Origin: an uncultured Clostridia bacterium
Lineage (GTDB): Bacteria > Bacillota > Clostridia > Christensenellales > UBA1242
Direction of reading: 5' to 3'
NCBI GenBank assembly: GCA_930990515.1
Contig: CAKNPS010000002.1
Span: 124,001-188,000, forward strand
Length of the DNA stretch: 64,000 nt
The first letter of the stretch is position 1; each line of letters starts with the position of its first letter. The translations under genes were made by a program, and so were the position numbers. The notes beneath the pieces were generated by a model that ran no database searches, was not told the origin of the DNA, and worked only from the letters and a program-made list of their open reading frames with translations. This document shows positions 1 to 64,000 of this stretch, in pieces.

Positions 1-22
1 AAGTGATGAACTTACGGAAAAT

Positions 23-745
23 ATGATAAACTTTAATGATGACCCGAATGTTAATGCCAATCAAGAAATTTATGAAATAATAACTAATTATGCAGATGAA
101 TATGTTGATGATGCAGAAGGAAATTCTGTTTCAGCACAAAAAGTTTTAAATGAAATGGAACTTAACATAAAGTCAATGGCAGAAGACATCACTGCAGACT
201 ATTACACTGAAAATCTTCAAAGTTTTCTTTGGATAAAGAATATTTATAAGGCAGAAAGTCCAACAACAAGCCCTGTCTTTGACAAAAGTGAAATCACAAA
301 TTATCTTAATAAATATTATTCTGATGCTGAAAAAGAAATTGAAGAACAATATGACTATGAAGGAAAAATTTTTGACTTTGTTGTTGCAGGGCTTAATGAA
401 AGAGACTTAGGAGCAAATGGATATTACATTCTTGTTATTCTTGCAGTGCTTACATCTTTCTTATCAATCTTTATCAACAACAAACTTATGAAAAAGGGAA
501 GTGGTGGAGCACAACAACCTGGCGGAAAAGCAATGTATTTCATTATGCCAATCATTCTTGGAATTTTCACTTTGATGTATACAAGTTTGTTTGCAATTTA
601 CATTATTGTTGGACAAATCGTTATGATGATTTTCTCTCCAATCACAAATCTTATTGTTAGGAAATGGGTGGATAAATCTGGTAAAAAACAGGAAGAAAAG
701 AGAAAAGCAGTTATAGATGTTGATTATCGTAGAAAAGATATGTAA
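23..745 (+). CDS. yidC: YidC/Oxa1-family membrane insertase, C-terminal part (gene probably starts upstream of the window)
   Basis: LWIKNIYKAESPTTSPV followed by C-terminal TM segments (MYFIMPIILGIFTLMYTSLFAIYIIVGQIVMMIFSPITNLIV) and a basic tail, as in YidC; the open frame begins close to the window edge. Confidence 0.7.
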   Translation: MINFNDDPNVNANQEIYEIITNYADEYVDDAEGNSVSAQKVLNEMELNIKSMAEDITADYYTENLQSFLWIKNIYKAESPTTSPVFDKSEITNYLNKYYSDAEKEIEEQYDYEGKIFDFVVAGLNERDLGANGYYILVILAVLTSFLSIFINNKLMKKGSGGAQQPGGKAMYFIMPIILGIFTLMYTSLFAIYIIVGQIVMMIFSPITNLIVRKWVDKSGKKQEEKRKAVIDVDYRRKDM

Positions 746-890
746 AAAATAAGAACGATAAAAAAAGAAAGATGCAAAATTTGTAACTTTCTTTTTTTAA
801 TTTAAAAAATTTATTTTTTACTTTTGAATTTTGTTTGCGTTTTTTTGTATTATATGATAAAATACAAATATGAAACAAAAGGAGGTTTCT

Positions 891-1799
891 ATGAGTAAAG
901 TTAAAAAATTTTCAACTGTGTTTGCACTTGTAATTATGCTTATTTTAGGTAGTTTTGCTTTGGTGGCTTGCTGTGGAGAGCAAAATATAACATTTACTAT
1001 TTCTGAAACACTTAAATCAGAAGCAGAAAATGTTTTGGAAATTATGGAAAATAATGTATTAAATAAATTACCTGCAAAAGAAGGAGAATCAACATACAGT
1101 TATTATACTTATGAAGAGGCTAAAGAGGCAATTCCAGAATTTACTGAATATTATGTTTTAGTTGGAACAGTAAATAATGTTACAGATTTAGAATCAGTAG
1201 GTTTTGGTGATGTTGTTTATGATAAAGATCAAACAATTCCACTTTCTGTTGGTATGAGTCATTTTATTAAAGATAAAATTTATTATTTCGAAGATAATAA
1301 ATTATATATGGCAGCTCCTATTTTACTTTTAGAGTCAGCAGGAGAAACCAAAATTAAACTTAATGGTCAAGAAGTAGATTTTAATATGTTCCCAGCTGCT
1401 GAAGAAATAAGTTTTACAGATATTAAATTCTGTTTTGACACAACAAATGAAGTTGATTTTAATGAAGACACTAATGAATATACTTTAATATATAATGAAG
1501 GGGCACAAAAATCAATGGTTGGTTGTTATTATGATGGTATGGCACAAAACGATATTTCAATCAACAGCCTTTATAAAAATGGAAAATTAGATAGTTATAG
1601 CGTAACAACAAATACTGACAAAGATAAAGATGACAATTATCCTTTAACATATTATTTTGTAAGTTATAAAGAAGATGTAAATGATATTAATGAAAGTTAT
1701 GATGGTGCAAAATTTGAGTTAAAATCTTATATTTATGGTAAAGGTTTTGCAACTGCAACTTTTATAAATCAAATCAACTACACTGAAGAGATAGCTTAA
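891..1799 (+). CDS. Putative lipoprotein, unknown function
   Basis: AAAGGAGG ribosome-binding site before ATG at 891 (the track start at 870 is less likely); signal peptide with lipobox-like LVAC. Confidence 0.75.
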   Translation: MSKVKKFSTVFALVIMLILGSFALVACCGEQNITFTISETLKSEAENVLEIMENNVLNKLPAKEGESTYSYYTYEEAKEAIPEFTEYYVLVGTVNNVTDLESVGFGDVVYDKDQTIPLSVGMSHFIKDKIYYFEDNKLYMAAPILLLESAGETKIKLNGQEVDFNMFPAAEEISFTDIKFCFDTTNEVDFNEDTNEYTLIYNEGAQKSMVGCYYDGMAQNDISINSLYKNGKLDSYSVTTNTDKDKDDNYPLTYYFVSYKEDVNDINESYDGAKFELKSYIYGKGFATATFINQINYTEEIA

Positions 1800-1823
1800 C
1801 AATAAATAATAATATAAATAAAA

Positions 1824-1857
1824 AATGCTAGCAAAAATAAAGGCTAGCATTTTTTAT
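1824..1857. terminator. Bidirectional rho-independent terminator
   Basis: AAAAAATGCTAGC ... GCTAGCATTTTTT inverted repeat between convergent genes. Confidence 0.85.
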
Positions 1858-1887
1858 TATTTGAGTTTTTTATTTTACTTAATTTTA

Positions 1888-3150
1888 TTATTTTTTAAAA
1901 CTTTTTGGTATTCTGCCAATATTGACATTATCTTCTTTTCGGCTTCTTAATTCTTCAACTGGGTGTTCTTTATCTTGCACTCGATAATCTTCTCCAAACA
2001 TATCAATATGTTCTTGAGTAACTTTGTGAGAAGCATCATCTTTAGGATTTTTATTAACTTTGTGCTGATAGATAAAAAAGTCAGCATTTTCTGGTAAATC
2101 ATTAATATTAATATAACCTTCTCTATCAGCAGTGTTTTCAATAGTGTCTTTTATGATATTTCGAATATAACTTTTGTTAGATTTAAATTTTATAAGTTCT
2201 GGAAATTTACCATCAGGAATCACTTCTTGCCATTCTTTTTTTTCATATTTCTTTAAATTTTTTGCTGCTGTATGAAGATGTGAAATTTCTTGTTCTAAAA
2301 GTTTTTCCCAAATTGTTTTTATGTTTTTGTCTGATTCATCATTTAGCATAGAATAATAAAGATAACATTCAATATATTCGTGCATTAAACACATCTCAAA
2401 CCAACTTGCTGTTGGATCTATTAAACTTCCATAATGTGTAACGTGTTGTTCTTCTACCATAGCAATTTCAGTGTAAATTTCTCTACCTTTTTGATTTTTA
2501 TAAAATCCACCTAAATTCATATAATAATTCATAGTTTGTTGTTCAGCTGCAGTTATTATGTTGACTGCACATTTATCAAATGGTGTGGCTTTTTTGTTAC
2601 ATATTGGATTTTTGACAGAGTCATAAGGGTGGCGATGATGAGCAATAGTCGGTCTAGCAGGCATAATTTCAGTGTAATCTCCAACATAATCTTCTGCCTT
2701 CAGATTCATATCACTTTCTAGTAAGTTAGCGTAACGATATAGGTGGTCAAAATCTTCAAGTAAAGCAAAATCAAGAGCATCTTTAATATATTTATCTTGA
2801 ACATTTTGTGCTAAAAAAGCTGTTAAGTCAACGGCAAGTTGCTCATATCCAATTGTGGTTTCTAGTAGATTTTCATCAATGGGTTTCAAGGAAGAAATAA
2901 GTTTTTGCTGTTGCTGTTCGTTTCGGCGAATAAGGGCGATTGTTCGTCTTAAATCATTGTCGCTTGCGTGACGATGAAACTGGTGTCCAAACCAAACAGA
3001 TTCATATTCTGTTCCATTCATCAAAATGCATCTTACTCTTGTGTAGGGGCTAGATTCAAGTTTGTTGTATGGTTTTCCTGAAAGTTCTTTGAAACTCATA
3101 AGACAACTTTCCAATTTCTTTGGTTTTTCTTCAAATGGGTTAAAAGTCAT
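1888..3150 (-). CDS. Ferritin-like diiron-domain protein, possibly two four-helix modules
   Basis: ExxH-type motifs EEQHVTHYG, HEYIECYLYY, LEQEISHLHTA and an N-terminal EDFDHLYRYA; strong RBS upstream. Confidence 0.6.
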   Translation of the reverse strand: MTFNPFEEKPKKLESCLMSFKELSGKPYNKLESSPYTRVRCILMNGTEYESVWFGHQFHRHASDNDLRRTIALIRRNEQQQQKLISSLKPIDENLLETTIGYEQLAVDLTAFLAQNVQDKYIKDALDFALLEDFDHLYRYANLLESDMNLKAEDYVGDYTEIMPARPTIAHHRHPYDSVKNPICNKKATPFDKCAVNIITAAEQQTMNYYMNLGGFYKNQKGREIYTEIAMVEEQHVTHYGSLIDPTASWFEMCLMHEYIECYLYYSMLNDESDKNIKTIWEKLLEQEISHLHTAAKNLKKYEKKEWQEVIPDGKFPELIKFKSNKSYIRNIIKDTIENTADREGYININDLPENADFFIYQHKVNKNPKDDASHKVTQEHIDMFGEDYRVQDKEHPVEELRSRKEDNVNIGRIPKSFKK

Positions 3151-3350
3151 AAAATTCTCCTTTTAAATTTTTTGCCTATTTTTATTTTTTCTAAAATACA
3201 GAATTTTATTCTTTTAATTGGAGATTATTTCTTTGTTAGCATAAACTATTTTGCCTTAATTTTATTAAAACAATAAAACACAAAAGTTGTGATTTTTAAA
3301 ATGTAAATTTAATGGAAAAAATAAAGTTTAAAAATATCTAGCAAATTTTA

Positions 3351-3379
3351 TTGACATCTTTTTAAAAAAGTTTTATAAT
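3351..3379 (+). promoter_or_regulatory. Sigma-A type promoter of the T-box/aspS leader
   Basis: TTGACA - 17 bp - TATAAT. Confidence 0.8.
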
Positions 3380-3385
3380 ATGCTC

Positions 3386-3647
3386 ATAAAATGCGATGAC
3401 GGAGAAAAGTAGCATATTCCCTTGATTTCAGAGAGGTAAATCGTGGCTGGAAGTTTACCATCAATAGTATGTGAAAGAACACTCAGGAGCAGTTTTTTCG
3501 AAAATCGTTCGATGAGTAGGGAAAATCGGGTTTGCCCGTTATAGCAAATTTTGAGAGGCAGTTTTTACTGCAAGTTAGGTGGCACCGCGAGTCATTCGTC
3601 CTAACACTATGGCAAAAAATCTAGTGTTAAGACGGGTGACTTTTTTG
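3386..3647 (+). ncRNA. T-box riboswitch leader upstream of aspS-gatCAB
   Basis: AGGTGGCACCGCG at 3577-3589; Stem I with GATGACGGAG/CTCAGGAGC K-turn-like base, AGAGAGG distal motif; terminator GTCATTCGTCCTAACACTA...TAGTGTTAAGACGGGTGAC-TTTTTT. Confidence 0.92.
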
Positions 3648-3708
3648 TTTATAGTGACAAGTCATGTCGAAAATTTCATAGACAAAAAATTTTAAAAGGA
3701 GCATTTTT

Positions 3709-5010
3709 ATGGAAAAATATGTAAGAAGTGACCTTAAATCCAGCGAAGGGAAAGTGGAAGTTTGGGCTTGGATTGAAAAAGTTCGTGACCAAAAAAGTAT
3801 GCAATTTGTCATTTTAGAAGACAGAAGTGGAATGCTTCAAATGACAATTGAAAAGGCAAAAAAGCCAGAACTTGCAGAAGTTGTTGCTCACTTTACGCAA
3901 GACTATTATGTGAAAGTTAAAGGAACAGTTGTGCCAAACGAATATGTCAAACTTGGCAAAAAAGAACTCATTCCAGATGAACTTGAAGTTTTGTCAAAAG
4001 CAGACATTTCTCCAATTGATGAAGGAAGTTCAATCGACCAACGCCTTGACTATCGTTGGATTGATTTAAGAGACCCTAAAAAGCGTTTAATTTTTGAAGC
4101 TCAAACAGCATTAACTCAAGGTATGAGAAATTATTGTATTGACAACGGGTTTATTGAAGTTCATTGTCCAACAACAATTAAAAATGAAAGCGAATCTGGT
4201 TCTGGCGTTTTTGAAGTTAAGTATTTTGATAAAAAGGCATATTTAATTCAAAGTCCACAATTCTATAAGCAAATGGCCATTGCTGCTGGTTTTGAAAAAG
4301 TTTTCATTGCGACACCAATTTATCGTGCAGAAAAATCTTTCACAAGAAAACACGCCACAGAATTCTCGGGGTTTGACCTTGAATTTGCCAATGTTTCATC
4401 TGTTGAAGATGTCATGAAAGTGGAAGAAGAATTAATCCACGCAGGGCTTAAAAATGTTAGTGAAAAATACGGCGAAAAAATCAAGGAACTTTTAGGGGTT
4501 GATGTCGTTGTTCCAACTTTACCATTCCCTAGAATTACAATGAAGGAAGTTTATAAAATTTTAGAAGAAGAACTTGATTATCCACTCGACGAAGGAGCAG
4601 ACCTTGACACAGAAGCAGAAAATTTACTTTCAAAGTATATGATGGAGAAAAATCACCATCAATTCTACTTTGTCAAAGATTATCCTTCAGATGTTAGACC
4701 TTTCTATTCAATGCATAAACAAGATGAACCTGGTTATAGTGAAACTTATGACCTTTATTATAAAGACATTGAAATCACAAGTGGAGCAATGAGAGAACAT
4801 CGTGCTGATGTATTAGCAAAACAAATTGCCGACAAAGGAATTGACCCAAAGACAATGGAAGAAAACTATATCAACTTCTTCAAATATGGCTGTCCTCCAC
4901 ACGGTGGTTTCGGAATTGGTCTTGATAGATTAACAATGATTATGCTTGACATTCCAACCATCAAGGAAGCAATGTTTGTCTTCCGTGGACCAGATCGTTT
5001 AAACCCATAA
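3709..5010 (+). CDS. aspS: Archaeal-type (non-discriminating candidate) aspartyl-tRNA synthetase, AspRS2
   Basis: Class II synthetase with short archaeal-type layout (433 aa, no bacterial GAD insertion), motif RVWAWI-like OB fold, GFGIGLDRLTMIMLDIPTIKEAMFVFRGPDRLNP; followed by gatCAB. Confidence 0.85.
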   Translation: MEKYVRSDLKSSEGKVEVWAWIEKVRDQKSMQFVILEDRSGMLQMTIEKAKKPELAEVVAHFTQDYYVKVKGTVVPNEYVKLGKKELIPDELEVLSKADISPIDEGSSIDQRLDYRWIDLRDPKKRLIFEAQTALTQGMRNYCIDNGFIEVHCPTTIKNESESGSGVFEVKYFDKKAYLIQSPQFYKQMAIAAGFEKVFIATPIYRAEKSFTRKHATEFSGFDLEFANVSSVEDVMKVEEELIHAGLKNVSEKYGEKIKELLGVDVVVPTLPFPRITMKEVYKILEEELDYPLDEGADLDTEAENLLSKYMMEKNHHQFYFVKDYPSDVRPFYSMHKQDEPGYSETYDLYYKDIEITSGAMREHRADVLAKQIADKGIDPKTMEENYINFFKYGCPPHGGFGIGLDRLTMIMLDIPTIKEAMFVFRGPDRLNP

Positions 5011-5099
5011 TAGGTGCTAATAGCACGACTTAAGGTTTTTGTTTTTATAAAAATTTATTATTGTAAATTGTAAAACTCAACCAAAAAAAGGAGAAAAAA

Positions 5100-5393
5100 A
5101 TGAGTAAAACAAAGATAACAATTGACGAAGTGAAAAGACTTGCAGGTCTATCTGCTCTTGAATTTAGTGATGAGGAATTAAAAGCCTTTATTCCTGAATT
5201 TGAACAAATTCTTGAACTTGTCGATGAAGTTAAAAATTGTGATATTGGTGACAGTAAACTTGAATATACTTCTCACAAACTTTCCGATTGTCGTGAAGAT
5301 GTGGCAAAAGAAAGTTTACCACAAGAAGAAATTCTTTTAAACAGTCCAAAAACAAAGAAAGGCTCGTTCTGCGTGCCAAAAATGTTAGATTAG
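5100..5393 (+). CDS. gatC: Asp-tRNA(Asn)/Glu-tRNA(Gln) amidotransferase subunit C
   Basis: VKRLAGLSALEFSDEELKAFIPEFEQILELVDEV; operon position before gatA. Confidence 0.93.
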   Translation: MSKTKITIDEVKRLAGLSALEFSDEELKAFIPEFEQILELVDEVKNCDIGDSKLEYTSHKLSDCREDVAKESLPQEEILLNSPKTKKGSFCVPKMLD

Positions 5394-5402
5394 GAGGAAA
5401 AT

Positions 5403-6845
5403 ATGAAGATTGACGAATTATCTCTCATTGACCTTGCAAAAGCAATCAGCGAGCAAAAAATCACATCTTATGATGCGACAAAATTTTATATTGAAAAATG
5501 TGAAGAAAGAAAAGACTTAAATGCCATTTTGGAAATCTTTGATGATGCACTTGATAAAGCAAAAGAAATGGATGAAAAAATTAAGAATGGTTTTAAAGGT
5601 AAACTTGCTGGCGTTCCTGTTGTTATCAAAGACAACATTTTATACAAGGGCAAGAAAGCAAGTTGTGGTTCAAGATTTTTGGAAAATTATGTTGCACAAT
5701 ATAACTCCACTGTTGTTCAAAAAATGTTAGATGCAGGGGCTGTTATTTTTGCAAGAGCAAATATGGACGAATTTGCAATGGGTTCTTCCACAGAAACATC
5801 ATATTATGGAATAACCAAAAATGCACTCGACCCAACTCGTGTTCCAGGTGGTTCAAGTGGTGGTTCAGCAAGTGCAGTTGGTGCAGGACTTACCCCAGTG
5901 GCTCTTGGAACAGACACTGGTGGTTCCATAAGACAACCAAGTTCATATAACGGCGTTGTGGGAATTAAACCTACTTATGGCAGAGTTTCAAGATATGGCG
6001 TGATTGCGTTTGCAAGTTCCATTGAACAAGTGGGGCCAATCACAAAAAATGTCAAAGACAATGCATATATGCTGGAAGTTTTGGTAGGGGGAAGTGAGCA
6101 CGATGAAACTTCTTTAAAAACCGATGTTCCATCATATTTATCACAAATAAAAGGCAGTGTAAAAGGTTTAAGAATTGGCGTTTTAAAGGAAATTGAAGAA
6201 GCCGTTGCAGGGTTTGAAGTTGAAAAAAGTTATCGTGACACTTTAAAAATGCTAAAAGAAAATGGCGCGACTTTAGTTGATGTTTCCATAAAAGACTTTA
6301 AACTCACTCTTCCTTGCTACTATATTATTGCACCAGCAGAAGCCACCAGCAACTTAGGCCGTTTTGACGGAGTGAAATATTCAAGAAGAAGTCCTGATGC
6401 TAAAGATGTTGATGAAATCTACTTTAAGAGCCGTTCAGAAGGCTTTGGAAAAGAAGTCAAAAGAAGAATTATGCTTGGGAACTTTGTTTTAAGTTCTGGC
6501 TATTTTGATGCATATTACAACAAGGCTAAAAAACTTCAACAAAAACTTATAAATGAAAGCAAGGAAGCCTTCAAAAAATGCGATTGCTTTGTTTTGCCAA
6601 CAACTGCAGGGGTTGCTTTCAAATTAGGAGCAAAAAGCGGAGACCCAGTTGCGATGTATAAAGAAGACCTTTTCACAATTATGGCAAACATTTTGGGAAC
6701 ACCAGCAATTTCAGTTCCTTTTGGAAAAGGAGAAAACGGACTTCCACTTGGAATTCAAATTGTTGCCGACAGATTAAATGAAGGTGTTGTATATAATGTT
6801 GCTGACTTTATCGAAAGCAAAGGAGGAGATTATGCAAGAGTATGA
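5403..6845 (+). CDS. gatA: Asp-tRNA(Asn)/Glu-tRNA(Gln) amidotransferase subunit A
   Basis: Amidase signature GGSSGGSASAVGAGLTPVALGTDTGGSIRQPSSYNGVVGIKPTYGRVSRYG. Confidence 0.97.
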   Translation: MKIDELSLIDLAKAISEQKITSYDATKFYIEKCEERKDLNAILEIFDDALDKAKEMDEKIKNGFKGKLAGVPVVIKDNILYKGKKASCGSRFLENYVAQYNSTVVQKMLDAGAVIFARANMDEFAMGSSTETSYYGITKNALDPTRVPGGSSGGSASAVGAGLTPVALGTDTGGSIRQPSSYNGVVGIKPTYGRVSRYGVIAFASSIEQVGPITKNVKDNAYMLEVLVGGSEHDETSLKTDVPSYLSQIKGSVKGLRIGVLKEIEEAVAGFEVEKSYRDTLKMLKENGATLVDVSIKDFKLTLPCYYIIAPAEATSNLGRFDGVKYSRRSPDAKDVDEIYFKSRSEGFGKEVKRRIMLGNFVLSSGYFDAYYNKAKKLQQKLINESKEAFKKCDCFVLPTTAGVAFKLGAKSGDPVAMYKEDLFTIMANILGTPAISVPFGKGENGLPLGIQIVADRLNEGVVYNVADFIESKGGDYARV

Positions 6846-8247
6846 TATCGTGATTGGACTTGAAGTCCACAGTGAATTAAAAACTAATGCCAAAGTGTTC
6901 TGCTCTTGTAAAAATGAGTTTGGACAAGCACCAAACACAAATTGTTGTCCTGTTTGTGTAGGGCTTCCAGGGGCTCTTCCAGTATTAAACAAAAAAGCAG
7001 TTCAACTTGTTATTAAAGCAGGACTTACAATGGGCTGTGAAATCAATGATTTGGCAGTTTTTGAAAGAAAAAACTATTTTTATCCTGACCTTGCCAAAGC
7101 CTATCAAATCAGCCAACTTGTAAGACCTATTTGCTTGGGCGGAAAGATTGAACTTAAAGAGAGAGAAGTAAGACTTAATCGTATCCATCTTGAAGAAGAT
7201 GCGGGCAAACTTGTTCATAGCACAGCAGCAATCGGAACTCTTATTGATTATAACCGTGGCGGTGTGCCACTTATGGAACTTGTCACTGAACCAGACATCA
7301 CAAGTGCCGATGAAGCAGTTGAATTTTTAACCAAACTCCGTCAACGATTGATTTTTGCAGGTGTTGCAGAATGTAAAATGGAACAAGGTGGAATGAGATG
7401 CGATGTCAACATTTCTGTCAAAAAGAAAGGTTCAAAAGAACTTGGACAAAGAACAGAAATGAAAAACCTTAACTCATTCAAGAGCGTTTATCGTGCCATT
7501 AACTATGAAGCAAAACGACAAATTGAAGTCCTTGAAAATGGCGGAACAATTGTTCAAGAAACAAGAAAATGGGACGATAATCACGGAAAAAGTGTTTCCA
7601 TGCGTAAGAAAGAAACATCTTCTGACTATCGCTATTTTCCAGACCCAGATATGCTTGCTGTGGAAATCTCTCGTGAAGATGTGGAAAACTTGCGAAATGA
7701 ACTTCCACTTATGCCAGAAGAATTGAAGGCAAAATATATGGGAGAATATGGGTTGAGTGAATATGAAAGTGACATCTTGACAAAAGAAAAAGATTTGTCA
7801 GCCTATTTCAACGAAACAATCAAAAATATAAACAACCCAAAAGAAGTTTCCAACTGGATTTTAACCGAAGTTTTAAATAGATTGAAAGACGGCAGTGAAG
7901 AAATCAAAATTTCTCCAAAGGACCTTGCAAGTTTAATTTCTCTTGTTGAGAAAAAGATCGTGACAAGAACAAACGCAAAAGAAATGCTTACAAGAATTTG
8001 GGAAAACGGAGAAAAAATTGAAAATCTTGTAAAAGAATTTGGTGGAAATGTTGATGAAAGCGAACTTAAAACTTTGGTGGAAAACATCATTAAAAACAAT
8101 CCAAAAGCGGTTGCTGATTATAAAACTTCTGACACTCCAGAAAAAGTGTTCCGTTGGTTCACCGGTCAAGTCATGAAGGAAACTCGTGGTAAAGCAAATG
8201 CCGCAAAAGCCGAAGAATTTATCAAAGAATTTCTTTCTCGTGAATAA
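6832..8247 (+). CDS. gatB: Asp-tRNA(Asn)/Glu-tRNA(Gln) amidotransferase subunit B
   Basis: MQEYDIVIGLEVHSELKT...; internal ATG at 6832 with AAAGGAGG RBS, overlapping the end of gatA; better than track start 6778. Confidence 0.96.
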   Translation: MQEYDIVIGLEVHSELKTNAKVFCSCKNEFGQAPNTNCCPVCVGLPGALPVLNKKAVQLVIKAGLTMGCEINDLAVFERKNYFYPDLAKAYQISQLVRPICLGGKIELKEREVRLNRIHLEEDAGKLVHSTAAIGTLIDYNRGGVPLMELVTEPDITSADEAVEFLTKLRQRLIFAGVAECKMEQGGMRCDVNISVKKKGSKELGQRTEMKNLNSFKSVYRAINYEAKRQIEVLENGGTIVQETRKWDDNHGKSVSMRKKETSSDYRYFPDPDMLAVEISREDVENLRNELPLMPEELKAKYMGEYGLSEYESDILTKEKDLSAYFNETIKNINNPKEVSNWILTEVLNRLKDGSEEIKISPKDLASLISLVEKKIVTRTNAKEMLTRIWENGEKIENLVKEFGGNVDESELKTLVENIIKNNPKAVADYKTSDTPEKVFRWFTGQVMKETRGKANAAKAEEFIKEFLSRE

Positions 8248-8296
8248 TACAATTTTAGTTGCCAATTTTAATTCATCTTTTAAGAATGTAAATAAT

Positions 8297-8332
8297 AAAA
8301 AATAGTCTAGGATTTCTAGATTATTTTTTATT
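8297..8332. terminator. Rho-independent terminator
   Basis: AATAGTCTAGGATTTCTAGATTATTTTTT. Confidence 0.6.
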
Positions 8333-8394
8333 TTCAATTAACACTTGACAAAGCAAAGTTTTGATGTTATGGTAATATTAGGAGTTAAAATTTA

Positions 8395-9225
8395 ATGAAT
8401 AGGTATGCCATAATTCGAGATGTAAAGAACCTGCCTAGAGAACGAAAAATTGATTTACAAAATCTTATTGATGAATGTGAGTTAATTCACGATAAAACTT
8501 TATCAAAACATATTGATAAAGTTGATTTGAAAAGAGCATTAATCTGCATAAATGAAAGAAATTACATCACAGGAGCCGCATTTTTTGAAGAACAAAACAG
8601 AGTGGTTTATTTAGACACTTTGTATATTTTAAATTCTGAACGGAAAAAAGGATATGGAAAGCAACTCCTTTCTGTTTTAAAACAATATGCGAAAAAGAAA
8701 GGTTTTGATAAGATTGAACTTGTGGTGAAACGCGATAATTTAATCGCCATTGATTTATATAAAAAGAAAAATTTTGTCATCTATAGGAGCGTTGACGAAA
8801 ATGTCATTTCAATGGTTAAGTATGTTGATAACAGCATTTTTAAATTAGGGAAAATTCTGTTTAAAATTTTAAAAGAGCAAGACTTAGAAAAAACAGATTT
8901 TAATGATTTCCATTTTGAAAGTTATGATAAAAATGGCGAGTTAGAGGGTGCTGAAAATCGAGAAATAATTTTAACATCGCTTATGATTTTGAAGGAGCGA
9001 GAAAAGGGCGTTTTGACGAAAGAAGATTATTTAAATATTTCTAGATATGCAAATTCTGAGAACAACAATTTTAGTGATAAAGATATAAGTTCGGGTTTAA
9101 AATTAGTTGAAGGAATTGATAAAGAAGTTTTAGCAAAAACAATGCTAGTTCTTTCAGTTTATCGTGATTTAAAGTTTCAAGAGAAATTTCAGGAAGAAAA
9201 TAAAAATTTATCCTTTGCAAAATAA
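8395..9225 (+). CDS. GNAT-family N-acetyltransferase domain protein with C-terminal extension
   Basis: NSERKKGYGKQLLSVLKQYAKKKGFDKIELVVKRDNLIAIDLYKKKNFVIYR (GNAT acetyl-CoA binding region); RBS TAGGAG. Confidence 0.75.
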   Translation: MNRYAIIRDVKNLPRERKIDLQNLIDECELIHDKTLSKHIDKVDLKRALICINERNYITGAAFFEEQNRVVYLDTLYILNSERKKGYGKQLLSVLKQYAKKKGFDKIELVVKRDNLIAIDLYKKKNFVIYRSVDENVISMVKYVDNSIFKLGKILFKILKEQDLEKTDFNDFHFESYDKNGELEGAENREIILTSLMILKEREKGVLTKEDYLNISRYANSENNNFSDKDISSGLKLVEGIDKEVLAKTMLVLSVYRDLKFQEKFQEENKNLSFAK

Positions 9226-9381
9226 AAAAATAAAAGATAAGATAAAGAAATAATCAACACACTACGAAAATAAATTAATTTATAAAATTTGAAAAAACAC
9301 TTGCAAAATTTTCAAAAATATGTATAATATATTATGCTATCAAAAAGCAAAACAATTTAATAGTGCATAAAAGCACAATTT

Positions 9382-9470
9382 GGAGGTTTGGCTGAGCGGT
9401 CGAAAGCGGCGGTCTTGAAAACCGTTTAGGTTAATAGCCTACTGGGGTTCGAATCCCTAAGCCTCCGCCA
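9382..9470 (+). tRNA. tRNA-Ser (anticodon TGA), CCA encoded
   Basis: GGAGGTT...AAGCCTCCGCCA acceptor; anticodon arm CGGTCTTGAAAACCG; long variable arm; TTCGAAT. Confidence 0.96.
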
Positions 9471-9477
9471 ATTTAAG

Positions 9478-9506
9478 AAAAAGTTGATTTTTGTCAACTT
9501 TTTTTA
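9478..9506 (+). terminator. Terminator downstream of tRNA-Ser
   Basis: AAAAGTTGATTTTTGTCAACTTTTTTT. Confidence 0.85.
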
Positions 9507-9726
9507 TTGTTACAGAAAACCACGGGATAGTCCCGTGGTTCAAAAGAGGTTAACCTTTACATAAAGATACCTCCTGTGTTAAGATATCTTCGTAGTCTAC
9601 ACTAAATATTTAACACAGGAGGTTTTTGTCATGCATGACACAAATAGTTTAGCACATTCGACTTGGAATTGCAAGTATCATATTGTATTTGCACCTAAGT
9701 ACAGAAGGAAGGTATTTTTTTGTTAA
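9507..9726 (+). mobile_element. Truncated IS200/IS605-family element (left end only)
   Basis: Left-end hairpin AACCACGGGA-TAG-TCCCGTGGTT (9518-9540), perfect 13-bp inverted repeat CCTCCTGTGTTAA/TTAACACAGGAGG sequestering the RBS, then start of tnpA. Confidence 0.88.
9631..9726 (+). pseudogene. tnpA: IS200 transposase TnpA, N-terminal 31 codons only
   Basis: MHDTNSLAHSTWNCKYHIVFAPKYRRKVFFC* matches the conserved TnpA N-terminus (HxxWxxKYHIVFxPKYRR). Confidence 0.9.
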
Positions 9727-9765
9727 AAAATATTTTAAATATTTTGAAAAATATTGTAAAATTAT

Positions 9766-9794
9766 TTGGAATTTTGTAAAAGGTGTGATATAAT
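9766..9794 (+). promoter_or_regulatory. Putative promoter of the Spo0A_C-like gene
   Basis: TTGGAA - 17 bp - TATAAT. Confidence 0.55.
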
Positions 9795-9805
9795 ATAAAA
9801 GTCAG

Positions 9806-10315
9806 TTGGAAATGCCGACCTTATTCATTTGGTTATTTCCCCAGAATTGGTTTATATATATATTTGCTTTGGCAATATGGGTGCCTTTCTTTTTCTGCGC
9901 GTATCAAATGAATTTAAAAGGAAAGAGTATGAAAGAAAATGAATTAAACAAAGTAAGAAAAATAATTAAGTACGCGCTGATAAAAATAGGTTTTCAAGTA
10001 AACCGTGTGGGATTTAAATATCTATGTTATGCCATTGAACTTGTCATCCAAGACCCCTCTCTTATACATAGATTATGTAAAGGCGTATATGCAAAAGTAG
10101 CTGAGGAATACAATGTTAAATATTTGTGTATAGAAAGAGACATACGACATTCAATAGAGGCAACGTATATAGACAGAAGTTTTTTGGAAGTTAACCAAAT
10201 GTTTAAGACAAACATTTTTACAATAGACAGTAAGCCAAAGACAGGAGAGTTAATACAGTTAATAGTGGAATATTATAACCTAGAATTGTATAAACAAGAG
10301 GGAGTGAAGTTTTAA
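9806..10315 (+). CDS. Free-standing Spo0A C-terminal (Spo0A_C) DNA-binding domain protein; translation may start at 9929 rather than TTG 9806
   Basis: IERDIRHSIEATYIDRSFLEVNQMF...SKPKTGELIQLIVEYYNLEL resembles Spo0A VERAIRHAIEVAW...AKPTNSEFIAMVADKLRLE; no receiver domain; AGGAAAG RBS before ATG 9929. Confidence 0.75.
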   Translation: MEMPTLFIWLFPQNWFIYIFALAIWVPFFFCAYQMNLKGKSMKENELNKVRKIIKYALIKIGFQVNRVGFKYLCYAIELVIQDPSLIHRLCKGVYAKVAEEYNVKYLCIERDIRHSIEATYIDRSFLEVNQMFKTNIFTIDSKPKTGELIQLIVEYYNLELYKQEGVKF

Positions 10316-10340
10316 AACAAAATCAAATATATTGGCACCC

Positions 10341-10366
10341 AAAGCACATTCGTGCTTTTTTATTTT
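10341..10366 (+). terminator. Rho-independent terminator
   Basis: AAAGCACATTCGTGCTTTTTTATTTT. Confidence 0.75.
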
Positions 10367-10454
10367 AATAAGGCAAAATAGTAAACTAGATAATTTTAAA
10401 TGAAGAATAATAGATAAAGTAAACGTCTATGGATTAATGCAAGCGAAATAAATA

Positions 10455-10482
10455 AAAAATCAGCATTGTCTGCTGATTTTTT
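10455..10482. terminator. Rho-independent terminator
   Basis: AAAAATCAGCATTGTCTGCTGATTTTTT. Confidence 0.8.
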
Positions 10483-10507
10483 GGTTAAATTTAAAAATAA
10501 AATTTTC

Positions 10508-11329
10508 TTAGATTTTCTTTTTAGTTATTGACAAAATTTTTTGAAAGGTTTCTTCTTCCGGGTCTTTCTTTTTCGTCTTTTTGTAGATATAATATGGGAG
10601 ATAGAACAGATATGGAACAAGAGCGTAAGCAATATACAAAACTATTATCCAAAGCCACTCTGGCATATGGTCAGAGATAATTGAGAATGGAAAACCACCG
10701 CGGAAGAACATATATGAGCAGTTATAAACAAAGTTAATTATATTTGCTGGTATAGAAACAATAAACAGAGGAATAAATGCCAAAATTGCGTCTTTTATAT
10801 TTTTATAGTTATAATATTTTGAAAAGAGCATTAAAAGAGCAACAAATACCATAATTCCGTGATAGAAAAGAGTGTGAAGTCCAGCAAAAGAAATTACTGA
10901 ATAATTGGAAAGAACATTGCTTGGATAAACAAAATTGACGAGTCCACCAATAAGGTTTAAAGTGCAGATGAAACTACAAGCGGACCTTCGCCATATGCTG
11001 AATTCCCCTCCCCATATTGCGAATGGCATAACATACATAAAAATACTACAAATATATAGAGGTAAAATTCCAGTGACTTCAAAACCATTTGGATTTGTGC
11101 AAGATTCCCAAGTGATTTTAACGCCTTCCATAACCACCATTAAAGCCCATAGCACAATGAACAAGATTTTCATGTTTTTCTTTTTCATTTTTCTTAAAAG
11201 AAAAGCAAGCAGTGGCACAGCAATTATTAAAACAACCATAACTGCGATATGCAAAGGCGAGAAAAGTCTACCCGGCAAATCTGCAGGCAAATATGCTTTG
11301 TTTGTAAAAAAGTAATCAAATAGGTTCAT
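10508..11329 (-). CDS. YwaF-like (TIGR02206-type) integral membrane protein
   Basis: Multi-TM protein with FSPLHIAVM, LPLYICSIFMYVMPFAI and LHTLFYHGIMV motifs. Confidence 0.65.
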   Translation of the reverse strand: MNLFDYFFTNKAYLPADLPGRLFSPLHIAVMVVLIIAVPLLAFLLRKMKKKNMKILFIVLWALMVVMEGVKITWESCTNPNGFEVTGILPLYICSIFMYVMPFAIWGGEFSIWRRSACSFICTLNLIGGLVNFVYPSNVLSNYSVISFAGLHTLFYHGIMVFVALLMLFSKYYNYKNIKDAILAFIPLFIVSIPANIINFVYNCSYMFFRGGFPFSIISDHMPEWLWIIVLYIAYALVPYLFYLPYYIYKKTKKKDPEEETFQKILSITKKKI

Positions 11330-12074
11330 GTTTTATTCTCCTTTTATCAACGACAAGTTTTATAATGCAATAAATTCCATAGGTTAAAAAGTAAAATGCT
11401 ACTGCTTGTGCCAGATAGACCAAGATTATGTATAATTCCTTTGAATAGTTGAAAATGGGTTCTAAGAAAGTTAAACCGAACGGCGAGCCCATAAACATTA
11501 AGTTTGTCCCTAAGAAATAGTTAATGATTATTGCGATAGCCGAGAAAATTGTAACAAACACGAAGTAATAAACGAAGTCGAGAAGTTTTAGTTTATACAG
11601 TTTTTTTATAAAGATTAAACTGCCGGCGTAGACCATAAGCCAATGGTAAAAAAGACTATGTAAGGAAGCGGGGTGCCAAAGCGGATACAGAAGAAGAGAG
11701 GTTGAAGGGTAAAAGATGTAACACAAAGCAGCCGGCAAGCCTCCTAAAGCCATGAAACAAAGGCCGGTGGTTTTCAAAGATTTATTTTTACAAAGAGACA
11801 GCCAAATCGCATAGATGAAAAGACTGCAGAAGTAAAGTGGAATCCAACCGTCACCGCCAGAACCTTTACAAAGTCGGAGGATGATTTTTATTGTTTCCAT
11901 GCTGGTCACTAGAATAGCTATTGTCCACATCATTATCTTGGTTTGTTTGTCGTTAAGCTTTCTAGAGAAATATATAGCCAAAATGACAGTAACAAAAAAG
12001 ACAGCAATAGCGAAAAAATGCCAAGGCGTAAAAATTCCACAAATTTGGTCTTCTGTAAAATTATCGTAAAACAA
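11316..12074 (-). CDS. YwaF-like (TIGR02206-type) integral membrane protein, tandem paralog
   Basis: FTPWHFFAIA, IPLYFCSLFIYAIWLSL, LHSLFYHWLMVYAG; overlaps start of the neighbouring paralog. Confidence 0.65.
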   Translation of the reverse strand: MFYDNFTEDQICGIFTPWHFFAIAVFFVTVILAIYFSRKLNDKQTKIMMWTIAILVTSMETIKIILRLCKGSGGDGWIPLYFCSLFIYAIWLSLCKNKSLKTTGLCFMALGGLPAALCYIFYPSTSLLLYPLWHPASLHSLFYHWLMVYAGSLIFIKKLYKLKLLDFVYYFVFVTIFSAIAIIINYFLGTNLMFMGSPFGLTFLEPIFNYSKELYIILVYLAQAVAFYFLTYGIYCIIKLVVDKRRIKHEPI

Positions 12075-12188
12075 CTTTTTCCCTCATAGTTAGTATTTTA
12101 AATAATAATAGCTCAATATGTCAACTATTTTGGCGAGCGAGTGAAAAAAAATATTGACAGAAAGCTAAATTAATGTTAACATATTTCT

Positions 12189-12722
12189 ATGTATAGTGAA
12201 AAAATTGTAAAGAATTTAAAAGAAATTTTTGCCTTAGGCTATGTTCCTATAAGAAAAAATGAAAGTTACATGTTTAAACTTTCGAATGGTTTGCCGGCAT
12301 ATTCGCTGGTAAACTGCATGGGACATGCCTTTTTTAATTTAACTAATCAAATTTTAAATGACTATCAATTTGATAAAGAATATCTATATTCTTGTCAAAA
12401 TTTTTATGATTCCTTTAAATCTTTAAATGGAATGGCTTTATCTATGTTCAATTTTGTGGAAATTACAGGACTTAAAGTAGAAAAGGCACAAAAAACAGCC
12501 AAAAGAGGAAATGGAGAATGGAATGTTGCGTTATACTTCAACACTGAAATTGAAGATTATCATTTTTTACTTCAAGAAAATGCTTTTTGTTGGTCTAGCA
12601 AAATAAGTATAAATAAAAGCGTAGAAAAATTTGTAACACCGCCAAAAGTTTATCGAGAACGATATGATTTATACGATATTTATACAATAAAAAATCCACA
12701 TTTCCACAATTTGTGTAAATAA
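12189..12722 (+). CDS. Conserved-looking protein of unknown function (possible papain-like Cys/His motif)
   Basis: 177-aa ORF directly behind TTGACA-17-TAACAT promoter; NCMGHAFFNLTN and DYHFLLQENAFCWSSK motifs. Confidence 0.6.
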   Translation: MYSEKIVKNLKEIFALGYVPIRKNESYMFKLSNGLPAYSLVNCMGHAFFNLTNQILNDYQFDKEYLYSCQNFYDSFKSLNGMALSMFNFVEITGLKVEKAQKTAKRGNGEWNVALYFNTEIEDYHFLLQENAFCWSSKISINKSVEKFVTPPKVYRERYDLYDIYTIKNPHFHNLCK

Positions 12723-12785
12723 AATCCTTTTAATATTAGCCTTTTAAATAATGATTGTGGTATCCTATCTATTAGGAGGCTTTTT

Positions 12786-13073
12786 ATGCTAGTTATCAAC
12801 ATTTTTTATAGAGGAAAGAATGGAAGTGCAAAAAAGTTTGCAGAAGAAATGGTTTCAAGTGGCATTGTAGATTTAGTTAGAAAAGAGGAAGGAAATTTAG
12901 GCTATTCATACTTTTTTCCAATGGAGGATGAAGAAACGGTGCTTTTAATTGACAAATGGAAGGATGAAGAGGCGCTAGATCGTCATCATAAAACGGATAT
13001 GATGAGACAAATTGCCGAACTGCGTGAAAAATATCATCTTAGTATGAGAGTGGAACAATATGTTTCAAAATAA
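12786..13073 (+). CDS. Antibiotic biosynthesis monooxygenase (ABM)/YgiN-like domain protein
   Basis: 95 aa, LGYSYFFPMEDEETVLLIDKWKDEEALDRHHKTDMM; RBS TAGGAGG. Confidence 0.8.
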   Translation: MLVINIFYRGKNGSAKKFAEEMVSSGIVDLVRKEEGNLGYSYFFPMEDEETVLLIDKWKDEEALDRHHKTDMMRQIAELREKYHLSMRVEQYVSK

Positions 13074-13074
13074 T

Positions 13075-13103
13075 AAAGTTGTCTTTTGGCAACTTTTTTT
13101 ATT
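13075..13103 (+). terminator. Rho-independent terminator
   Basis: AAGTTGTCTTTTGGCAACTTTTTTTATTTTTT. Confidence 0.75.
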
Positions 13104-13133
13104 TTTTAGTATAATGATAACGGAGGGTTTTGT

Positions 13134-13562
13134 ATGAGCAAAAATTGCGATAAAACAACTAATCCTTCAATATTAATTGATGTAAATGACACTGCAACTC
13201 ACAGCATTTGTTTTGAAAGATGTGAAAATAACAAAAACTATGTCATTGAACCACAAAACTTGTCAAGTGTTGGTCGTTTTTTAAGTTTATCTACAACTAT
13301 TAAAAATGTTTGTCCAAACAAACAGATTGCAATTGGTTTAAAACTTTATGAAACAACAAATGGAAGCAAAATAATTAAAGGTCATAAAATGTTTGCTGTC
13401 AAGCATTGTGAAAATTGTTGTGCCGATATAACACTTTCCAACATTCATTTTGTTTTGCCAGAAGAAATTGCCGAAACTGAAAATAAATCTAACATATGCA
13501 GTCGTAGAACTTTTGACATTGAAACAACATCACACTATATTGATTTAAATGAGATTAGTTGA
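13134..13562 (+). CDS. Cys-containing conserved hypothetical protein
   Basis: RBS GGAGGG; VCPNKQIAIGLKLYE...HKMFAVKHCENCCADITLSNIHFVLPEE pattern seen in Clostridia surface/hypothetical proteins. Confidence 0.65.
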   Translation: MSKNCDKTTNPSILIDVNDTATHSICFERCENNKNYVIEPQNLSSVGRFLSLSTTIKNVCPNKQIAIGLKLYETTNGSKIIKGHKMFAVKHCENCCADITLSNIHFVLPEEIAETENKSNICSRRTFDIETTSHYIDLNEIS

Positions 13563-13566
13563 AGAA

Positions 13567-13622
13567 ATTAACTGCTTTTTAGCAGTTAGTACATAAAAAC
13601 ACGAATGAGTGTTTTATTTTTT
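13567..13622 (+). terminator. Two consecutive hairpins, second with U tract
   Basis: AACTGCTTTTTAGCAGTT then AAAACACGAATGAGTGTTTTATTTTTTT. Confidence 0.7.
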
Positions 13623-13672
13623 TATTTGACAAAAACTATAAAAGGTTTTAAAATGATGCTTAGGAGAAAATT

Positions 13673-13924
13673 ATGATTCATTCAACAGCAGGCGGAACAA
13701 TGCGAGAATATCATCGTTATGACTATGCCAAAGTGGAAATTGATGGAACTATGCATTTTTATCTTTCGCCATTTAAAGAATTAAAAGAAGGCGACATTGT
13801 CACAGTTGAGTTTCAAAATGAAATTAGGGAAGGAAAAGTTTTACGAGTGGATAGGAATATTTTGGAACAAAACTTTCCAATTCCAGTAAAGCGACTTGGT
13901 AAAATAATTGAAATTGTAAGATGA
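13673..13924 (+). CDS. Small hypothetical protein (83 aa), beta-rich
   Basis: RBS AGGAG; coding-like composition. Confidence 0.55.
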   Translation: MIHSTAGGTMREYHRYDYAKVEIDGTMHFYLSPFKELKEGDIVTVEFQNEIREGKVLRVDRNILEQNFPIPVKRLGKIIEIVR

Positions 13925-13972
13925 TTTAAAAATTTGTTATGAGAAAAGATGTTTCTATGATATTATAATGTT

Positions 13973-15841
13973 ATGAAAAAGAAAATTGTCATAGTTTTAT
14001 CTTTTCTCTTTTTGATGACTATTGGTTTCACTTTTTTGCAGTGTGATAGTGTTTCGGCGCTTTCTATTTTAGACAGCAACATTGAATATATTTCTATCCA
14101 TAAAGATATTGATATAAGCGAAGAAAAGGTGTGCGAAATTGAAGAAACGATTGTTTTAAGATATAAACAAAGTGGCATAAATTTAGGAATTTCTCGTCAT
14201 ATTTCCAAGGTTAACACAGTGACAAGAGTTGTTGATGGAAAGGAATATCAAAACACAACTTTTGCGAATTTGCAACTTAATGGCGTGACGCTAGACGGTG
14301 AAGAAGAGTATGCATTTTTGGAAGATGACGGAGAATTTTACTATATAAACACTGGTGCTGACGGCGACTATAAAGAAGCAGGCGAACATACTTATGTGAT
14401 TTCTTACACATACAACTTAGGGCACGACTTTATTAATGCTTTTGATGATTTTACTTTCGATATTATGGACTACGACTATTTAACTAATGTTGAGTCATTT
14501 AGTGCGGAGATTACACTGCCGAAAGATTTTGACATTTCACAAATTTCTTTTAGGACAAACGAAATGCAACCTATATCAAATGAAGCAGTAAATTTAAATG
14601 TTGTAGGCAACACAATTTCTTGTTCTTTTGAAAACTTATCAGCACAAAATGGTTTGACTATTCAAGTAATTTTGCCTAATGGTTATTTTAACACATCATA
14701 CACTCCAAATGCCTTATATTTTGTGACATTTGGACTATGCTTTGTTGCTTTAGTGGCAATTATAATTTTATATATTATTAATCGCAAAAAAAATCTCGGA
14801 ATTGTGACAGTGGAATTTTATCCACCAAAGGACTTTTCGCCGATTGATGTGGCACGATACTATAGGGGAACAATTAAATCGAAAGATTTTGCATCTTTAA
14901 TTATATATTGGGCGAGTTTAGGGTATTTGAAAATCAAGTTTGAAAATGACAAAAACATTGTTCTTATCAAAACTAAGGATATGGGCGAAGAATATAAAAG
15001 CAACAAAATTTCAAAAGAAACAGAAATTGCATATTTTAATGAGATATTCAAAAATGGCGACACTGTTGCCTTGAAAGATAAAAAGTTAAAATCTAACAGT
15101 GCTTTACAAAAGATAGCAGGCGAACTTTACACTCCACTTAAGCAAGATAAGAGTCTAAAAATATGGCGGGCAATTGTTCAAATTTTGGCGGTTTTACCAC
15201 TTGCGTTTTTCATATTGTGGAAAGGGTTAATTTTTTCGGAATATTTTACTTCATTTTTCGTTTTACTTTTCCCGACAATCGCTATGCTTGTCTTTAATTA
15301 TATTCCAATGCCAATTGTTTTCAAATGTTTTTGGTGTGGAATTTTTGGTGGGGTGACATTGGCAATTTTAATTTTAACCGGTATTACAATCTACGACACT
15401 TTTGGACTTTTATATATTGCGGTCGTTGTTTTTATACTCGGCGGACTTTTTGGAAGATTTTTCCGAGCCTACACGAAAGAACAATTAGAAACGCGTGCTA
15501 AAATTATTGGTTTTAAAAATTTTTTAGTAACAGCAGAACTTGACAGATTAAAAATGGTTGTGGACGAAAACCCAGAATATTTCTATAGCATTTTGCCGTT
15601 TTGTTATGTTTTAAATATAACTAGGAAAATGGAAAAGAAGTTCAAGGCTTTGAATATGCCATATCCTGATTATTGCCCAGACGGCAATTATGCACACTTC
15701 TGCTTTATGATGTCACTTTCAGTTGCGAACATCTCTAGAACTCCTGCATCAAAAGGTTCAAGTGGTGGTGGAAGAAGTGGTGGCGGAAGAAGAGGTTCGT
15801 CTGGCGGTGGAGCAGGTGGCGGAGGTTCGCGTGGCAGGTAG
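13973..15841 (+). CDS. DUF2207 domain membrane protein with Gly-rich C-terminus
   Basis: N-terminal signal, DUF2207-like ectodomain (VCEIEETIVLRYKQSGINLGISRHI), TM segments, SSGGGRSGGGRRGSSGGGAGGGGSRGR tail. Confidence 0.85.
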   Translation: MKKKIVIVLSFLFLMTIGFTFLQCDSVSALSILDSNIEYISIHKDIDISEEKVCEIEETIVLRYKQSGINLGISRHISKVNTVTRVVDGKEYQNTTFANLQLNGVTLDGEEEYAFLEDDGEFYYINTGADGDYKEAGEHTYVISYTYNLGHDFINAFDDFTFDIMDYDYLTNVESFSAEITLPKDFDISQISFRTNEMQPISNEAVNLNVVGNTISCSFENLSAQNGLTIQVILPNGYFNTSYTPNALYFVTFGLCFVALVAIIILYIINRKKNLGIVTVEFYPPKDFSPIDVARYYRGTIKSKDFASLIIYWASLGYLKIKFENDKNIVLIKTKDMGEEYKSNKISKETEIAYFNEIFKNGDTVALKDKKLKSNSALQKIAGELYTPLKQDKSLKIWRAIVQILAVLPLAFFILWKGLIFSEYFTSFFVLLFPTIAMLVFNYIPMPIVFKCFWCGIFGGVTLAILILTGITIYDTFGLLYIAVVVFILGGLFGRFFRAYTKEQLETRAKIIGFKNFLVTAELDRLKMVVDENPEYFYSILPFCYVLNITRKMEKKFKALNMPYPDYCPDGNYAHFCFMMSLSVANISRTPASKGSSGGGRSGGGRRGSSGGGAGGGGSRGR

Positions 15842-16144
15842 CGTTGCTACTTTCTAGATTCTAGCAAATATTGGTTTTAGTTAAAGTTAATGAGAAAGGA
15901 ACAATTAATCAAAGAGTCCAGTTAACAACTGGTAGCGTTGCTACTTTCTAGATTCTAGCAAATATTGGTTTTAGTTAAAGTTAATGAGAAAGGAACAATT
16001 AATCAAAGAGTCCAGTTAACAACTGGTAGCGTTGCTACTTTCTAGATTCTAGCAAAGTTTGCTTTTTGTTAAAGTTAGAGAGAATAACATAAGTAATCAA
16101 CAAACCCCAGTCAACGATTGGTAGCCGTGCTACTTTCTAGATTT
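15837..16144 (+). repeat. Tandem repeat array, 94-bp unit, two identical copies + one diverged copy + partial fourth
   Basis: 15837-15930 and 15931-16024 are identical; 16025-16119 diverged; 16120-16144 partial (GGTAGC...GCTACTTTCTAGATT). Confidence 0.97.
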
Positions 16145-16203
16145 TGAAATTTTTAATTGTTGATGAAAATTATAAAAAGTTTATAAAAATTAATTAAATT
16201 TGC

Positions 16204-16234
16204 TTGACTTAAAGTTAACTTTAGGTTGTAGAAT
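16204..16234 (+). promoter_or_regulatory. MerR-family-type promoter/operator (19-bp spacer with dyad)
   Basis: TTGACT - 19 bp - TAGAAT with TTAAAGTTAACTTTA dyad between the hexamers. Confidence 0.75.
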
Positions 16235-16293
16235 ATTTTTGAAATCATCAAAATTGAGAATAATCATTTTGATTAAAAGGAGAAAAAATAAAG

Positions 16294-16428
16294 GTGATAT
16301 ACAATGTCTTAACCGACAAGATTATCAATAGGGCAAAAACGGGTATTTGTCCAATGGAAGCAACAGTTTTAAACATTGAAGACTTTGAAAAAGGATACCT
16401 TGCTTTAAGAGAAAAAACGGGAATTTAA
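16294..16428 (+). pseudogene. DUF1893-like C-terminal remnant
   Basis: Frame reads VIYNVLTDKIINRAKTGICPMEATVLNIEDFEKGYLALREKTGI*; the INRxxTGxCPMExxVL motif is typical of the DUF1893 C-terminus; N-terminal domain missing. Confidence 0.65.
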
Positions 16429-16429
16429 A

Positions 16430-16458
16430 AACAGCAATTTTGCTGTTTTTATTTTTTT
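16430..16458 (+). terminator. Rho-independent terminator
   Basis: AAACAGCAATTTTGCTGTTTTTATTTTTTT. Confidence 0.8.
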
Positions 16459-16510
16459 ATTTTGCTCAAAATATAGTTAAATAAAAATCAAAAAAATTGT
16501 CGAAATGGTA

Positions 16511-16539
16511 TTGATTTTTGTTTTAAGGTGTTGTATCAT
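16511..16539 (+). promoter_or_regulatory. Promoter of the PIN-domain module
   Basis: TTGATT - 17 bp - TATCAT, followed by AAGGAG RBS and ATG 16557. Confidence 0.6.
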
Positions 16540-16556
16540 ATAAGCAAGGAGAATTT

Positions 16557-16772
16557 ATGGAAAATATAGTTGAAAAATTCAATTATTTAATTAATGTTGA
16601 ATTAAAAGATTATACCAATAAGAAAAAAATTTCCTATTATGAAAAATTACAAAAAGAACTTGATGATGTTATGAATGACGAAAAGATAGACTTAGATTTG
16701 TTTGAAGATTTACTTAGAGTAAAGAAAAAAATTATGTCAAAATTATACAATTTGAAAAGCACTTTGGAGTAG
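16557..16772 (+). CDS. Small helical protein (71 aa), candidate antitoxin/partner
   Basis: RBS AAGGAG; 3 nt upstream of PIN-like gene. Confidence 0.6.
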   Translation: MENIVEKFNYLINVELKDYTNKKKISYYEKLQKELDDVMNDEKIDLDLFEDLLRVKKKIMSKLYNLKSTLE

Positions 16773-16775
16773 TAT

Positions 16776-17588
16776 ATGTCAAGGAAATTAGATAGGGGAT
16801 TCATAAAGCCATCAACAAGAAAAAGTAATTATCCATACAAACAAACTGGAAAAAAATTTGATAAAAAATTTGAAAAAAGAAAAGGGTTAATTTACATTGC
16901 GCTTGATTCGTGCATCGTTATTGATATGATGAAAATGCTAAGGAGTAACCGACCTTATAATACATATTCGCAATATTTTAAAGGTTTAAGAAAACTTTTA
17001 AACCATAGTGTTTTTGGAAAGGATCATAATTACAACAAAGACGGAGATATTGTTTTCTGTATTCTTCCACATGTGCTTCAAGAACTAACGGACAGCAATG
17101 GAGAAATTTATAGTTCTATGCAAGGCTTTGTTAAAGACAGAATGGTTATCTTAGAAATCGATAAAGAATATCAAGGTTCTTTTGAGAAAAAGGTTTCAAA
17201 AATTTCCAAAAAATATTGTGAACTAGGTTACTTTTTGGGAGAAGATAATTTGCCGACTACAGATTCATTAATTGTGGCAGAATCAGCAATTTTCAATTTA
17301 AATTTGCTTTCTCGAGACCACCATATCTGCTTAGATAAAAAGGATAGAAATCCTTATGAAAAAATTAAAAGAATTTTAGAAGTGAATAGGCGTGCGTTGT
17401 CTAATGATTTTGATGGAAAACAGGCTCAACCACTTCGTATTGATGCTTTTATGAGAGAATTTGATAAAGAAGCTATAATGCCAAAATTTAGGAACGCAGA
17501 CTACTTAAATGTGGGGGTTCAGGGAATTATTTATGCCATAAACCATAGAAAATTGGTGCTAGCCAAAGATTTAGGTTTAAATGAATAA
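16776..17588 (+). CDS. PIN-like domain protein (putative RNase)
   Basis: Acidic PIN-type positions in LDSCIVIDM, LQELTD, TTDSLIVAESAIF, LLSRDHH. Confidence 0.6.
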   Translation: MSRKLDRGFIKPSTRKSNYPYKQTGKKFDKKFEKRKGLIYIALDSCIVIDMMKMLRSNRPYNTYSQYFKGLRKLLNHSVFGKDHNYNKDGDIVFCILPHVLQELTDSNGEIYSSMQGFVKDRMVILEIDKEYQGSFEKKVSKISKKYCELGYFLGEDNLPTTDSLIVAESAIFNLNLLSRDHHICLDKKDRNPYEKIKRILEVNRRALSNDFDGKQAQPLRIDAFMREFDKEAIMPKFRNADYLNVGVQGIIYAINHRKLVLAKDLGLNE

Positions 17589-17648
17589 AAAGGACAACTT
17601 AAAAGTTATAAGTTAGGGCGATATTAAAGTTCATTAATTCTCATATTA

Positions 17649-17672
17649 GAAAGACACGTTGTGTCTTTTTAT
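17649..17672 (+). terminator. Rho-independent terminator
   Basis: AAAGACACGTTGTGTCTTTTTATT. Confidence 0.75.
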
Positions 17673-17700
17673 TGTTACAGAAAACCACGGGATTTCCGTG
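17666..17700 (+). mobile_element. Second IS200 left-end scar
   Basis: 28-nt exact match TTTTTATTGTTACAGAAAACCACGGGAT to 9501-9528, followed by a shortened hairpin CACGGGATTTCCGTG; no tnpA. Confidence 0.65.
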
Positions 17701-17707
17701 TTTTTAT

Positions 17708-17738
17708 TTATCCACAATTTCTACAAAAATGTGGATAA
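17708..17738. promoter_or_regulatory. Inverted pair of perfect DnaA-box consensus sequences
   Basis: TTATCCACA at 17708-17716 and TGTGGATAA at 17730-17738. Confidence 0.5.
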
Positions 17739-17774
17739 GTTAAGTTATTAAATTTTGAAAAAATAAACTTTTTA

Positions 17775-18650
17775 TTAAAGCAGAATTATCACAATTCCTA
17801 TTAAAATTATTGCAATGTAGAAAAGACGATTTTTTAGACCTTTTTCTTTGAAAATTAATGCACCAAAAATGACAGAAACAATTAAGCTTATTTGTTTTAA
17901 AATAGAGGCAATTGAGGCTTTACTGTGTGGGTCCATAAGTCCACGGAATAGGAATTGGTCAGCAACAATTAAAATTATTGCAAAGGTATATATATAGATG
18001 TTTTGCCAATCTCTTTTTGTTGCCATAAATTTTTTGTTTTTAAAGCAATATACCGCAAAAACAAATGTCAAAATAATGGAGCAAAAAAGCATAAACCACC
18101 ATTGCATTTGAGTGGAAGTTATTGTCTGCAATGTGAATTTATCAATTATTGCAGAAGTTTCACTAAATAGACAAGAGAGAATGAAGCATGTTAAAATTTT
18201 TCGCTCTTTCTTTCTATTTTCACCTTTTCTTTGCAGGAATAGATTGTTTTTATCATTATTTCTTAATAAATAAATTCCAATTCCAACAACAAAAACTCCG
18301 ATAAATTGTGTCCAAGTTGCACTTTCATTAAAAATCAGCATTCCAGCAAAGAAGCCAAAGACAACTTTGATTGCACTTATTGGCTGTAACACCGAAAGAT
18401 ATGCTTCTTTTATTGCCAAAAGTTCAAAAGTCCACGATGCAGAAATGATGGTTGATTTTAGTAAAATTAAAAGAACATATTGCCACGAAAGAGTGACTGC
18501 TTCAGCATACTTCCATGCAATTAGCAAAAAACCAATGATAGAAGATAAAGCAAGTGTGAAATGGACATTGCTTATCTGGACTGCTTTTTTACGATAGATA
18601 GTGAAAAAGCCTATTAAGAATGCATAGATGCAAATATATGGAATCCACAT
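17775..18650 (-). CDS. EamA/DMT-family transporter
   Basis: 10-TM pattern, LQPISAIKVVFGFFAGMLIFNESATWTQFIGVFVVGIGIYLL. Confidence 0.85.
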   Translation of the reverse strand: MWIPYICIYAFLIGFFTIYRKKAVQISNVHFTLALSSIIGFLLIAWKYAEAVTLSWQYVLLILLKSTIISASWTFELLAIKEAYLSVLQPISAIKVVFGFFAGMLIFNESATWTQFIGVFVVGIGIYLLRNNDKNNLFLQRKGENRKKERKILTCFILSCLFSETSAIIDKFTLQTITSTQMQWWFMLFCSIILTFVFAVYCFKNKKFMATKRDWQNIYIYTFAIILIVADQFLFRGLMDPHSKASIASILKQISLIVSVIFGALIFKEKGLKNRLFYIAIILIGIVIILL

Positions 18651-18732
18651 AGTATTATTTTAGTTATTAAAAGATAGGATAATGTTTTATATAAAAATAT
18701 CAAGATGTTTAGTTAATACATTTTTAGTTTTA

Positions 18733-19176
18733 TTATAAAATCTCGACAGTTCCATCTTCGGACACTTTGATTTTATCGCCAGTTTTAATTTCTGTTAAGA
18801 TGTCAGAGCCAAGTTTGTCAATGGCAATAATGTTGGAGTTTTCCCAATTTTTTGCTAAGATAACACCACTTGCTGCAAGGGAGTCAATTTCTTCACTAAA
18901 AAGAAGTGCTGCTGGGTTAATTCCCATTTGACAAATTGTTTGAATGACAAGTCCGCCAGTTGTTGAACCGATTGTCTGTGGCAAGATTAATGCAATTCCA
19001 GTAAGATTTTTTCCATAAACATCTTTATTGTTTTGGTCAGAACCAATAACTTTCTTTTTATTCATAAGTGCTGATTTTTGAAAGGTTGCCAATGTGTTTA
19101 ACCCTTGTCTTGAAACCACACATTCGCCTTCATAATTTCCTTTGCAGATAACTCTGCCTTTAAAAACTTTCTTCAT
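18733..19176 (-). CDS. Aconitase X swivel domain (small subunit, DUF126)
   Basis: GRVICKGNYEGECVVSRQGLN...LILPQTIGSTTGGLVI...NPAALLF. Confidence 0.88.
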   Translation of the reverse strand: MKKVFKGRVICKGNYEGECVVSRQGLNTLATFQKSALMNKKKVIGSDQNNKDVYGKNLTGIALILPQTIGSTTGGLVIQTICQMGINPAALLFSEEIDSLAASGVILAKNWENSNIIAIDKLGSDILTEIKTGDKIKVSEDGTVEIL

Positions 19177-19177
19177 A

Positions 19178-20449
19178 TTATTTCACCCCACAAATAATTT
19201 TGACAATGTCATCATCTTTATAATATCTTGCTTTTGAGTAAGTTCGAAGTTTGTTGCTGTTTGTTATGATTGGCTTACTGCCAGCGATTGGGTTGTTTGT
19301 ATACATAAGCGGACAAATTGACGAGATGTTTACACCGAACTTTTTGAGTTTAAGATAATTTTCTGTTTCTTTAAACTTTTCAACAACATCAGGAGCGGAA
19401 GTCATTACTGTGCGAATACAAACTTTTCTTTTTCCACTGAGTTTTAAATTTTCTTCAATTTTTTCTGTCCATTGATTTAGTTGATAAAATGTCAGATGTG
19501 GACAGCCGATGAAACAAAGAGAAGGTTTTGCACTCGCATTTTTCCACATAACTGGATAATTCTTGTAAACCCGTTCAAGTTCTTCGTCATCAATGACATA
19601 AACTTTGGCATCTGTATGTATGATTTTTTCTTTAAACTTTTTGGCTTCAGGTGTCAAGTTTTCAATATGGTAAAGTCCAACTGCACCATTTGAAGCAGTG
19701 GCTGCTCCAAAATCTTTAAGATAGGAGATAACTTCGTCAGTAAGTTCTGTTCCCAAGAATTTGTCCAAGCCCTTTACATAAGGAACATCTTCCATAACTT
19801 TCATTCCAATGGCACTTCCCAAAATTTGTGCTTCAGGAAGTTTTGATGTTTTAACTTCAATTATCCAGTTTGCCTTTCTTCCTTCATCAGTTAAAAGTCC
19901 AAAGTTTGGAACTTTTCCAATCAAGGCACCAAAAATGTCTAGCATACCACTGTTACGATTGCATCTTGCACCAAGCACAGAATTGGCATAAACCACGGCA
20001 CTACTTTCTGCCCAAGACAAAATATCTCCATATTTTGGAGTGTTTCCAACTTCGTCAAGATAGCAAGTGCAAGTGAAAGCATTTTTGTTTTTAAGTCCAA
20101 TTTTTGAAAGTTGTTCTTCGTAGTGCTTTTGTTTGGAATACATAATTTTGCTGAAAATGAGTTTGTCTAAAACTCCACATTTAACATTTTGATAGTCAAT
20201 AGGTCGTGGGTCAACAGTGAATGGATAAGGTGTTTTTAGACCTGCGGCAATAATTTCGTCCATTGTGCGATAAACTGGTTTTAAAAGTCCAATACCAAAT
20301 GATGTTACAAGGTGTCCAGAAGTTGTTACTGGCACAAGTTTATCAGCACCAAAAAGGTCGCCAAATTCAACAAGAGTTTGCAAAATTTTGGCTTTTGTGT
20401 CTCCTTCTTTTCCATTCAAGATATCTTGTTCTTCTTGCGTTAATTTCAT
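19178..20449 (-). CDS. Aconitase X catalytic domain (large subunit, DUF521)
   Basis: MKLTQEEQDILNGKEGDTKAKILQTLVEFGDLFGADKLVPVTTSGHL...ESSAVVYANSVLGARCNRNSG; Cys positions CTCYLDEVG, GCPHLT. Confidence 0.92.
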   Translation of the reverse strand: MKLTQEEQDILNGKEGDTKAKILQTLVEFGDLFGADKLVPVTTSGHLVTSFGIGLLKPVYRTMDEIIAAGLKTPYPFTVDPRPIDYQNVKCGVLDKLIFSKIMYSKQKHYEEQLSKIGLKNKNAFTCTCYLDEVGNTPKYGDILSWAESSAVVYANSVLGARCNRNSGMLDIFGALIGKVPNFGLLTDEGRKANWIIEVKTSKLPEAQILGSAIGMKVMEDVPYVKGLDKFLGTELTDEVISYLKDFGAATASNGAVGLYHIENLTPEAKKFKEKIIHTDAKVYVIDDEELERVYKNYPVMWKNASAKPSLCFIGCPHLTFYQLNQWTEKIEENLKLSGKRKVCIRTVMTSAPDVVEKFKETENYLKLKKFGVNISSICPLMYTNNPIAGSKPIITNSNKLRTYSKARYYKDDDIVKIICGVK

Positions 20450-20576
20450 AATTCCTCCTTAAATTAATACTATTTAATTATATCAATTTATAAAAGAATA
20501 TCAAACAAAATTAAGCATATTTTCAAAATTTAGTATTGACAACCGGCAGTGCGTGTGTTAAACTTAAATTAAGAAA

Positions 20577-21638
20577 ATGGTAGTAACAAGTTGTAAGAAT
20601 AAATTTATTATTTTAGATGAACTTAAAAGCCTATTATCTATGCGAAAATACGACATAGAAAGGCTTATTTCTCTTTTTAGCGAATATTGTTTATGTGATT
20701 TAAATCTTGACGAAAGTCAGATTGAGTTTTTAAAAAAAGGTAATTTTTATGGCTCATACTCTGCATCGGCGGGCATTGTCCGACTTAATATGAAAAAAAA
20801 TATGAGTTCATTATATGAATTATTAAACACCATAGCACACGAGCATAAACATAAAAAACAAGATGTAAACAAAGAAAAAAGATTTAAACTCCCGACGAAA
20901 GGTCTTTCATCAAATTTTCCGTTAAAAAATATGAATGGTTTGATATATACCTTAATGTTATATGATGAAGAAATTGACTTATCTTCACTTGAATTTACTT
21001 CCGATTCAGAGAAAGATGCAAGAGAATATGCAATAATTTTAATTGACAAGCTTATTAATGATTTAAGTTTTTTAGAGGCTTGCGATAATAATACAAATAA
21101 ATATTTTAGTAAATTTATTAAATATCTTGCAGTTAAAAATCAAGCAATGAAAGAAAAAGAAGAAAAATATTATAATATAAGATTAGGGAAAGGAAAAACG
21201 GCATATTTTAGAGTTAGTGATAGGCTTGGTTATTATATTAAAAATTTATTTTCTTCTATAAAAAATAAACCAGATTATAAGGAAGGTTCGGCAATTTATG
21301 AATACTATCAAAATTTTGGAAGTGTGGCAAGAATTATAGATGCTTATTTAAGTCTTTACTCTAACGAAAAAATAACAAACTACATATTTTCAGAGGCTGA
21401 GAAAATTGCAGATTATGCCACAATTATGGTTTGCCTAAATCACGAAAACACCAACATTTCCAATGTGCAAATTTTAAGAGAACTTATTTTTTTAAATAAC
21501 GGCAAAGAAGTGGAATATAATGTTGTTCAAAATCAACTATATTCTTATAAAGATAAAGTGGTTGAAAATTTATATAATGCATACAATAATCTTGTTTCAC
21601 CACAAATTAAACAACAATATCAAAGAGAATTTTTGTAA
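20577..21638 (+). CDS. Putative zincin-type metallopeptidase, unknown family
   Basis: HEHKH (HExxH) in LLNTIAHEHKHKKQ plus downstream SEKDAREYA. Confidence 0.6.
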   Translation: MVVTSCKNKFIILDELKSLLSMRKYDIERLISLFSEYCLCDLNLDESQIEFLKKGNFYGSYSASAGIVRLNMKKNMSSLYELLNTIAHEHKHKKQDVNKEKRFKLPTKGLSSNFPLKNMNGLIYTLMLYDEEIDLSSLEFTSDSEKDAREYAIILIDKLINDLSFLEACDNNTNKYFSKFIKYLAVKNQAMKEKEEKYYNIRLGKGKTAYFRVSDRLGYYIKNLFSSIKNKPDYKEGSAIYEYYQNFGSVARIIDAYLSLYSNEKITNYIFSEAEKIADYATIMVCLNHENTNISNVQILRELIFLNNGKEVEYNVVQNQLYSYKDKVVENLYNAYNNLVSPQIKQQYQREFL

Positions 21639-21770
21639 AGAAATTTGTCGAAAGTTCTCTTTTTTTTTGTTACCTAAAATTTAAAAACAATGAAACTAAT
21701 GAAAATCACTTGTAAAATAGTGCAATTTTAGTCTATAATAAAATTAATTAATAAATTTAGGAGGAAGTCG

Positions 21771-24700
21771 ATGGCAACTTATTTTTTGTGGGGAAGCATT
21801 GCTTTAATCGTTATTGTTTTACTCATAGGCTTTTTTACTGGCTTTGGTCGTGGAGTTAAGCGTTCTTCTACCCATGTTCTTTTTGTGGTGGCAAGCATTA
21901 TAATTGCCTTTTTCATCACAAAACCAATTACCGATTCTATAATGAATATCAACATTCAAGTTGACGGTGCAACAATGACTATTGAAGATTATATTTTAAA
22001 ATTAATTTCTGACAATTTGATTGACTTATCAAATTTTGATTCCGCTTCTTCCTTTATCCAAGAACTTCCAACCGCTGTTGCAAATCCAATCATCTTCTTG
22101 GTGATTATGCTTTTAGTTTATCTTGTCATGGACATAATTTATTTGATTGTTGCTCGAGTTAGTTTTGGCAGACGCAGTAAAGACTTTGAAACACACAAAC
22201 CTCATAGAGTTTCTGGTGGAGTGATTGGAATGATTGAAGCATTTTTCTTTATGATTGTTTTGTTTGCACCAATCACATCTCTTACAAATACTTTTTCTGA
22301 AATTGTCGCTACAACAGTTACTGCTTCACAAGAAGATAATACACAAGGACAAAGTAGCGAAACAGAAACTTCTAAGTATCTTTTAACAATTGGAGAAACT
22401 TTAGGGCAAAGTTTACCTAGCGAAGTTACTGAAGCAATTGATGCTTTTAATAACTCTGCGATAGGGAAAATTTGTTCTCTTGGTGGTTTTGATGATGCAA
22501 TGTTTGACGGACTTTCCAATTTTGATGTTAATGGCGAAGACATTTGCGTAAGACAGGAACTTATTTCTCTTACAGACACTTATGATTATTTTGTTAGATA
22601 CTACAATGAAGCATTTATTGATGGGAACTATGATGTTGGACAAGCAAAGACTTATTTTAATAGTTTGAAAGATGCCTTAACTTCAGTCATTGAAAACAAT
22701 CTTTTTAAAGCAGTAATTGCCGATACAATAGGAGATATAGTTGTAAATTTTGACACGATTGAAATTAACGGACAACCAATAAAAGACCAATTTCCACAAA
22801 TTGCTCAAGATTTAATCGGGGCGTTGCAAGATGAGTTCTCTACAGAAAATTTTGATACTTATTCATATTTATCAAATGACCTTTTAAAAATCTTGGATAT
22901 TGCTGAAGATTTCATTAGTAATGGAAGCATCACAAAAATTACAAAAATAGACACAGAAAACATTTCCAGCATTTTGAATTATGTTGTTGGCGATAATGTT
23001 ATTCTTTCTACAAGTTTACAATCTTTTGTTGGACTTAATGTTGTTTCAGACACATTACCAATCTTACTTGATTTTGCCAACGAACAAATTGCACCAATGT
23101 TTGAAAACGACAAAGGACTTGTGGTCGCACTCAATAGTGATATATCAATCACAGAACTTCAATCGGTTATTTCCACACTTTTAGAAGGACAAAATTCGAT
23201 TGTTTCTCAAGTTAAATCTATCAATGACAAATATGATGTTATTTCCTTGCTTAATAGTGATGATATTTTGAATGACATTTTAAATATGCCAGGAATTGCT
23301 GAAGACGGAGCAAGTGAAGTTTTGGTAAGTTTAGGTGGACTTATTGATGATGTAAACGAACTTCCACTTTTCACTTACGAAACTACTGGTGGTGTGGTTA
23401 AAGCATTTGATAACATACTAATTATCAACGGAATTGATGTTTTAGGCGATACAGTAACAGAAAACGGCGAACAAGTTACACTTGACACCTATGAAGAAGT
23501 ATTCACTTATTTAGGCGAGCCAATCGATTTAATAATAAGTAGCGGACTTACCGACTTACTTAACAGCGAAGTTGACTTTAATGCAATTCTTGACATTATG
23601 ACTGAGAACATCAGCGGAACGGCAGAAGAAGGCGATGAAAATTATAACTTCCTTGTTGACATCTTGATGCCATTCTATGAACTTGACGAAATGTCAGTTA
23701 ATGGTCAAACAATCAAAGAACTTGTTTTTGACACTGTTGTTAATATGTTAAGAGAAAACTTAAGTGATTATATTGACCTTCCAGAAACAACTGCAGATAA
23801 AGCGACTTGGGAAGAAGCGCTTGTTTCTGTTGCAGAACTTATTGACAGTCTAAACAAAGGCGAAATGGAAGTTGAAGGACAAGAAACAACACAAACCTAT
23901 CTTGAATATTTGTTCTCTGGAAATGCAGACTATCTTGAACTCATAAGAACAATGAACACTGATGGCACAGTAAGTGAACTTTTGAATATCATTTTTGGAA
24001 ACGAAATGTATGAACCATTAAACAGCCAAGTTTTCTCAATGCTTGACACTGAAATTGCAAATTTCACAACTGTTCCAATTTCAACAAGTTATGAAGATGT
24101 ATATGTTGATGAAGATGTAAGAACGATGTTTGTTAACACAATTTCTTCTCTTATTTCCGCTCTTGACGAAGCAAGTCTTGGAAGTGAAGATTTACAAACA
24201 CAATTAAATGCAGTAGGAGAAATTCTTGACGCACTCAAAACTTCGGCAAAAAACGGAGTGTTTAGAGAAATCTTTAGCAGCATCATTTGGTATATGACTG
24301 GAGACATTGTAGACACAGAAAACGCATCTTCTTATCCAAGTGAAAAACCATTTGAATATACTGACAAAGTGAAAGAATATTTTGGTGTTTCTGATGTAAG
24401 CGAATACTACACAATTAACTATGCAAATGAAATGAACAACCTTGTAAGTGTTCTTGAATTTAGTAATGACCTTATGACAAATTTAGGAACTGTTGATTTA
24501 AGTTCTCCAGAAGGAATTTCTGATTTCATAAGCGGACTTGAAACCACAGTGGAAAATTTGGGCGATAATGCAGAAACTGTGATTGAAACAGCACAAAAGA
24601 TTGCAAGTTCTGTTCTTAATGAAGATGACCTAAGTGCAATTAAAAATAATAGCGAACAAATTGTTACAGCCATTGAAGAATATACATCAGTTGTCTTAAC

Positions 24701-24773
24701 AGACAGCATTAAAGATGCTTTATTAGACTTGTTTGGAATTGGCGGGACATCGGAGGCAGAAGTTGGAATTTAA
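21771..24773 (+). CDS. CvpA-like membrane protein with very large ectodomain (1000 aa)
   Basis: Four N-terminal TM segments with CvpA-like GFFTGFGRG and GGVIGMIEAFFFMIVLFAPI; RBS TAGGAGG. Confidence 0.65.
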   Translation: MATYFLWGSIALIVIVLLIGFFTGFGRGVKRSSTHVLFVVASIIIAFFITKPITDSIMNINIQVDGATMTIEDYILKLISDNLIDLSNFDSASSFIQELPTAVANPIIFLVIMLLVYLVMDIIYLIVARVSFGRRSKDFETHKPHRVSGGVIGMIEAFFFMIVLFAPITSLTNTFSEIVATTVTASQEDNTQGQSSETETSKYLLTIGETLGQSLPSEVTEAIDAFNNSAIGKICSLGGFDDAMFDGLSNFDVNGEDICVRQELISLTDTYDYFVRYYNEAFIDGNYDVGQAKTYFNSLKDALTSVIENNLFKAVIADTIGDIVVNFDTIEINGQPIKDQFPQIAQDLIGALQDEFSTENFDTYSYLSNDLLKILDIAEDFISNGSITKITKIDTENISSILNYVVGDNVILSTSLQSFVGLNVVSDTLPILLDFANEQIAPMFENDKGLVVALNSDISITELQSVISTLLEGQNSIVSQVKSINDKYDVISLLNSDDILNDILNMPGIAEDGASEVLVSLGGLIDDVNELPLFTYETTGGVVKAFDNILIINGIDVLGDTVTENGEQVTLDTYEEVFTYLGEPIDLIISSGLTDLLNSEVDFNAILDIMTENISGTAEEGDENYNFLVDILMPFYELDEMSVNGQTIKELVFDTVVNMLRENLSDYIDLPETTADKATWEEALVSVAELIDSLNKGEMEVEGQETTQTYLEYLFSGNADYLELIRTMNTDGTVSELLNIIFGNEMYEPLNSQVFSMLDTEIANFTTVPISTSYEDVYVDEDVRTMFVNTISSLISALDEASLGSEDLQTQLNAVGEILDALKTSAKNGVFREIFSSIIWYMTGDIVDTENASSYPSEKPFEYTDKVKEYFGVSDVSEYYTINYANEMNNLVSVLEFSNDLMTNLGTVDLSSPEGISDFISGLETTVENLGDNAETVIETAQKIASSVLNEDDLSAIKNNSEQIVTAIEEYTSVVLTDSIKDALLDLFGIGGTSEAEVGI

Positions 24774-25698
24774 ACATACACCGATAATGCTCAAAGAAGT
24801 GATTGAAGGGCTTGATATAAAAAAAGACGGCATTTATGTCGATTGCACAATTGGTGGAGCAGGACACTCACTTGAAATTGTCAAAAGATTAAAAAACGGC
24901 AAACTCTATGGCTTTGACAGAGATAGCGAAGCCATAGAAACCAGCCGAGAAAGACTAAAAGACTATGCTGACAAAGTTGTTTTGACAAAAATGAACTATA
25001 AAGATGCACCAAGTTTTCTAAAAGAGAATGGAATTGAAAAAATTGACGGAGTTTTGATTGACTTAGGGATAAGTTCATATCAAATTGACGAAGGAAAGCG
25101 GGGGTTTAGTTTTTTACATAATGGCAGACTTGATATGCGAATGGGACAAGACGAAGACACTTTGACTGCCTTTGACATTGTCAATTTTTATAGCGAAGAA
25201 AAACTGATAGATATTTTTTATAAGTATGGTGAAGAAGAATTTGCCAAAGTGATTGCCAAAAACATTGTCAAAAAACGCCAAGAAAAACAAATTGAAAACA
25301 CTTTTGAACTTCGTGATATAATTGAAGAAAGTTTGCCTAAAAAAGTTATATATAGTCGTGGCGGAGCAAGTAAAAAAGTTTTTCAGGCGATTAGAATTGA
25401 AGTTAATGGCGAACTTGTTGGACTAGATAAATGTTTGGAAGACTTTATTGATATGTTAAATGTCGGTGGAAGAATGGCGGTTTTGACATTTCATAGTTTG
25501 GAAGACAGAATTGTCAAAAATGTTTTTAAGTTGGAATCGACAGATTGCATTTGTCCACCAAAAACTCCAATTTGCATTTGTCACCATAAAGCGAAAGTTA
25601 AACTTGTGAACAGAAAACCAGTAATGGCAAGTGAGCAAGAACAAAAAGAAAATTCTCGTTCAACATCTGCAAAACTTAGAATTGTTGAACGAATTTAA
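24763..25698 (+). CDS. rsmH: 16S rRNA (cytosine(1402)-N(4))-methyltransferase RsmH
   Basis: FKHTPIMLKEVIEGLDIKKDGIYVDCTIGGAGHS; TTG 24763 behind GGAGG is the likely start, inside the end of the upstream CDS. Confidence 0.95.
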   Translation: MEFKHTPIMLKEVIEGLDIKKDGIYVDCTIGGAGHSLEIVKRLKNGKLYGFDRDSEAIETSRERLKDYADKVVLTKMNYKDAPSFLKENGIEKIDGVLIDLGISSYQIDEGKRGFSFLHNGRLDMRMGQDEDTLTAFDIVNFYSEEKLIDIFYKYGEEEFAKVIAKNIVKKRQEKQIENTFELRDIIEESLPKKVIYSRGGASKKVFQAIRIEVNGELVGLDKCLEDFIDMLNVGGRMAVLTFHSLEDRIVKNVFKLESTDCICPPKTPICICHHKAKVKLVNRKPVMASEQEQKENSRSTSAKLRIVERI

Positions 25699-25764
25699 AG
25701 TTAAATATCTAATATTTCATTGTTTTAATATAGACATAAAAAAGAAAGGAGGGGAATAAAATAT

Positions 25765-26586
25765 ATGGACAGGTTAGAACCAGTGGTTGAAGTTGAAAAA
25801 AAGACGACTGAAATAGCAAAAGAAGAAGTTTCTAAAGAAGAAAAGAAGCAGGAAATTCCTGCTGAAAAGAAAATTGTCTTGAAAAAAGAAACTATTGAAA
25901 AGCAATCTTTTTCTGTCAATATTCTTTCCACTCCTGAAAAAGAAATGGTTAAGGAAGAAACAAATCAGGAAGAAATGGCTGAAAATGAAATAGAACAAGA
26001 AGAGCAATTTGTCAATTCCTATGTTTCCAATTTTGAAAACTTAACAATTTCTGATGTCAAAAAAGAGATTGAAGAAAAGAAACAGCAAGAAGAAAAAGAA
26101 TTAGAAGAAAAGCAAATTGAAACTGAAAAAGAAAATATTTCTCAAGAAGAAATTGTTGAAAATAAAATAGAACAAGAAGAACAACTTGACGAACCTATTG
26201 AAAATCCTGTCAAAAAACTTGTTATTGAAAGACCAAACTACGACTTCATTCCAGAAAGCAAAACAAAAAAGAAGGAAAAGAAAAAAGAAAAGCCTAAATT
26301 CAAAGTGGTTGCAATGGCTTGCGCACTTGCGGTGGCTTCCATTGGTTGCGTGGCAGGAACAATTGTGGTTGACAACTTGCAATCTTCCTACATCGAACTT
26401 CAAGATGAATACAATTTAAATTTGTTTAATTATCTAAGAAACATAAACAACTTAAATGCCACAAACAGCAGTATGGACTTTTTGGAAACATATCCAGAAG
26501 ATTTAAATGCCCCTTCTTCAGTTGGCGAAACAACAAATTGGTTTGACAGTTTGGCAAATTTCATAGCAGGAATATTTGGAGGTTAA
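25765..26586 (+). CDS. Single-TM protein in the FtsL position, with long Glu/Lys-rich cytoplasmic N-terminus
   Basis: Between rsmH and SpoVD/FtsI; KFKVVAMACALAVASIGCVAGTIVV TM then short ectodomain. Confidence 0.55.
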   Translation: MDRLEPVVEVEKKTTEIAKEEVSKEEKKQEIPAEKKIVLKKETIEKQSFSVNILSTPEKEMVKEETNQEEMAENEIEQEEQFVNSYVSNFENLTISDVKKEIEEKKQQEEKELEEKQIETEKENISQEEIVENKIEQEEQLDEPIENPVKKLVIERPNYDFIPESKTKKKEKKKEKPKFKVVAMACALAVASIGCVAGTIVVDNLQSSYIELQDEYNLNLFNYLRNINNLNATNSSMDFLETYPEDLNAPSSVGETTNWFDSLANFIAGIFGG

Positions 26587-28485
26587 ATGAAACAGCCTTA
26601 CACCTTATATTCAATGCAAAAGAGAATAATGGCAATATGTTTAGTTTTAATTATTCTCGCATTGACACTGGGTGTGAGGCTGTTTATTGTGCAGATTATA
26701 AATGGCAAAACTTTGCAAATTCGAGCAACAGACCAGTGGACTCGAGACCTTTCGCTCGTCGCCCCACGTGGAACAATTTATGACACAACTGGCGACACTT
26801 TGGCAGTTTCTTACACAACATATAATGTTTATGTGCGTGGCAGAGAAGTCGAAAATGCAGAAGACACCGCGCAAAAATTATCAAGTTTATTAGATTTAAA
26901 TTACAACAGCACGTTAAAAAAAGTTTCCAACAAAAATATTTCCGAAAGTTTACTGAAAATGCAAGTTGAAAGCGATATTGCAGAACAAATTTATGACTTA
27001 AAACTTGATGGGATATATTTATCAGAAAACGTTGGAAGATATTATGTTTATGGCGACCTTTCGACACAACTTTTGGGGTTCACAAGCATTGATGGAACAG
27101 GGCAGTCAGGAGTGGAAGCATATTTTAATGATTACCTTAAAGGCGTTGATGGATATAGTTATGTTCAAAGCGACTTGCAGGGAAAAGAAATTGGCGGAAG
27201 TATGCGATATTACGTGCAGGGTGTGGCTGGTGACGACATACATCTTACGATTGACAGTAAAATTCAAATAATTTTAGAAAATGTTTTAGCAAAAGCCTAT
27301 GAAGAACAAAAGGCGAAATCGGTCACAGGAATGGTTATTGATGCTAAAACCTCCAATATTCTTGCCATATCATCTAAGCCTAGTTTTGACCTTAACGATG
27401 TTCCGCGTGATGACCTAGAAAGTTTATTCAATTTTTCAAGAATGACAGCAGTGACTGACACCTATGAACCAGGTTCAACTTTCAAAATTCTCACTGTTGC
27501 TGCCGCTCTTGAAGAAGGAGTTGTTTCACTTGATGACACTTTTTATTGTCCAGGCTATAGAATTGTTGATGGGCAGAGAATTAAATGTTGGAAAACAATC
27601 GGACACGGCACACAAACACTTGCAGAAGCATTTGCCAATTCTTGTAACTGCTGTTTTATGGATTTAGCATTAAGGCTTGGCGTAGATAAATTTTATGAAT
27701 ATATGGAAAAATTCGGGTTAGGAGAAAAAACAGACATCACAATTCAAGGAGAAAGTTCTGGAATTTTAATGTCAAAAGAAAATGTAAAGACTGTAGACCT
27801 TGCGCGTATGGGCTTTGGGCACGCCATTGCCGTCACTCCAATTCAACTTTTATCAATTGTCACTGGCATTGTCAATGGTGGGGTTTATTCAACGCCGACA
27901 ATCATTGAAGAAATTAAAGATGTTTATGGGAGCACAACCTATAAACCTACAACGGAAACAAAAAGGCTTGTGTCCAAAGAAACTAGTGATATCGTCAATT
28001 CTTTTCTAAAACTTACCACAAACAAAACTGGCGACTACACTTTTGTGGAAGGATATAACATTGGTGGAAAAACAGGAACCGCACAAAAATATGGAGAAAA
28101 TGGGCAGATTGCTCAAGGAAAATATATTTCCAGTTTTATCGGAACATATCCTGCTGACGAACCTGAATATATTTTTATGATAATGGTTGACGAGCCTAGT
28201 GCTGGGGCTTATTATGGTTCGCTTGTGGCTTCTCCTTATGGAAAAGAATTTTATTCTTCTCTTTTTGAATACTTGGACATTCCAAAAGATGACGAAAGTG
28301 CAAAGCGAATGGAAGTGATTATGCCAAATTTGATTGGAGAAAGTCTAGCAAACGCCGTTGCGATATTAAAAACTTTGAATTTATATTACGAAATTGACGG
28401 CGAAGGCGGAATTGTGACAGGGCAATTACCACCTGCTGGCACAATTTGCTATGAAGGCGAAACAATTTTAATTTCCACCGCTTAG
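26587..28485 (+). CDS. SpoVD/FtsI-type class B penicillin-binding protein with PASTA domain
   Basis: APRGTIYDTTGDTLAVS; transpeptidase YEPGSTFKI, SCN motif, GGKTGTAQK; C-terminal PASTA-like VIMPNLIGESLANAVAIL. Confidence 0.93.
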   Translation: MKQPYTLYSMQKRIMAICLVLIILALTLGVRLFIVQIINGKTLQIRATDQWTRDLSLVAPRGTIYDTTGDTLAVSYTTYNVYVRGREVENAEDTAQKLSSLLDLNYNSTLKKVSNKNISESLLKMQVESDIAEQIYDLKLDGIYLSENVGRYYVYGDLSTQLLGFTSIDGTGQSGVEAYFNDYLKGVDGYSYVQSDLQGKEIGGSMRYYVQGVAGDDIHLTIDSKIQIILENVLAKAYEEQKAKSVTGMVIDAKTSNILAISSKPSFDLNDVPRDDLESLFNFSRMTAVTDTYEPGSTFKILTVAAALEEGVVSLDDTFYCPGYRIVDGQRIKCWKTIGHGTQTLAEAFANSCNCCFMDLALRLGVDKFYEYMEKFGLGEKTDITIQGESSGILMSKENVKTVDLARMGFGHAIAVTPIQLLSIVTGIVNGGVYSTPTIIEEIKDVYGSTTYKPTTETKRLVSKETSDIVNSFLKLTTNKTGDYTFVEGYNIGGKTGTAQKYGENGQIAQGKYISSFIGTYPADEPEYIFMIMVDEPSAGAYYGSLVASPYGKEFYSSLFEYLDIPKDDESAKRMEVIMPNLIGESLANAVAILKTLNLYYEIDGEGGIVTGQLPPAGTICYEGETILISTA

Positions 28486-28523
28486 TATTTGCAAAATTAT
28501 AAAAAGTGTTGTATAATATAATT

Positions 28524-29243
28524 ATGTGGGTGTATATTGTCATAGGAATTGGTGTTATATTGCTGTTACTTATCTGTTTTTGCCTTGCGATTGCAAACTT
28601 TTCTTTTGATAATTTCAAGGACAAACGCGATGAAGCAATGCGATATAGAAATTCACTGAATATGACAGTGCTGGAATTTGTGCAAGAAATCATTGCAAAC
28701 CACTTGAAAGGAAACTTGCAGATTGTGACTTGTGGGGAATATCAAGACCATTTCACAGTTGGCACGATTGCACTTAGTCCTTCCACTCAAAGTTCCAACA
28801 GTCTTGCATCATTTGCCACAGTAAGCCACGAACTTGGGCATGCTGTGCAATATGAAAAAGGCGAACTCACAAAACATTGGCAAAGAAGAAAGAAAAATCG
28901 AATTTTAGGGAAATTTTTTCTACCTTCAATGCTTATAGGTGTTGTTTTAGCAATCCTAGGACTTGTAAGCGTGTTGCCATTTTATGTCGTATATATTGGC
29001 ATAGCATTGTTTGGCGTGAGTTTTCTCATATTCTTAGTTGCCATCTATATGAAATATTTGGAAATTAAGATTGAGAAAGGGGCGTCCAAATATGCCATCG
29101 AACTATTGGGCGAGTATCTAAATGAAGCAGAAATAAAAATTTGCAAAGAGTTTTTAAATTCTGCAAGACTAACCTATTGGGGAAGTTTGTTTAGGACAAT
29201 GCTCGGCTGGACATTTTTGACTAAAAAGGATAAAATGTTCTAA
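28524..29243 (+). CDS. YugP-type membrane zinc metallopeptidase
   Basis: SLASFATVSHELGHAVQYEKG; multiple TM; ATG 28524 rather than GTG 28506, which overlaps a promoter. Confidence 0.8.
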   Translation: MWVYIVIGIGVILLLLICFCLAIANFSFDNFKDKRDEAMRYRNSLNMTVLEFVQEIIANHLKGNLQIVTCGEYQDHFTVGTIALSPSTQSSNSLASFATVSHELGHAVQYEKGELTKHWQRRKKNRILGKFFLPSMLIGVVLAILGLVSVLPFYVVYIGIALFGVSFLIFLVAIYMKYLEIKIEKGASKYAIELLGEYLNEAEIKICKEFLNSARLTYWGSLFRTMLGWTFLTKKDKMF

Positions 29244-29288
29244 CTTCGAAAATGCCAACATATATAAAATTTAAAAAGGAGGAGGAAT

Positions 29289-29522
29289 ATGAAAGATTTA
29301 ATTCGCACCTTTGATGACTTTCCAAAAATTGTAAAATTTATCTTGGCATTGCCTGTTCTTGATATCGTTTGGGCCATCTATCGTCTTTGTAGGTCAATCG
29401 ATAAGAAAAACACACTTGGTATCGTTTTAGCCATTTTGATGCTTATCTTCTGTCCTGTAATTTTTTGGCTTGTTGATATTATTACAATCTTAGTTTCAGA
29501 CAAAGTTCTTTGGATTGACTAA
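29289..29522 (+). CDS. Small two-TM membrane protein
   Basis: RBS AAGGAGGAGG; hydrophobic segments. Confidence 0.65.
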   Translation: MKDLIRTFDDFPKIVKFILALPVLDIVWAIYRLCRSIDKKNTLGIVLAILMLIFCPVIFWLVDIITILVSDKVLWID

Positions 29523-29536
29523 TGAATTGAAAAAAA

Positions 29537-29568
29537 TAAAAACAAGGTTTGAAGACCTTGTTTTTTTA
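29537..29568 (+). terminator. Rho-independent terminator
   Basis: AAAAACAAGGTTTGAAGACCTTGTTTTTTT. Confidence 0.85.
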
Positions 29569-29582
29569 TTTGTTTTAACTAA

Positions 29583-30056
29583 TTATTTTTCACTTCTACA
29601 AAAGAAACTGGAAATAAATTTTGAATATTTATCGCCCTGTTCTTTTTTTTCAGATGGAAGGATTGAACGTTTTGAAAGAGAGCCGTCTTTTGCGACATCA
29701 TAAATTTCCAAACCATTTTTCTGTTTATTATAGAAAGTTGTTTCCTTTGCCTTATTTATAAGAATAGCCTTTTTAATAATTTGTTTGCTGTGACCATTGA
29801 TAGAGTAAATTATTGTTTCGGTAATAGAAAAACTATTGCCTTCATCAAGGTCAGCATTAATAAAAAAAGTTTTCTTTGCTTTCAAAATTTTGTTGTTATC
29901 CAATTTTGTATCAAAAACGATAACTTCTCCAGATTTTTCTAAATGTTCAAATACTTCATCGTTATTTAAAATATCAAGAATCATTTCTTTTAATTTTTTA
30001 TCAGTTGTAAGAAGTGTTGAAAATCTAAATAATCTTTTTTTAACATTAAGTGCCAT
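29583..30056 (-). CDS. Hypothetical protein (157 aa)
   Basis: Coding-like sequence and RBS-like GCGAGG upstream on the minus strand. Confidence 0.55.
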   Translation of the reverse strand: MALNVKKRLFRFSTLLTTDKKLKEMILDILNNDEVFEHLEKSGEVIVFDTKLDNNKILKAKKTFFINADLDEGNSFSITETIIYSINGHSKQIIKKAILINKAKETTFYNKQKNGLEIYDVAKDGSLSKRSILPSEKKEQGDKYSKFISSFFCRSEK

Positions 30057-30163
30057 TAAATTTTTACCTCGCTTTTAAAGTGTTATTATTATATATTAAT
30101 TAAAATTATTTTTCAATACTTTTTGCCAAAATAAAAAATATTTTTTAGAAATTAAAAATTTTA

Positions 30164-30192
30164 TTGACAAAACTTTTTTTTAATTATATAAT
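30164..30192 (+). promoter_or_regulatory. Promoter of glyS leader
   Basis: TTGACA - 17 bp - TATAAT. Confidence 0.8.
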
Positions 30193-30196
30193 TAAG

Positions 30197-30362
30197 GCGA
30201 ATATAGAAATGTTTCTATAAAAGTTTTAATGTTGAAGGAATTGGCAACTCTGGAGTTAAACGCGTGTCGGCGAAAAGACGAAAATGAGGCAAAGAAATTT
30301 GCGAAATAGGGTGGAACAGCGATATTACTCGCCCCTATGCGAAAATGCATAGGGCTTTTTTA
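30197..30362 (+). ncRNA. T-box riboswitch leader (compact) upstream of glyS
   Basis: AGGGTGGAACAGCG at 30308-30321 (UGGA fits tRNA-Gly U73); Stem III-like GCAAAGAAATTTGC; terminator CCCTATGCGAAAATGCATAGGGCTTTTTT; GGC triplet at 30243-30245. Confidence 0.75.
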
Positions 30363-30394
30363 TTTTCAATAAGCCCATAATAAAGGAGAGAAAA

Positions 30395-31765
30395 ATGGAT
30401 AAAAATTTGACAATGGATAAACTTGTAAATTTGTGTAAATCAAGAGGCTTTGTTTTTCAAGGCAGTGAAATTTATGGTGGTTTTGCAAACACTTGGGACT
30501 TTGGACCTGTTGGTGTGGAACTTAAAAACAACATAAAAAAGGCATGGTGGAAAAAATTTGTTCAAGAAGACCCATCAGCGTATGGTGTTGATGCTGCCAT
30601 TTTAATGAATCCACGCGTTTGGGAAGCAAGCGGACATGTTGCAAGTTTTTCGGACCCTCAACTTGATTGTAAATCTTGTAAATATCGTTTCCGTGCTGAC
30701 AACTTAATTGAAGAAAAATTTAAAGATGTTGATGTTGAAAGAATGTCCACAAAAGAGATGGAAGATTTTATTAACGAGCATAAAGTTAAATGTCCACACT
30801 GTGGAAACTTCAACTGGACGCCAGTTCGACAATTCAAACTTATGTTTGAAACAAGTCGTGGAACTGTGGAAGGGGAGAAAGATGTTGTTTATCTTCGTCC
30901 GGAAACTTGTCAAGGCGAATATGTCAACTTTTTGAATGTTCAAAGAACAATGCGAGCAAAAGTTCCTTTTGCAATTGCACAAATTGGTAAATCTTTTAGA
31001 AATGAAATAACTCCGGGGAACTTTCTTTTCAGAACAGTAGAGTTTGAACAAATGGAGCTTCAAATGTTTTGCCACCCAAATGAATCTATGGATATTTATA
31101 AAAATTATAAAGAAAGAGCAATGAAATTTGTGGAAGACCTTGGGCTTACTGCAGAAAATTTAAGATTCCACGACCACGAAAAACTTGCTCACTATGCAAA
31201 AGCGGCATGCGATATTCAATATAATTTCCCGATCGGTTGGCAAGAACTTAACGGAATTCATCATCGTGGGAATTGGGATTTATCTCGCCATTCTGAATTT
31301 AGTGGCAAAAATATGGACTATCTTGACCCATATACAAACGAAAAATACACTCCAAATGTTATTGAATATTCGATTGGAGCAGATAGACTTACTCTTGCCA
31401 TTATGAGTGAAGCCTATGAAGAAGAAAAACTTGAAAATGGAGAAACAAGGGTTGTTATGCATTTTAAACCATTCCTTGCACCATTCAAGGTTGCCATTCT
31501 TCCACTTCAAAAGAATTTGAGTGAGAAAGCAAAAGACGTTTATAGACTTTTGTCAAAAGAATTTATGTGTGACTATGATGAAGCGGGTTCAATTGGAAAG
31601 AGATATCGTCGTCAAGATGAAATCGGAACTCCTTTCTGCGTAACCATTGATTTTGACACTTTGGAAGATAACACAGTAACAATTCGTGACCGTGACTCAA
31701 TGGCGCAAATAAGACTTCCAATCAGCGAACTTGTCCCATACATTGAAAAAGCAATTAAATTTTAG
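30395..31765 (+). CDS. glyS: Glycyl-tRNA synthetase, alpha2 dimeric type
   Basis: LVNLCKSRGFVFQGSEIYGGFANTWDFGPVGVELKNNIKKAWW; class II motifs. Confidence 0.96.
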   Translation: MDKNLTMDKLVNLCKSRGFVFQGSEIYGGFANTWDFGPVGVELKNNIKKAWWKKFVQEDPSAYGVDAAILMNPRVWEASGHVASFSDPQLDCKSCKYRFRADNLIEEKFKDVDVERMSTKEMEDFINEHKVKCPHCGNFNWTPVRQFKLMFETSRGTVEGEKDVVYLRPETCQGEYVNFLNVQRTMRAKVPFAIAQIGKSFRNEITPGNFLFRTVEFEQMELQMFCHPNESMDIYKNYKERAMKFVEDLGLTAENLRFHDHEKLAHYAKAACDIQYNFPIGWQELNGIHHRGNWDLSRHSEFSGKNMDYLDPYTNEKYTPNVIEYSIGADRLTLAIMSEAYEEEKLENGETRVVMHFKPFLAPFKVAILPLQKNLSEKAKDVYRLLSKEFMCDYDEAGSIGKRYRRQDEIGTPFCVTIDFDTLEDNTVTIRDRDSMAQIRLPISELVPYIEKAIKF

Positions 31766-31921
31766 TTTATTAAATTAGAAATTTGTAATAATATCAACTT
31801 GAATTGCTTGACAAGAAATTTTCATCTGAAACATTTTCAATTTGTGTATTAAATGAACAATCACAAACGGAATAAATAAAATAACCCAAAAATTATATAC
31901 AATATTATATTAAAAATGATA

Positions 31922-31952
31922 AAAAACTCTGAAAAAAATCAGAGTTTTTTAT
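31922..31952. terminator. Bidirectional terminator
   Basis: AAAAAACTCTGAAAAAAATCAGAGTTTTTT. Confidence 0.85.
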
Positions 31953-32018
31953 TATAATAATATTTAAAAACGATTTTTTGTTAAAAATTAAATAATTTTA
32001 ATTTATTTTTTAATGAAT

Positions 32019-32825
32019 TTAGCAATACAATTTTCTTACAATGTAATTTACAAGTCGAGTTGAAAATATTCTTGGCAAGAAGACAACAAGTTTATATGCA
32101 AAACCAACAGTTTTTCGAAGTGGCGGATTTTTCTTTTTTAACACCTTGACAACAACTTTTGCAACAGAGTCAGGACTTTTTCCTGTTTGTTCGTCTTTTT
32201 CCACTTTCTTTATTGACTTTTCCACAGTTTCTTTATATTTTTCATCTTTTTGATTATTCTCCACAATTCTGTTTTGTGTGAAAGCGGTTTTTGTATCGCC
32301 TGGAAGAATTGCGGTAACTTTAATTCCAAAAGGTTTGACTTCGTTTGCAAGAGCCCTTGAAAAAATTTCAATTCCTGCTTTTGTGGCACTATAGGTTGCT
32401 TGAAATGGCAAAGGAATAATTCCGCCAACAGAAGATATGTTTATTATGTTACCTTTTGTTTCTTTTAAATACGGGGTAATAATTGATGACAAAGCAATAA
32501 CTGAAGATAAGTTTGTCTCTACAAGTTTGTAAATATTTTCTCGGCTGGAATTTTCAATTGCTCCCATTGTTCCAAAACCTGCATTGTTAATGAAAATGTC
32601 AATTCGTTTTTCTTGGTTATATATTTCTTCAATTATTGATTTCATTTTTTCTGTGTCATTGACATCAGCCTCATAACTTTTAGCAAATTCTTCAAAATTG
32701 ATAGTTGTTCGTGAGATGTTGTAAACTTTAACTCCGCTTTGCACAAGTCTTTTTGTTATGGCATAACCAATGCCACCATTTCCGCCAGTTATTATTGCTA
32801 CTTTATCTTTTAATTTATTTTTCAT
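32019..32825 (-). CDS. Short-chain dehydrogenase/reductase
   Basis: VAIITGGNGGIGYAI, NNAGFG, YSATKAG. Confidence 0.93.
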   Translation of the reverse strand: MKNKLKDKVAIITGGNGGIGYAITKRLVQSGVKVYNISRTTINFEEFAKSYEADVNDTEKMKSIIEEIYNQEKRIDIFINNAGFGTMGAIENSSRENIYKLVETNLSSVIALSSIITPYLKETKGNIINISSVGGIIPLPFQATYSATKAGIEIFSRALANEVKPFGIKVTAILPGDTKTAFTQNRIVENNQKDEKYKETVEKSIKKVEKDEQTGKSPDSVAKVVVKVLKKKNPPLRKTVGFAYKLVVFLPRIFSTRLVNYIVRKLYC

Positions 32826-33025
32826 ATTATCTCCAATTTAATTTTGAATTAAAATTAGTAAAAAATGTTAAAAAATCAATTTTTATTTAATTTTTCGCCT
32901 TGTTTTTTAATATTTTTAGCATTTTTTGACTATTTTTATTTATTTTTTATAATTTTAAATTTTTAAATTTTTTGTTATTTTACTTTTAAATCGTTTTATA
33001 TAAAAACAAGAAGGTGCCACTGGCA

Positions 33026-34600
33026 CTATTTTGTTGACATATATTCTTCATAAGACATTTCTTTATCGACAATGGTGTTTTCATCAACGATGTCAATAAT
33101 TCTGTTGGCAACGGTATCAATAATTTCTTGGTCGCCTGTTGTGAAAAGAATTGGTCCTTTAAAGTTTATAAGTCCTTTATTCAAAGATGTGATACTTTCA
33201 AGGTCTAAGTGGTTTACTGGCTCATCTAACACAAGAAGATTTCCACTTTCAAGCATAAGTTTTGCCAGCATACATCTAACTTTTTCTCCACCAGAAAGCA
33301 CACTAACTTCCTTCAAACTTTCTTCTCCGGAGAATAACATTCTTCCAAGCCAGCCACGAACATAACTTTCTGTTTTGTCTTTAGAATATTGTCTAAGCCA
33401 GTCAACAACTGATAAATGACAACCTTCAAAATATTCTCGATTATCTTGTGGGAGATAGGAAGGTTTGATTGTCTTTCCGAACTGCACAGTTCCGCTGTCC
33501 GCTTCTTCTTTTCCCATAATGATATTAAACAAAGTGGTTAAAACAAGGGAATTTGAAGATAAAAAGACAATTTTTTGATTTGGTTCAACATTGAAAGACA
33601 AATTTTTGAACATACCTTTCTTTGTCAAATTTTCCACTTTTAAAATTTCCTTTCCAATTTGTTGTTCAAATTTGAAATCAACATAAGGATATTTACGAGA
33701 AGATGGTTTTAAGTCGTCAAGAGTTAATTTTTCAAGTTCTCTTTTTCTTGATGTTGCTTGTTTAGATTTTGAAGCGTTTGCGGCAAATCTTGCAATGAAA
33801 TCTTTAAGTTCTTTTGCTCGCTGTTCTGCCTTTTTGTTTTGTTCCTTTTGTTGACGAAGAAGAAGTTGACTTGTTTCATACCAGAAATCATAGTTTCCAA
33901 GATACATATTGATTTGTCCAAAATCAACATCGCAAATATGAGTGCAGACTTTATTCAAAAAGTGACGATTGTGGGAGACAATGATGACAATGTTTTCAAA
34001 GTCCAACAAGAAATCTTCAAGCCATCTTATTGTTTTAAAGTCAAGGTTGTTTGTAGGTTCGTCCAAAATTAAGATGTCAGGATTTCCAAAGAGTGCTTGA
34101 GCAAGTAAAACTTTCACTTTGATTTTGGCATCAAGTTCGCTCATAAGTTTGTAATAGTCTTCTTCGCCAATACCTAAATTTTGGAGAAGAGTCTTTGCGT
34201 TGCCGTCTGCTTCCCAACCGCCAAGTTCAGCAAATTCGGTTTCAAGTTCGCCGGCTCTTATTCCATCTTCGTCTGTGAAGTTTTCTTTTGCGTAAAGTTC
34301 GTCTTTTTCTTTTTGTATTTCCATTAGTCGTTTATGTCCAAGAAGAACGGTGTCTAAAACTGTTTCGTTGTCATATTTGTTTTGGTTTTGTTCAAGAACT
34401 GACATTCTTTCGCCTGGAGTAATGATAACTTCACCGGTGTTCGGTTCAATTTCACCAGTCAATATTTTTAGGAATGTCGATTTTCCTGCACCATTTGCAC
34501 CTATAATTCCATAGCAATTTCCTTTAGTAAACTTTAGGTTTACTTCTTTATAAAGCACTCTGCCGCCGAATGCTAAGGAAACATTTGATGTTTGTATCAT
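33026..34600 (-). CDS. ABC-F family ATP-binding protein (YbiT-like)
   Basis: Two ABC domains: GANGAGKST, LDEPTNNLD; second LSGGEKVRCMLAKLML and LDEPVNHLD. Confidence 0.92.
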   Translation of the reverse strand: MIQTSNVSLAFGGRVLYKEVNLKFTKGNCYGIIGANGAGKSTFLKILTGEIEPNTGEVIITPGERMSVLEQNQNKYDNETVLDTVLLGHKRLMEIQKEKDELYAKENFTDEDGIRAGELETEFAELGGWEADGNAKTLLQNLGIGEEDYYKLMSELDAKIKVKVLLAQALFGNPDILILDEPTNNLDFKTIRWLEDFLLDFENIVIIVSHNRHFLNKVCTHICDVDFGQINMYLGNYDFWYETSQLLLRQQKEQNKKAEQRAKELKDFIARFAANASKSKQATSRKRELEKLTLDDLKPSSRKYPYVDFKFEQQIGKEILKVENLTKKGMFKNLSFNVEPNQKIVFLSSNSLVLTTLFNIIMGKEEADSGTVQFGKTIKPSYLPQDNREYFEGCHLSVVDWLRQYSKDKTESYVRGWLGRMLFSGEESLKEVSVLSGGEKVRCMLAKLMLESGNLLVLDEPVNHLDLESITSLNKGLINFKGPILFTTGDQEIIDTVANRIIDIVDENTIVDKEMSYEEYMSTK

Positions 34601-35011
34601 ATAAAACTCCTTTAACCTATATTTTTAAAATTTGCGAAAAAACATTAAAAATTACCGAAAAAATGCAAAAATATATTAATTTTTCTTAATTTTTTGTGAT
34701 TTTTAATTATTTTTTCAAAAATTTATTTAATTTTGTTCGCCCTTATTATAACCTTTATGTCGCTTTTTTGTCAAGAGAAGAAATAATTTTTGTGATAAAA
34801 ATTATCGTCCATAAAAACACGAAAAGAAAAATTATTCTAAATTGTTTTTTTTTGTGAGAGAAATTTTTTGGAAATAAAATTTTTAATTTTGCGAATAATT
34901 ACAAAAATTATTTTTTATTTATTTTATAAATATTCTTTATTTGTTTGCGAAAACTAAAAAAAAATTGTATAATAACTTTGTTTAAATATACAAATATTAT
35001 GAGGGGTAGTT

Positions 35012-38000
35012 ATGAAAAAGAAAAGAAAAGTCTTAGCGACTTGGAAAGTTGTGCTTATAACAATTGCTGCCATCATTGGTCTTTTAGGAGTTTCCACATT
35101 TGTTATGTATCTCTTAGGTTATTTTAATGAAGAAGTGGTAAATCCAGAAAATATAAGTTTTGTTCAGGGAGAAGAATATAATGCCGAAACTGGTATGTAT
35201 GAAGTTTCGAGTGATTTTTATATGACCATCACATCTTCCACTGAAGGCACAACAGTAAACAATGTGACATTGTCACTCGGTTCAACCATGGCAGAGAACG
35301 GCTATCTTGACAATGGAATAATTCGTGTTCCTCAAACTGTTAGACTTAACACCCCTTTCTTAGTTACCCTTTCTACACTTGGTTCTGATTACATAAATGG
35401 TGGAATTACAAATTTGAGAGCGACCTCTGATAACCGCCTTATTGCACCTATTACTGCTACTATTGCAGTCGATGTTCCTGTTAGCGAAATTACTGCATTT
35501 ATCTATGATGACGGAGATTCTTTAGAAACGCCTATTTCTGACAATGAAGTTATTGTGGGCTCTAGATTTAAAGTGGGAGTTAACTATTCTCCTGAAAGAA
35601 GTGAATTTATGTATAGTGGAGAAACATCAAAGATGCTTTTCTACTCTCCAACAAATAATTACATATCTTTTGACTATACAACTCAAACATTTACGGCAAA
35701 CGATGTGAGTGCTGAGGGATATTCTGATACAATTCGTGTTTACACATTTACATCTGCTGAGACTCAAGAAGAATTTTTAAGAGCAAACAGTGATATAATT
35801 GATAATTTTGAAGCATTGAATACTGCCGCATTAAATTATTTTGGTGCAAATGAAGGGAGCGATATATATCGCACTTGTGTTATTACTGTTACTGTTAAAG
35901 ATGTTGGTGTGGCAAGTTTTAACATAACAAACAACGCTTTTGAAGCGACAGTTGACAAATACTTTAACCTTTCTTCAAACTCTAATTCTCCAGTTTTTGA
36001 TGGGAGTTTGGGGGTTGCTATTCGTGATGAAGAAAACAATATTTTAAACTCTGCCTATGCTGGCTTAGTTGGTATTGCTATTTATTCTCAAAATGTCGAT
36101 GTTAAAGTTGTTGGTGGAAGTGTTATGCAAGTCGTTGTCACTGTCGATAATGCAACAAATGAAAGTTCGTATGTTGTTAATGAACTTGTTTATGACGAAA
36201 ACTTAAGTTATCTTCCAACTGAAGAAATAACGGAAAACTCCACAATTTACACATATTACTTCATTTTACCAAATACGGACTCTGCTTCAAGTTCGGCAAA
36301 TTATAACTATCGTTTTGCTTCCACAAGTGAAGAAAATGTTAATTTCAAAGTTGCACTTTTTGTTGAAGGTGACAACGGTTATGAAATTTTCTATTCAGGA
36401 AATTCAGGTTCTATTTCTGATTTGCCAACCGTAACAATCAGTTTTGAAGTTCAACAAGAACAAAATGTTTACTGGAATGTTGACGAAAGATTGACAATTA
36501 TTTATGATAGCGACGCGCAAATTTCTGATACTGTTGATTTGTCTTCTCAAATTGGTGTGCCAACTGGCAATGTTTACCAAACAGTAAGGTATTTCATATA
36601 TTCCCCAACAGGAAATGTGGTAAACGGAATTGAAAACGCCATTCGCTATAGGTCTTTGGCTTCCTACACCATTGGAGAAGATATCAATCTTTCTGGATTA
36701 GATACAGGTGTTAATGATGTATATCTTTACGAACTTGAAAGTTCTAGTTTGTCTGCTATTGGCTCTATTAATGAAGATATCAATTTGGTTTTTGCAACAG
36801 TAAGAACCAATGCTGATATGCAAATTTTAAATAGCGATGGAGAAATTTATCAAACTGGAGATAAATATGACATTGTTTCAGTAAGTTTGCCAAGAGCACT
36901 TATTATTGACGCGACTTTAAGATTTGGAGATATGACAGGAGAAGTTTCGTTTAGTTCTGTCTATAACAACCAATTCTTGTATCAACCTGAAGGTGCAGAA
37001 ATTGGACAACTTTATGTTCCTGCAATTTTATATTCAGATGAAGTTAATGGAAATGATGAGTTTAACATCACAATTTCATTTAACAATCAACTTGGAATTT
37101 CTTACAACGAACTTCAAGATTTATATAACTCAGGCGATTTATACATTGAATTTCGTGACCAAAATGGAAATTTAAGCACATATGATGACAATGGAACAAC
37201 CAGAAATTATTTTGATATAGCATCTTTGAATTTCCAAGGAACAGACACAATTACAGCAACTGCAAGTGTGACAATAAGCGATGATTTTACTGATACAGTG
37301 GGAGTTTTCTACACACCATATCTTGTCTATAACAACGGAATCAGAACGCAAAGTAAGGTTATTGATGTGACTTATGGTGGAGAAAACTTTACTGGATTTA
37401 CTGTTTATGCTCAACTCGCTAGTGATTCAGAATACTATTTCGTAAATCAAGGCGACACCAGATATGATATCAATGAGCCAATTAATGTTTCAATTGAAAG
37501 CACAGGCAATAGAACAATAACTTGGAATGGAACGCCAATTGAAGATGAAAGCACAGACAGAACCGCTCTTGATATTTTGTCAGAACTTTTGAGCGTGGTG
37601 GTTTTTGACCAATATGGAAAAGTTATTTATACAAATGCCTCAAGTTTTACTCTTCAAGAAGAAGCAAACAAAAATTATATCAACATAATAAACAACGAAA
37701 TCATAAGTTTCAATTCAACGGGAGGAACAACTCAAAACACATCTATTAATGCAACAATAAATTCTATTTATGGAACCGTTGCAAGTGAAACTTCACCAGG
37801 GACTATTCAATTCTCAATTTATAGTGCTGGGGTAAGTCGTGTTGAATATGACCAAAGTGAAACAGTTGGAGAAACTAATTATGGTGTTGCTGAAAACATG
37901 GGAGATGTTTCAGTTAAAAAATATTTCACTTTAGAGAGCAATTCCATAAGACTTGATAGTTTAGTGAGAGTTTTTGTCGGAACTTATGTTGACGAAATTA

Positions 38001-41000
38001 CCACTCCGCCAACAACAGAAATTAGATTTAGATTGAACGAAACATTCTTAAATGGACTTTCTCAAACTGCAAGACAGTCTTTGTTTACCACTGTTTCAGG
38101 TGGAACACCAACAACGATTGGTATGATTACCCTTAAATCTGACACTGGTGAGCAAGGCGAAAACTATAACTATGATGCTCAAAACATTGGGGCAATTCAA
38201 GTAAACACACCATTTGCAGAAGATTTTGAATTGGTTTTTGACATTTATGATGATTATAATATTGTCAACATTCAACTCACATTAACCATTGGAAGAAATA
38301 TTCAATATGCTGACAACTTTAGTTCATATTCAGAAGAGTATCTTGATTATTTAACTTATGGAGAAAGCGGAAACACTGCAAGAAAACTAGTTTTCGGTGG
38401 AGATAGAATTTCTTTAAATACATATTTGCCTATTAGTTATATTCATGGCGATGAAGGAACTGTGCAATGGTCAGAAGGAAACACCCTTCTTTATGTTAAT
38501 GACACACTTGTGCCGGTTGGAAGTTCTTCAAATGGTATTGGTTTGATTTCAGAAGGTAATGAAGTTTATTTGACTTTCGACGATGTTAAAACTCTTACAA
38601 CTGTGGAAATAACTTTGTATTATAGTCGTCAGAGCGACTATTCACTACGAGTTGCTTTAGGTTTTGTCATTAATCCAAATTACTTACTCATTCAAACACA
38701 AAACTTTGTTGACTTATCTAGACTTTCTGACACAGAATATTATGGCCTTTCCAATTTCTATGAATTATATAATGCTAAAGAATATATAGATTATTACATA
38801 TTAGAAAAGACACAAGATAGGCCGACCGCAATTAACTTTAATGACAATGTTCAATACGGTATGACAAATGTTTACTTCACGATTGAAGCGAACGGACTTT
38901 TACAAGTTGGGGCTTATGATGGAGATAGCATTATTTCTGGCACTGAGTTAATTGGAAATACTGGAGAAAGATTGTTATACAAAGCAAGTCCATTTAAAGC
39001 GCCGCTTGGGGCAGTTGTCAATGCGAACATTAATCTGATGTATCATACAGATTCAGGAAATGTTGATTGTGAATTTATCTTCCTTGATGAAGATAACATT
39101 CAACTTGCTTGTTCAACATTCAATTTTGAAGTTGGCTATGGGGAAAGTGTTGAAAGCATAATTCAAAACATCTTTAATGAAAATTCAGTTTTAGGACAAG
39201 ATTATAATGTTCTTGAGAACGATGGAGAATATGTTTTAGTTCTACTTGAATATAACACTTATCAACTCAATGATGGTTGGACTGCAGTTTCTGACAGCAA
39301 TCTTCTTCCTTTCCAAAACAATCAACTTTCTGTAAGTCAACTTACAGTCTTTAACACTAGTGCAAACTTAACATTTACATATAATCAAGAAGATAGTATT
39401 TATGTTGATGTTCGTTTAACTAAGGTTGGTTTAATATATGTGGCTTATGAAAAGAATTATAATGGCGAAGACAACACTGAAGATGATTTTGCTTTTGATG
39501 ATATCACAACTGATGCAACTGGAGAAAGTGAACTTAATGCTTTCTTTGAAAATATGGCAGAATTAGGTATTTATGATTCTTACATTGCTGGAAATAGTTA
39601 TCAAATTGTCTTCAATGAATTTGATGAAAGTGTTACCAAACCATCACATAATGCTGACAATAATTATGGTTTCTATTATAGGTCTGCAACTGATGAAGAC
39701 ACTTCAGTTTCATTAGTAACTCCAATATTGTCTGTATATTCAGTAACAAGTGGTTATGAAGATTTGATTTCAGTAAGCGGTACTTCCATTATTCTTAACT
39801 CTTTCGTAAGCACAGGCGAAGATGTTTTTGCAGTCTTAGAGTTAACATTAAACACAACACTTTCTGGAAACAATATCACTTATGTAATGTATTACCGAAT
39901 TAAAATTGAACCAAACTTTACTCTTGGGAATGTTACTTATCCATATAATAGTAATGCTGAATATGTTCAAGATGCGTCATTTACAATAGATTTTGAAAAG
40001 CCTTTCACATCTCAAGATGCATCACTTGCAAATGTTGGAAAGACTCGTTTTGCTGAACTTGTTAATACAGACTTAGATGTGACAACAATTGAAGGTTTGA
40101 GCTTCAAATATTCTATTTATGAAGTTATAGTTAATGGAGAAACAAGTTCTGACTATTCTTCAGTGCTAAGCCTTTCTATTGACGAAAACACAGGTATTTT
40201 ACAAGCAGAAGTTTTGGATACAGATGCAAATATTACCATTAGAATTGCTAAGACTTACTTAATTAATGACATTCAAGTTGTTCGTTCTCAAAGAATATAC
40301 ACTATCATTTATAATGGTATTCCTACTTATATTCCTACTGTAGAAAAAATTGATGGTGAAGATTTAATTGAACTTGATAAGATTGATGGAAATTATCAAG
40401 ATGACGATATATCTATTAATGGCACATACAACTATCAAATCACAATTCAAGAAAAAATTGGAGATGTTCAAAGACCTACTGTAGATGTTTATGCTCATAT
40501 CACATCAGTTAAGTCTGGCTATACAATTCAAGATTATTTATATGAATTTGTTAAACTTGCAGACCAAGAAACTCTTAATCGCTTAATTAGTTCAAATGAT
40601 GGAAGCGGTAATATTTCTTATACACTTGGAACCTCATTCACTTTTGAAGACGCAACGGGAACAACTGGAAACTATGTCACTATTTTAGAAGGCGAGAGTG
40701 TTGACGCTGACAGATATGCAGTAATTTTTGACGAAATAACTATAGATGGGGTTGAAGGTTATGTTGTAGTCTTCAATTATAGAAACGGAGATAGTATTTC
40801 TCAAGTTTCAAATGGAGATTACTTCTTCTTGCCAAAAGAAAGAGTAAACTACTTTGATTTTAGAAGTGGTTCGACAAATGGTGTGTTCAACTTAACTTTC
40901 TTGACAAAAGACGAAATTAAAGAAAATGGAGAATTTTCAATTGGCGTTTACACAACCTATTTAAACCTTTTTGATATCAACTTTAGTATGGACGGTGGTT

Positions 41001-44000
41001 ATGTTATCAATTATGCTCAAGACTTTACAACCCCAGTAAGCAGTGGAAACGATTATAGTATTACTAGATTTATTACATCAATAAACAAAGATACAGTTGA
41101 TGTTTATGACGAATTTAGATTTACAATTAATAATGATGACGAAAATCGCGTAATTCTTTCAGGAACAGGCAGAAACACAACCTTCCATGTTGCTCACACT
41201 CAAGAAGATTTTACTGTTGAAGTTTTGGCTGAACGCGTGGTTAATGAAAATGTTTTGACAATTCCTGAAAACACATCAGACCCAATTCAAATTTATACAA
41301 ATTACAGCGATGAACAATTTGCTAGTTCATATTCAATAAGCGATATTGTTTTTGAAAACTTTACTTATGCTACAAGTGATGTAACAATTGGAGATGTAAG
41401 TTATACTAGAATTGATTTAAGCGAAGAACGATTAATTTCAACAACAACTGGTTCAACTGTTAGTTTGACAACTTTCTATATTTTAGATAGTGATGTTGAA
41501 AGTGTTGGTGGCATAACAACTCAAGAAAACTTTATGTATCAATTCTATTTCACATTGAACTTCACTTCTTCAAATGCTATTTCTGTGGGACAAACAATTA
41601 CTTATCAAGAAAGTGAAAATGTGGAAGGAATAAGATATTCTCAAAACACCATTGAACTGAACCTATCAGATGTTTCTTCTTCCCTTTACAATGCAATTGT
41701 AAGCAATTTTGAAGTTTTCAGAACTTCTGGAAATATTCAAGATAGCCTAACCTTTGAAAATGGTTCAAGCATGGAAACAATTCAACTTGAAAATGTTGGC
41801 GAAACCACAGAACGAGAAGAAAACTTTGTCATTCAATATCGCTTTGGACAAAATGGTGGAGATGTTATTTATACATTTAATTTGAGATATGTTTTTGAAA
41901 TTGAACCAAATGTGACAATTTCTTCAAATTATCCAACTCCAGATACGACTGTTTCAGAAGAAGAAAGAATGACAGAAGAGTATTTAGATAACGGAGCAGA
42001 AATTACTGATTTCTTTAACACTCAAGCAAGTTTCACAACCAGCGATGCACTTTCAAGATTTGACATAAGAAGAAAAGATATGGCAAAGAATGGAAGTGAT
42101 GCTTTTGAAAATTCTTATACTTATGACTACACTCTTGACATCACCACAATCACAAATGTTAGCCTTGTTGTTAATGGTGTGACATACACTGACCCAACTG
42201 AGATTGGAACTGGAATTATTGGAGAAGATGCAGAAGGAAAAATTTCTCTTCCAACCTTCAATTTAACATTCAACTTAAGAAACACTGGCACTTCTGGTCG
42301 AGTTTTGTTTACATTACAAATCAACAATGTGACAGCAACTTATAGTGTTGTTGTTAGCAACAATGACGTTGTAACAATTGAAACAAACCCAATTTCCACA
42401 GTGAAAGATTATGAAGAAGTGTTTGCAGAAGATATTGCAACTTATGACAACAACAAATTGTTTAGTTATGGCAGAATTTTAAGATATAATTTCTTAGAAA
42501 ACACATCTGGAACATATTACCTACGCTTTAATCAATATACTGGAGAAGAAATCACAGGTTACTTAATCCGTCCAGTAACAGTAACAACAAGAAGTGTTGA
42601 TGTTCTTGAAGATTTAGGAAATTCCTATGACGGATATGAGTTTGATGGAGTTTATCGCTCAAATACTGATGCCATAAATCGTTATGATGTCATTGACTGG
42701 GCAACACTATTTAGTCGTCAACCAGAAATTACAAGCAGGATTATTCTTCTATATGCAGGTCAAGAAATTAAGAATAATGTGGCGGTAGTAAATCTTTCAT
42801 TAAATGCAGATAATGGTTTTAAGAGTATGAACGATATCACTTTTGATGCAACTCAAGTTTCAAGCACATCAAGATATTATATCGGTTACACTTTAACTCG
42901 CGATACAACATCTCAACTTCATACCACAAATTATTCTTATAGAATTAGATTAAATGTTCGTTTTGAAGTAACATCAGATGCAACTTCTCACTACGAAACA
43001 ATCGAAGTTCAAGAAGGTAGTGTAAGTTTGTGGTCGTTTGCTAACCTTGGCATTGTTGATGCAAAAACTGGAAGTTCGATAACTGCCAGCGATATTGGAA
43101 TTACTCGCCAAATTGACCTAGAAGTTTATGGTGTAAGTAGAGCATTAGTAAATAATTCTGAAGATAGCCTAACACAAGAAGCATGGAATGTTCATACTTC
43201 ACTTATAAGAAGTGGACATAGCACAGGACTTGTTCCAAGATATGGTGAAACAATTAATTCTGACCATACATTTGGAAATGGTGGACTTGTTACAGGCGAA
43301 ACACAAGAAGCAAATTACTTGTCATTAAATGCCGGTGATGAGTATGGCTCAAATTGGCAGATAATTCCTAATGGTGCGGCTGCTGACGGCAATTATGTAA
43401 TGGTAAGAATTACATATACAACCTATCTTGATAGAGATAGACAAACCCCAGTTTCAGTTAGTGCAAATTTAAGATTTTTGATTATGCCATCATATAGCAT
43501 TTCATTCAAGAGCGACACACAATCAAATGATTATGCTTTTGTTTCTGATTTAATGGAAATTGACGGGGAAATGATGGTAACAAACTATGGTGACCCTTAT
43601 GTAATCAGAAATAATTCTGCAAGCACATTAAATCATTACTTATATTCACCGCTTGTTGAGGACCCAATTTGGAGAGTAACATTAAATGACAATAACTATG
43701 GATATATCTTTGATTATTCAATTCCAATCTATGACACATCAAGCGAATATAATGGTTATACCAATTTAATGTCATTTAATGGAGAAGATCCTGACAACTT
43801 ATGGATAGGAGAAAAAGAAGGAGAATCTGCTACTGACTGGTTAAATAACCCGGCAATCACAACTTATGGTTCAGGTAATGACATAACTTCAAATTCTAAT
43901 GTATTTTTCAACATTGAACAAATCGATTTAGGAGATAAAAACTTCTATATTGATATGATTGATAACTATGGATTTAGAGTTCGTATGTATTTCCGTCTTG

Positions 44001-47000
44001 AAGCAGATATAACCCCAATCATTTATAACACAAACACAACTTTAGTGACAGAAGGGGCGTCTGCACAAATTGGTGCGGCATATAGAGAAGTAACATTCCA
44101 AGGTGGAACTATTAATGATTTAACACCAATAGGAGAACTTGTAGGAGATCTTGGTTCGGGTTCATTTACGTATGATTATTCTTACACAATTACTGGAAGT
44201 GATCCAATTGTGATTACACACCTTAATGGTGATGTTATTGGGACATATTATGATCCTAATTCTACTGATGCTACCGAAACTACTTCTCCATTTGATATTC
44301 TCTACACATACACAACAAATGAAGAAGGTGAAAACGTTACTTATGCTTCAAACAACTTTAAAGATTTTGAGTCTTATACACCAGCATCATATAATGTATA
44401 CTTAAGAATAAAAAACATAAATGATGATGGTTTGTTGTTCGGCGTAGCCACAAAAAATGCTGATGGTGAATTAAGTAATACAATTGCACCAAACCAAATC
44501 ATTTATTCAACAACAACTCTTCCAAGTTACGGAGATGGAACATCACTGCAATTTACAATTGGCGGACTTACTGTCAATGCTTATTCAACAAATGTTATTC
44601 CGGCAATTAGTGATAATTCATTCTTGTCAAGTGGACTAGACGAAAATTCTGAATCTAATGTTCAAGACATTAAAATCTCAGATGTTTGGTTTGAAGTGGA
44701 ATATAACGGAGAAATTGAAAGAGTTGATATATCTCAAACTGATAAAAAGAATTTAGCACTTGTTTCTGCGGGAACTCAAAATAGTGATAGAATAATTTAT
44801 AAAGATGATGATATTTCCACTGCGATAAATCCTTCAAATGCTGAAACATTCACAATTCCACATTTCTCAGGAAAATATTACGGGACCAACACAACAATCA
44901 ATAATGTTGTGATGGTTGTTAACTTCAGTTCAGCAACCGACGATAATGCTTCAAATGGTGCACAACTCAGACAAACATTGTCAATAACAAGAACACCTTA
45001 CGGAACTCTTAACATTGACTCTTTGGCAGATAGAGATAGCATTTCTTATGATGACTTTGAAATTCCACAAACTGGTTCATCAACTGGAGATGGTTCAGAT
45101 GTTAGTGTTAATGTCTATAATGACACTGTTGAAATTGAACTTATGCCTTCAGAATCTCTTGAATATGCAGTTGTTCAAGGAGTAAAAACATCATTAGATG
45201 AAAGTGATAATATTACTTTTAAACCACTCACAAACGATAGAGATTATGGACAGAGAGAACAAATTAGACTATCAACAACAGATAATTATTTATCTGATAA
45301 TACTTTAAACACAAAATATACATTAATTATTAGAAATGCATCTTCAAATAATTTTAAAGTTAAGTATTTTAGTGAAGAAGAAACTGCTGATGCTGAGAAT
45401 AGCAATATGTATTTCTACAATATTACACTTTCACAATTTAGTAATAACAATTCAAATTCTATAACATTTAATATTGAAGATGTTTCTGAACTTAATCAAT
45501 CAAATTACGTTACAAGATATTTCTATACAATCATAGAAGCAAATTATGGTGAAGAAAAAGGGACAGAATATTATCAACAAAATGAATCATTTAGACTATA
45601 TCCACGATTTAGTCAAATAACATCAAATCAAACTTCCACACTTGGCTTTGTTGTTAATGATTACTATAGAGTTGGAACATCAACCAATTACTATTATGTA
45701 ATTTCTCCAACAAGTTGGGCAGGAAATGACCACTTGAACTATTATGATTATATCAACACTGGAGTTTTAGGTGGAGGCGAAACTGCAAGTTTGTTAAATT
45801 ATGCAATAGCAAATCAACCTTACATTTTCACTTTCTCTGTTGATACTGGTGGTAGCATTGATGCCAACGGAACAATCTACACAACATCAAACTTCAGAAT
45901 TGGGACTGACACCATAAGAGTTTATGTCAGAATGAGAGTTTCTGGCATTGATGGACAATTTAATGATACTGACGGAATACTTCTAAATGATACCTATATT
46001 GAATTTACATTAAGAAATTCGTCGCCATCGGCACCATTCGTTACAGCAGACTCAAATCAAATTTATGTTGTGGGAGCAAACAGTGAAACATCAACAGGAG
46101 CCGATTCTTCACTTATCATATTAAATAAGGGAGAAAGCATTTCTCGATGTGGCTCAGCAAGTGAGACAATTAGGAATATTGTAACAACCGGTGCTACAAA
46201 TGTTGGAACATACCTTGTTTCACACAATGAAAACTTTAATTTTGCCGAAAGGTTTGATTCTATTAAATCAAACGGAGCGAACAATTCTTTCAAGATTGTT
46301 CAAGAAAATTCTTCAAGCACATCTTATTTATCTCCAAACTATAATTCTTCTTATCAATATACTAATAGTGGCAGTTACTTAAGTATGTTTGTGGAAATTT
46401 ATAGGGTTGGTTCTGCAATCAATTATAGAGTTTTCACTGCAACAATTCTCTCGTATGATGAAGCATTACAAAACATTTATTCTGCTGAATATTCCACATC
46501 AAGCGGAGCGACATCTTCAACCTTTAAACAAAATGAAGGAAACAATGTTCTCACTCTTCAAGTTGGAGAAACAGCACGAGAAATTAGTGGTAAATTCTAT
46601 GACCTAAAATCTGGAAAAGAAATTGTTGAAACAATCTTGAATAGCGATAGTGGTAATGCGGTAGATAGTGAGAACAATCCTATTCTTGAAACAGAAACGC
46701 AAATCACTTTTGCAGAATATCTCAATCAGGCTGGAGTTATTGAAACAAAAGACATAATTGTTTTAAGTGGCTCGATAGTAAGTTACTATAGAATTACTTT
46801 CTACAAATACACTTTAGGCGAAAACTTTGAAGTTTCATTTATGCCAAATAGAACTTACAGACTTTCAAATCTTTTGCCAAGTGGAACTTATTATCAAATT
46901 GATGATCAATTTAGGGAAAGTACAACCACATTAGAAAATTATTCTTCAGTGCCTAATGTTGAACAACAAGAAGTTTACTATGTTTATAGTGGAAACACTT

Positions 47001-48445
47001 TAACAAAATATAATGTTACATTCAAACTTTATAATTCTCAAAATGCTTATAATTTAACCACATGGGTAGAACAAGACAACGCAAATGAAGCATTAGAAAA
47101 CACAGCAACAATCTCTGTCGCTGGCGATGGCGGACTGTTTGAGAAATTGGGATATTCAAATGTTACATTTAATGAAGAAAATTCTACCTTCACAAATGGA
47201 ACAACGGAATATAAGATTTACGAAATTTTGAATGAAACAACTTCAAATAGACTTCAACCAATCACATCAAATTCTTATGTAATTAACGATGTCGAAAAAA
47301 TTATAGAGGAAGATGGCACAGTTTCTTATAAATATAATCCATGGCTTAGCATTTTAAGAAACTTCTTTGTGGAAGTGATTAAAACATCTCAAAGTTCAGA
47401 TAATACCGAAGTTTCAACAACTTTTAATAGATACAATTTAACATTCTATAAATATGTTCAAGAAGTAAATATTAGTGCGGTTACTTCTTACACTGCTCAA
47501 TTCATGCTTAGAAACTTGGACAGTTTAGTTCTTAAAGAGTTAGGACAACAACAAGGCACCAGCGTAACTTGGTGGATATATCTTGCAAATGGAACACTTA
47601 ATTCCACAACATATATTTCCATTTTAGAGAATAATGTTATTGATGGAAAATACGATACTTCAGGACAAGAATTCTATGTTATCGTTGGAGATGCATATTA
47701 CAAGATTAATCTTGACATCACTTGTGCGGCTGCAACATCTTCACTTAGAGCATTTGTGGTAAATCAAGATTTAAGTGCAACAACAGATTTAGAAAGCATC
47801 AATTTGCATACATTTTTAGATGATGGAACGGTTTCAAGCCAAGAAAGTTTAATTCAATTTATTAATAGAAACATTGGTTTACCAACAACAAATGGAACAT
47901 TCCAAGTTAATGACATAGAATTTTATAACTACTCGCCAAATAGTTATGCATTTGATGTCGAAGATGTAGTAAGCACAGTTGACCTTTCTGGAAACTTGCC
48001 ATTTGCAAAATCTTATAACTTTGTTTATAAGGTAAACTATACAATTAACACAAATCAAACATACGTACTTTATGCTATTCTAAATATTGTGTTTGTTGTT
48101 CAAGAAAATCCAATCAATAGAACATATTTCTTTGATGGAACGATTTCTGGAAGCACATTTGACCTTAACACCATAACCACACAAGTAAGACAGAAATTTA
48201 ACATTGCTTCAACATTTATAACTTATTATCAAGACATTAGTGATGTGGAAAATCCAGTGGAATATACTGATAATAAAATCAATTTAACTGAAGAAGAAAG
48301 AAGTGAAAACTATATTCTTAAGGAATTATATATAAGAATTTTAAATTCAGAAAGTGTTGAAACTTTTGAAAAAATCATTCTTATTCTTGAAAATACAAAT
48401 ATAATTTCAACTTCAAATCTAGTTACTTACGGAGGTGGAAATTGA
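35012..48445 (+). CDS. Giant (4477 aa) membrane-anchored extracellular protein
   Basis: Single uninterrupted ORF of 13.4 kb; one N-terminal TM (VVLITIAAIIGLLGVSTFVMYLL); Ser/Thr/Asn/Tyr-rich beta-type sequence; no LPXTG at the C-terminus (NLVTYGGGN). Confidence 0.9.
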   Translation: MKKKRKVLATWKVVLITIAAIIGLLGVSTFVMYLLGYFNEEVVNPENISFVQGEEYNAETGMYEVSSDFYMTITSSTEGTTVNNVTLSLGSTMAENGYLDNGIIRVPQTVRLNTPFLVTLSTLGSDYINGGITNLRATSDNRLIAPITATIAVDVPVSEITAFIYDDGDSLETPISDNEVIVGSRFKVGVNYSPERSEFMYSGETSKMLFYSPTNNYISFDYTTQTFTANDVSAEGYSDTIRVYTFTSAETQEEFLRANSDIIDNFEALNTAALNYFGANEGSDIYRTCVITVTVKDVGVASFNITNNAFEATVDKYFNLSSNSNSPVFDGSLGVAIRDEENNILNSAYAGLVGIAIYSQNVDVKVVGGSVMQVVVTVDNATNESSYVVNELVYDENLSYLPTEEITENSTIYTYYFILPNTDSASSSANYNYRFASTSEENVNFKVALFVEGDNGYEIFYSGNSGSISDLPTVTISFEVQQEQNVYWNVDERLTIIYDSDAQISDTVDLSSQIGVPTGNVYQTVRYFIYSPTGNVVNGIENAIRYRSLASYTIGEDINLSGLDTGVNDVYLYELESSSLSAIGSINEDINLVFATVRTNADMQILNSDGEIYQTGDKYDIVSVSLPRALIIDATLRFGDMTGEVSFSSVYNNQFLYQPEGAEIGQLYVPAILYSDEVNGNDEFNITISFNNQLGISYNELQDLYNSGDLYIEFRDQNGNLSTYDDNGTTRNYFDIASLNFQGTDTITATASVTISDDFTDTVGVFYTPYLVYNNGIRTQSKVIDVTYGGENFTGFTVYAQLASDSEYYFVNQGDTRYDINEPINVSIESTGNRTITWNGTPIEDESTDRTALDILSELLSVVVFDQYGKVIYTNASSFTLQEEANKNYINIINNEIISFNSTGGTTQNTSINATINSIYGTVASETSPGTIQFSIYSAGVSRVEYDQSETVGETNYGVAENMGDVSVKKYFTLESNSIRLDSLVRVFVGTYVDEITTPPTTEIRFRLNETFLNGLSQTARQSLFTTVSGGTPTTIGMITLKSDTGEQGENYNYDAQNIGAIQVNTPFAEDFELVFDIYDDYNIVNIQLTLTIGRNIQYADNFSSYSEEYLDYLTYGESGNTARKLVFGGDRISLNTYLPISYIHGDEGTVQWSEGNTLLYVNDTLVPVGSSSNGIGLISEGNEVYLTFDDVKTLTTVEITLYYSRQSDYSLRVALGFVINPNYLLIQTQNFVDLSRLSDTEYYGLSNFYELYNAKEYIDYYILEKTQDRPTAINFNDNVQYGMTNVYFTIEANGLLQVGAYDGDSIISGTELIGNTGERLLYKASPFKAPLGAVVNANINLMYHTDSGNVDCEFIFLDEDNIQLACSTFNFEVGYGESVESIIQNIFNENSVLGQDYNVLENDGEYVLVLLEYNTYQLNDGWTAVSDSNLLPFQNNQLSVSQLTVFNTSANLTFTYNQEDSIYVDVRLTKVGLIYVAYEKNYNGEDNTEDDFAFDDITTDATGESELNAFFENMAELGIYDSYIAGNSYQIVFNEFDESVTKPSHNADNNYGFYYRSATDEDTSVSLVTPILSVYSVTSGYEDLISVSGTSIILNSFVSTGEDVFAVLELTLNTTLSGNNITYVMYYRIKIEPNFTLGNVTYPYNSNAEYVQDASFTIDFEKPFTSQDASLANVGKTRFAELVNTDLDVTTIEGLSFKYSIYEVIVNGETSSDYSSVLSLSIDENTGILQAEVLDTDANITIRIAKTYLINDIQVVRSQRIYTIIYNGIPTYIPTVEKIDGEDLIELDKIDGNYQDDDISINGTYNYQITIQEKIGDVQRPTVDVYAHITSVKSGYTIQDYLYEFVKLADQETLNRLISSNDGSGNISYTLGTSFTFEDATGTTGNYVTILEGESVDADRYAVIFDEITIDGVEGYVVVFNYRNGDSISQVSNGDYFFLPKERVNYFDFRSGSTNGVFNLTFLTKDEIKENGEFSIGVYTTYLNLFDINFSMDGGYVINYAQDFTTPVSSGNDYSITRFITSINKDTVDVYDEFRFTINNDDENRVILSGTGRNTTFHVAHTQEDFTVEVLAERVVNENVLTIPENTSDPIQIYTNYSDEQFASSYSISDIVFENFTYATSDVTIGDVSYTRIDLSEERLISTTTGSTVSLTTFYILDSDVESVGGITTQENFMYQFYFTLNFTSSNAISVGQTITYQESENVEGIRYSQNTIELNLSDVSSSLYNAIVSNFEVFRTSGNIQDSLTFENGSSMETIQLENVGETTEREENFVIQYRFGQNGGDVIYTFNLRYVFEIEPNVTISSNYPTPDTTVSEEERMTEEYLDNGAEITDFFNTQASFTTSDALSRFDIRRKDMAKNGSDAFENSYTYDYTLDITTITNVSLVVNGVTYTDPTEIGTGIIGEDAEGKISLPTFNLTFNLRNTGTSGRVLFTLQINNVTATYSVVVSNNDVVTIETNPISTVKDYEEVFAEDIATYDNNKLFSYGRILRYNFLENTSGTYYLRFNQYTGEEITGYLIRPVTVTTRSVDVLEDLGNSYDGYEFDGVYRSNTDAINRYDVIDWATLFSRQPEITSRIILLYAGQEIKNNVAVVNLSLNADNGFKSMNDITFDATQVSSTSRYYIGYTLTRDTTSQLHTTNYSYRIRLNVRFEVTSDATSHYETIEVQEGSVSLWSFANLGIVDAKTGSSITASDIGITRQIDLEVYGVSRALVNNSEDSLTQEAWNVHTSLIRSGHSTGLVPRYGETINSDHTFGNGGLVTGETQEANYLSLNAGDEYGSNWQIIPNGAAADGNYVMVRITYTTYLDRDRQTPVSVSANLRFLIMPSYSISFKSDTQSNDYAFVSDLMEIDGEMMVTNYGDPYVIRNNSASTLNHYLYSPLVEDPIWRVTLNDNNYGYIFDYSIPIYDTSSEYNGYTNLMSFNGEDPDNLWIGEKEGESATDWLNNPAITTYGSGNDITSNSNVFFNIEQIDLGDKNFYIDMIDNYGFRVRMYFRLEADITPIIYNTNTTLVTEGASAQIGAAYREVTFQGGTINDLTPIGELVGDLGSGSFTYDYSYTITGSDPIVITHLNGDVIGTYYDPNSTDATETTSPFDILYTYTTNEEGENVTYASNNFKDFESYTPASYNVYLRIKNINDDGLLFGVATKNADGELSNTIAPNQIIYSTTTLPSYGDGTSLQFTIGGLTVNAYSTNVIPAISDNSFLSSGLDENSESNVQDIKISDVWFEVEYNGEIERVDISQTDKKNLALVSAGTQNSDRIIYKDDDISTAINPSNAETFTIPHFSGKYYGTNTTINNVVMVVNFSSATDDNASNGAQLRQTLSITRTPYGTLNIDSLADRDSISYDDFEIPQTGSSTGDGSDVSVNVYNDTVEIELMPSESLEYAVVQGVKTSLDESDNITFKPLTNDRDYGQREQIRLSTTDNYLSDNTLNTKYTLIIRNASSNNFKVKYFSEEETADAENSNMYFYNITLSQFSNNNSNSITFNIEDVSELNQSNYVTRYFYTIIEANYGEEKGTEYYQQNESFRLYPRFSQITSNQTSTLGFVVNDYYRVGTSTNYYYVISPTSWAGNDHLNYYDYINTGVLGGGETASLLNYAIANQPYIFTFSVDTGGSIDANGTIYTTSNFRIGTDTIRVYVRMRVSGIDGQFNDTDGILLNDTYIEFTLRNSSPSAPFVTADSNQIYVVGANSETSTGADSSLIILNKGESISRCGSASETIRNIVTTGATNVGTYLVSHNENFNFAERFDSIKSNGANNSFKIVQENSSSTSYLSPNYNSSYQYTNSGSYLSMFVEIYRVGSAINYRVFTATILSYDEALQNIYSAEYSTSSGATSSTFKQNEGNNVLTLQVGETAREISGKFYDLKSGKEIVETILNSDSGNAVDSENNPILETETQITFAEYLNQAGVIETKDIIVLSGSIVSYYRITFYKYTLGENFEVSFMPNRTYRLSNLLPSGTYYQIDDQFRESTTTLENYSSVPNVEQQEVYYVYSGNTLTKYNVTFKLYNSQNAYNLTTWVEQDNANEALENTATISVAGDGGLFEKLGYSNVTFNEENSTFTNGTTEYKIYEILNETTSNRLQPITSNSYVINDVEKIIEEDGTVSYKYNPWLSILRNFFVEVIKTSQSSDNTEVSTTFNRYNLTFYKYVQEVNISAVTSYTAQFMLRNLDSLVLKELGQQQGTSVTWWIYLANGTLNSTTYISILENNVIDGKYDTSGQEFYVIVGDAYYKINLDITCAAATSSLRAFVVNQDLSATTDLESINLHTFLDDGTVSSQESLIQFINRNIGLPTTNGTFQVNDIEFYNYSPNSYAFDVEDVVSTVDLSGNLPFAKSYNFVYKVNYTINTNQTYVLYAILNIVFVVQENPINRTYFFDGTISGSTFDLNTITTQVRQKFNIASTFITYYQDISDVENPVEYTDNKINLTEEERSENYILKELYIRILNSESVETFEKIILILENTNIISTSNLVTYGGGN

Positions 48446-49899
48446 TAAACAATCCTTGGTTCTGGGTTTATGTTAGTTCTTGGTTTATCAATTTATTACT
48501 CTTAATTTCCATGATATTCTTGGAAAGAAAAAAATTTTCATCGATTGTTTGTTGGATGACCGTTTTGACAGTCTTGCCAGTTATTGGTTACATTTTCTAC
48601 ATTGTTATGGGAAACGGTCTTTCCTACAGAACTCGAAAGATGATAAATAAACATAAACTTTACGAGCTCGACTATAATGACCAAATCAAAAACATTCTTT
48701 CAATGCAGGAAGATTTAAGAGATAAACTTGTTGAAGACAGTAGTATTATTAAATGTTGTTACAATTTAGGAAGTATTCTTTGTCCAGGCAATAAAATTGA
48801 GTTTTATCGTTGGGGAACGGAAAAAATTGCCGCTCTTAAGAAAGATTTATTAAGTGCGAAAAAAAGTATCAACATGGAATATTATATCTTTGCAGATGAT
48901 GTCGCTGGGAAAGAAATAATGAACATTTTGATTAAAAAGGCAAAAGAAGGAGTTAAAGTGAGATTTATCTTTGACTCCATTGGTTGCCTTGGTGCTCCAA
49001 GACGCTTCTTCAGAAAATTGAAGAAAGCGGGTGGAGAAGTGGCAGAGTTTTTCCCACCTTTTGGACATATTCGTATGCTTAATCTTAAAATGAACTATCG
49101 TAATCACCGCAAAATTGTTGTAATTGATGGCAAGATTGCCTATACTGGCGGAATGAACATTCGTGATGACCATATTTATGGAACAAAGAAAAAATGTTCT
49201 CCTTGGCGTGATGCCCATGTAAGACTAGAAGGAAGCGGAGTTTATATTTTACAAAACATCTTCTTTAATGACTGGAGATATTGTAAAAAAGAAGAGAAAA
49301 AGCCAGATGAATATGTTAAGGAAGGATATTTTCCAAAACTTGATGTCGTTGGAGAAACCAGTTTGCAAGTTATTGCTTCTGGACCTGACACAAGTATGCA
49401 AACAATTAAAGATTGCTATATAAAGTTGATTACTAACGCACAACGATATGTGGTCATTGAGTCGCCATATTTTGTGCCAGACGAAAGTTTTATGTCTTCC
49501 ATTAAAATTGCACTAGCAAGTGGAGTTAAAGTTATAATAATAATTCCGCAAAAACCTGACCATAAAGCGATTTTCCATGTTTCCATTTCATATCTTCAAG
49601 AATTGATACAAATGGGAGTGGAAGTTTACTTATATAAAGGTTTCATGCATGCTAAAGCACTCATTGTCGACGGGAACAAGATTTCCATTGGAACTTGTAA
49701 CACCGACAATCGTTCGTTTGCACTAAATTTTGAAGACACTCTTGTGATGTATTCTAAAGAAGTTGCGGGACAATATATGAAAACTGTTGAAGAAGACATC
49801 AAAAATTCTGTAAGAGTTGATGCGGAGTATTACAAAAAACGCCGTTGGTACACAAAATTTTTACAGGCAATTTATCGTTTAGGCTCGCCAATTTTATAG
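48442..49899 (+). CDS. cls: Cardiolipin synthase-type phospholipase D protein
   Basis: Two HKD motifs: NHRKIVVIDGKIAYTGGMNI and HAKALIVDGNKISIGTCNTDNRS; TTG start overlapping the stop of the giant ORF, RBS GGAGG. Confidence 0.93.
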   Translation: MINNPWFWVYVSSWFINLLLLISMIFLERKKFSSIVCWMTVLTVLPVIGYIFYIVMGNGLSYRTRKMINKHKLYELDYNDQIKNILSMQEDLRDKLVEDSSIIKCCYNLGSILCPGNKIEFYRWGTEKIAALKKDLLSAKKSINMEYYIFADDVAGKEIMNILIKKAKEGVKVRFIFDSIGCLGAPRRFFRKLKKAGGEVAEFFPPFGHIRMLNLKMNYRNHRKIVVIDGKIAYTGGMNIRDDHIYGTKKKCSPWRDAHVRLEGSGVYILQNIFFNDWRYCKKEEKKPDEYVKEGYFPKLDVVGETSLQVIASGPDTSMQTIKDCYIKLITNAQRYVVIESPYFVPDESFMSSIKIALASGVKVIIIIPQKPDHKAIFHVSISYLQELIQMGVEVYLYKGFMHAKALIVDGNKISIGTCNTDNRSFALNFEDTLVMYSKEVAGQYMKTVEEDIKNSVRVDAEYYKKRRWYTKFLQAIYRLGSPIL

Positions 49900-49935
49900 A
49901 AAAAATTTCAGTTTTTAACTTAATAATTTCTATAA

Positions 49936-49971
49936 AGAAAAAATAGTTAAAAAATGCTATTTTTTCTTTAT
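49936..49971 (+). terminator. Rho-independent terminator
   Basis: AAAGAAAAAATAGTTAAAAAATGCTATTTTTTCTTT. Confidence 0.75.
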
Positions 49972-50012
49972 CTTTTTATCTTTTTTTGTTATAATAATTT
50001 AGAGGTTGCAAA

Positions 50013-50564
50013 GTGGATTATAAAAAATTTATTGATAAAGAAACCGCAAGGGAAAAATTTATTAAATATCGTAAATCAATTTTAGATGCGTCAGAAAAAG
50101 GAAAGTTTGACGATGTTTTTTCTGATATTTGCACAAAGGCTTTAGAGGGAGATGCTGTTGCACAAGATTGTGTGGCATATTTTTACAATAAGGGTATGCC
50201 AGGATTTTTAAAAGTAAACTATGATTTATATATGTCTTGGGAAGTTTTGGCTTGTGCAAACGGAAATTGCTTTGCCATTGAAAAATTAGAATTTTTCCTT
50301 AAATATGCCTTAGATGTAATTTTCTCCGTTGACGCCGTTCTTCGTGATGCACTAAGAAAGGGCAACATAACAAAGGACAATGGAATTTATGTTATTTCAA
50401 ATTTGTTATGCGAAAGTATGGTGGACATTTTGAAAATTAATCCTAAAGAATTAATCTTAAAAGACAACACTTATCTTCCTTTTTCCACAGAAGTTAATAG
50501 AAAATATGTTGATGCTCTTGAAACTTCAATGCCTATTGTGGTTAGGTATATTATTTCAGGTTAA
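50013..50564 (+). CDS. Hypothetical protein, possible Sel1-like repeat
   Basis: ALEGDAVAQDCVAYFYNKGMPGFLKVNYDLYMSWEVLACANGNCFAIEKL; GTG start after AGAGG. Confidence 0.55.
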   Translation: MDYKKFIDKETAREKFIKYRKSILDASEKGKFDDVFSDICTKALEGDAVAQDCVAYFYNKGMPGFLKVNYDLYMSWEVLACANGNCFAIEKLEFFLKYALDVIFSVDAVLRDALRKGNITKDNGIYVISNLLCESMVDILKINPKELILKDNTYLPFSTEVNRKYVDALETSMPIVVRYIISG

Positions 50565-50569
50565 ATTAA

Positions 50570-50598
50570 TTTTGCACTTTCAAGGTGCAAAATTTTTT
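50570..50598 (+). terminator. Rho-independent terminator
   Basis: AATTTTGCACTTTCAAGGTGCAAAATTTTTT. Confidence 0.85.
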
Positions 50599-50674
50599 CA
50601 ATTATAAATACTTTTATTAATTTTAGTTGATTTTTTTATATAATTTAATTAAAATATATTAAAACGAGGGGAAT

Positions 50675-52684
50675 ATGGCAGAACAAAAAAAATCTAAAAC
50701 AAAAAAAATATTTATAGTTTTCATTGTTTTAATGGCAATAGGATTTATTGCGGGGGCTTGTATTCATTATTTTACAAGTTCTGAAAACATCAGTTTTATT
50801 GATGCTTTATACAAAGACGGATATTCATTTGTGGGGCTTGCGATTGGTTTCTTGTTTGGACTTTTCTATCTATATCTTGCCACAAGAAAGAAACATACAA
50901 ATGTTTCAGGGAAAACGACTGGTAAGACTGCAGAAGGCGTGGAAATGGACTTAAACTTCAATGCAAGAATGCTTACTCCTGAGGAACTTAGCAAACAATA
51001 TGGAGTTATTGGCACAACATGGGCACAACTTCCAAACCTTAAAAAGACAGGGTTAGTTGTTCAAAACTCATTGAGAAATGGAAAATATAACATTACAATG
51101 AAAGACGAGTTCCATGCGATGGTTATCGGTGCAACTGCATCTGGTAAAACTTGGCTCACTATGGTGCCAACAATCAGAATTTTGGCACACTCTGGCGAAA
51201 AACCTGATATGGTTGTTACCGACCCTAAAGGCGAACTTTATCAGAAAACTGCCAACATTTTGAAAGAAGAAGGTTATCGTGTTTATAAATATGACCTTCG
51301 TGATCCTTTCACATCTTCACGTTGGAACCCTATGCAACATGCTTATGATGTTTATCAAGAAGCAATGAACTTTAAAAACCAAGTAAAAAAATGCACCAAT
51401 GGTGCTTCTCCAGAAAAGTCTGGCTATAAAACAATAACTGGAGAAAAATATGGTCAAGAATGGTATGGTTTCAATGGTGTGGCATATCCAGACATTGACC
51501 AACTTAGAACAGCAGTAAATAGCACTGTGGAAATGTATAGAGATAAGGCTTATCAAGAACTTAAAGAAATTGCTTCCACTCTTGTTCCAAGAAGTCAAGC
51601 ACAAGACCCAACTTGGGAAGAAGGTGCACAAGGTTTCCTTTATGGTGTTATGCTTGCTATGCTTGAAGACAGTCAAATCCCAGAACTTGGAATGACAAGA
51701 GAAAAATTCAACTTCTACAATTTATATAGAATTTGTATGTATCGTGACCTTGACCCAGACAACCCATTTGAAACATTAAAGAAATATCTTTTGCAAGGAC
51801 GTGATGAAACAAAGAGCGAAGTTGCACAACTTACTTCCAGCGTTGTAAACACTGCTCCAAACACCGCCAAGTCATACTTCAGTGTGCTTACTGGTAAAGT
51901 AAACTTTATGCAAGATGTCGGAATTGCTTATCTTACATCAGACAGTGATATAGATTTTAGTGAATTTACCGACAAACCTTCAATCTTCTATATTTGTATT
52001 CCTGATGATAAGGAAGAAAGATACACTCTTGCCAACCTTTGTATTTCACAACTTTATAAGCGACTTGTAGATAAGGCAAACGCATTGCCATCAAAGAAAC
52101 TTCCTAGACACGTTTATTATCTTCTTGATGAGTTTGGTAATATGCCACCAATTCCAAAGTTTGACAGTATGATTACCGTTTCTCGTTCAAGAAATATCAT
52201 CTACGAACTTCTTATTCAATCATATACACAACTTGAAACAAAGTATGGTAAGGAAGCCGCTGAAACAATTAAAGGTAACTGCAACATTCAAATCTTCATC
52301 GGAACTGATGACCAAAACACAAGAGATGACTTCTCAAAGCGTTGTGGTGAAGTTCAACTTTTGTTTGAAGAAGAAAGTAAAACAAAAAATATGAAAGATA
52401 CAGATGGTAATACGAAAAACTATTCTGTTCAAAGAACAACGCGACCGCTTATTTCTGCTTATGAATTAGGTCAACTTCCTTTTGGAACCGTTGTTGTCAA
52501 AATTTATAGATTACAACCTTGCAAGTTGGAATTAACTCCAGCATTCAAAACTCCATTCTTCCACGAAAATGATGTTAAACCAGAAGTTGGCGTTATGAAA
52601 TCACTTGACAAAGATAAGGTATACTATAACATTAAAGATAGAAACAAGAAAATCTTAAAGAACACAAACCCATTTGATTTCTAA
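50675..52684 (+). CDS. VirD4/TraG-type coupling ATPase
   Basis: Two N-terminal TM; Walker A-like GATASGKT; VVTDPKGELYQKTA; YYLLDEFGNMPPIPKFDSMITVSRSRNI; typical of the T4SS coupling protein family. Confidence 0.9.
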   Translation: MAEQKKSKTKKIFIVFIVLMAIGFIAGACIHYFTSSENISFIDALYKDGYSFVGLAIGFLFGLFYLYLATRKKHTNVSGKTTGKTAEGVEMDLNFNARMLTPEELSKQYGVIGTTWAQLPNLKKTGLVVQNSLRNGKYNITMKDEFHAMVIGATASGKTWLTMVPTIRILAHSGEKPDMVVTDPKGELYQKTANILKEEGYRVYKYDLRDPFTSSRWNPMQHAYDVYQEAMNFKNQVKKCTNGASPEKSGYKTITGEKYGQEWYGFNGVAYPDIDQLRTAVNSTVEMYRDKAYQELKEIASTLVPRSQAQDPTWEEGAQGFLYGVMLAMLEDSQIPELGMTREKFNFYNLYRICMYRDLDPDNPFETLKKYLLQGRDETKSEVAQLTSSVVNTAPNTAKSYFSVLTGKVNFMQDVGIAYLTSDSDIDFSEFTDKPSIFYICIPDDKEERYTLANLCISQLYKRLVDKANALPSKKLPRHVYYLLDEFGNMPPIPKFDSMITVSRSRNIIYELLIQSYTQLETKYGKEAAETIKGNCNIQIFIGTDDQNTRDDFSKRCGEVQLLFEEESKTKNMKDTDGNTKNYSVQRTTRPLISAYELGQLPFGTVVVKIYRLQPCKLELTPAFKTPFFHENDVKPEVGVMKSLDKDKVYYNIKDRNKKILKNTNPFDF

Positions 52685-52756
52685 CATACATTGTGTGATT
52701 TTGAGATAAAAAAACAATTTCAGTTTCGTAGTTTAAGAAAAATATCTAAATTTTAA

Positions 52757-52787
52757 AGTAGCAGGGTAACACCTGTTACTTTTTTAT
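52757..52787 (+). terminator. Rho-independent terminator
   Basis: AGTAGCAGGGTAACACCTGTTACTTTTTT. Confidence 0.75.
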
Positions 52788-53033
52788 TGCCATTTAGATT
52801 ATTATAAACAACATAAAAATCAAAAAAACTTGTAAAACGAAAATAAAAAACACACATGGTGTGTGGTTATAAAATAGTGATAAAAATATAAAACCTATTT
52901 AAAAAGAAATCAAAAACACACGAAGTGTGTGTGGAAATGTGGATAACTTACCTAATAAAATTTTCGCAAAATAAAACTTTTTACTTATGATTTTAAATGT
53001 GACATAAAAATTTCTCTTTTCATATAAAAAAAT

Positions 53034-53498
53034 ATGGAAAATTATAATGACGAAAAACTAGCCGAGAATTTTGAAATAATTGCTCGTACTTATTCCAAGT
53101 CAATGAAAAACAAGGGGTTCATTTTCATTAAACTTGAAGAGGAAGAATTTTCTCTTTTGCTTGATGAAATTAATGTTATATTCAGTAAGATTATGGCTTG
53201 CCTTGAACATTTGAAAGGTTATCTTGATTGCAATCTATTAAAAGAAATGACCATTCAAAATCAAAAAGAATTTTCCGACAAGTTTAATGTGAGATGTAAA
53301 AATCAATTTGAAAATGTGGAAAACCCAACAAATTGTTTTCTTTCTCTCATTTCTCTTGAAAATATGCTGACATTAAAACTTATGATTTTATCGATAAAGA
53401 GTGGAGAATTAGAGTTTTGTCAAGGAATGATTACAAAACGAACGAGAATTTATGCTTCAAGTTTTTCGCTCGAAGGGTTTGTTATGAAAGACAGGTAA
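53034..53498 (+). CDS. Hypothetical protein (154 aa)
   Basis: Coding-like ORF with TATAAA hexamer only 6 nt before ATG. Confidence 0.55.
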   Translation: MENYNDEKLAENFEIIARTYSKSMKNKGFIFIKLEEEEFSLLLDEINVIFSKIMACLEHLKGYLDCNLLKEMTIQNQKEFSDKFNVRCKNQFENVENPTNCFLSLISLENMLTLKLMILSIKSGELEFCQGMITKRTRIYASSFSLEGFVMKDR

Positions 53499-53799
53499 TA
53501 CCCGTTTTTAAATCTCAAAATCACACAATGTGTGTTAGAAATCAAATTATTTTATTTAGTTATATAGTTTTACTTTTCGACATTGTTTAAACAAAAAAGG
53601 AATAATTGTTTAAACACTTTTTTATATATAGATTTTTATGTAATAAGGCATTTTTTAACCATTTAAGAACTAAACACTGCCAACAATAAAAGAATATTGT
53701 AAAATCAAGAAAGGGACTATATACATTTTTTGGAAACAAATGCAATTTGTTGACTTTTATTTTTTACTTTTATATAATGGTTAAAAGGTGAGAGTGGAT

Positions 53800-54330
53800 A
53801 TGAATAAAAGTAAAAGTTTTATTGCATCAATTATAAGCACTACAGTTAGCGGATTATATATTATTGCACTTTTGTATATGATTGTCACAAGTTGGTTGAA
53901 CTTTAAAAAAAGTGGCATGGACGATATACGAATGGCTGTTGAAGGTTCATTATATTTAGTGCTATTATTAATAATTATTATAACTTTTGCCCTTTCACTT
54001 ACTCTTTTAATTTTTAAAATTAAAAAGAAAGATATATTCACTGGACAAGGCCGACAAATTTTGCTATCCACTATATTTTTTGATTTTTTTGTCGCATTTT
54101 TATTTTTCATCATCAGCCTTTCGGGGGTAGGAGTTCTTTTTGCAATTTTATATGTTGTTGGATTAATTGGACTTGCTGTTTCAGGTGCGTTATATTTAGT
54201 TGATTATAATGAAGATATAAAATTTAAAAAGGCAAACAAAAACAAGATTGATAACACTGCAGTTCAAGATAATTTCTATAAAATTAATGAAATTATGGAC
54301 AATAAAGAAAGCGGAGAAAAAAAGGAGTAA
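53800..54330 (+). CDS. Four-TM hypothetical membrane protein
   Basis: Hydrophobic segments; ATG 53800 after GGTGAG. Confidence 0.6.
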   Translation: MNKSKSFIASIISTTVSGLYIIALLYMIVTSWLNFKKSGMDDIRMAVEGSLYLVLLLIIIITFALSLTLLIFKIKKKDIFTGQGRQILLSTIFFDFFVAFLFFIISLSGVGVLFAILYVVGLIGLAVSGALYLVDYNEDIKFKKANKNKIDNTAVQDNFYKINEIMDNKESGEKKE

Positions 54331-54337
54331 TTAGAAA

Positions 54338-55243
54338 ATGGATATTGCCGTAACAATTTTTACGATAGTTTTAGTGGCAATTTTTGTCGTTATTATTATA
54401 ATTGCGTTTTTTAAAGAAAAGAAGTCATTATCAAAATACACAACAAATTTAATTTTTAAAAACTACAACAAAAAACTCGATAAAATTTCCAAACTTTTCA
54501 ATAATGAAAGATTAGATAATATTTTAAATTCTTGTCGTTGCGAAGTTGTGCAAAAAGAAAAATTAAATGAAGATATGTTGATGGAAAACATTAAAACCAT
54601 TGACAAATTGGAAGATAACTGGGGACTTTTGAAAAAAATACAAAGTGAATTTGCACATCGTGGCATGGTGGAAGACAAAATTTCCTTACTCAAGAAAAAC
54701 ATTGAAATTGTTGACATGAAAGATTTTGTTGCTGAACCAGTTGATATCAAACATAAAGCGTTGATGTTCTTCAACGAAAAGTTTAATGAAGTTAAACTTA
54801 GTGATGGAGTTAAGACAATTCTTAGTGGAACACCTTGTTATAAATTTGGCGATGTCTTTATGTTTTTAGGTAAAAGAGTGTTGAAAATTGATTTGGAAAA
54901 TGTCTTTGCTGTTGAAATTCTTGATTATTCATTTTTTGACATCAAAGTTTGGAAGAAAAATGAAGAGTGGATAGATTTTGATGGAACTTACGACATTGAA
55001 GAAACAGAGCATAAATTTCCAGAAAACGCAGATAGAGATGACCCTTATGTTAAGGAGCAAGTTTTACAGAAAAATTATGTCTTGTCTTTAACAAACGGAA
55101 GCATGGTTTATGATGTTGAGCATAAAGAAGTCAACAAAGAATTACAGAAAAAATATGATAAATTGACAAAAACATTCCAGGGGCGTTCTTCTAAAGTTAA
55201 AGAAAAGGATACGGCAGAAACAAAAACTAAGGAAGAAAATTGA
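54338..55243 (+). CDS. Hypothetical protein with N-terminal TM
   Basis: 7-nt gap to preceding CDS; TM IAVTIFTIVLVAIFVVIIIIAFF. Confidence 0.65.
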   Translation: MDIAVTIFTIVLVAIFVVIIIIAFFKEKKSLSKYTTNLIFKNYNKKLDKISKLFNNERLDNILNSCRCEVVQKEKLNEDMLMENIKTIDKLEDNWGLLKKIQSEFAHRGMVEDKISLLKKNIEIVDMKDFVAEPVDIKHKALMFFNEKFNEVKLSDGVKTILSGTPCYKFGDVFMFLGKRVLKIDLENVFAVEILDYSFFDIKVWKKNEEWIDFDGTYDIEETEHKFPENADRDDPYVKEQVLQKNYVLSLTNGSMVYDVEHKEVNKELQKKYDKLTKTFQGRSSKVKEKDTAETKTKEEN

Positions 55244-55510
55244 CAAAATAAGAGTGAAAGTTAAAGGTGGATATTAACCATCTTTTATTTTTAAGTTATC
55301 AACTTTTTTGCTGATTTTGAAGATAAAAATGTCAAATTTTGTTTTTGCGAATAGATAAGAATTTTGTCAAAAAATCATATTTTGTTATAAATTTATAACT
55401 TGCTGTTGTCATTTACGCGATAGAGAAATTTTGTAAAAATTTACACCAATTTTTATTTGTCATTAAAAATAAAAATTTTTATAAAAAACACAAGATATTG
55501 ATGCAATTTC

Positions 55511-55538
55511 TTGACAAAACCACCATATCTATTATAAA
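55511..55538 (+). promoter_or_regulatory. nrdD promoter
   Basis: TTGACA - 16 bp - TATAAA. Confidence 0.65.
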
Positions 55539-55572
55539 ATGAGTTTAGATTTATTTTAATAGGAGGCATAAA

Positions 55573-57735
55573 ATGCAAGTCGTTAAGCGTAATGGCAACA
55601 TCGTTGACTTTGACCCAAGCAAGATTGTTAACGCCATAACAAAAGCAAATGAAAATGTTAAAGAAAAGGAGAGAGCAACCAAGAAAGAAATCAACGAGAT
55701 TGTTGATTATGTTAAAAATACAAACAAAAATCGTATTCTTGTTGAAGACATTCAAGACCTTGTGGAAGAAAAACTTATGGAGTTCAAACATTATGAACTT
55801 GCTAAGAAATATATTATTTATCGTTACACTCGTGCGCTTATTAGAAAATCTAACACCACAGACCAATCAATCAAGGAACTTATTGATGGAGAAAATGAAT
55901 ATTGGAATACTGAAAACTCCAATAAAAATGCTCGTATTGTGACCACACAAAGAGATTATCTTGCTGGAATTACCAGCACTGACATCACAAGAAGATTTTT
56001 GCTCCCAGAAGATATTGTAAAGGCTCACGATGAAGGCATCATTCACTTCCACGATGCAGACTATTTTGCTCAAAATGCTCTTCATAACTGCGACCTTATC
56101 AATCTTGAAGATATGCTTCAAAACGGGACTAACATCAATGGAGTTATGATTGAAAAACCACATAAGTTTCTAACTGCAATGACAATCGCCACTCAAATTA
56201 TTACTGCCGTAACTTCCAGCCAATATGGTGGTGCGACTGTTACTATGACACATCTTGCGCCATTTGTTAGAGAAAGTTACAATAGATATTTGAAAAAATA
56301 TAGAGACAGAAATTTAACAGAAGAACAATGTGTGAAGTTTGCTAAAGAAGATGTTATAAGAGAAATTAAAGACGGCGTTCAAACTTTCCAATATCAAGTA
56401 AATTCTATGACCACCACAAACGGACAAGCACCATTTTTGAGTGTTTGCTTATATCTTGGCGAAACGGAAGAATATAAGGAAGAACTTGCTCTTATTATTG
56501 AAGAAATTTTGAAGCAAAGAATTGAAGGAATGAAAAACGAAAAAGGCGTTTATATCACTCCTGCGTTCCCAAAACTTCTCTATGTGCTTGAAGAAGACAA
56601 CATTCACGAAAATAGTAAATATTGGTACTTAACAGAACTTGCTGCAAAATGCACAGCAAAGAGAATGGTTCCAGACTATATTTCTGAAAAAATTATGAAA
56701 CAACTTAAAATTGACAAAAACGGAAATGGAAATTGCTATCCTTGTATGGGTTGCCGTTCCTTCCTAACACCTTATGTTGACCCTAAAACAAATAAACCTA
56801 AATATTATGGTAGATTCAACCAAGGTGTTGTCACAATCAATCTTGTTGATGTGGCATTGTCTTCTAATGGAGACTATGACAACTTCTGGAAAATTTTTGA
56901 CGAGAGATTGGAACTTTGCCATCGTGCTCTTCAAATTAGACATGAAAGACTTGCTCATGTCACCAGTGATGTTGCTCCAATTCTTTGGCAACATGGGGCT
57001 CTTGCTCGTTTAAATAAAGGCGAGAGCGTTCACCCACTTCTTCATGGTGGATATTCTACAATTTCTCTTGGCTATGCCGGTTTGTATGAATGTGTTAAGT
57101 ATATGACAGGACATTCACACACCGATAATGGTGTTGGAAAAGAATTTGGTCTTAAAGTTATGCAACACCTAAATGACAAATGTAAAGAATGGAAAGAAGC
57201 AGAAGATATGGATTATAGTGTTTATGGCACTCCAATCGAAAGCACAACATATAAATTTGCTAAAAATCTTAGAAGAAGATTTGGCACAATTGAAGGTATA
57301 ACTGATAAGGATTACATCACAAACTCATATCATGTTCCAGTTTTTGAAGAAATTGATGCTTTCTCAAAACTTAAACTTGAAAGTGAATTTCAAAAACTTA
57401 GTCCAGGTGGAGCAGTTTCATACATTGAAACTCCAAACCTTCAAGACAATTTGGAAGTTGTTTTACAAGTTATTAAGTATATTTATGACAACATTATGTA
57501 TGCAGAACTCAATACTAAATCTGACTATTGTCAAAAATGTGGATACACAGGGGAAATTTTGATTGACGATAACTTAGAATGGTATTGTCCAAACTGTGGA
57601 AACCGTGACCACTCAACACTTAATGTTGCAAGAAGGACTTGTGGCTATATTGGCACAAATTTCTGGAACAAAGGTAGAACCCAAGAAATTAAGGAAAGAG
57701 TTTTGCATATTGACAATAAGGACGACGAAGAATGA
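55573..57735 (+). CDS. nrdD: Anaerobic ribonucleoside-triphosphate reductase
   Basis: ATP-cone MQVVKRNGNIVDFDPSKIVNAI; CQKCGYTG...CPNCG zinc site; glycyl radical RRTCGYIGTNFWNKGR. Confidence 0.97.
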   Translation: MQVVKRNGNIVDFDPSKIVNAITKANENVKEKERATKKEINEIVDYVKNTNKNRILVEDIQDLVEEKLMEFKHYELAKKYIIYRYTRALIRKSNTTDQSIKELIDGENEYWNTENSNKNARIVTTQRDYLAGITSTDITRRFLLPEDIVKAHDEGIIHFHDADYFAQNALHNCDLINLEDMLQNGTNINGVMIEKPHKFLTAMTIATQIITAVTSSQYGGATVTMTHLAPFVRESYNRYLKKYRDRNLTEEQCVKFAKEDVIREIKDGVQTFQYQVNSMTTTNGQAPFLSVCLYLGETEEYKEELALIIEEILKQRIEGMKNEKGVYITPAFPKLLYVLEEDNIHENSKYWYLTELAAKCTAKRMVPDYISEKIMKQLKIDKNGNGNCYPCMGCRSFLTPYVDPKTNKPKYYGRFNQGVVTINLVDVALSSNGDYDNFWKIFDERLELCHRALQIRHERLAHVTSDVAPILWQHGALARLNKGESVHPLLHGGYSTISLGYAGLYECVKYMTGHSHTDNGVGKEFGLKVMQHLNDKCKEWKEAEDMDYSVYGTPIESTTYKFAKNLRRRFGTIEGITDKDYITNSYHVPVFEEIDAFSKLKLESEFQKLSPGGAVSYIETPNLQDNLEVVLQVIKYIYDNIMYAELNTKSDYCQKCGYTGEILIDDNLEWYCPNCGNRDHSTLNVARRTCGYIGTNFWNKGRTQEIKERVLHIDNKDDEE

Positions 57736-58235
57736 GATATAACAAAATAAGAAAAATGGACATTTCAAACGGTAAAGGTGTCAGAGTTTCCATTTTTGTG
57801 CAAGGTTGCACATTTAATTGCAAAAATTGTTTTAACCCTGAAACACATGATTTTAATGGTGGAAAAGAGTTTACAAATGATACAATAAATCGCGTCTTAG
57901 AACTTTGCCAAAATGAAAATGTGGAAGGTTTATCAATTTTGGGCGGAGAGCCAATGCACCCAAACAATATTGACGGAGTGACTAAACTTGCAAAGGCTTT
58001 TAAAGAGAAATTTCCAAACAAAAACCTTTGGGCTTGGACAGGCTTTACTTATGAAAACTATATGAAAGATAAGGAAATCTTGAAATATCTTGATGTTTTG
58101 GTTGACGGACAATATGTTGATGAACTTCACGACTTCACTTTAAAATGGCGAGGCTCTTCCAACCAGCGAGTAATTGACATTCCGAAAACTTTGAAGGAAG
58201 GCAAAGTGGTTTTGTTAGAAGAAGCATATAAATAA
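57732..58235 (+). CDS. nrdG: Anaerobic RNR activating protein (radical SAM)
   Basis: GKGVRVSIFVQGCTFNCKNCFNPETHDFNGGKEF; overlaps nrdD stop. Confidence 0.96.
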   Translation: MRYNKIRKMDISNGKGVRVSIFVQGCTFNCKNCFNPETHDFNGGKEFTNDTINRVLELCQNENVEGLSILGGEPMHPNNIDGVTKLAKAFKEKFPNKNLWAWTGFTYENYMKDKEILKYLDVLVDGQYVDELHDFTLKWRGSSNQRVIDIPKTLKEGKVVLLEEAYK

Positions 58236-58361
58236 AAGTTAAATTTTAAAAGTTTGTTGGTTCAACAACAAATATATTTGTAAATTATAAATTAATAAAC
58301 TAAAATTATGTTTTTAAGCATATTAAATCGGACAAAATGTCCTTAAAAGGTAAAAAAACTT

Positions 58362-58829
58362 ATGAGAAAATTTGAACTTGTAAAAAAAGAATTTATTAAA
58401 TATGGGGTAGATCCAAAAACTCTTAAAAAACCATACAGAGCAACAAAACATGCTGTGGCTTATGATTGTTTTTCTCCAATAGACATTACAATTCCGCCAG
58501 AATCAACCGAACTTGTGTTTATCAATTTTAAAGCATATTGCAACACAGATGAAGGCTTTATTTTGGCATCAACAAGCGGGCTTGGCAAGAAAGGAATAAT
58601 TTTAGCAAATGGCATTGGCATCATTGAAAGTGACTATGCTGACAATGAAACAAATGATGGAAATATTGGCTTTTTACTACATAATTTAAATAAAACCCCT
58701 TATGAAGTTAAGGCGGGAGATAAAATTGGCCAAATTTTCTTCTTTAAATTTTTAACTGTTGATGATGACGCTGAAACAAATGCTAACGTTGTCAGAAAAG
58801 GTGGTTTTGGTTCAACAAATAAAAAATAA
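58362..58829 (+). CDS. dut: dUTPase-family protein
   Basis: TSGLGKKGIILANGIGIIESDY, GDKIGQIFFFKF, RKGGFGSTNK. Confidence 0.85.
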   Translation: MRKFELVKKEFIKYGVDPKTLKKPYRATKHAVAYDCFSPIDITIPPESTELVFINFKAYCNTDEGFILASTSGLGKKGIILANGIGIIESDYADNETNDGNIGFLLHNLNKTPYEVKAGDKIGQIFFFKFLTVDDDAETNANVVRKGGFGSTNKK

Positions 58830-58880
58830 CTGTCTGTGACAGATTTTGATTCTTAAAATTAATAAAAATATTTGATATTT

Positions 58881-58906
58881 TAAAAAGGGCAAATTGCCCT
58901 TTTTTC
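58881..58906 (+). terminator. Rho-independent terminator
   Basis: AAAAAGGGCAAATTGCCCTTTTTT. Confidence 0.85.
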
Positions 58907-59035
58907 ATATTTTTTAGCAAATATACATAAATTTAGTTATGAATTAATAAAAAAATATAAAAACATATACATTTTTATTTGACAAATTAAAGAATTTATG
59001 ATTTAATAAAACTAATAATTTAGTTTGGAGGATTT

Positions 59036-59629
59036 ATGAAACGTAATTTAAGCCTAATTGCAATCATTATGGCAACAGTTGTTTATGGTATTCAATTAAT
59101 TTTAAACATTATGGACTTCTTTGTTATCATTTCTGCCTTGTCGGCATATTCAGGTGATTTTACCAGTGCTGAAATGGCTTCATTGGCAATGGTGCTTGCT
59201 CTTTACATTTTCTTGTTAGCATTCATTGTTGTAGCATTCATTTTAACTATTTTAATGTTCAAATATGTTAATGCTTCTCCAGAAGTTTATGCTAAGAAAA
59301 AGCCAACAACTATCGCAGCAATTGTCTTTAATTTTCTTGTAATGATTTTACTTATTATAAGCTTTGTCGGTGCTACAAATGTCGGAACACTCATATTCAG
59401 TATCATTTGCTTTATCGCTTTGGTTGTAGCAACCGTTATGATTATTGTTGATTTAGTAAATGAAAAGAAAAAAGTTGAAGAATTGATGAATGTTAGACCA
59501 GTTGAAACAAATGCAACTGCGACAGAAAAAACGCAAGAAGAACAAAATAGCAATATTGCTGAAAATGTAGATAACAGTCAAAAAGAAGAAAATGAAGAAA
59601 AAAAGGAAGAAACTCCTAAAAACGATTAG
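59036..59629 (+). CDS. Four-TM hypothetical membrane protein with charged C-terminal tail
   Basis: RBS TTGGAGG; TM segments; KKEENEEKKEETPKND tail. Confidence 0.7.
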   Translation: MKRNLSLIAIIMATVVYGIQLILNIMDFFVIISALSAYSGDFTSAEMASLAMVLALYIFLLAFIVVAFILTILMFKYVNASPEVYAKKKPTTIAAIVFNFLVMILLIISFVGATNVGTLIFSIICFIALVVATVMIIVDLVNEKKKVEELMNVRPVETNATATEKTQEEQNSNIAENVDNSQKEENEEKKEETPKND

Positions 59630-59634
59630 TTAAT

Positions 59635-59660
59635 AAAACTAGGGAAACCTAGTTTTTTTA
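59635..59660 (+). terminator. Rho-independent terminator
   Basis: AAACTAGGGAAACCTAGTTTTTTT. Confidence 0.85.
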
Positions 59661-59747
59661 TTTAGTTTTTAAATTATTTTAAAAAAAACAGTTTACTTTT
59701 TATGAGTTTTATAGTAAAATGTATTTAAAGTTAAGTAGGGGGTCATT

Positions 59748-60134
59748 ATGAACGTTCAAAAGAAATTTGGAGCTAGTGCAGTTTTAGTTTGGAAAGACAG
59801 AAAGAGATATTTGGGAATGCCTTTATCTTTCACAAGATATTATCTTATTAAAAACGGAGATGTTTGGTTTAAAACATTTAGAGATGTTGGACTTCTCTCT
59901 ACTCATATTGAAGAAGTAAACTTATATCGTATGTATGATATTTCACTTCACCAATCTTTTTGGGACAAAATTTTTGGAACAGGAACTGTAATTTTATACA
60001 GTAATGATGAAAGATCTCCAGAGCTTGTTTTGAAAAGTATCGCAAAACCTTTCCAAGTCAGAGATATGTTTTCACAACTTATCGAAGAACAAAGAAAAGC
60101 AAACGGCGTTCATGTTGCAGAAATTCAAGGATAA
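59748..60134 (+). CDS. PH-domain-like small protein (bacterial PH type candidate)
   Basis: FTRYYLIKNGDVWFKT...VNLYRMYDISLHQSFWDKIFGTGTVILYSND pattern. Confidence 0.6.
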   Translation: MNVQKKFGASAVLVWKDRKRYLGMPLSFTRYYLIKNGDVWFKTFRDVGLLSTHIEEVNLYRMYDISLHQSFWDKIFGTGTVILYSNDERSPELVLKSIAKPFQVRDMFSQLIEEQRKANGVHVAEIQG

Positions 60135-60160
60135 CAGGCAATGCATGTTATTTATATAAT

Positions 60161-60197
60161 AAAACCACTAGATTAACTAGTGGTTTATATTTTTTAA
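60161..60197 (+). terminator. Rho-independent terminator
   Basis: AAAACCACTAGATTAACTAGTGGTTTATATTTTTT. Confidence 0.75.
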
Positions 60198-60257
60198 AAA
60201 TTTTTTATAAAATGTTGACAAATATTTTTTTTTGTGATAAGATAAGAAAGCAAATGT

Positions 60258-60334
60258 GGGGGTGTGGCTCAGTTGGCTAGAGCATCTGCCTTGCAAGCAG
60301 AGGGTCAGCGGTTCGAATCCGCTCATCTCCACCA
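60258..60334 (+). tRNA. tRNA-Ala (anticodon TGC), CCA encoded
   Basis: GGGGGTGTGGCTCAG...CTGCCTTGCAAGCAG...GGTTCGAATCC...CATCTCCACCA. Confidence 0.96.
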
Positions 60335-60344
60335 ACAGTATTTT

Positions 60345-60378
60345 AAAAACACAACATTAGAGATGTTGTGTTTTTTTA
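60345..60378 (+). terminator. Terminator downstream of tRNA-Ala
   Basis: AAAACACAACATTAGAGATGTTGTGTTTTTTT. Confidence 0.85.
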
Positions 60379-60418
60379 GTGATTATTGATTATAGGGGTA
60401 TTTACGAGTTTTTACTTA

Positions 60419-60619
60419 TTATTTGCAAAAATTGTTGCAACCGCAGTTAGAGAGTAATAAAAGTAATAAGATTGTTCCACAGTCAATGTTAATTCCTTTC
60501 ATACCGCAACCGCCACAGCAGTTTAAAAGTAAGATTAAGAAAATAAGTGAGCAGCAATCATTACCGCAACCGCAATCTCTACCTACATCGCCACAACCTG
60601 AGCCTCCAAAAAAGTTCAT
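60419..60619 (-). CDS. Cys/Gly-rich hydrophobic small protein (66 aa, 12 Cys)
   Basis: Minus-strand AGGAGG RBS before ATG; MNFFGGSGCGDVGRDCGCGNDCCSLIFLILLLNCCGGCG...DCGTILLLLLLSNCGCNNFCK. Confidence 0.75.
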   Translation of the reverse strand: MNFFGGSGCGDVGRDCGCGNDCCSLIFLILLLNCCGGCGMKGINIDCGTILLLLLLSNCGCNNFCK

Positions 60620-60878
60620 TTGTGCCTCCTAAAATTTTTCTTATGTATTTTACGACTTTTATTTTGTGCTTTCACACATTATCATTCTATTATTTTTTTT
60701 AAAAAGTGTGAAAAGATTTTATTTTAATAATTTTTAGTGAAAATTCTTTTCATTTATTTTTATTTATGTTAAAATACTCTTGCAAATTATTTTTACTTAT
60801 ACATAGTTTAAAAATATTTGCACAAAATACTAGAGATTAAACAAAGGAAAACTTTGTAAAAAAATAATAGGAGGGAAA

Positions 60879-61466
60879 ATGAAGAAAAGTTTGACATTAA
60901 AAAGAACATTGTTGGCTCTTGCTTGCATTACTATGGTTCTTGTTGCAGGAGTTACCCTTGTAGCATGTGGCGGGCCGGGAACTAATGATTACATTACAGA
61001 GGGAGAAAATGCATCATTTTCAAATAGCGATGTAAAATTTAACAATGCTTCTGATTTTCAACTTGTGTATCAAGGGAATAATCACTATGTTGCACAAGGA
61101 ACTGCCGCTATTATGGACAAAGAGCAAGCAGAAGCCTGGGGAACAGTGGAAGGTTCAAAATATGTTGTTGTGAATGTTAAGATGGGAGCAGGTTCAACAT
61201 CAATTGTTGGTTGGAGAAATGCTGAAACAAAAGACACAGCTTTCACACAAGAAGAAATTGATGGCTCCTTAATCAAAAATTCAAGTGCAAAAAATGAAAC
61301 TAAAAACTATATTTTAGCATTAAGTGATGGCGAAACTCCAAGACACGAAGATTTGCAAATTTGGAGAATTGAAGTAACACCTGCCACTGAAGAAGGTGCA
61401 GAAGCACAAGAGACCATTGTTTACACAATCGATTTCTCTGCTCTTTATCCAACAAATGCAGAGTAA
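60879..61466 (+). CDS. Putative lipoprotein
   Basis: RBS AGGAGGG; signal peptide with LVACGG lipobox. Confidence 0.8.
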   Translation: MKKSLTLKRTLLALACITMVLVAGVTLVACGGPGTNDYITEGENASFSNSDVKFNNASDFQLVYQGNNHYVAQGTAAIMDKEQAEAWGTVEGSKYVVVNVKMGAGSTSIVGWRNAETKDTAFTQEEIDGSLIKNSSAKNETKNYILALSDGETPRHEDLQIWRIEVTPATEEGAEAQETIVYTIDFSALYPTNAE

Positions 61467-61501
61467 TTAAAAGCAAAGATATAATAGAACTAACAAATCA
61501 T

Positions 61502-61532
61502 AAAATCACACGAATCGTGTGGTTTTATTTTT
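61502..61532 (+). terminator. Rho-independent terminator
   Basis: AAATCACACGAATCGTGTGGTTTTATTTTT. Confidence 0.8.
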
Positions 61533-61682
61533 ATAAAGTTTTACTTTTTTATGATTTTTACTAAAATTAGGAAAAATTTGGTAAAAACTGAAAGAAAATA
61601 TAACTTTCCTTTTTTGTTTAGTTGCTTTTTGAAAGTTTTATTTGCTATAATTTATTTGAAGTATAGGCTTTAAGGGGGAAAG

Positions 61683-62501
61683 GTGGAAGAGATTATCAAG
61701 TTTTCAGGGACAAATGAAAAACTTTTTACTCGTGATGTTGTGGAAAATGTGACTGAAAAAACAACGTTGATTGTTCCAGAAACACATAGTGCCATAATTA
61801 TTTCTGACGGGGAAATGCTCCAAACTCTTCCTAAAGGAAGATATCTTCTTCGCAATCTTGTGGAAGTGAAGAAAAATGAAAAATTGTCACTCGAAATTAT
61901 TTTTGTGAGTAAGACCGCCAAACTTAAACTTCTTTGGGGAACGCCTAACAAAATTACAATTGAGGACCCAGTTTTGAATTTGCCATATAAAATGGGAATG
62001 AGTGGCGATTTTGAAGTTCAAGTCAGTGACCCTAGAAAATGTTTCTTATATCTTGTTGGAGCAGAAGATGTTTTGACAAGTGACGCACTTCAAGACAGAC
62101 TTATGAGCAAAGTGGTTTCCGTTGTGGAAACAGAACTTGCACATTTTATTGCAGAGAAAAAGGTTTTATATTCAAATGTTTATCAATATAAGCAAGAGAT
62201 TGCAAGAAGAATAGTCCCAATTCTTTCAAATTCCTTCTCTTCAAGTTATGGCATAACGGTTTATTCCTTGAATATTGCAAATATTATTTTTGATGAAGAT
62301 GACTTAGACAAGTTGAACAAGAAAAATAATGTCACAGTCAAAAAAGCATTATGTCCCGTTTGTAACACAGAACTTGAGCCAAATGCTAAATTTTGCTTTA
62401 ATTGCGGTGCAAAAATAAGTAATAAAAAAACTTGCCCAAAATGCGGGGCAGAAAATTCAGGAGAAGCAAGATTTTGCAGTATGTGCGGAGAGAAATTTTA
62501 A
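61683..62501 (+). CDS. SPFH-domain protein with C-terminal double zinc ribbon (YdjI/virion-core-like)
   Basis: VPETHSAIIISDGEMLQTLPKGRYLLRN; C-terminal CPVCNTELEPNAKFCFNCGAKI and CPKCGAENSGEARFCSMCGEKF; GTG start after AAGGGGG. Confidence 0.8.
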   Translation: MEEIIKFSGTNEKLFTRDVVENVTEKTTLIVPETHSAIIISDGEMLQTLPKGRYLLRNLVEVKKNEKLSLEIIFVSKTAKLKLLWGTPNKITIEDPVLNLPYKMGMSGDFEVQVSDPRKCFLYLVGAEDVLTSDALQDRLMSKVVSVVETELAHFIAEKKVLYSNVYQYKQEIARRIVPILSNSFSSSYGITVYSLNIANIIFDEDDLDKLNKKNNVTVKKALCPVCNTELEPNAKFCFNCGAKISNKKTCPKCGAENSGEARFCSMCGEKF

Positions 62502-62510
62502 GGAGGAGTT

Positions 62511-62933
62511 ATGGTTGCATTTTATATCATTGTTTGCGTTGCGGTTGTGGCAGTTTCCATTTATTTTCTTATTCGTGAAATAAGAGCATCTAAAAATGGT
62601 AATACAGAAACAAGTGGAAAAGAAAAAGGAAAGCCAGCAGTTTTAATCAATAAAAGACAAATCGAACGCTCAGTGCAAAACATTGAAAGTATGATTGTTC
62701 TTGCTGACGGAAATGACACTTTGACAAATAAACTTGTTGAACTTAAGGACGAAATTCGTTTTCTTAATCCTTCCAAAAATCACAAAGTGAAAGATATTGA
62801 TGAAAAAATTGCAAACAAACTTGACGACATAAAAATTGAAATCTCAAAAGATGTAAATTCGGAAGTTATTTTCAGAATGATTGAAGAAGTGGAAGGCTTT
62901 TTGGCACAACGCACAAAGGAAATGGAAGCGTAA
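62511..62933 (+). CDS. Single-TM coiled-coil protein
   Basis: RBS AAGGAGG; VAFYIIVCVAVVAVSIYFLI TM plus helical domain. Confidence 0.75.
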   Translation: MVAFYIIVCVAVVAVSIYFLIREIRASKNGNTETSGKEKGKPAVLINKRQIERSVQNIESMIVLADGNDTLTNKLVELKDEIRFLNPSKNHKVKDIDEKIANKLDDIKIEISKDVNSEVIFRMIEEVEGFLAQRTKEMEA

Positions 62934-63280
62934 TGAAAAGAGAGTTAAAAGTAAGTGATGGTGTTCCTGAAAGTGCTTTGAAGGAATTGAAACTTGGCTA
63001 CATCAATTTGGCGGACGGCTTTTTTGACCTAGCACAAACAAATTTTGATTTGGTAATATTGTCCGATCCTAAATGTGCTGATGCTTTTTGGGGATTGATG
63101 CTTTGCAAGTGCCATATTAGAAATGAAGATGTTTTGCTTACGAATGCCACGCTTTATAAAAATATCGTTTTTTTGAAAGAATATCAAAATGCACTAATAT
63201 ATGCAGATGACGACCAAAAAGCAATTTACAACACTTTGCTTTCCGAAATTATGAAAATAAATTCGGGCGATGAATACTAA
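62933..63280 (+). CDS. TPR-like helical protein
   Basis: ATG overlaps stop of upstream gene (TAATG); LGYINLADGFFDLAQTNFDLVILSDPKCADAFWGLMLCKCH. Confidence 0.7.
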   Translation: MKRELKVSDGVPESALKELKLGYINLADGFFDLAQTNFDLVILSDPKCADAFWGLMLCKCHIRNEDVLLTNATLYKNIVFLKEYQNALIYADDDQKAIYNTLLSEIMKINSGDEY

Positions 63281-63291
63281 TAGGAGGGGTT

Positions 63292-63903
63292 ATGTGGTGG
63301 CCTTTTAAAAGAAATAAATTTAAGAAAATTCAACGAGAAGATTTAGTCAACTCCATTTGCGAGTTGGAACGACAAGAACGCACAGTGGAAGCGGAAATTT
63401 TTCAACTGCAAAAAGAAATTGATATGCTTATGGATAAGGGGAAAAAGGAAAAGACAGAAGAACTCAAACTTTTCTATGCTAAAAAAATCAACCACTTGAA
63501 AGAGCAGAAAGCAAATACAATGCAAAAAGGTATGTATCTTTTGTATAACATTCGTTTGATGAACAAATTGAAAGAAGCATACGATAGCAATGCATTCTAC
63601 AAAACAAAAACAAAAGTCCCACTTTCCGAACTTCTTGCCGACCAAAAAGGACTTGCCAAGTTTTTGAATAAGGCTCTTGAAACCCGCATTGCTTCTGAAG
63701 ATGTTTTGACAAGTGCTGACGATCTATTCACTGAAATTCAAGGTGCTTATGACACAAATGAAGCAATTTATGGAATGAAAAAAGATGATGAAGACCTTTT
63801 AACAAATTTTGAAAAGGAACAACAAATTTTGGACGAGCAATCTCTTTACGAAGAGTCGCAAGTAAATAAAACAAAAAAGAAAAAAATGAAAATGGAGGAA
63901 TAA
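63292..63903 (+). CDS. Coiled-coil protein with PspA/Snf7 (ESCRT-III-like) layout
   Basis: Basic N-terminal MWWPFKRNKFKK, long helices (VNSICELERQERTVEAEIFQLQKEIDMLMDKGKKEKTEELKLFYAKKINHLKEQKANTMQKGMYLLYNIRLMNKL), acidic C-terminus. Confidence 0.6.
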   Translation: MWWPFKRNKFKKIQREDLVNSICELERQERTVEAEIFQLQKEIDMLMDKGKKEKTEELKLFYAKKINHLKEQKANTMQKGMYLLYNIRLMNKLKEAYDSNAFYKTKTKVPLSELLADQKGLAKFLNKALETRIASEDVLTSADDLFTEIQGAYDTNEAIYGMKKDDEDLLTNFEKEQQILDEQSLYEESQVNKTKKKKMKMEE

Positions 63904-63906
63904 AAA

Positions 63907-64000
63907 ATGGCTTGGTTTAAAAGTAAAAAACAAAAAGAAATTGAACAAAAAATGCTTGTTAAAAGAACAATAAATTCAATGGAAAAGCAAATTGCTCGCC
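63907..64000 (+). CDS. Start of a second short coiled-coil protein of similar layout (truncated by window end)
   Basis: MAWFKSKKQKEIEQKMLVKRTINSMEKQIAR; ATG 3 nt after stop of preceding gene with GGAGG upstream. Confidence 0.6.
   Translation, partial: MAWFKSKKQKEIEQKMLVKRTINSMEKQIAR

Follow-up and report, generated by a model that had tools for sequence, protein, structure and literature searches.

A seven-gene operon of gut Clostridia predicted to encode an ESCRT-III/Vps4-like membrane system

Gene content of the operon

The window, a stretch of 64,000 nucleotides from an uncultured Clostridia bacterium, ends inside an operon of seven genes (A to G), all on one strand, which fills positions 61683-64000 and continues for 4.4 kb beyond the window end (Table 1). 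The host genome measures 1.18 Mb in 10 contigs and has a completeness rating of 100%. The first-pass annotation had described five tightly packed reading frames with one TAATG overlap, and all five are present, separated by 9 (A-B), -1 (B-C), 11 (C-D) and 3 nt (D-E). Extending the contig to the right, as had been proposed, completes E and adds F, which starts 15 nt after E, and G, which abuts F (gap of 0 nt). A terminator-like hairpin upstream of A parts the operon from an upstream lipoprotein-like gene. Further upstream lie a tRNA-Ala (60258-60334), about 1.3 kb from the operon, and a short Cys/Gly-rich reading frame on the minus strand (60419-60619); in locus L092 the antisense frame of a similar reading frame is found at the same place.

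Table 1. Features of the operon, in window positions; for genes F and G, positions in L002 are given (window position = L002 position + 60999).
Feature	Position	Strand	Length	Description
Terminator-like hairpin	61500-61528	+		T-run, 13 pairs; consensus scan
Gene A	61683-62501	+	272 aa	GTG start; SPFH (Band_7_1, PF13421) with C-terminal double zinc ribbon
Gene B	62511-62933	+	140 aa	N-terminal hydrophobic (TM) helix and helical coil
Gene C	62933-63280	+	115 aa	TPR-like; TAATG overlap with B
Gene D	63292-63903	+	203 aa	First ESCRT-III-like subunit (AlphaFold2 model, Foldseek, D-E profile match)
Gene E	63907-64503 (window holds 63907-64000)	+	198 aa	Second ESCRT-III-like subunit, Snf7 family
Gene F	L002:3520-4644 (beyond window)		374 aa	MIT-AAA ATPase, Vps4/CdvC type
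Gene G	L002:4645-8415 (beyond window)		1256 aa	Zinc-ribbon/TPR protein

The reading of A as an SPFH protein with a double zinc ribbon is borne out by Pfam (Band_7_1, 3.1e-14; DZR, 1.1e-10). Both parts expected of a YdjI-type SPFH protein, PF13421 and C-terminal zinc ribbons, are there, and A is a putative YdjI-like membrane recruiter. Gene B matches no Pfam family; its place between A and D is conserved, and in other families it is mostly shorter. Gene C had been called TPR-like, and rightly so, because C and the TPR part of G are homologues (matches from 9e-12 to 7e-07). The TPR of G itself is recognised by family search; G also carries a zinc ribbon.

Genes D and E and the ESCRT-III superfamily

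From size and charge layout alone, D and E had been proposed to be a tandem pair of ESCRT-III-superfamily proteins. Are they? The answer is firmer for E. The protein of the window genome scores only 8.3 bits against Snf7, below threshold, and has no meaningful single-sequence family match in Pfam or NCBIfam; since it misses the Pfam cut-off, its homology to Snf7 is shown through its relatives. Snf7 is matched at E<=1 by 13 of 29 members of the E family, the best being a homologue 41% identical to E (L027; PF03357, 2.8e-08, 34.1 bits against a curated cut-off of 27.3) which is itself retrieved at 4e-37 with the window E as query. Another homologue (L029) reaches 27.1 bits against the same cut-off. 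PspA_IM30 (PF04012), by comparison, gives nothing better than E 0.2, in 2 of the 29 members. Judged by these family profiles, E is Snf7-type and not PspA-type.

Structural comparison adds less. The AlphaFold model for E was made from a copy that is 96% identical (L075; pLDDT 72.9) and predicts helices at 7-48, 52-107, 112-151, 161-174 and 179-197, that is, a long alpha1-alpha2 hairpin (7-48/52-107) followed by alpha3-alpha5. Its top two Foldseek matches are CdvB of S. islandicus, with E-values of just 0.28-0.30, and the list also holds BAR-domain and ferritin structures; long helices look alike, so the fold search alone is weak evidence for E. Searches of E against PDB sequences, by phmmer and by profile, returned only noise.

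Gene D has a basic, Trp-containing N-terminus and the same kind of long alpha1-alpha2 hairpin, the only part of its AlphaFold2 model (pLDDT 66.4) that is confident (15-52/56-98). The top Foldseek match of this model is an archaeal CdvB2 filament (probability 0.99, TM 0.47/0.51, E 0.081), and by our own count 28 of the top 50 matches are ESCRT-III-superfamily chains, covering CdvB2, CdvB, Asgard ESCRT-IIIB, CHMP3, CHMP2A-CHMP3, CHMP1B/IST1, Snf7 and Vipp1. The fold check suggested in the first-pass annotation was thus met in that both models contain the hairpin and lead to Cdv proteins, with no E-value for either below 0.05. At the level of sequence there is little to add: none of 41 D members has a Snf7 or PspA match in Pfam, D of the window genome has none in Pfam or NCBIfam, and a D profile against PDB sequences found noise only. 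When profiles of D and E were compared, wider ones gave a weak, co-linear match (D 1-117 on E 1-112; P 3.8e-4, probability 36%) and narrow ones none. D is probably an ESCRT-III protein, an assignment which rests on its predicted fold and lacks a direct family match. The proposed pair is supported at the level of the sequence family for E and at fold level for D.

Several distant loci carry variants of these genes. In L061 (12506-14419), L062 (4359-6278) and L066 (10769-12670) an E-like ESCRT-III domain is fused to an FtsK/SpoIIIE DNA-translocase domain (PF01580, 1.6e-45 in L061) in proteins of about 640 aa, and all three loci also have E as a gene of its own, together with genes for an SPFH protein and a MIT-AAA protein. 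A gene for a Sel1-repeat/trypsin-like serine protease (domain calls made on L061) lies within divergent ESCRT-like loci at L061:10638-11816 and L070:15464-16558.

The ATPase and its co-occurrence with E

What follows E decides much of the interpretation. F matches Pfam AAA (3.4e-42) and the AAA lid, and its match to NCBIfam CdvC spans protein and model from end to end (1.4e-62; residues 6-361 on 6-366 of 370). Its single AAA cassette carries GPPGTGKT, IIFIDE, KWVGESE and RSGRF, and among 77 distinct F proteins GPPGTGKT is kept in 75, the KW[VFML]G pore loop in 57, PWxxD in 73 and the R-finger motif R[SP]GRF in all 77. Vps4_C falls short in F of the window genome (0.0021, 18.4 bits, cut-off 21.3). 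Among 23 F proteins 20 match it (best 3.7e-08), as many as have a Vps4-type cassette in the alignment; p97 D2 shares a Vps4_C-like helix at its C-terminus. The N-terminal MIT domain (PF04212) is recognised in 3 of 20 F-family N-termini (best 1.5e-06), and the N-terminus of the window F by itself gives no MIT match above the Pfam cut-off. When a profile of the MIT region was searched against the PDB, six Vps4 MIT chains were among 14 matches (E 0.13-3.5), with unrelated chains intermixed. In two PDB searches Vps4/CdvC query sequences served as bait only. Taken at the level of the family, this evidence gives F a predicted Vps4 architecture of MIT, one AAA cassette, Vps4_C and pore loop. In six loci (L114, L117, L119, L123, L128 and L136) F has an extra, unidentified C-terminal domain of about 100 aa (alignment columns 440-550).

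Does F descend from an archaeal Vps4? A site-heterogeneous tree of the AAA cassette, with reference sequences taken from PDB chains, replaces a FastTree tree with fewer references in which F was placed less clearly. All 27 F rows group together (97/98), and F, CdvC, haloarchaeal and eukaryotic Vps4, a Streptomyces TPR-AAA ATPase and a haloarchaeal ATPase are separated from CDC48 D2 (93/88), with an open fork. Outside the order, the Streptomyces TPR-AAA ATPase is the closest row (87/73). F lies inside no sampled Vps4 family, a clade uniting F with Vps4 cannot be rejected (p-AU 0.127), and the tree does not show that F arose within archaeal Vps4. Two haloarchaeal loci, used as tree references only, are plasmid regions in which Vps4-like ATPases lie beside unannotated small genes (L160:4284-6263 and L164:1352-4230), the L164 plasmid also having a kinase and a phosphatase nearby; they may be the Halo ESCRT systems described in PMC10936438.

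MIT and E occur together across genomes. A search of 396 genomes of the order with a MIT profile found MIT in 37 of the 40 genomes with E and in 0 of the 356 without it (Fisher p 6e-49, a value that overstates independence, given that these are related genomes and that the profile was built from these loci). Extra MIT copies on other contigs, seen in five genomes, again occur only where E is present. The motor behind the MIT domain is less constant. In the window genome MIT precedes a Vps4-type AAA, relatives have MIT followed by a SpoVK/CbbX-type and a Vps4-type AAA (about 690 aa), and L151, L153 and L154 have MIT with a SpoVK-type AAA alone. In L063 (8691-10886) and L068 (5791-8325) a MIT-like N-terminus, a weaker match, is followed by RuvB and TnsA-like endonuclease domains (Pfam calls made on L063), and these genes adjoin E-like genes. 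Going by domain matches, relatives keep the MIT domain while the AAA motor changes.

What could MIT bind? E proteins end in an amphipathic, MIM1-like helix, e.g. EDIDKEIEKLRKK, and an acidic-hydrophobic i, i+4, i+7 pattern with a basic residue is present in 33 of 86 E tails against 0.9 in shuffles. The canonical MIM1 Arg occurs in 1 of the 86. Binding of MIT to the E tail is an inference, with no binding data behind it.

Distribution, rival readings and proposed function

Of 396 sampled genomes of the order, 40 (about 10%) carry E, spread over 20 of 142 genera, in Christensenella-like gut MAGs of the Clostridia. Draws of genomes across the class and across the phylum contained E in 3 of 392 and 1 of 399, every one of these in the same order, and no sampled genome outside the order has the ESCRT-III/Vps4-like set. 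This sampling covered Bacillota relatives only, apart from a scan of 85,462 species genomes with a single conserved peptide pattern, which returned 96 relatives. Of these 80 were kept, all of them Clostridia/Bacillota metagenome assemblies; two are labelled only bacterium, and several bear the names Caccovivens, Coproplasma or Christensenella. Conservation of gene order, which the first-pass annotation had recommended checking, holds for most of the operon: among 73 loci whose E frame is clean, the neighbourhood of E includes D in 65, F in 69, A and G in 62 each, B in 53 and C, a gene of the closest relatives only, in 35. The recurrence of D, F, A and G near E means that the order is not due to chance; the median D-E gap across these loci is 3 nt, and many of the relatives are only 40-60% identical. 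Missing neighbours are probably due in part to contig ends, although this is inferred. The flanks are conserved within close relatives (an ABC transporter pair downstream, a small gene upstream), which argues for vertical inheritance there and led us to reject a mobile element as the explanation. In an empty-site comparison, the congeners that lack the system had different left flanks.

How does the operon compare with known systems? Like archaeal Cdv (CdvB/ESCRT-III with CdvC/Vps4), it places ESCRT-III-like subunits next to a MIT-AAA-Vps4_C ATPase, and the matches of F to CdvC and of the D and E models to CdvB2 and CdvB point the same way; unlike Cdv, it is bacterial, has SPFH, TM-coil, TPR and large zinc-ribbon partners and no recognised CdvA, its host has FtsZ, and F forms its own clade. 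With eukaryotic ESCRT-III/Vps4 it shares the Snf7 family, the MIT domain, the Vps4_C helix and a W-containing pore loop. However, F lacks the insertion that VPS4B and yeast Vps4 have between the small domain and the C-terminal helix, the canonical MIM1 Arg is not conserved, and no ESCRT-0/I/II or ubiquitin parts were recognised. The archaeal Meth_adaptin ESCRT (PMC10936438) also combines, in a single locus, ESCRT-III and Vps4 with an SPFH protein that has a coiled coil and a zinc ribbon, but it has adaptin-appendage and GOLD proteins, which were not recognised here. In the Ydj operon of B. subtilis an SPFH and zinc ribbon protein likewise accompanies an ESCRT-III-superfamily protein (PMC8581546, PMC11237479), and YdjI together with YdjG/H is needed for the membrane localisation of PspA (PMC8581546); that operon has one PspA where ours has two Snf7-like subunits and a MIT-AAA ATPase, and neither YdjG nor the TPM-domain YdjH was recognised here. 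Bacteria have been reported to be without a clear Vps4 homologue (PMC7615534). The nearest prior description of such loci is that of PMC11237479, which covers VPS4-like AAA ATPases in bacteria as well as PspA/Snf7-clade proteins beside other AAA+ ATPases. In its VPS4-like loci, however, snf7 is displaced by a TPR/6TM protein, whereas Snf7-family subunits are present here, and its ATPases beside PspA/Snf7 have two AAA domains, the first inactive, whereas F is a single-cassette MIT-AAA protein. No description of the operon itself was found in the open-access literature to August 2026 (subscription papers and preprints were outside the scope).

We read the operon, with a probability of roughly 0.78, as a bacterial ESCRT-III/Vps4-like system in which an SPFH-recruited polymer on the cytoplasmic membrane is remodelled by an ATPase. 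The first-pass annotation had proposed a module of SPFH and ESCRT-III-like proteins akin to the PspA/YdjF pairing; the module is supported, and the MIT-AAA ATPase that follows E just past the window end sets it closer to ESCRT-III/Vps4 than to PspA/YdjF. Could that ATPase still be a late, loosely coupled addition to a PspA/Ydj-type envelope-stress system, in which SPFH recruits PspA-like coiled coils and nothing is equivalent to Vps4? Gene A is YdjI-like with its SPFH and zinc ribbons, SPFH-PspA operons have been described (PMC11237479, PMC8581546), and the operon could replace PspA, as the host genome has none above cut-off. This remains unlikely, given that E matches Snf7 and not PspA, that the MIT-bearing ATPase occurs only where E does, and that no YdjG/YdjH-like partner is seen.

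It is harder still to credit a protein-quality or unfoldase system, with F a bacterial CDC48-like ATPase bearing a MIT/TPR-like adaptor domain, and D and E coiled-coil adaptors that form no membrane polymers. The homology of E to Snf7, the ESCRT-III folds matched by the D model and the presence of an SPFH protein and the TM-bearing B all speak against it, as does the grouping of F with Vps4 and not with CDC48 D2; on its side are the AAA cassette, which scores slightly higher against CDC48 (220 bits) than against CdvC (212 bits) in NCBIfam, and the position of the Streptomyces protein in the tree. A phage-defence or conflict system acting on the membrane during infection would suit the patchy occurrence within the order and the swapped modules of distant loci (SpoVK, RuvB-TnsA and the E-FtsK fusions), and PADLOC matches F to IetA at 2.3e-39. 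That match is likely general AAA similarity, support that goes no further; PADLOC found no defence genes among the other operon proteins tested, and the flanks are conserved across close relatives, unlike those of a mobile defence island. We regard this last reading as very doubtful and have set it aside.

How, then, might the ESCRT-III/Vps4-like system work? Gene order, conservation, domain content and the co-occurrence of MIT with E are observed. Polymerisation, membrane binding, recruitment, MIT-tail binding and the cellular role are inferred, without experiment. A, with the TM-anchored coil B, would mark or sense a site on the cytoplasmic membrane and recruit D and E, a step inferred by analogy with YdjI and PspA. 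D and E would co-polymerise on the membrane. The N-terminal MIT domain would attach the F ring to the amphipathic C-terminal tail of E, perhaps to that of D as well, and D/E subunits would be threaded through the pore of F, leading to a change in polymer composition and constriction, or to recycling; C and G, with their TPR and zinc ribbon, may serve as adaptors. ATP-driven membrane repair or remodelling under envelope stress is the most likely role, as an accessory and dispensable function, since the host genome has FtsZ and no PspA above cut-off, and 14 sampled congeners do without the system. Cell division as the main role is rejected on account of FtsZ and of these same congeners.

On a wider view, which we hold with some reserve but favour on balance, some bacteria own a complete ATP-driven ESCRT-III/Vps4 machine, in which tandem paralogues form composite polymers and MIT is a portable adaptor onto unrelated AAA motors, and which goes back either to an ancient branch within bacteria or to an old transfer out of archaea. 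Snf7 subunits together with a MIT-AAA ATPase in a bacterium would overturn published statements that bacteria lack the ESCRT core machinery, the filaments and motor with which archaeal and human cells cut and mend their membranes. If true, the bacterial machine could be used as a simplified stand-in for the eukaryotic ESCRT system, and the relatives, which exchange the ATPase and keep MIT unchanged, offer a natural experiment on what is demanded of the motor. The bacterial set would also allow the essential parts of the ESCRT cycle to be tested independently, and it would bear on the origin of the machinery.
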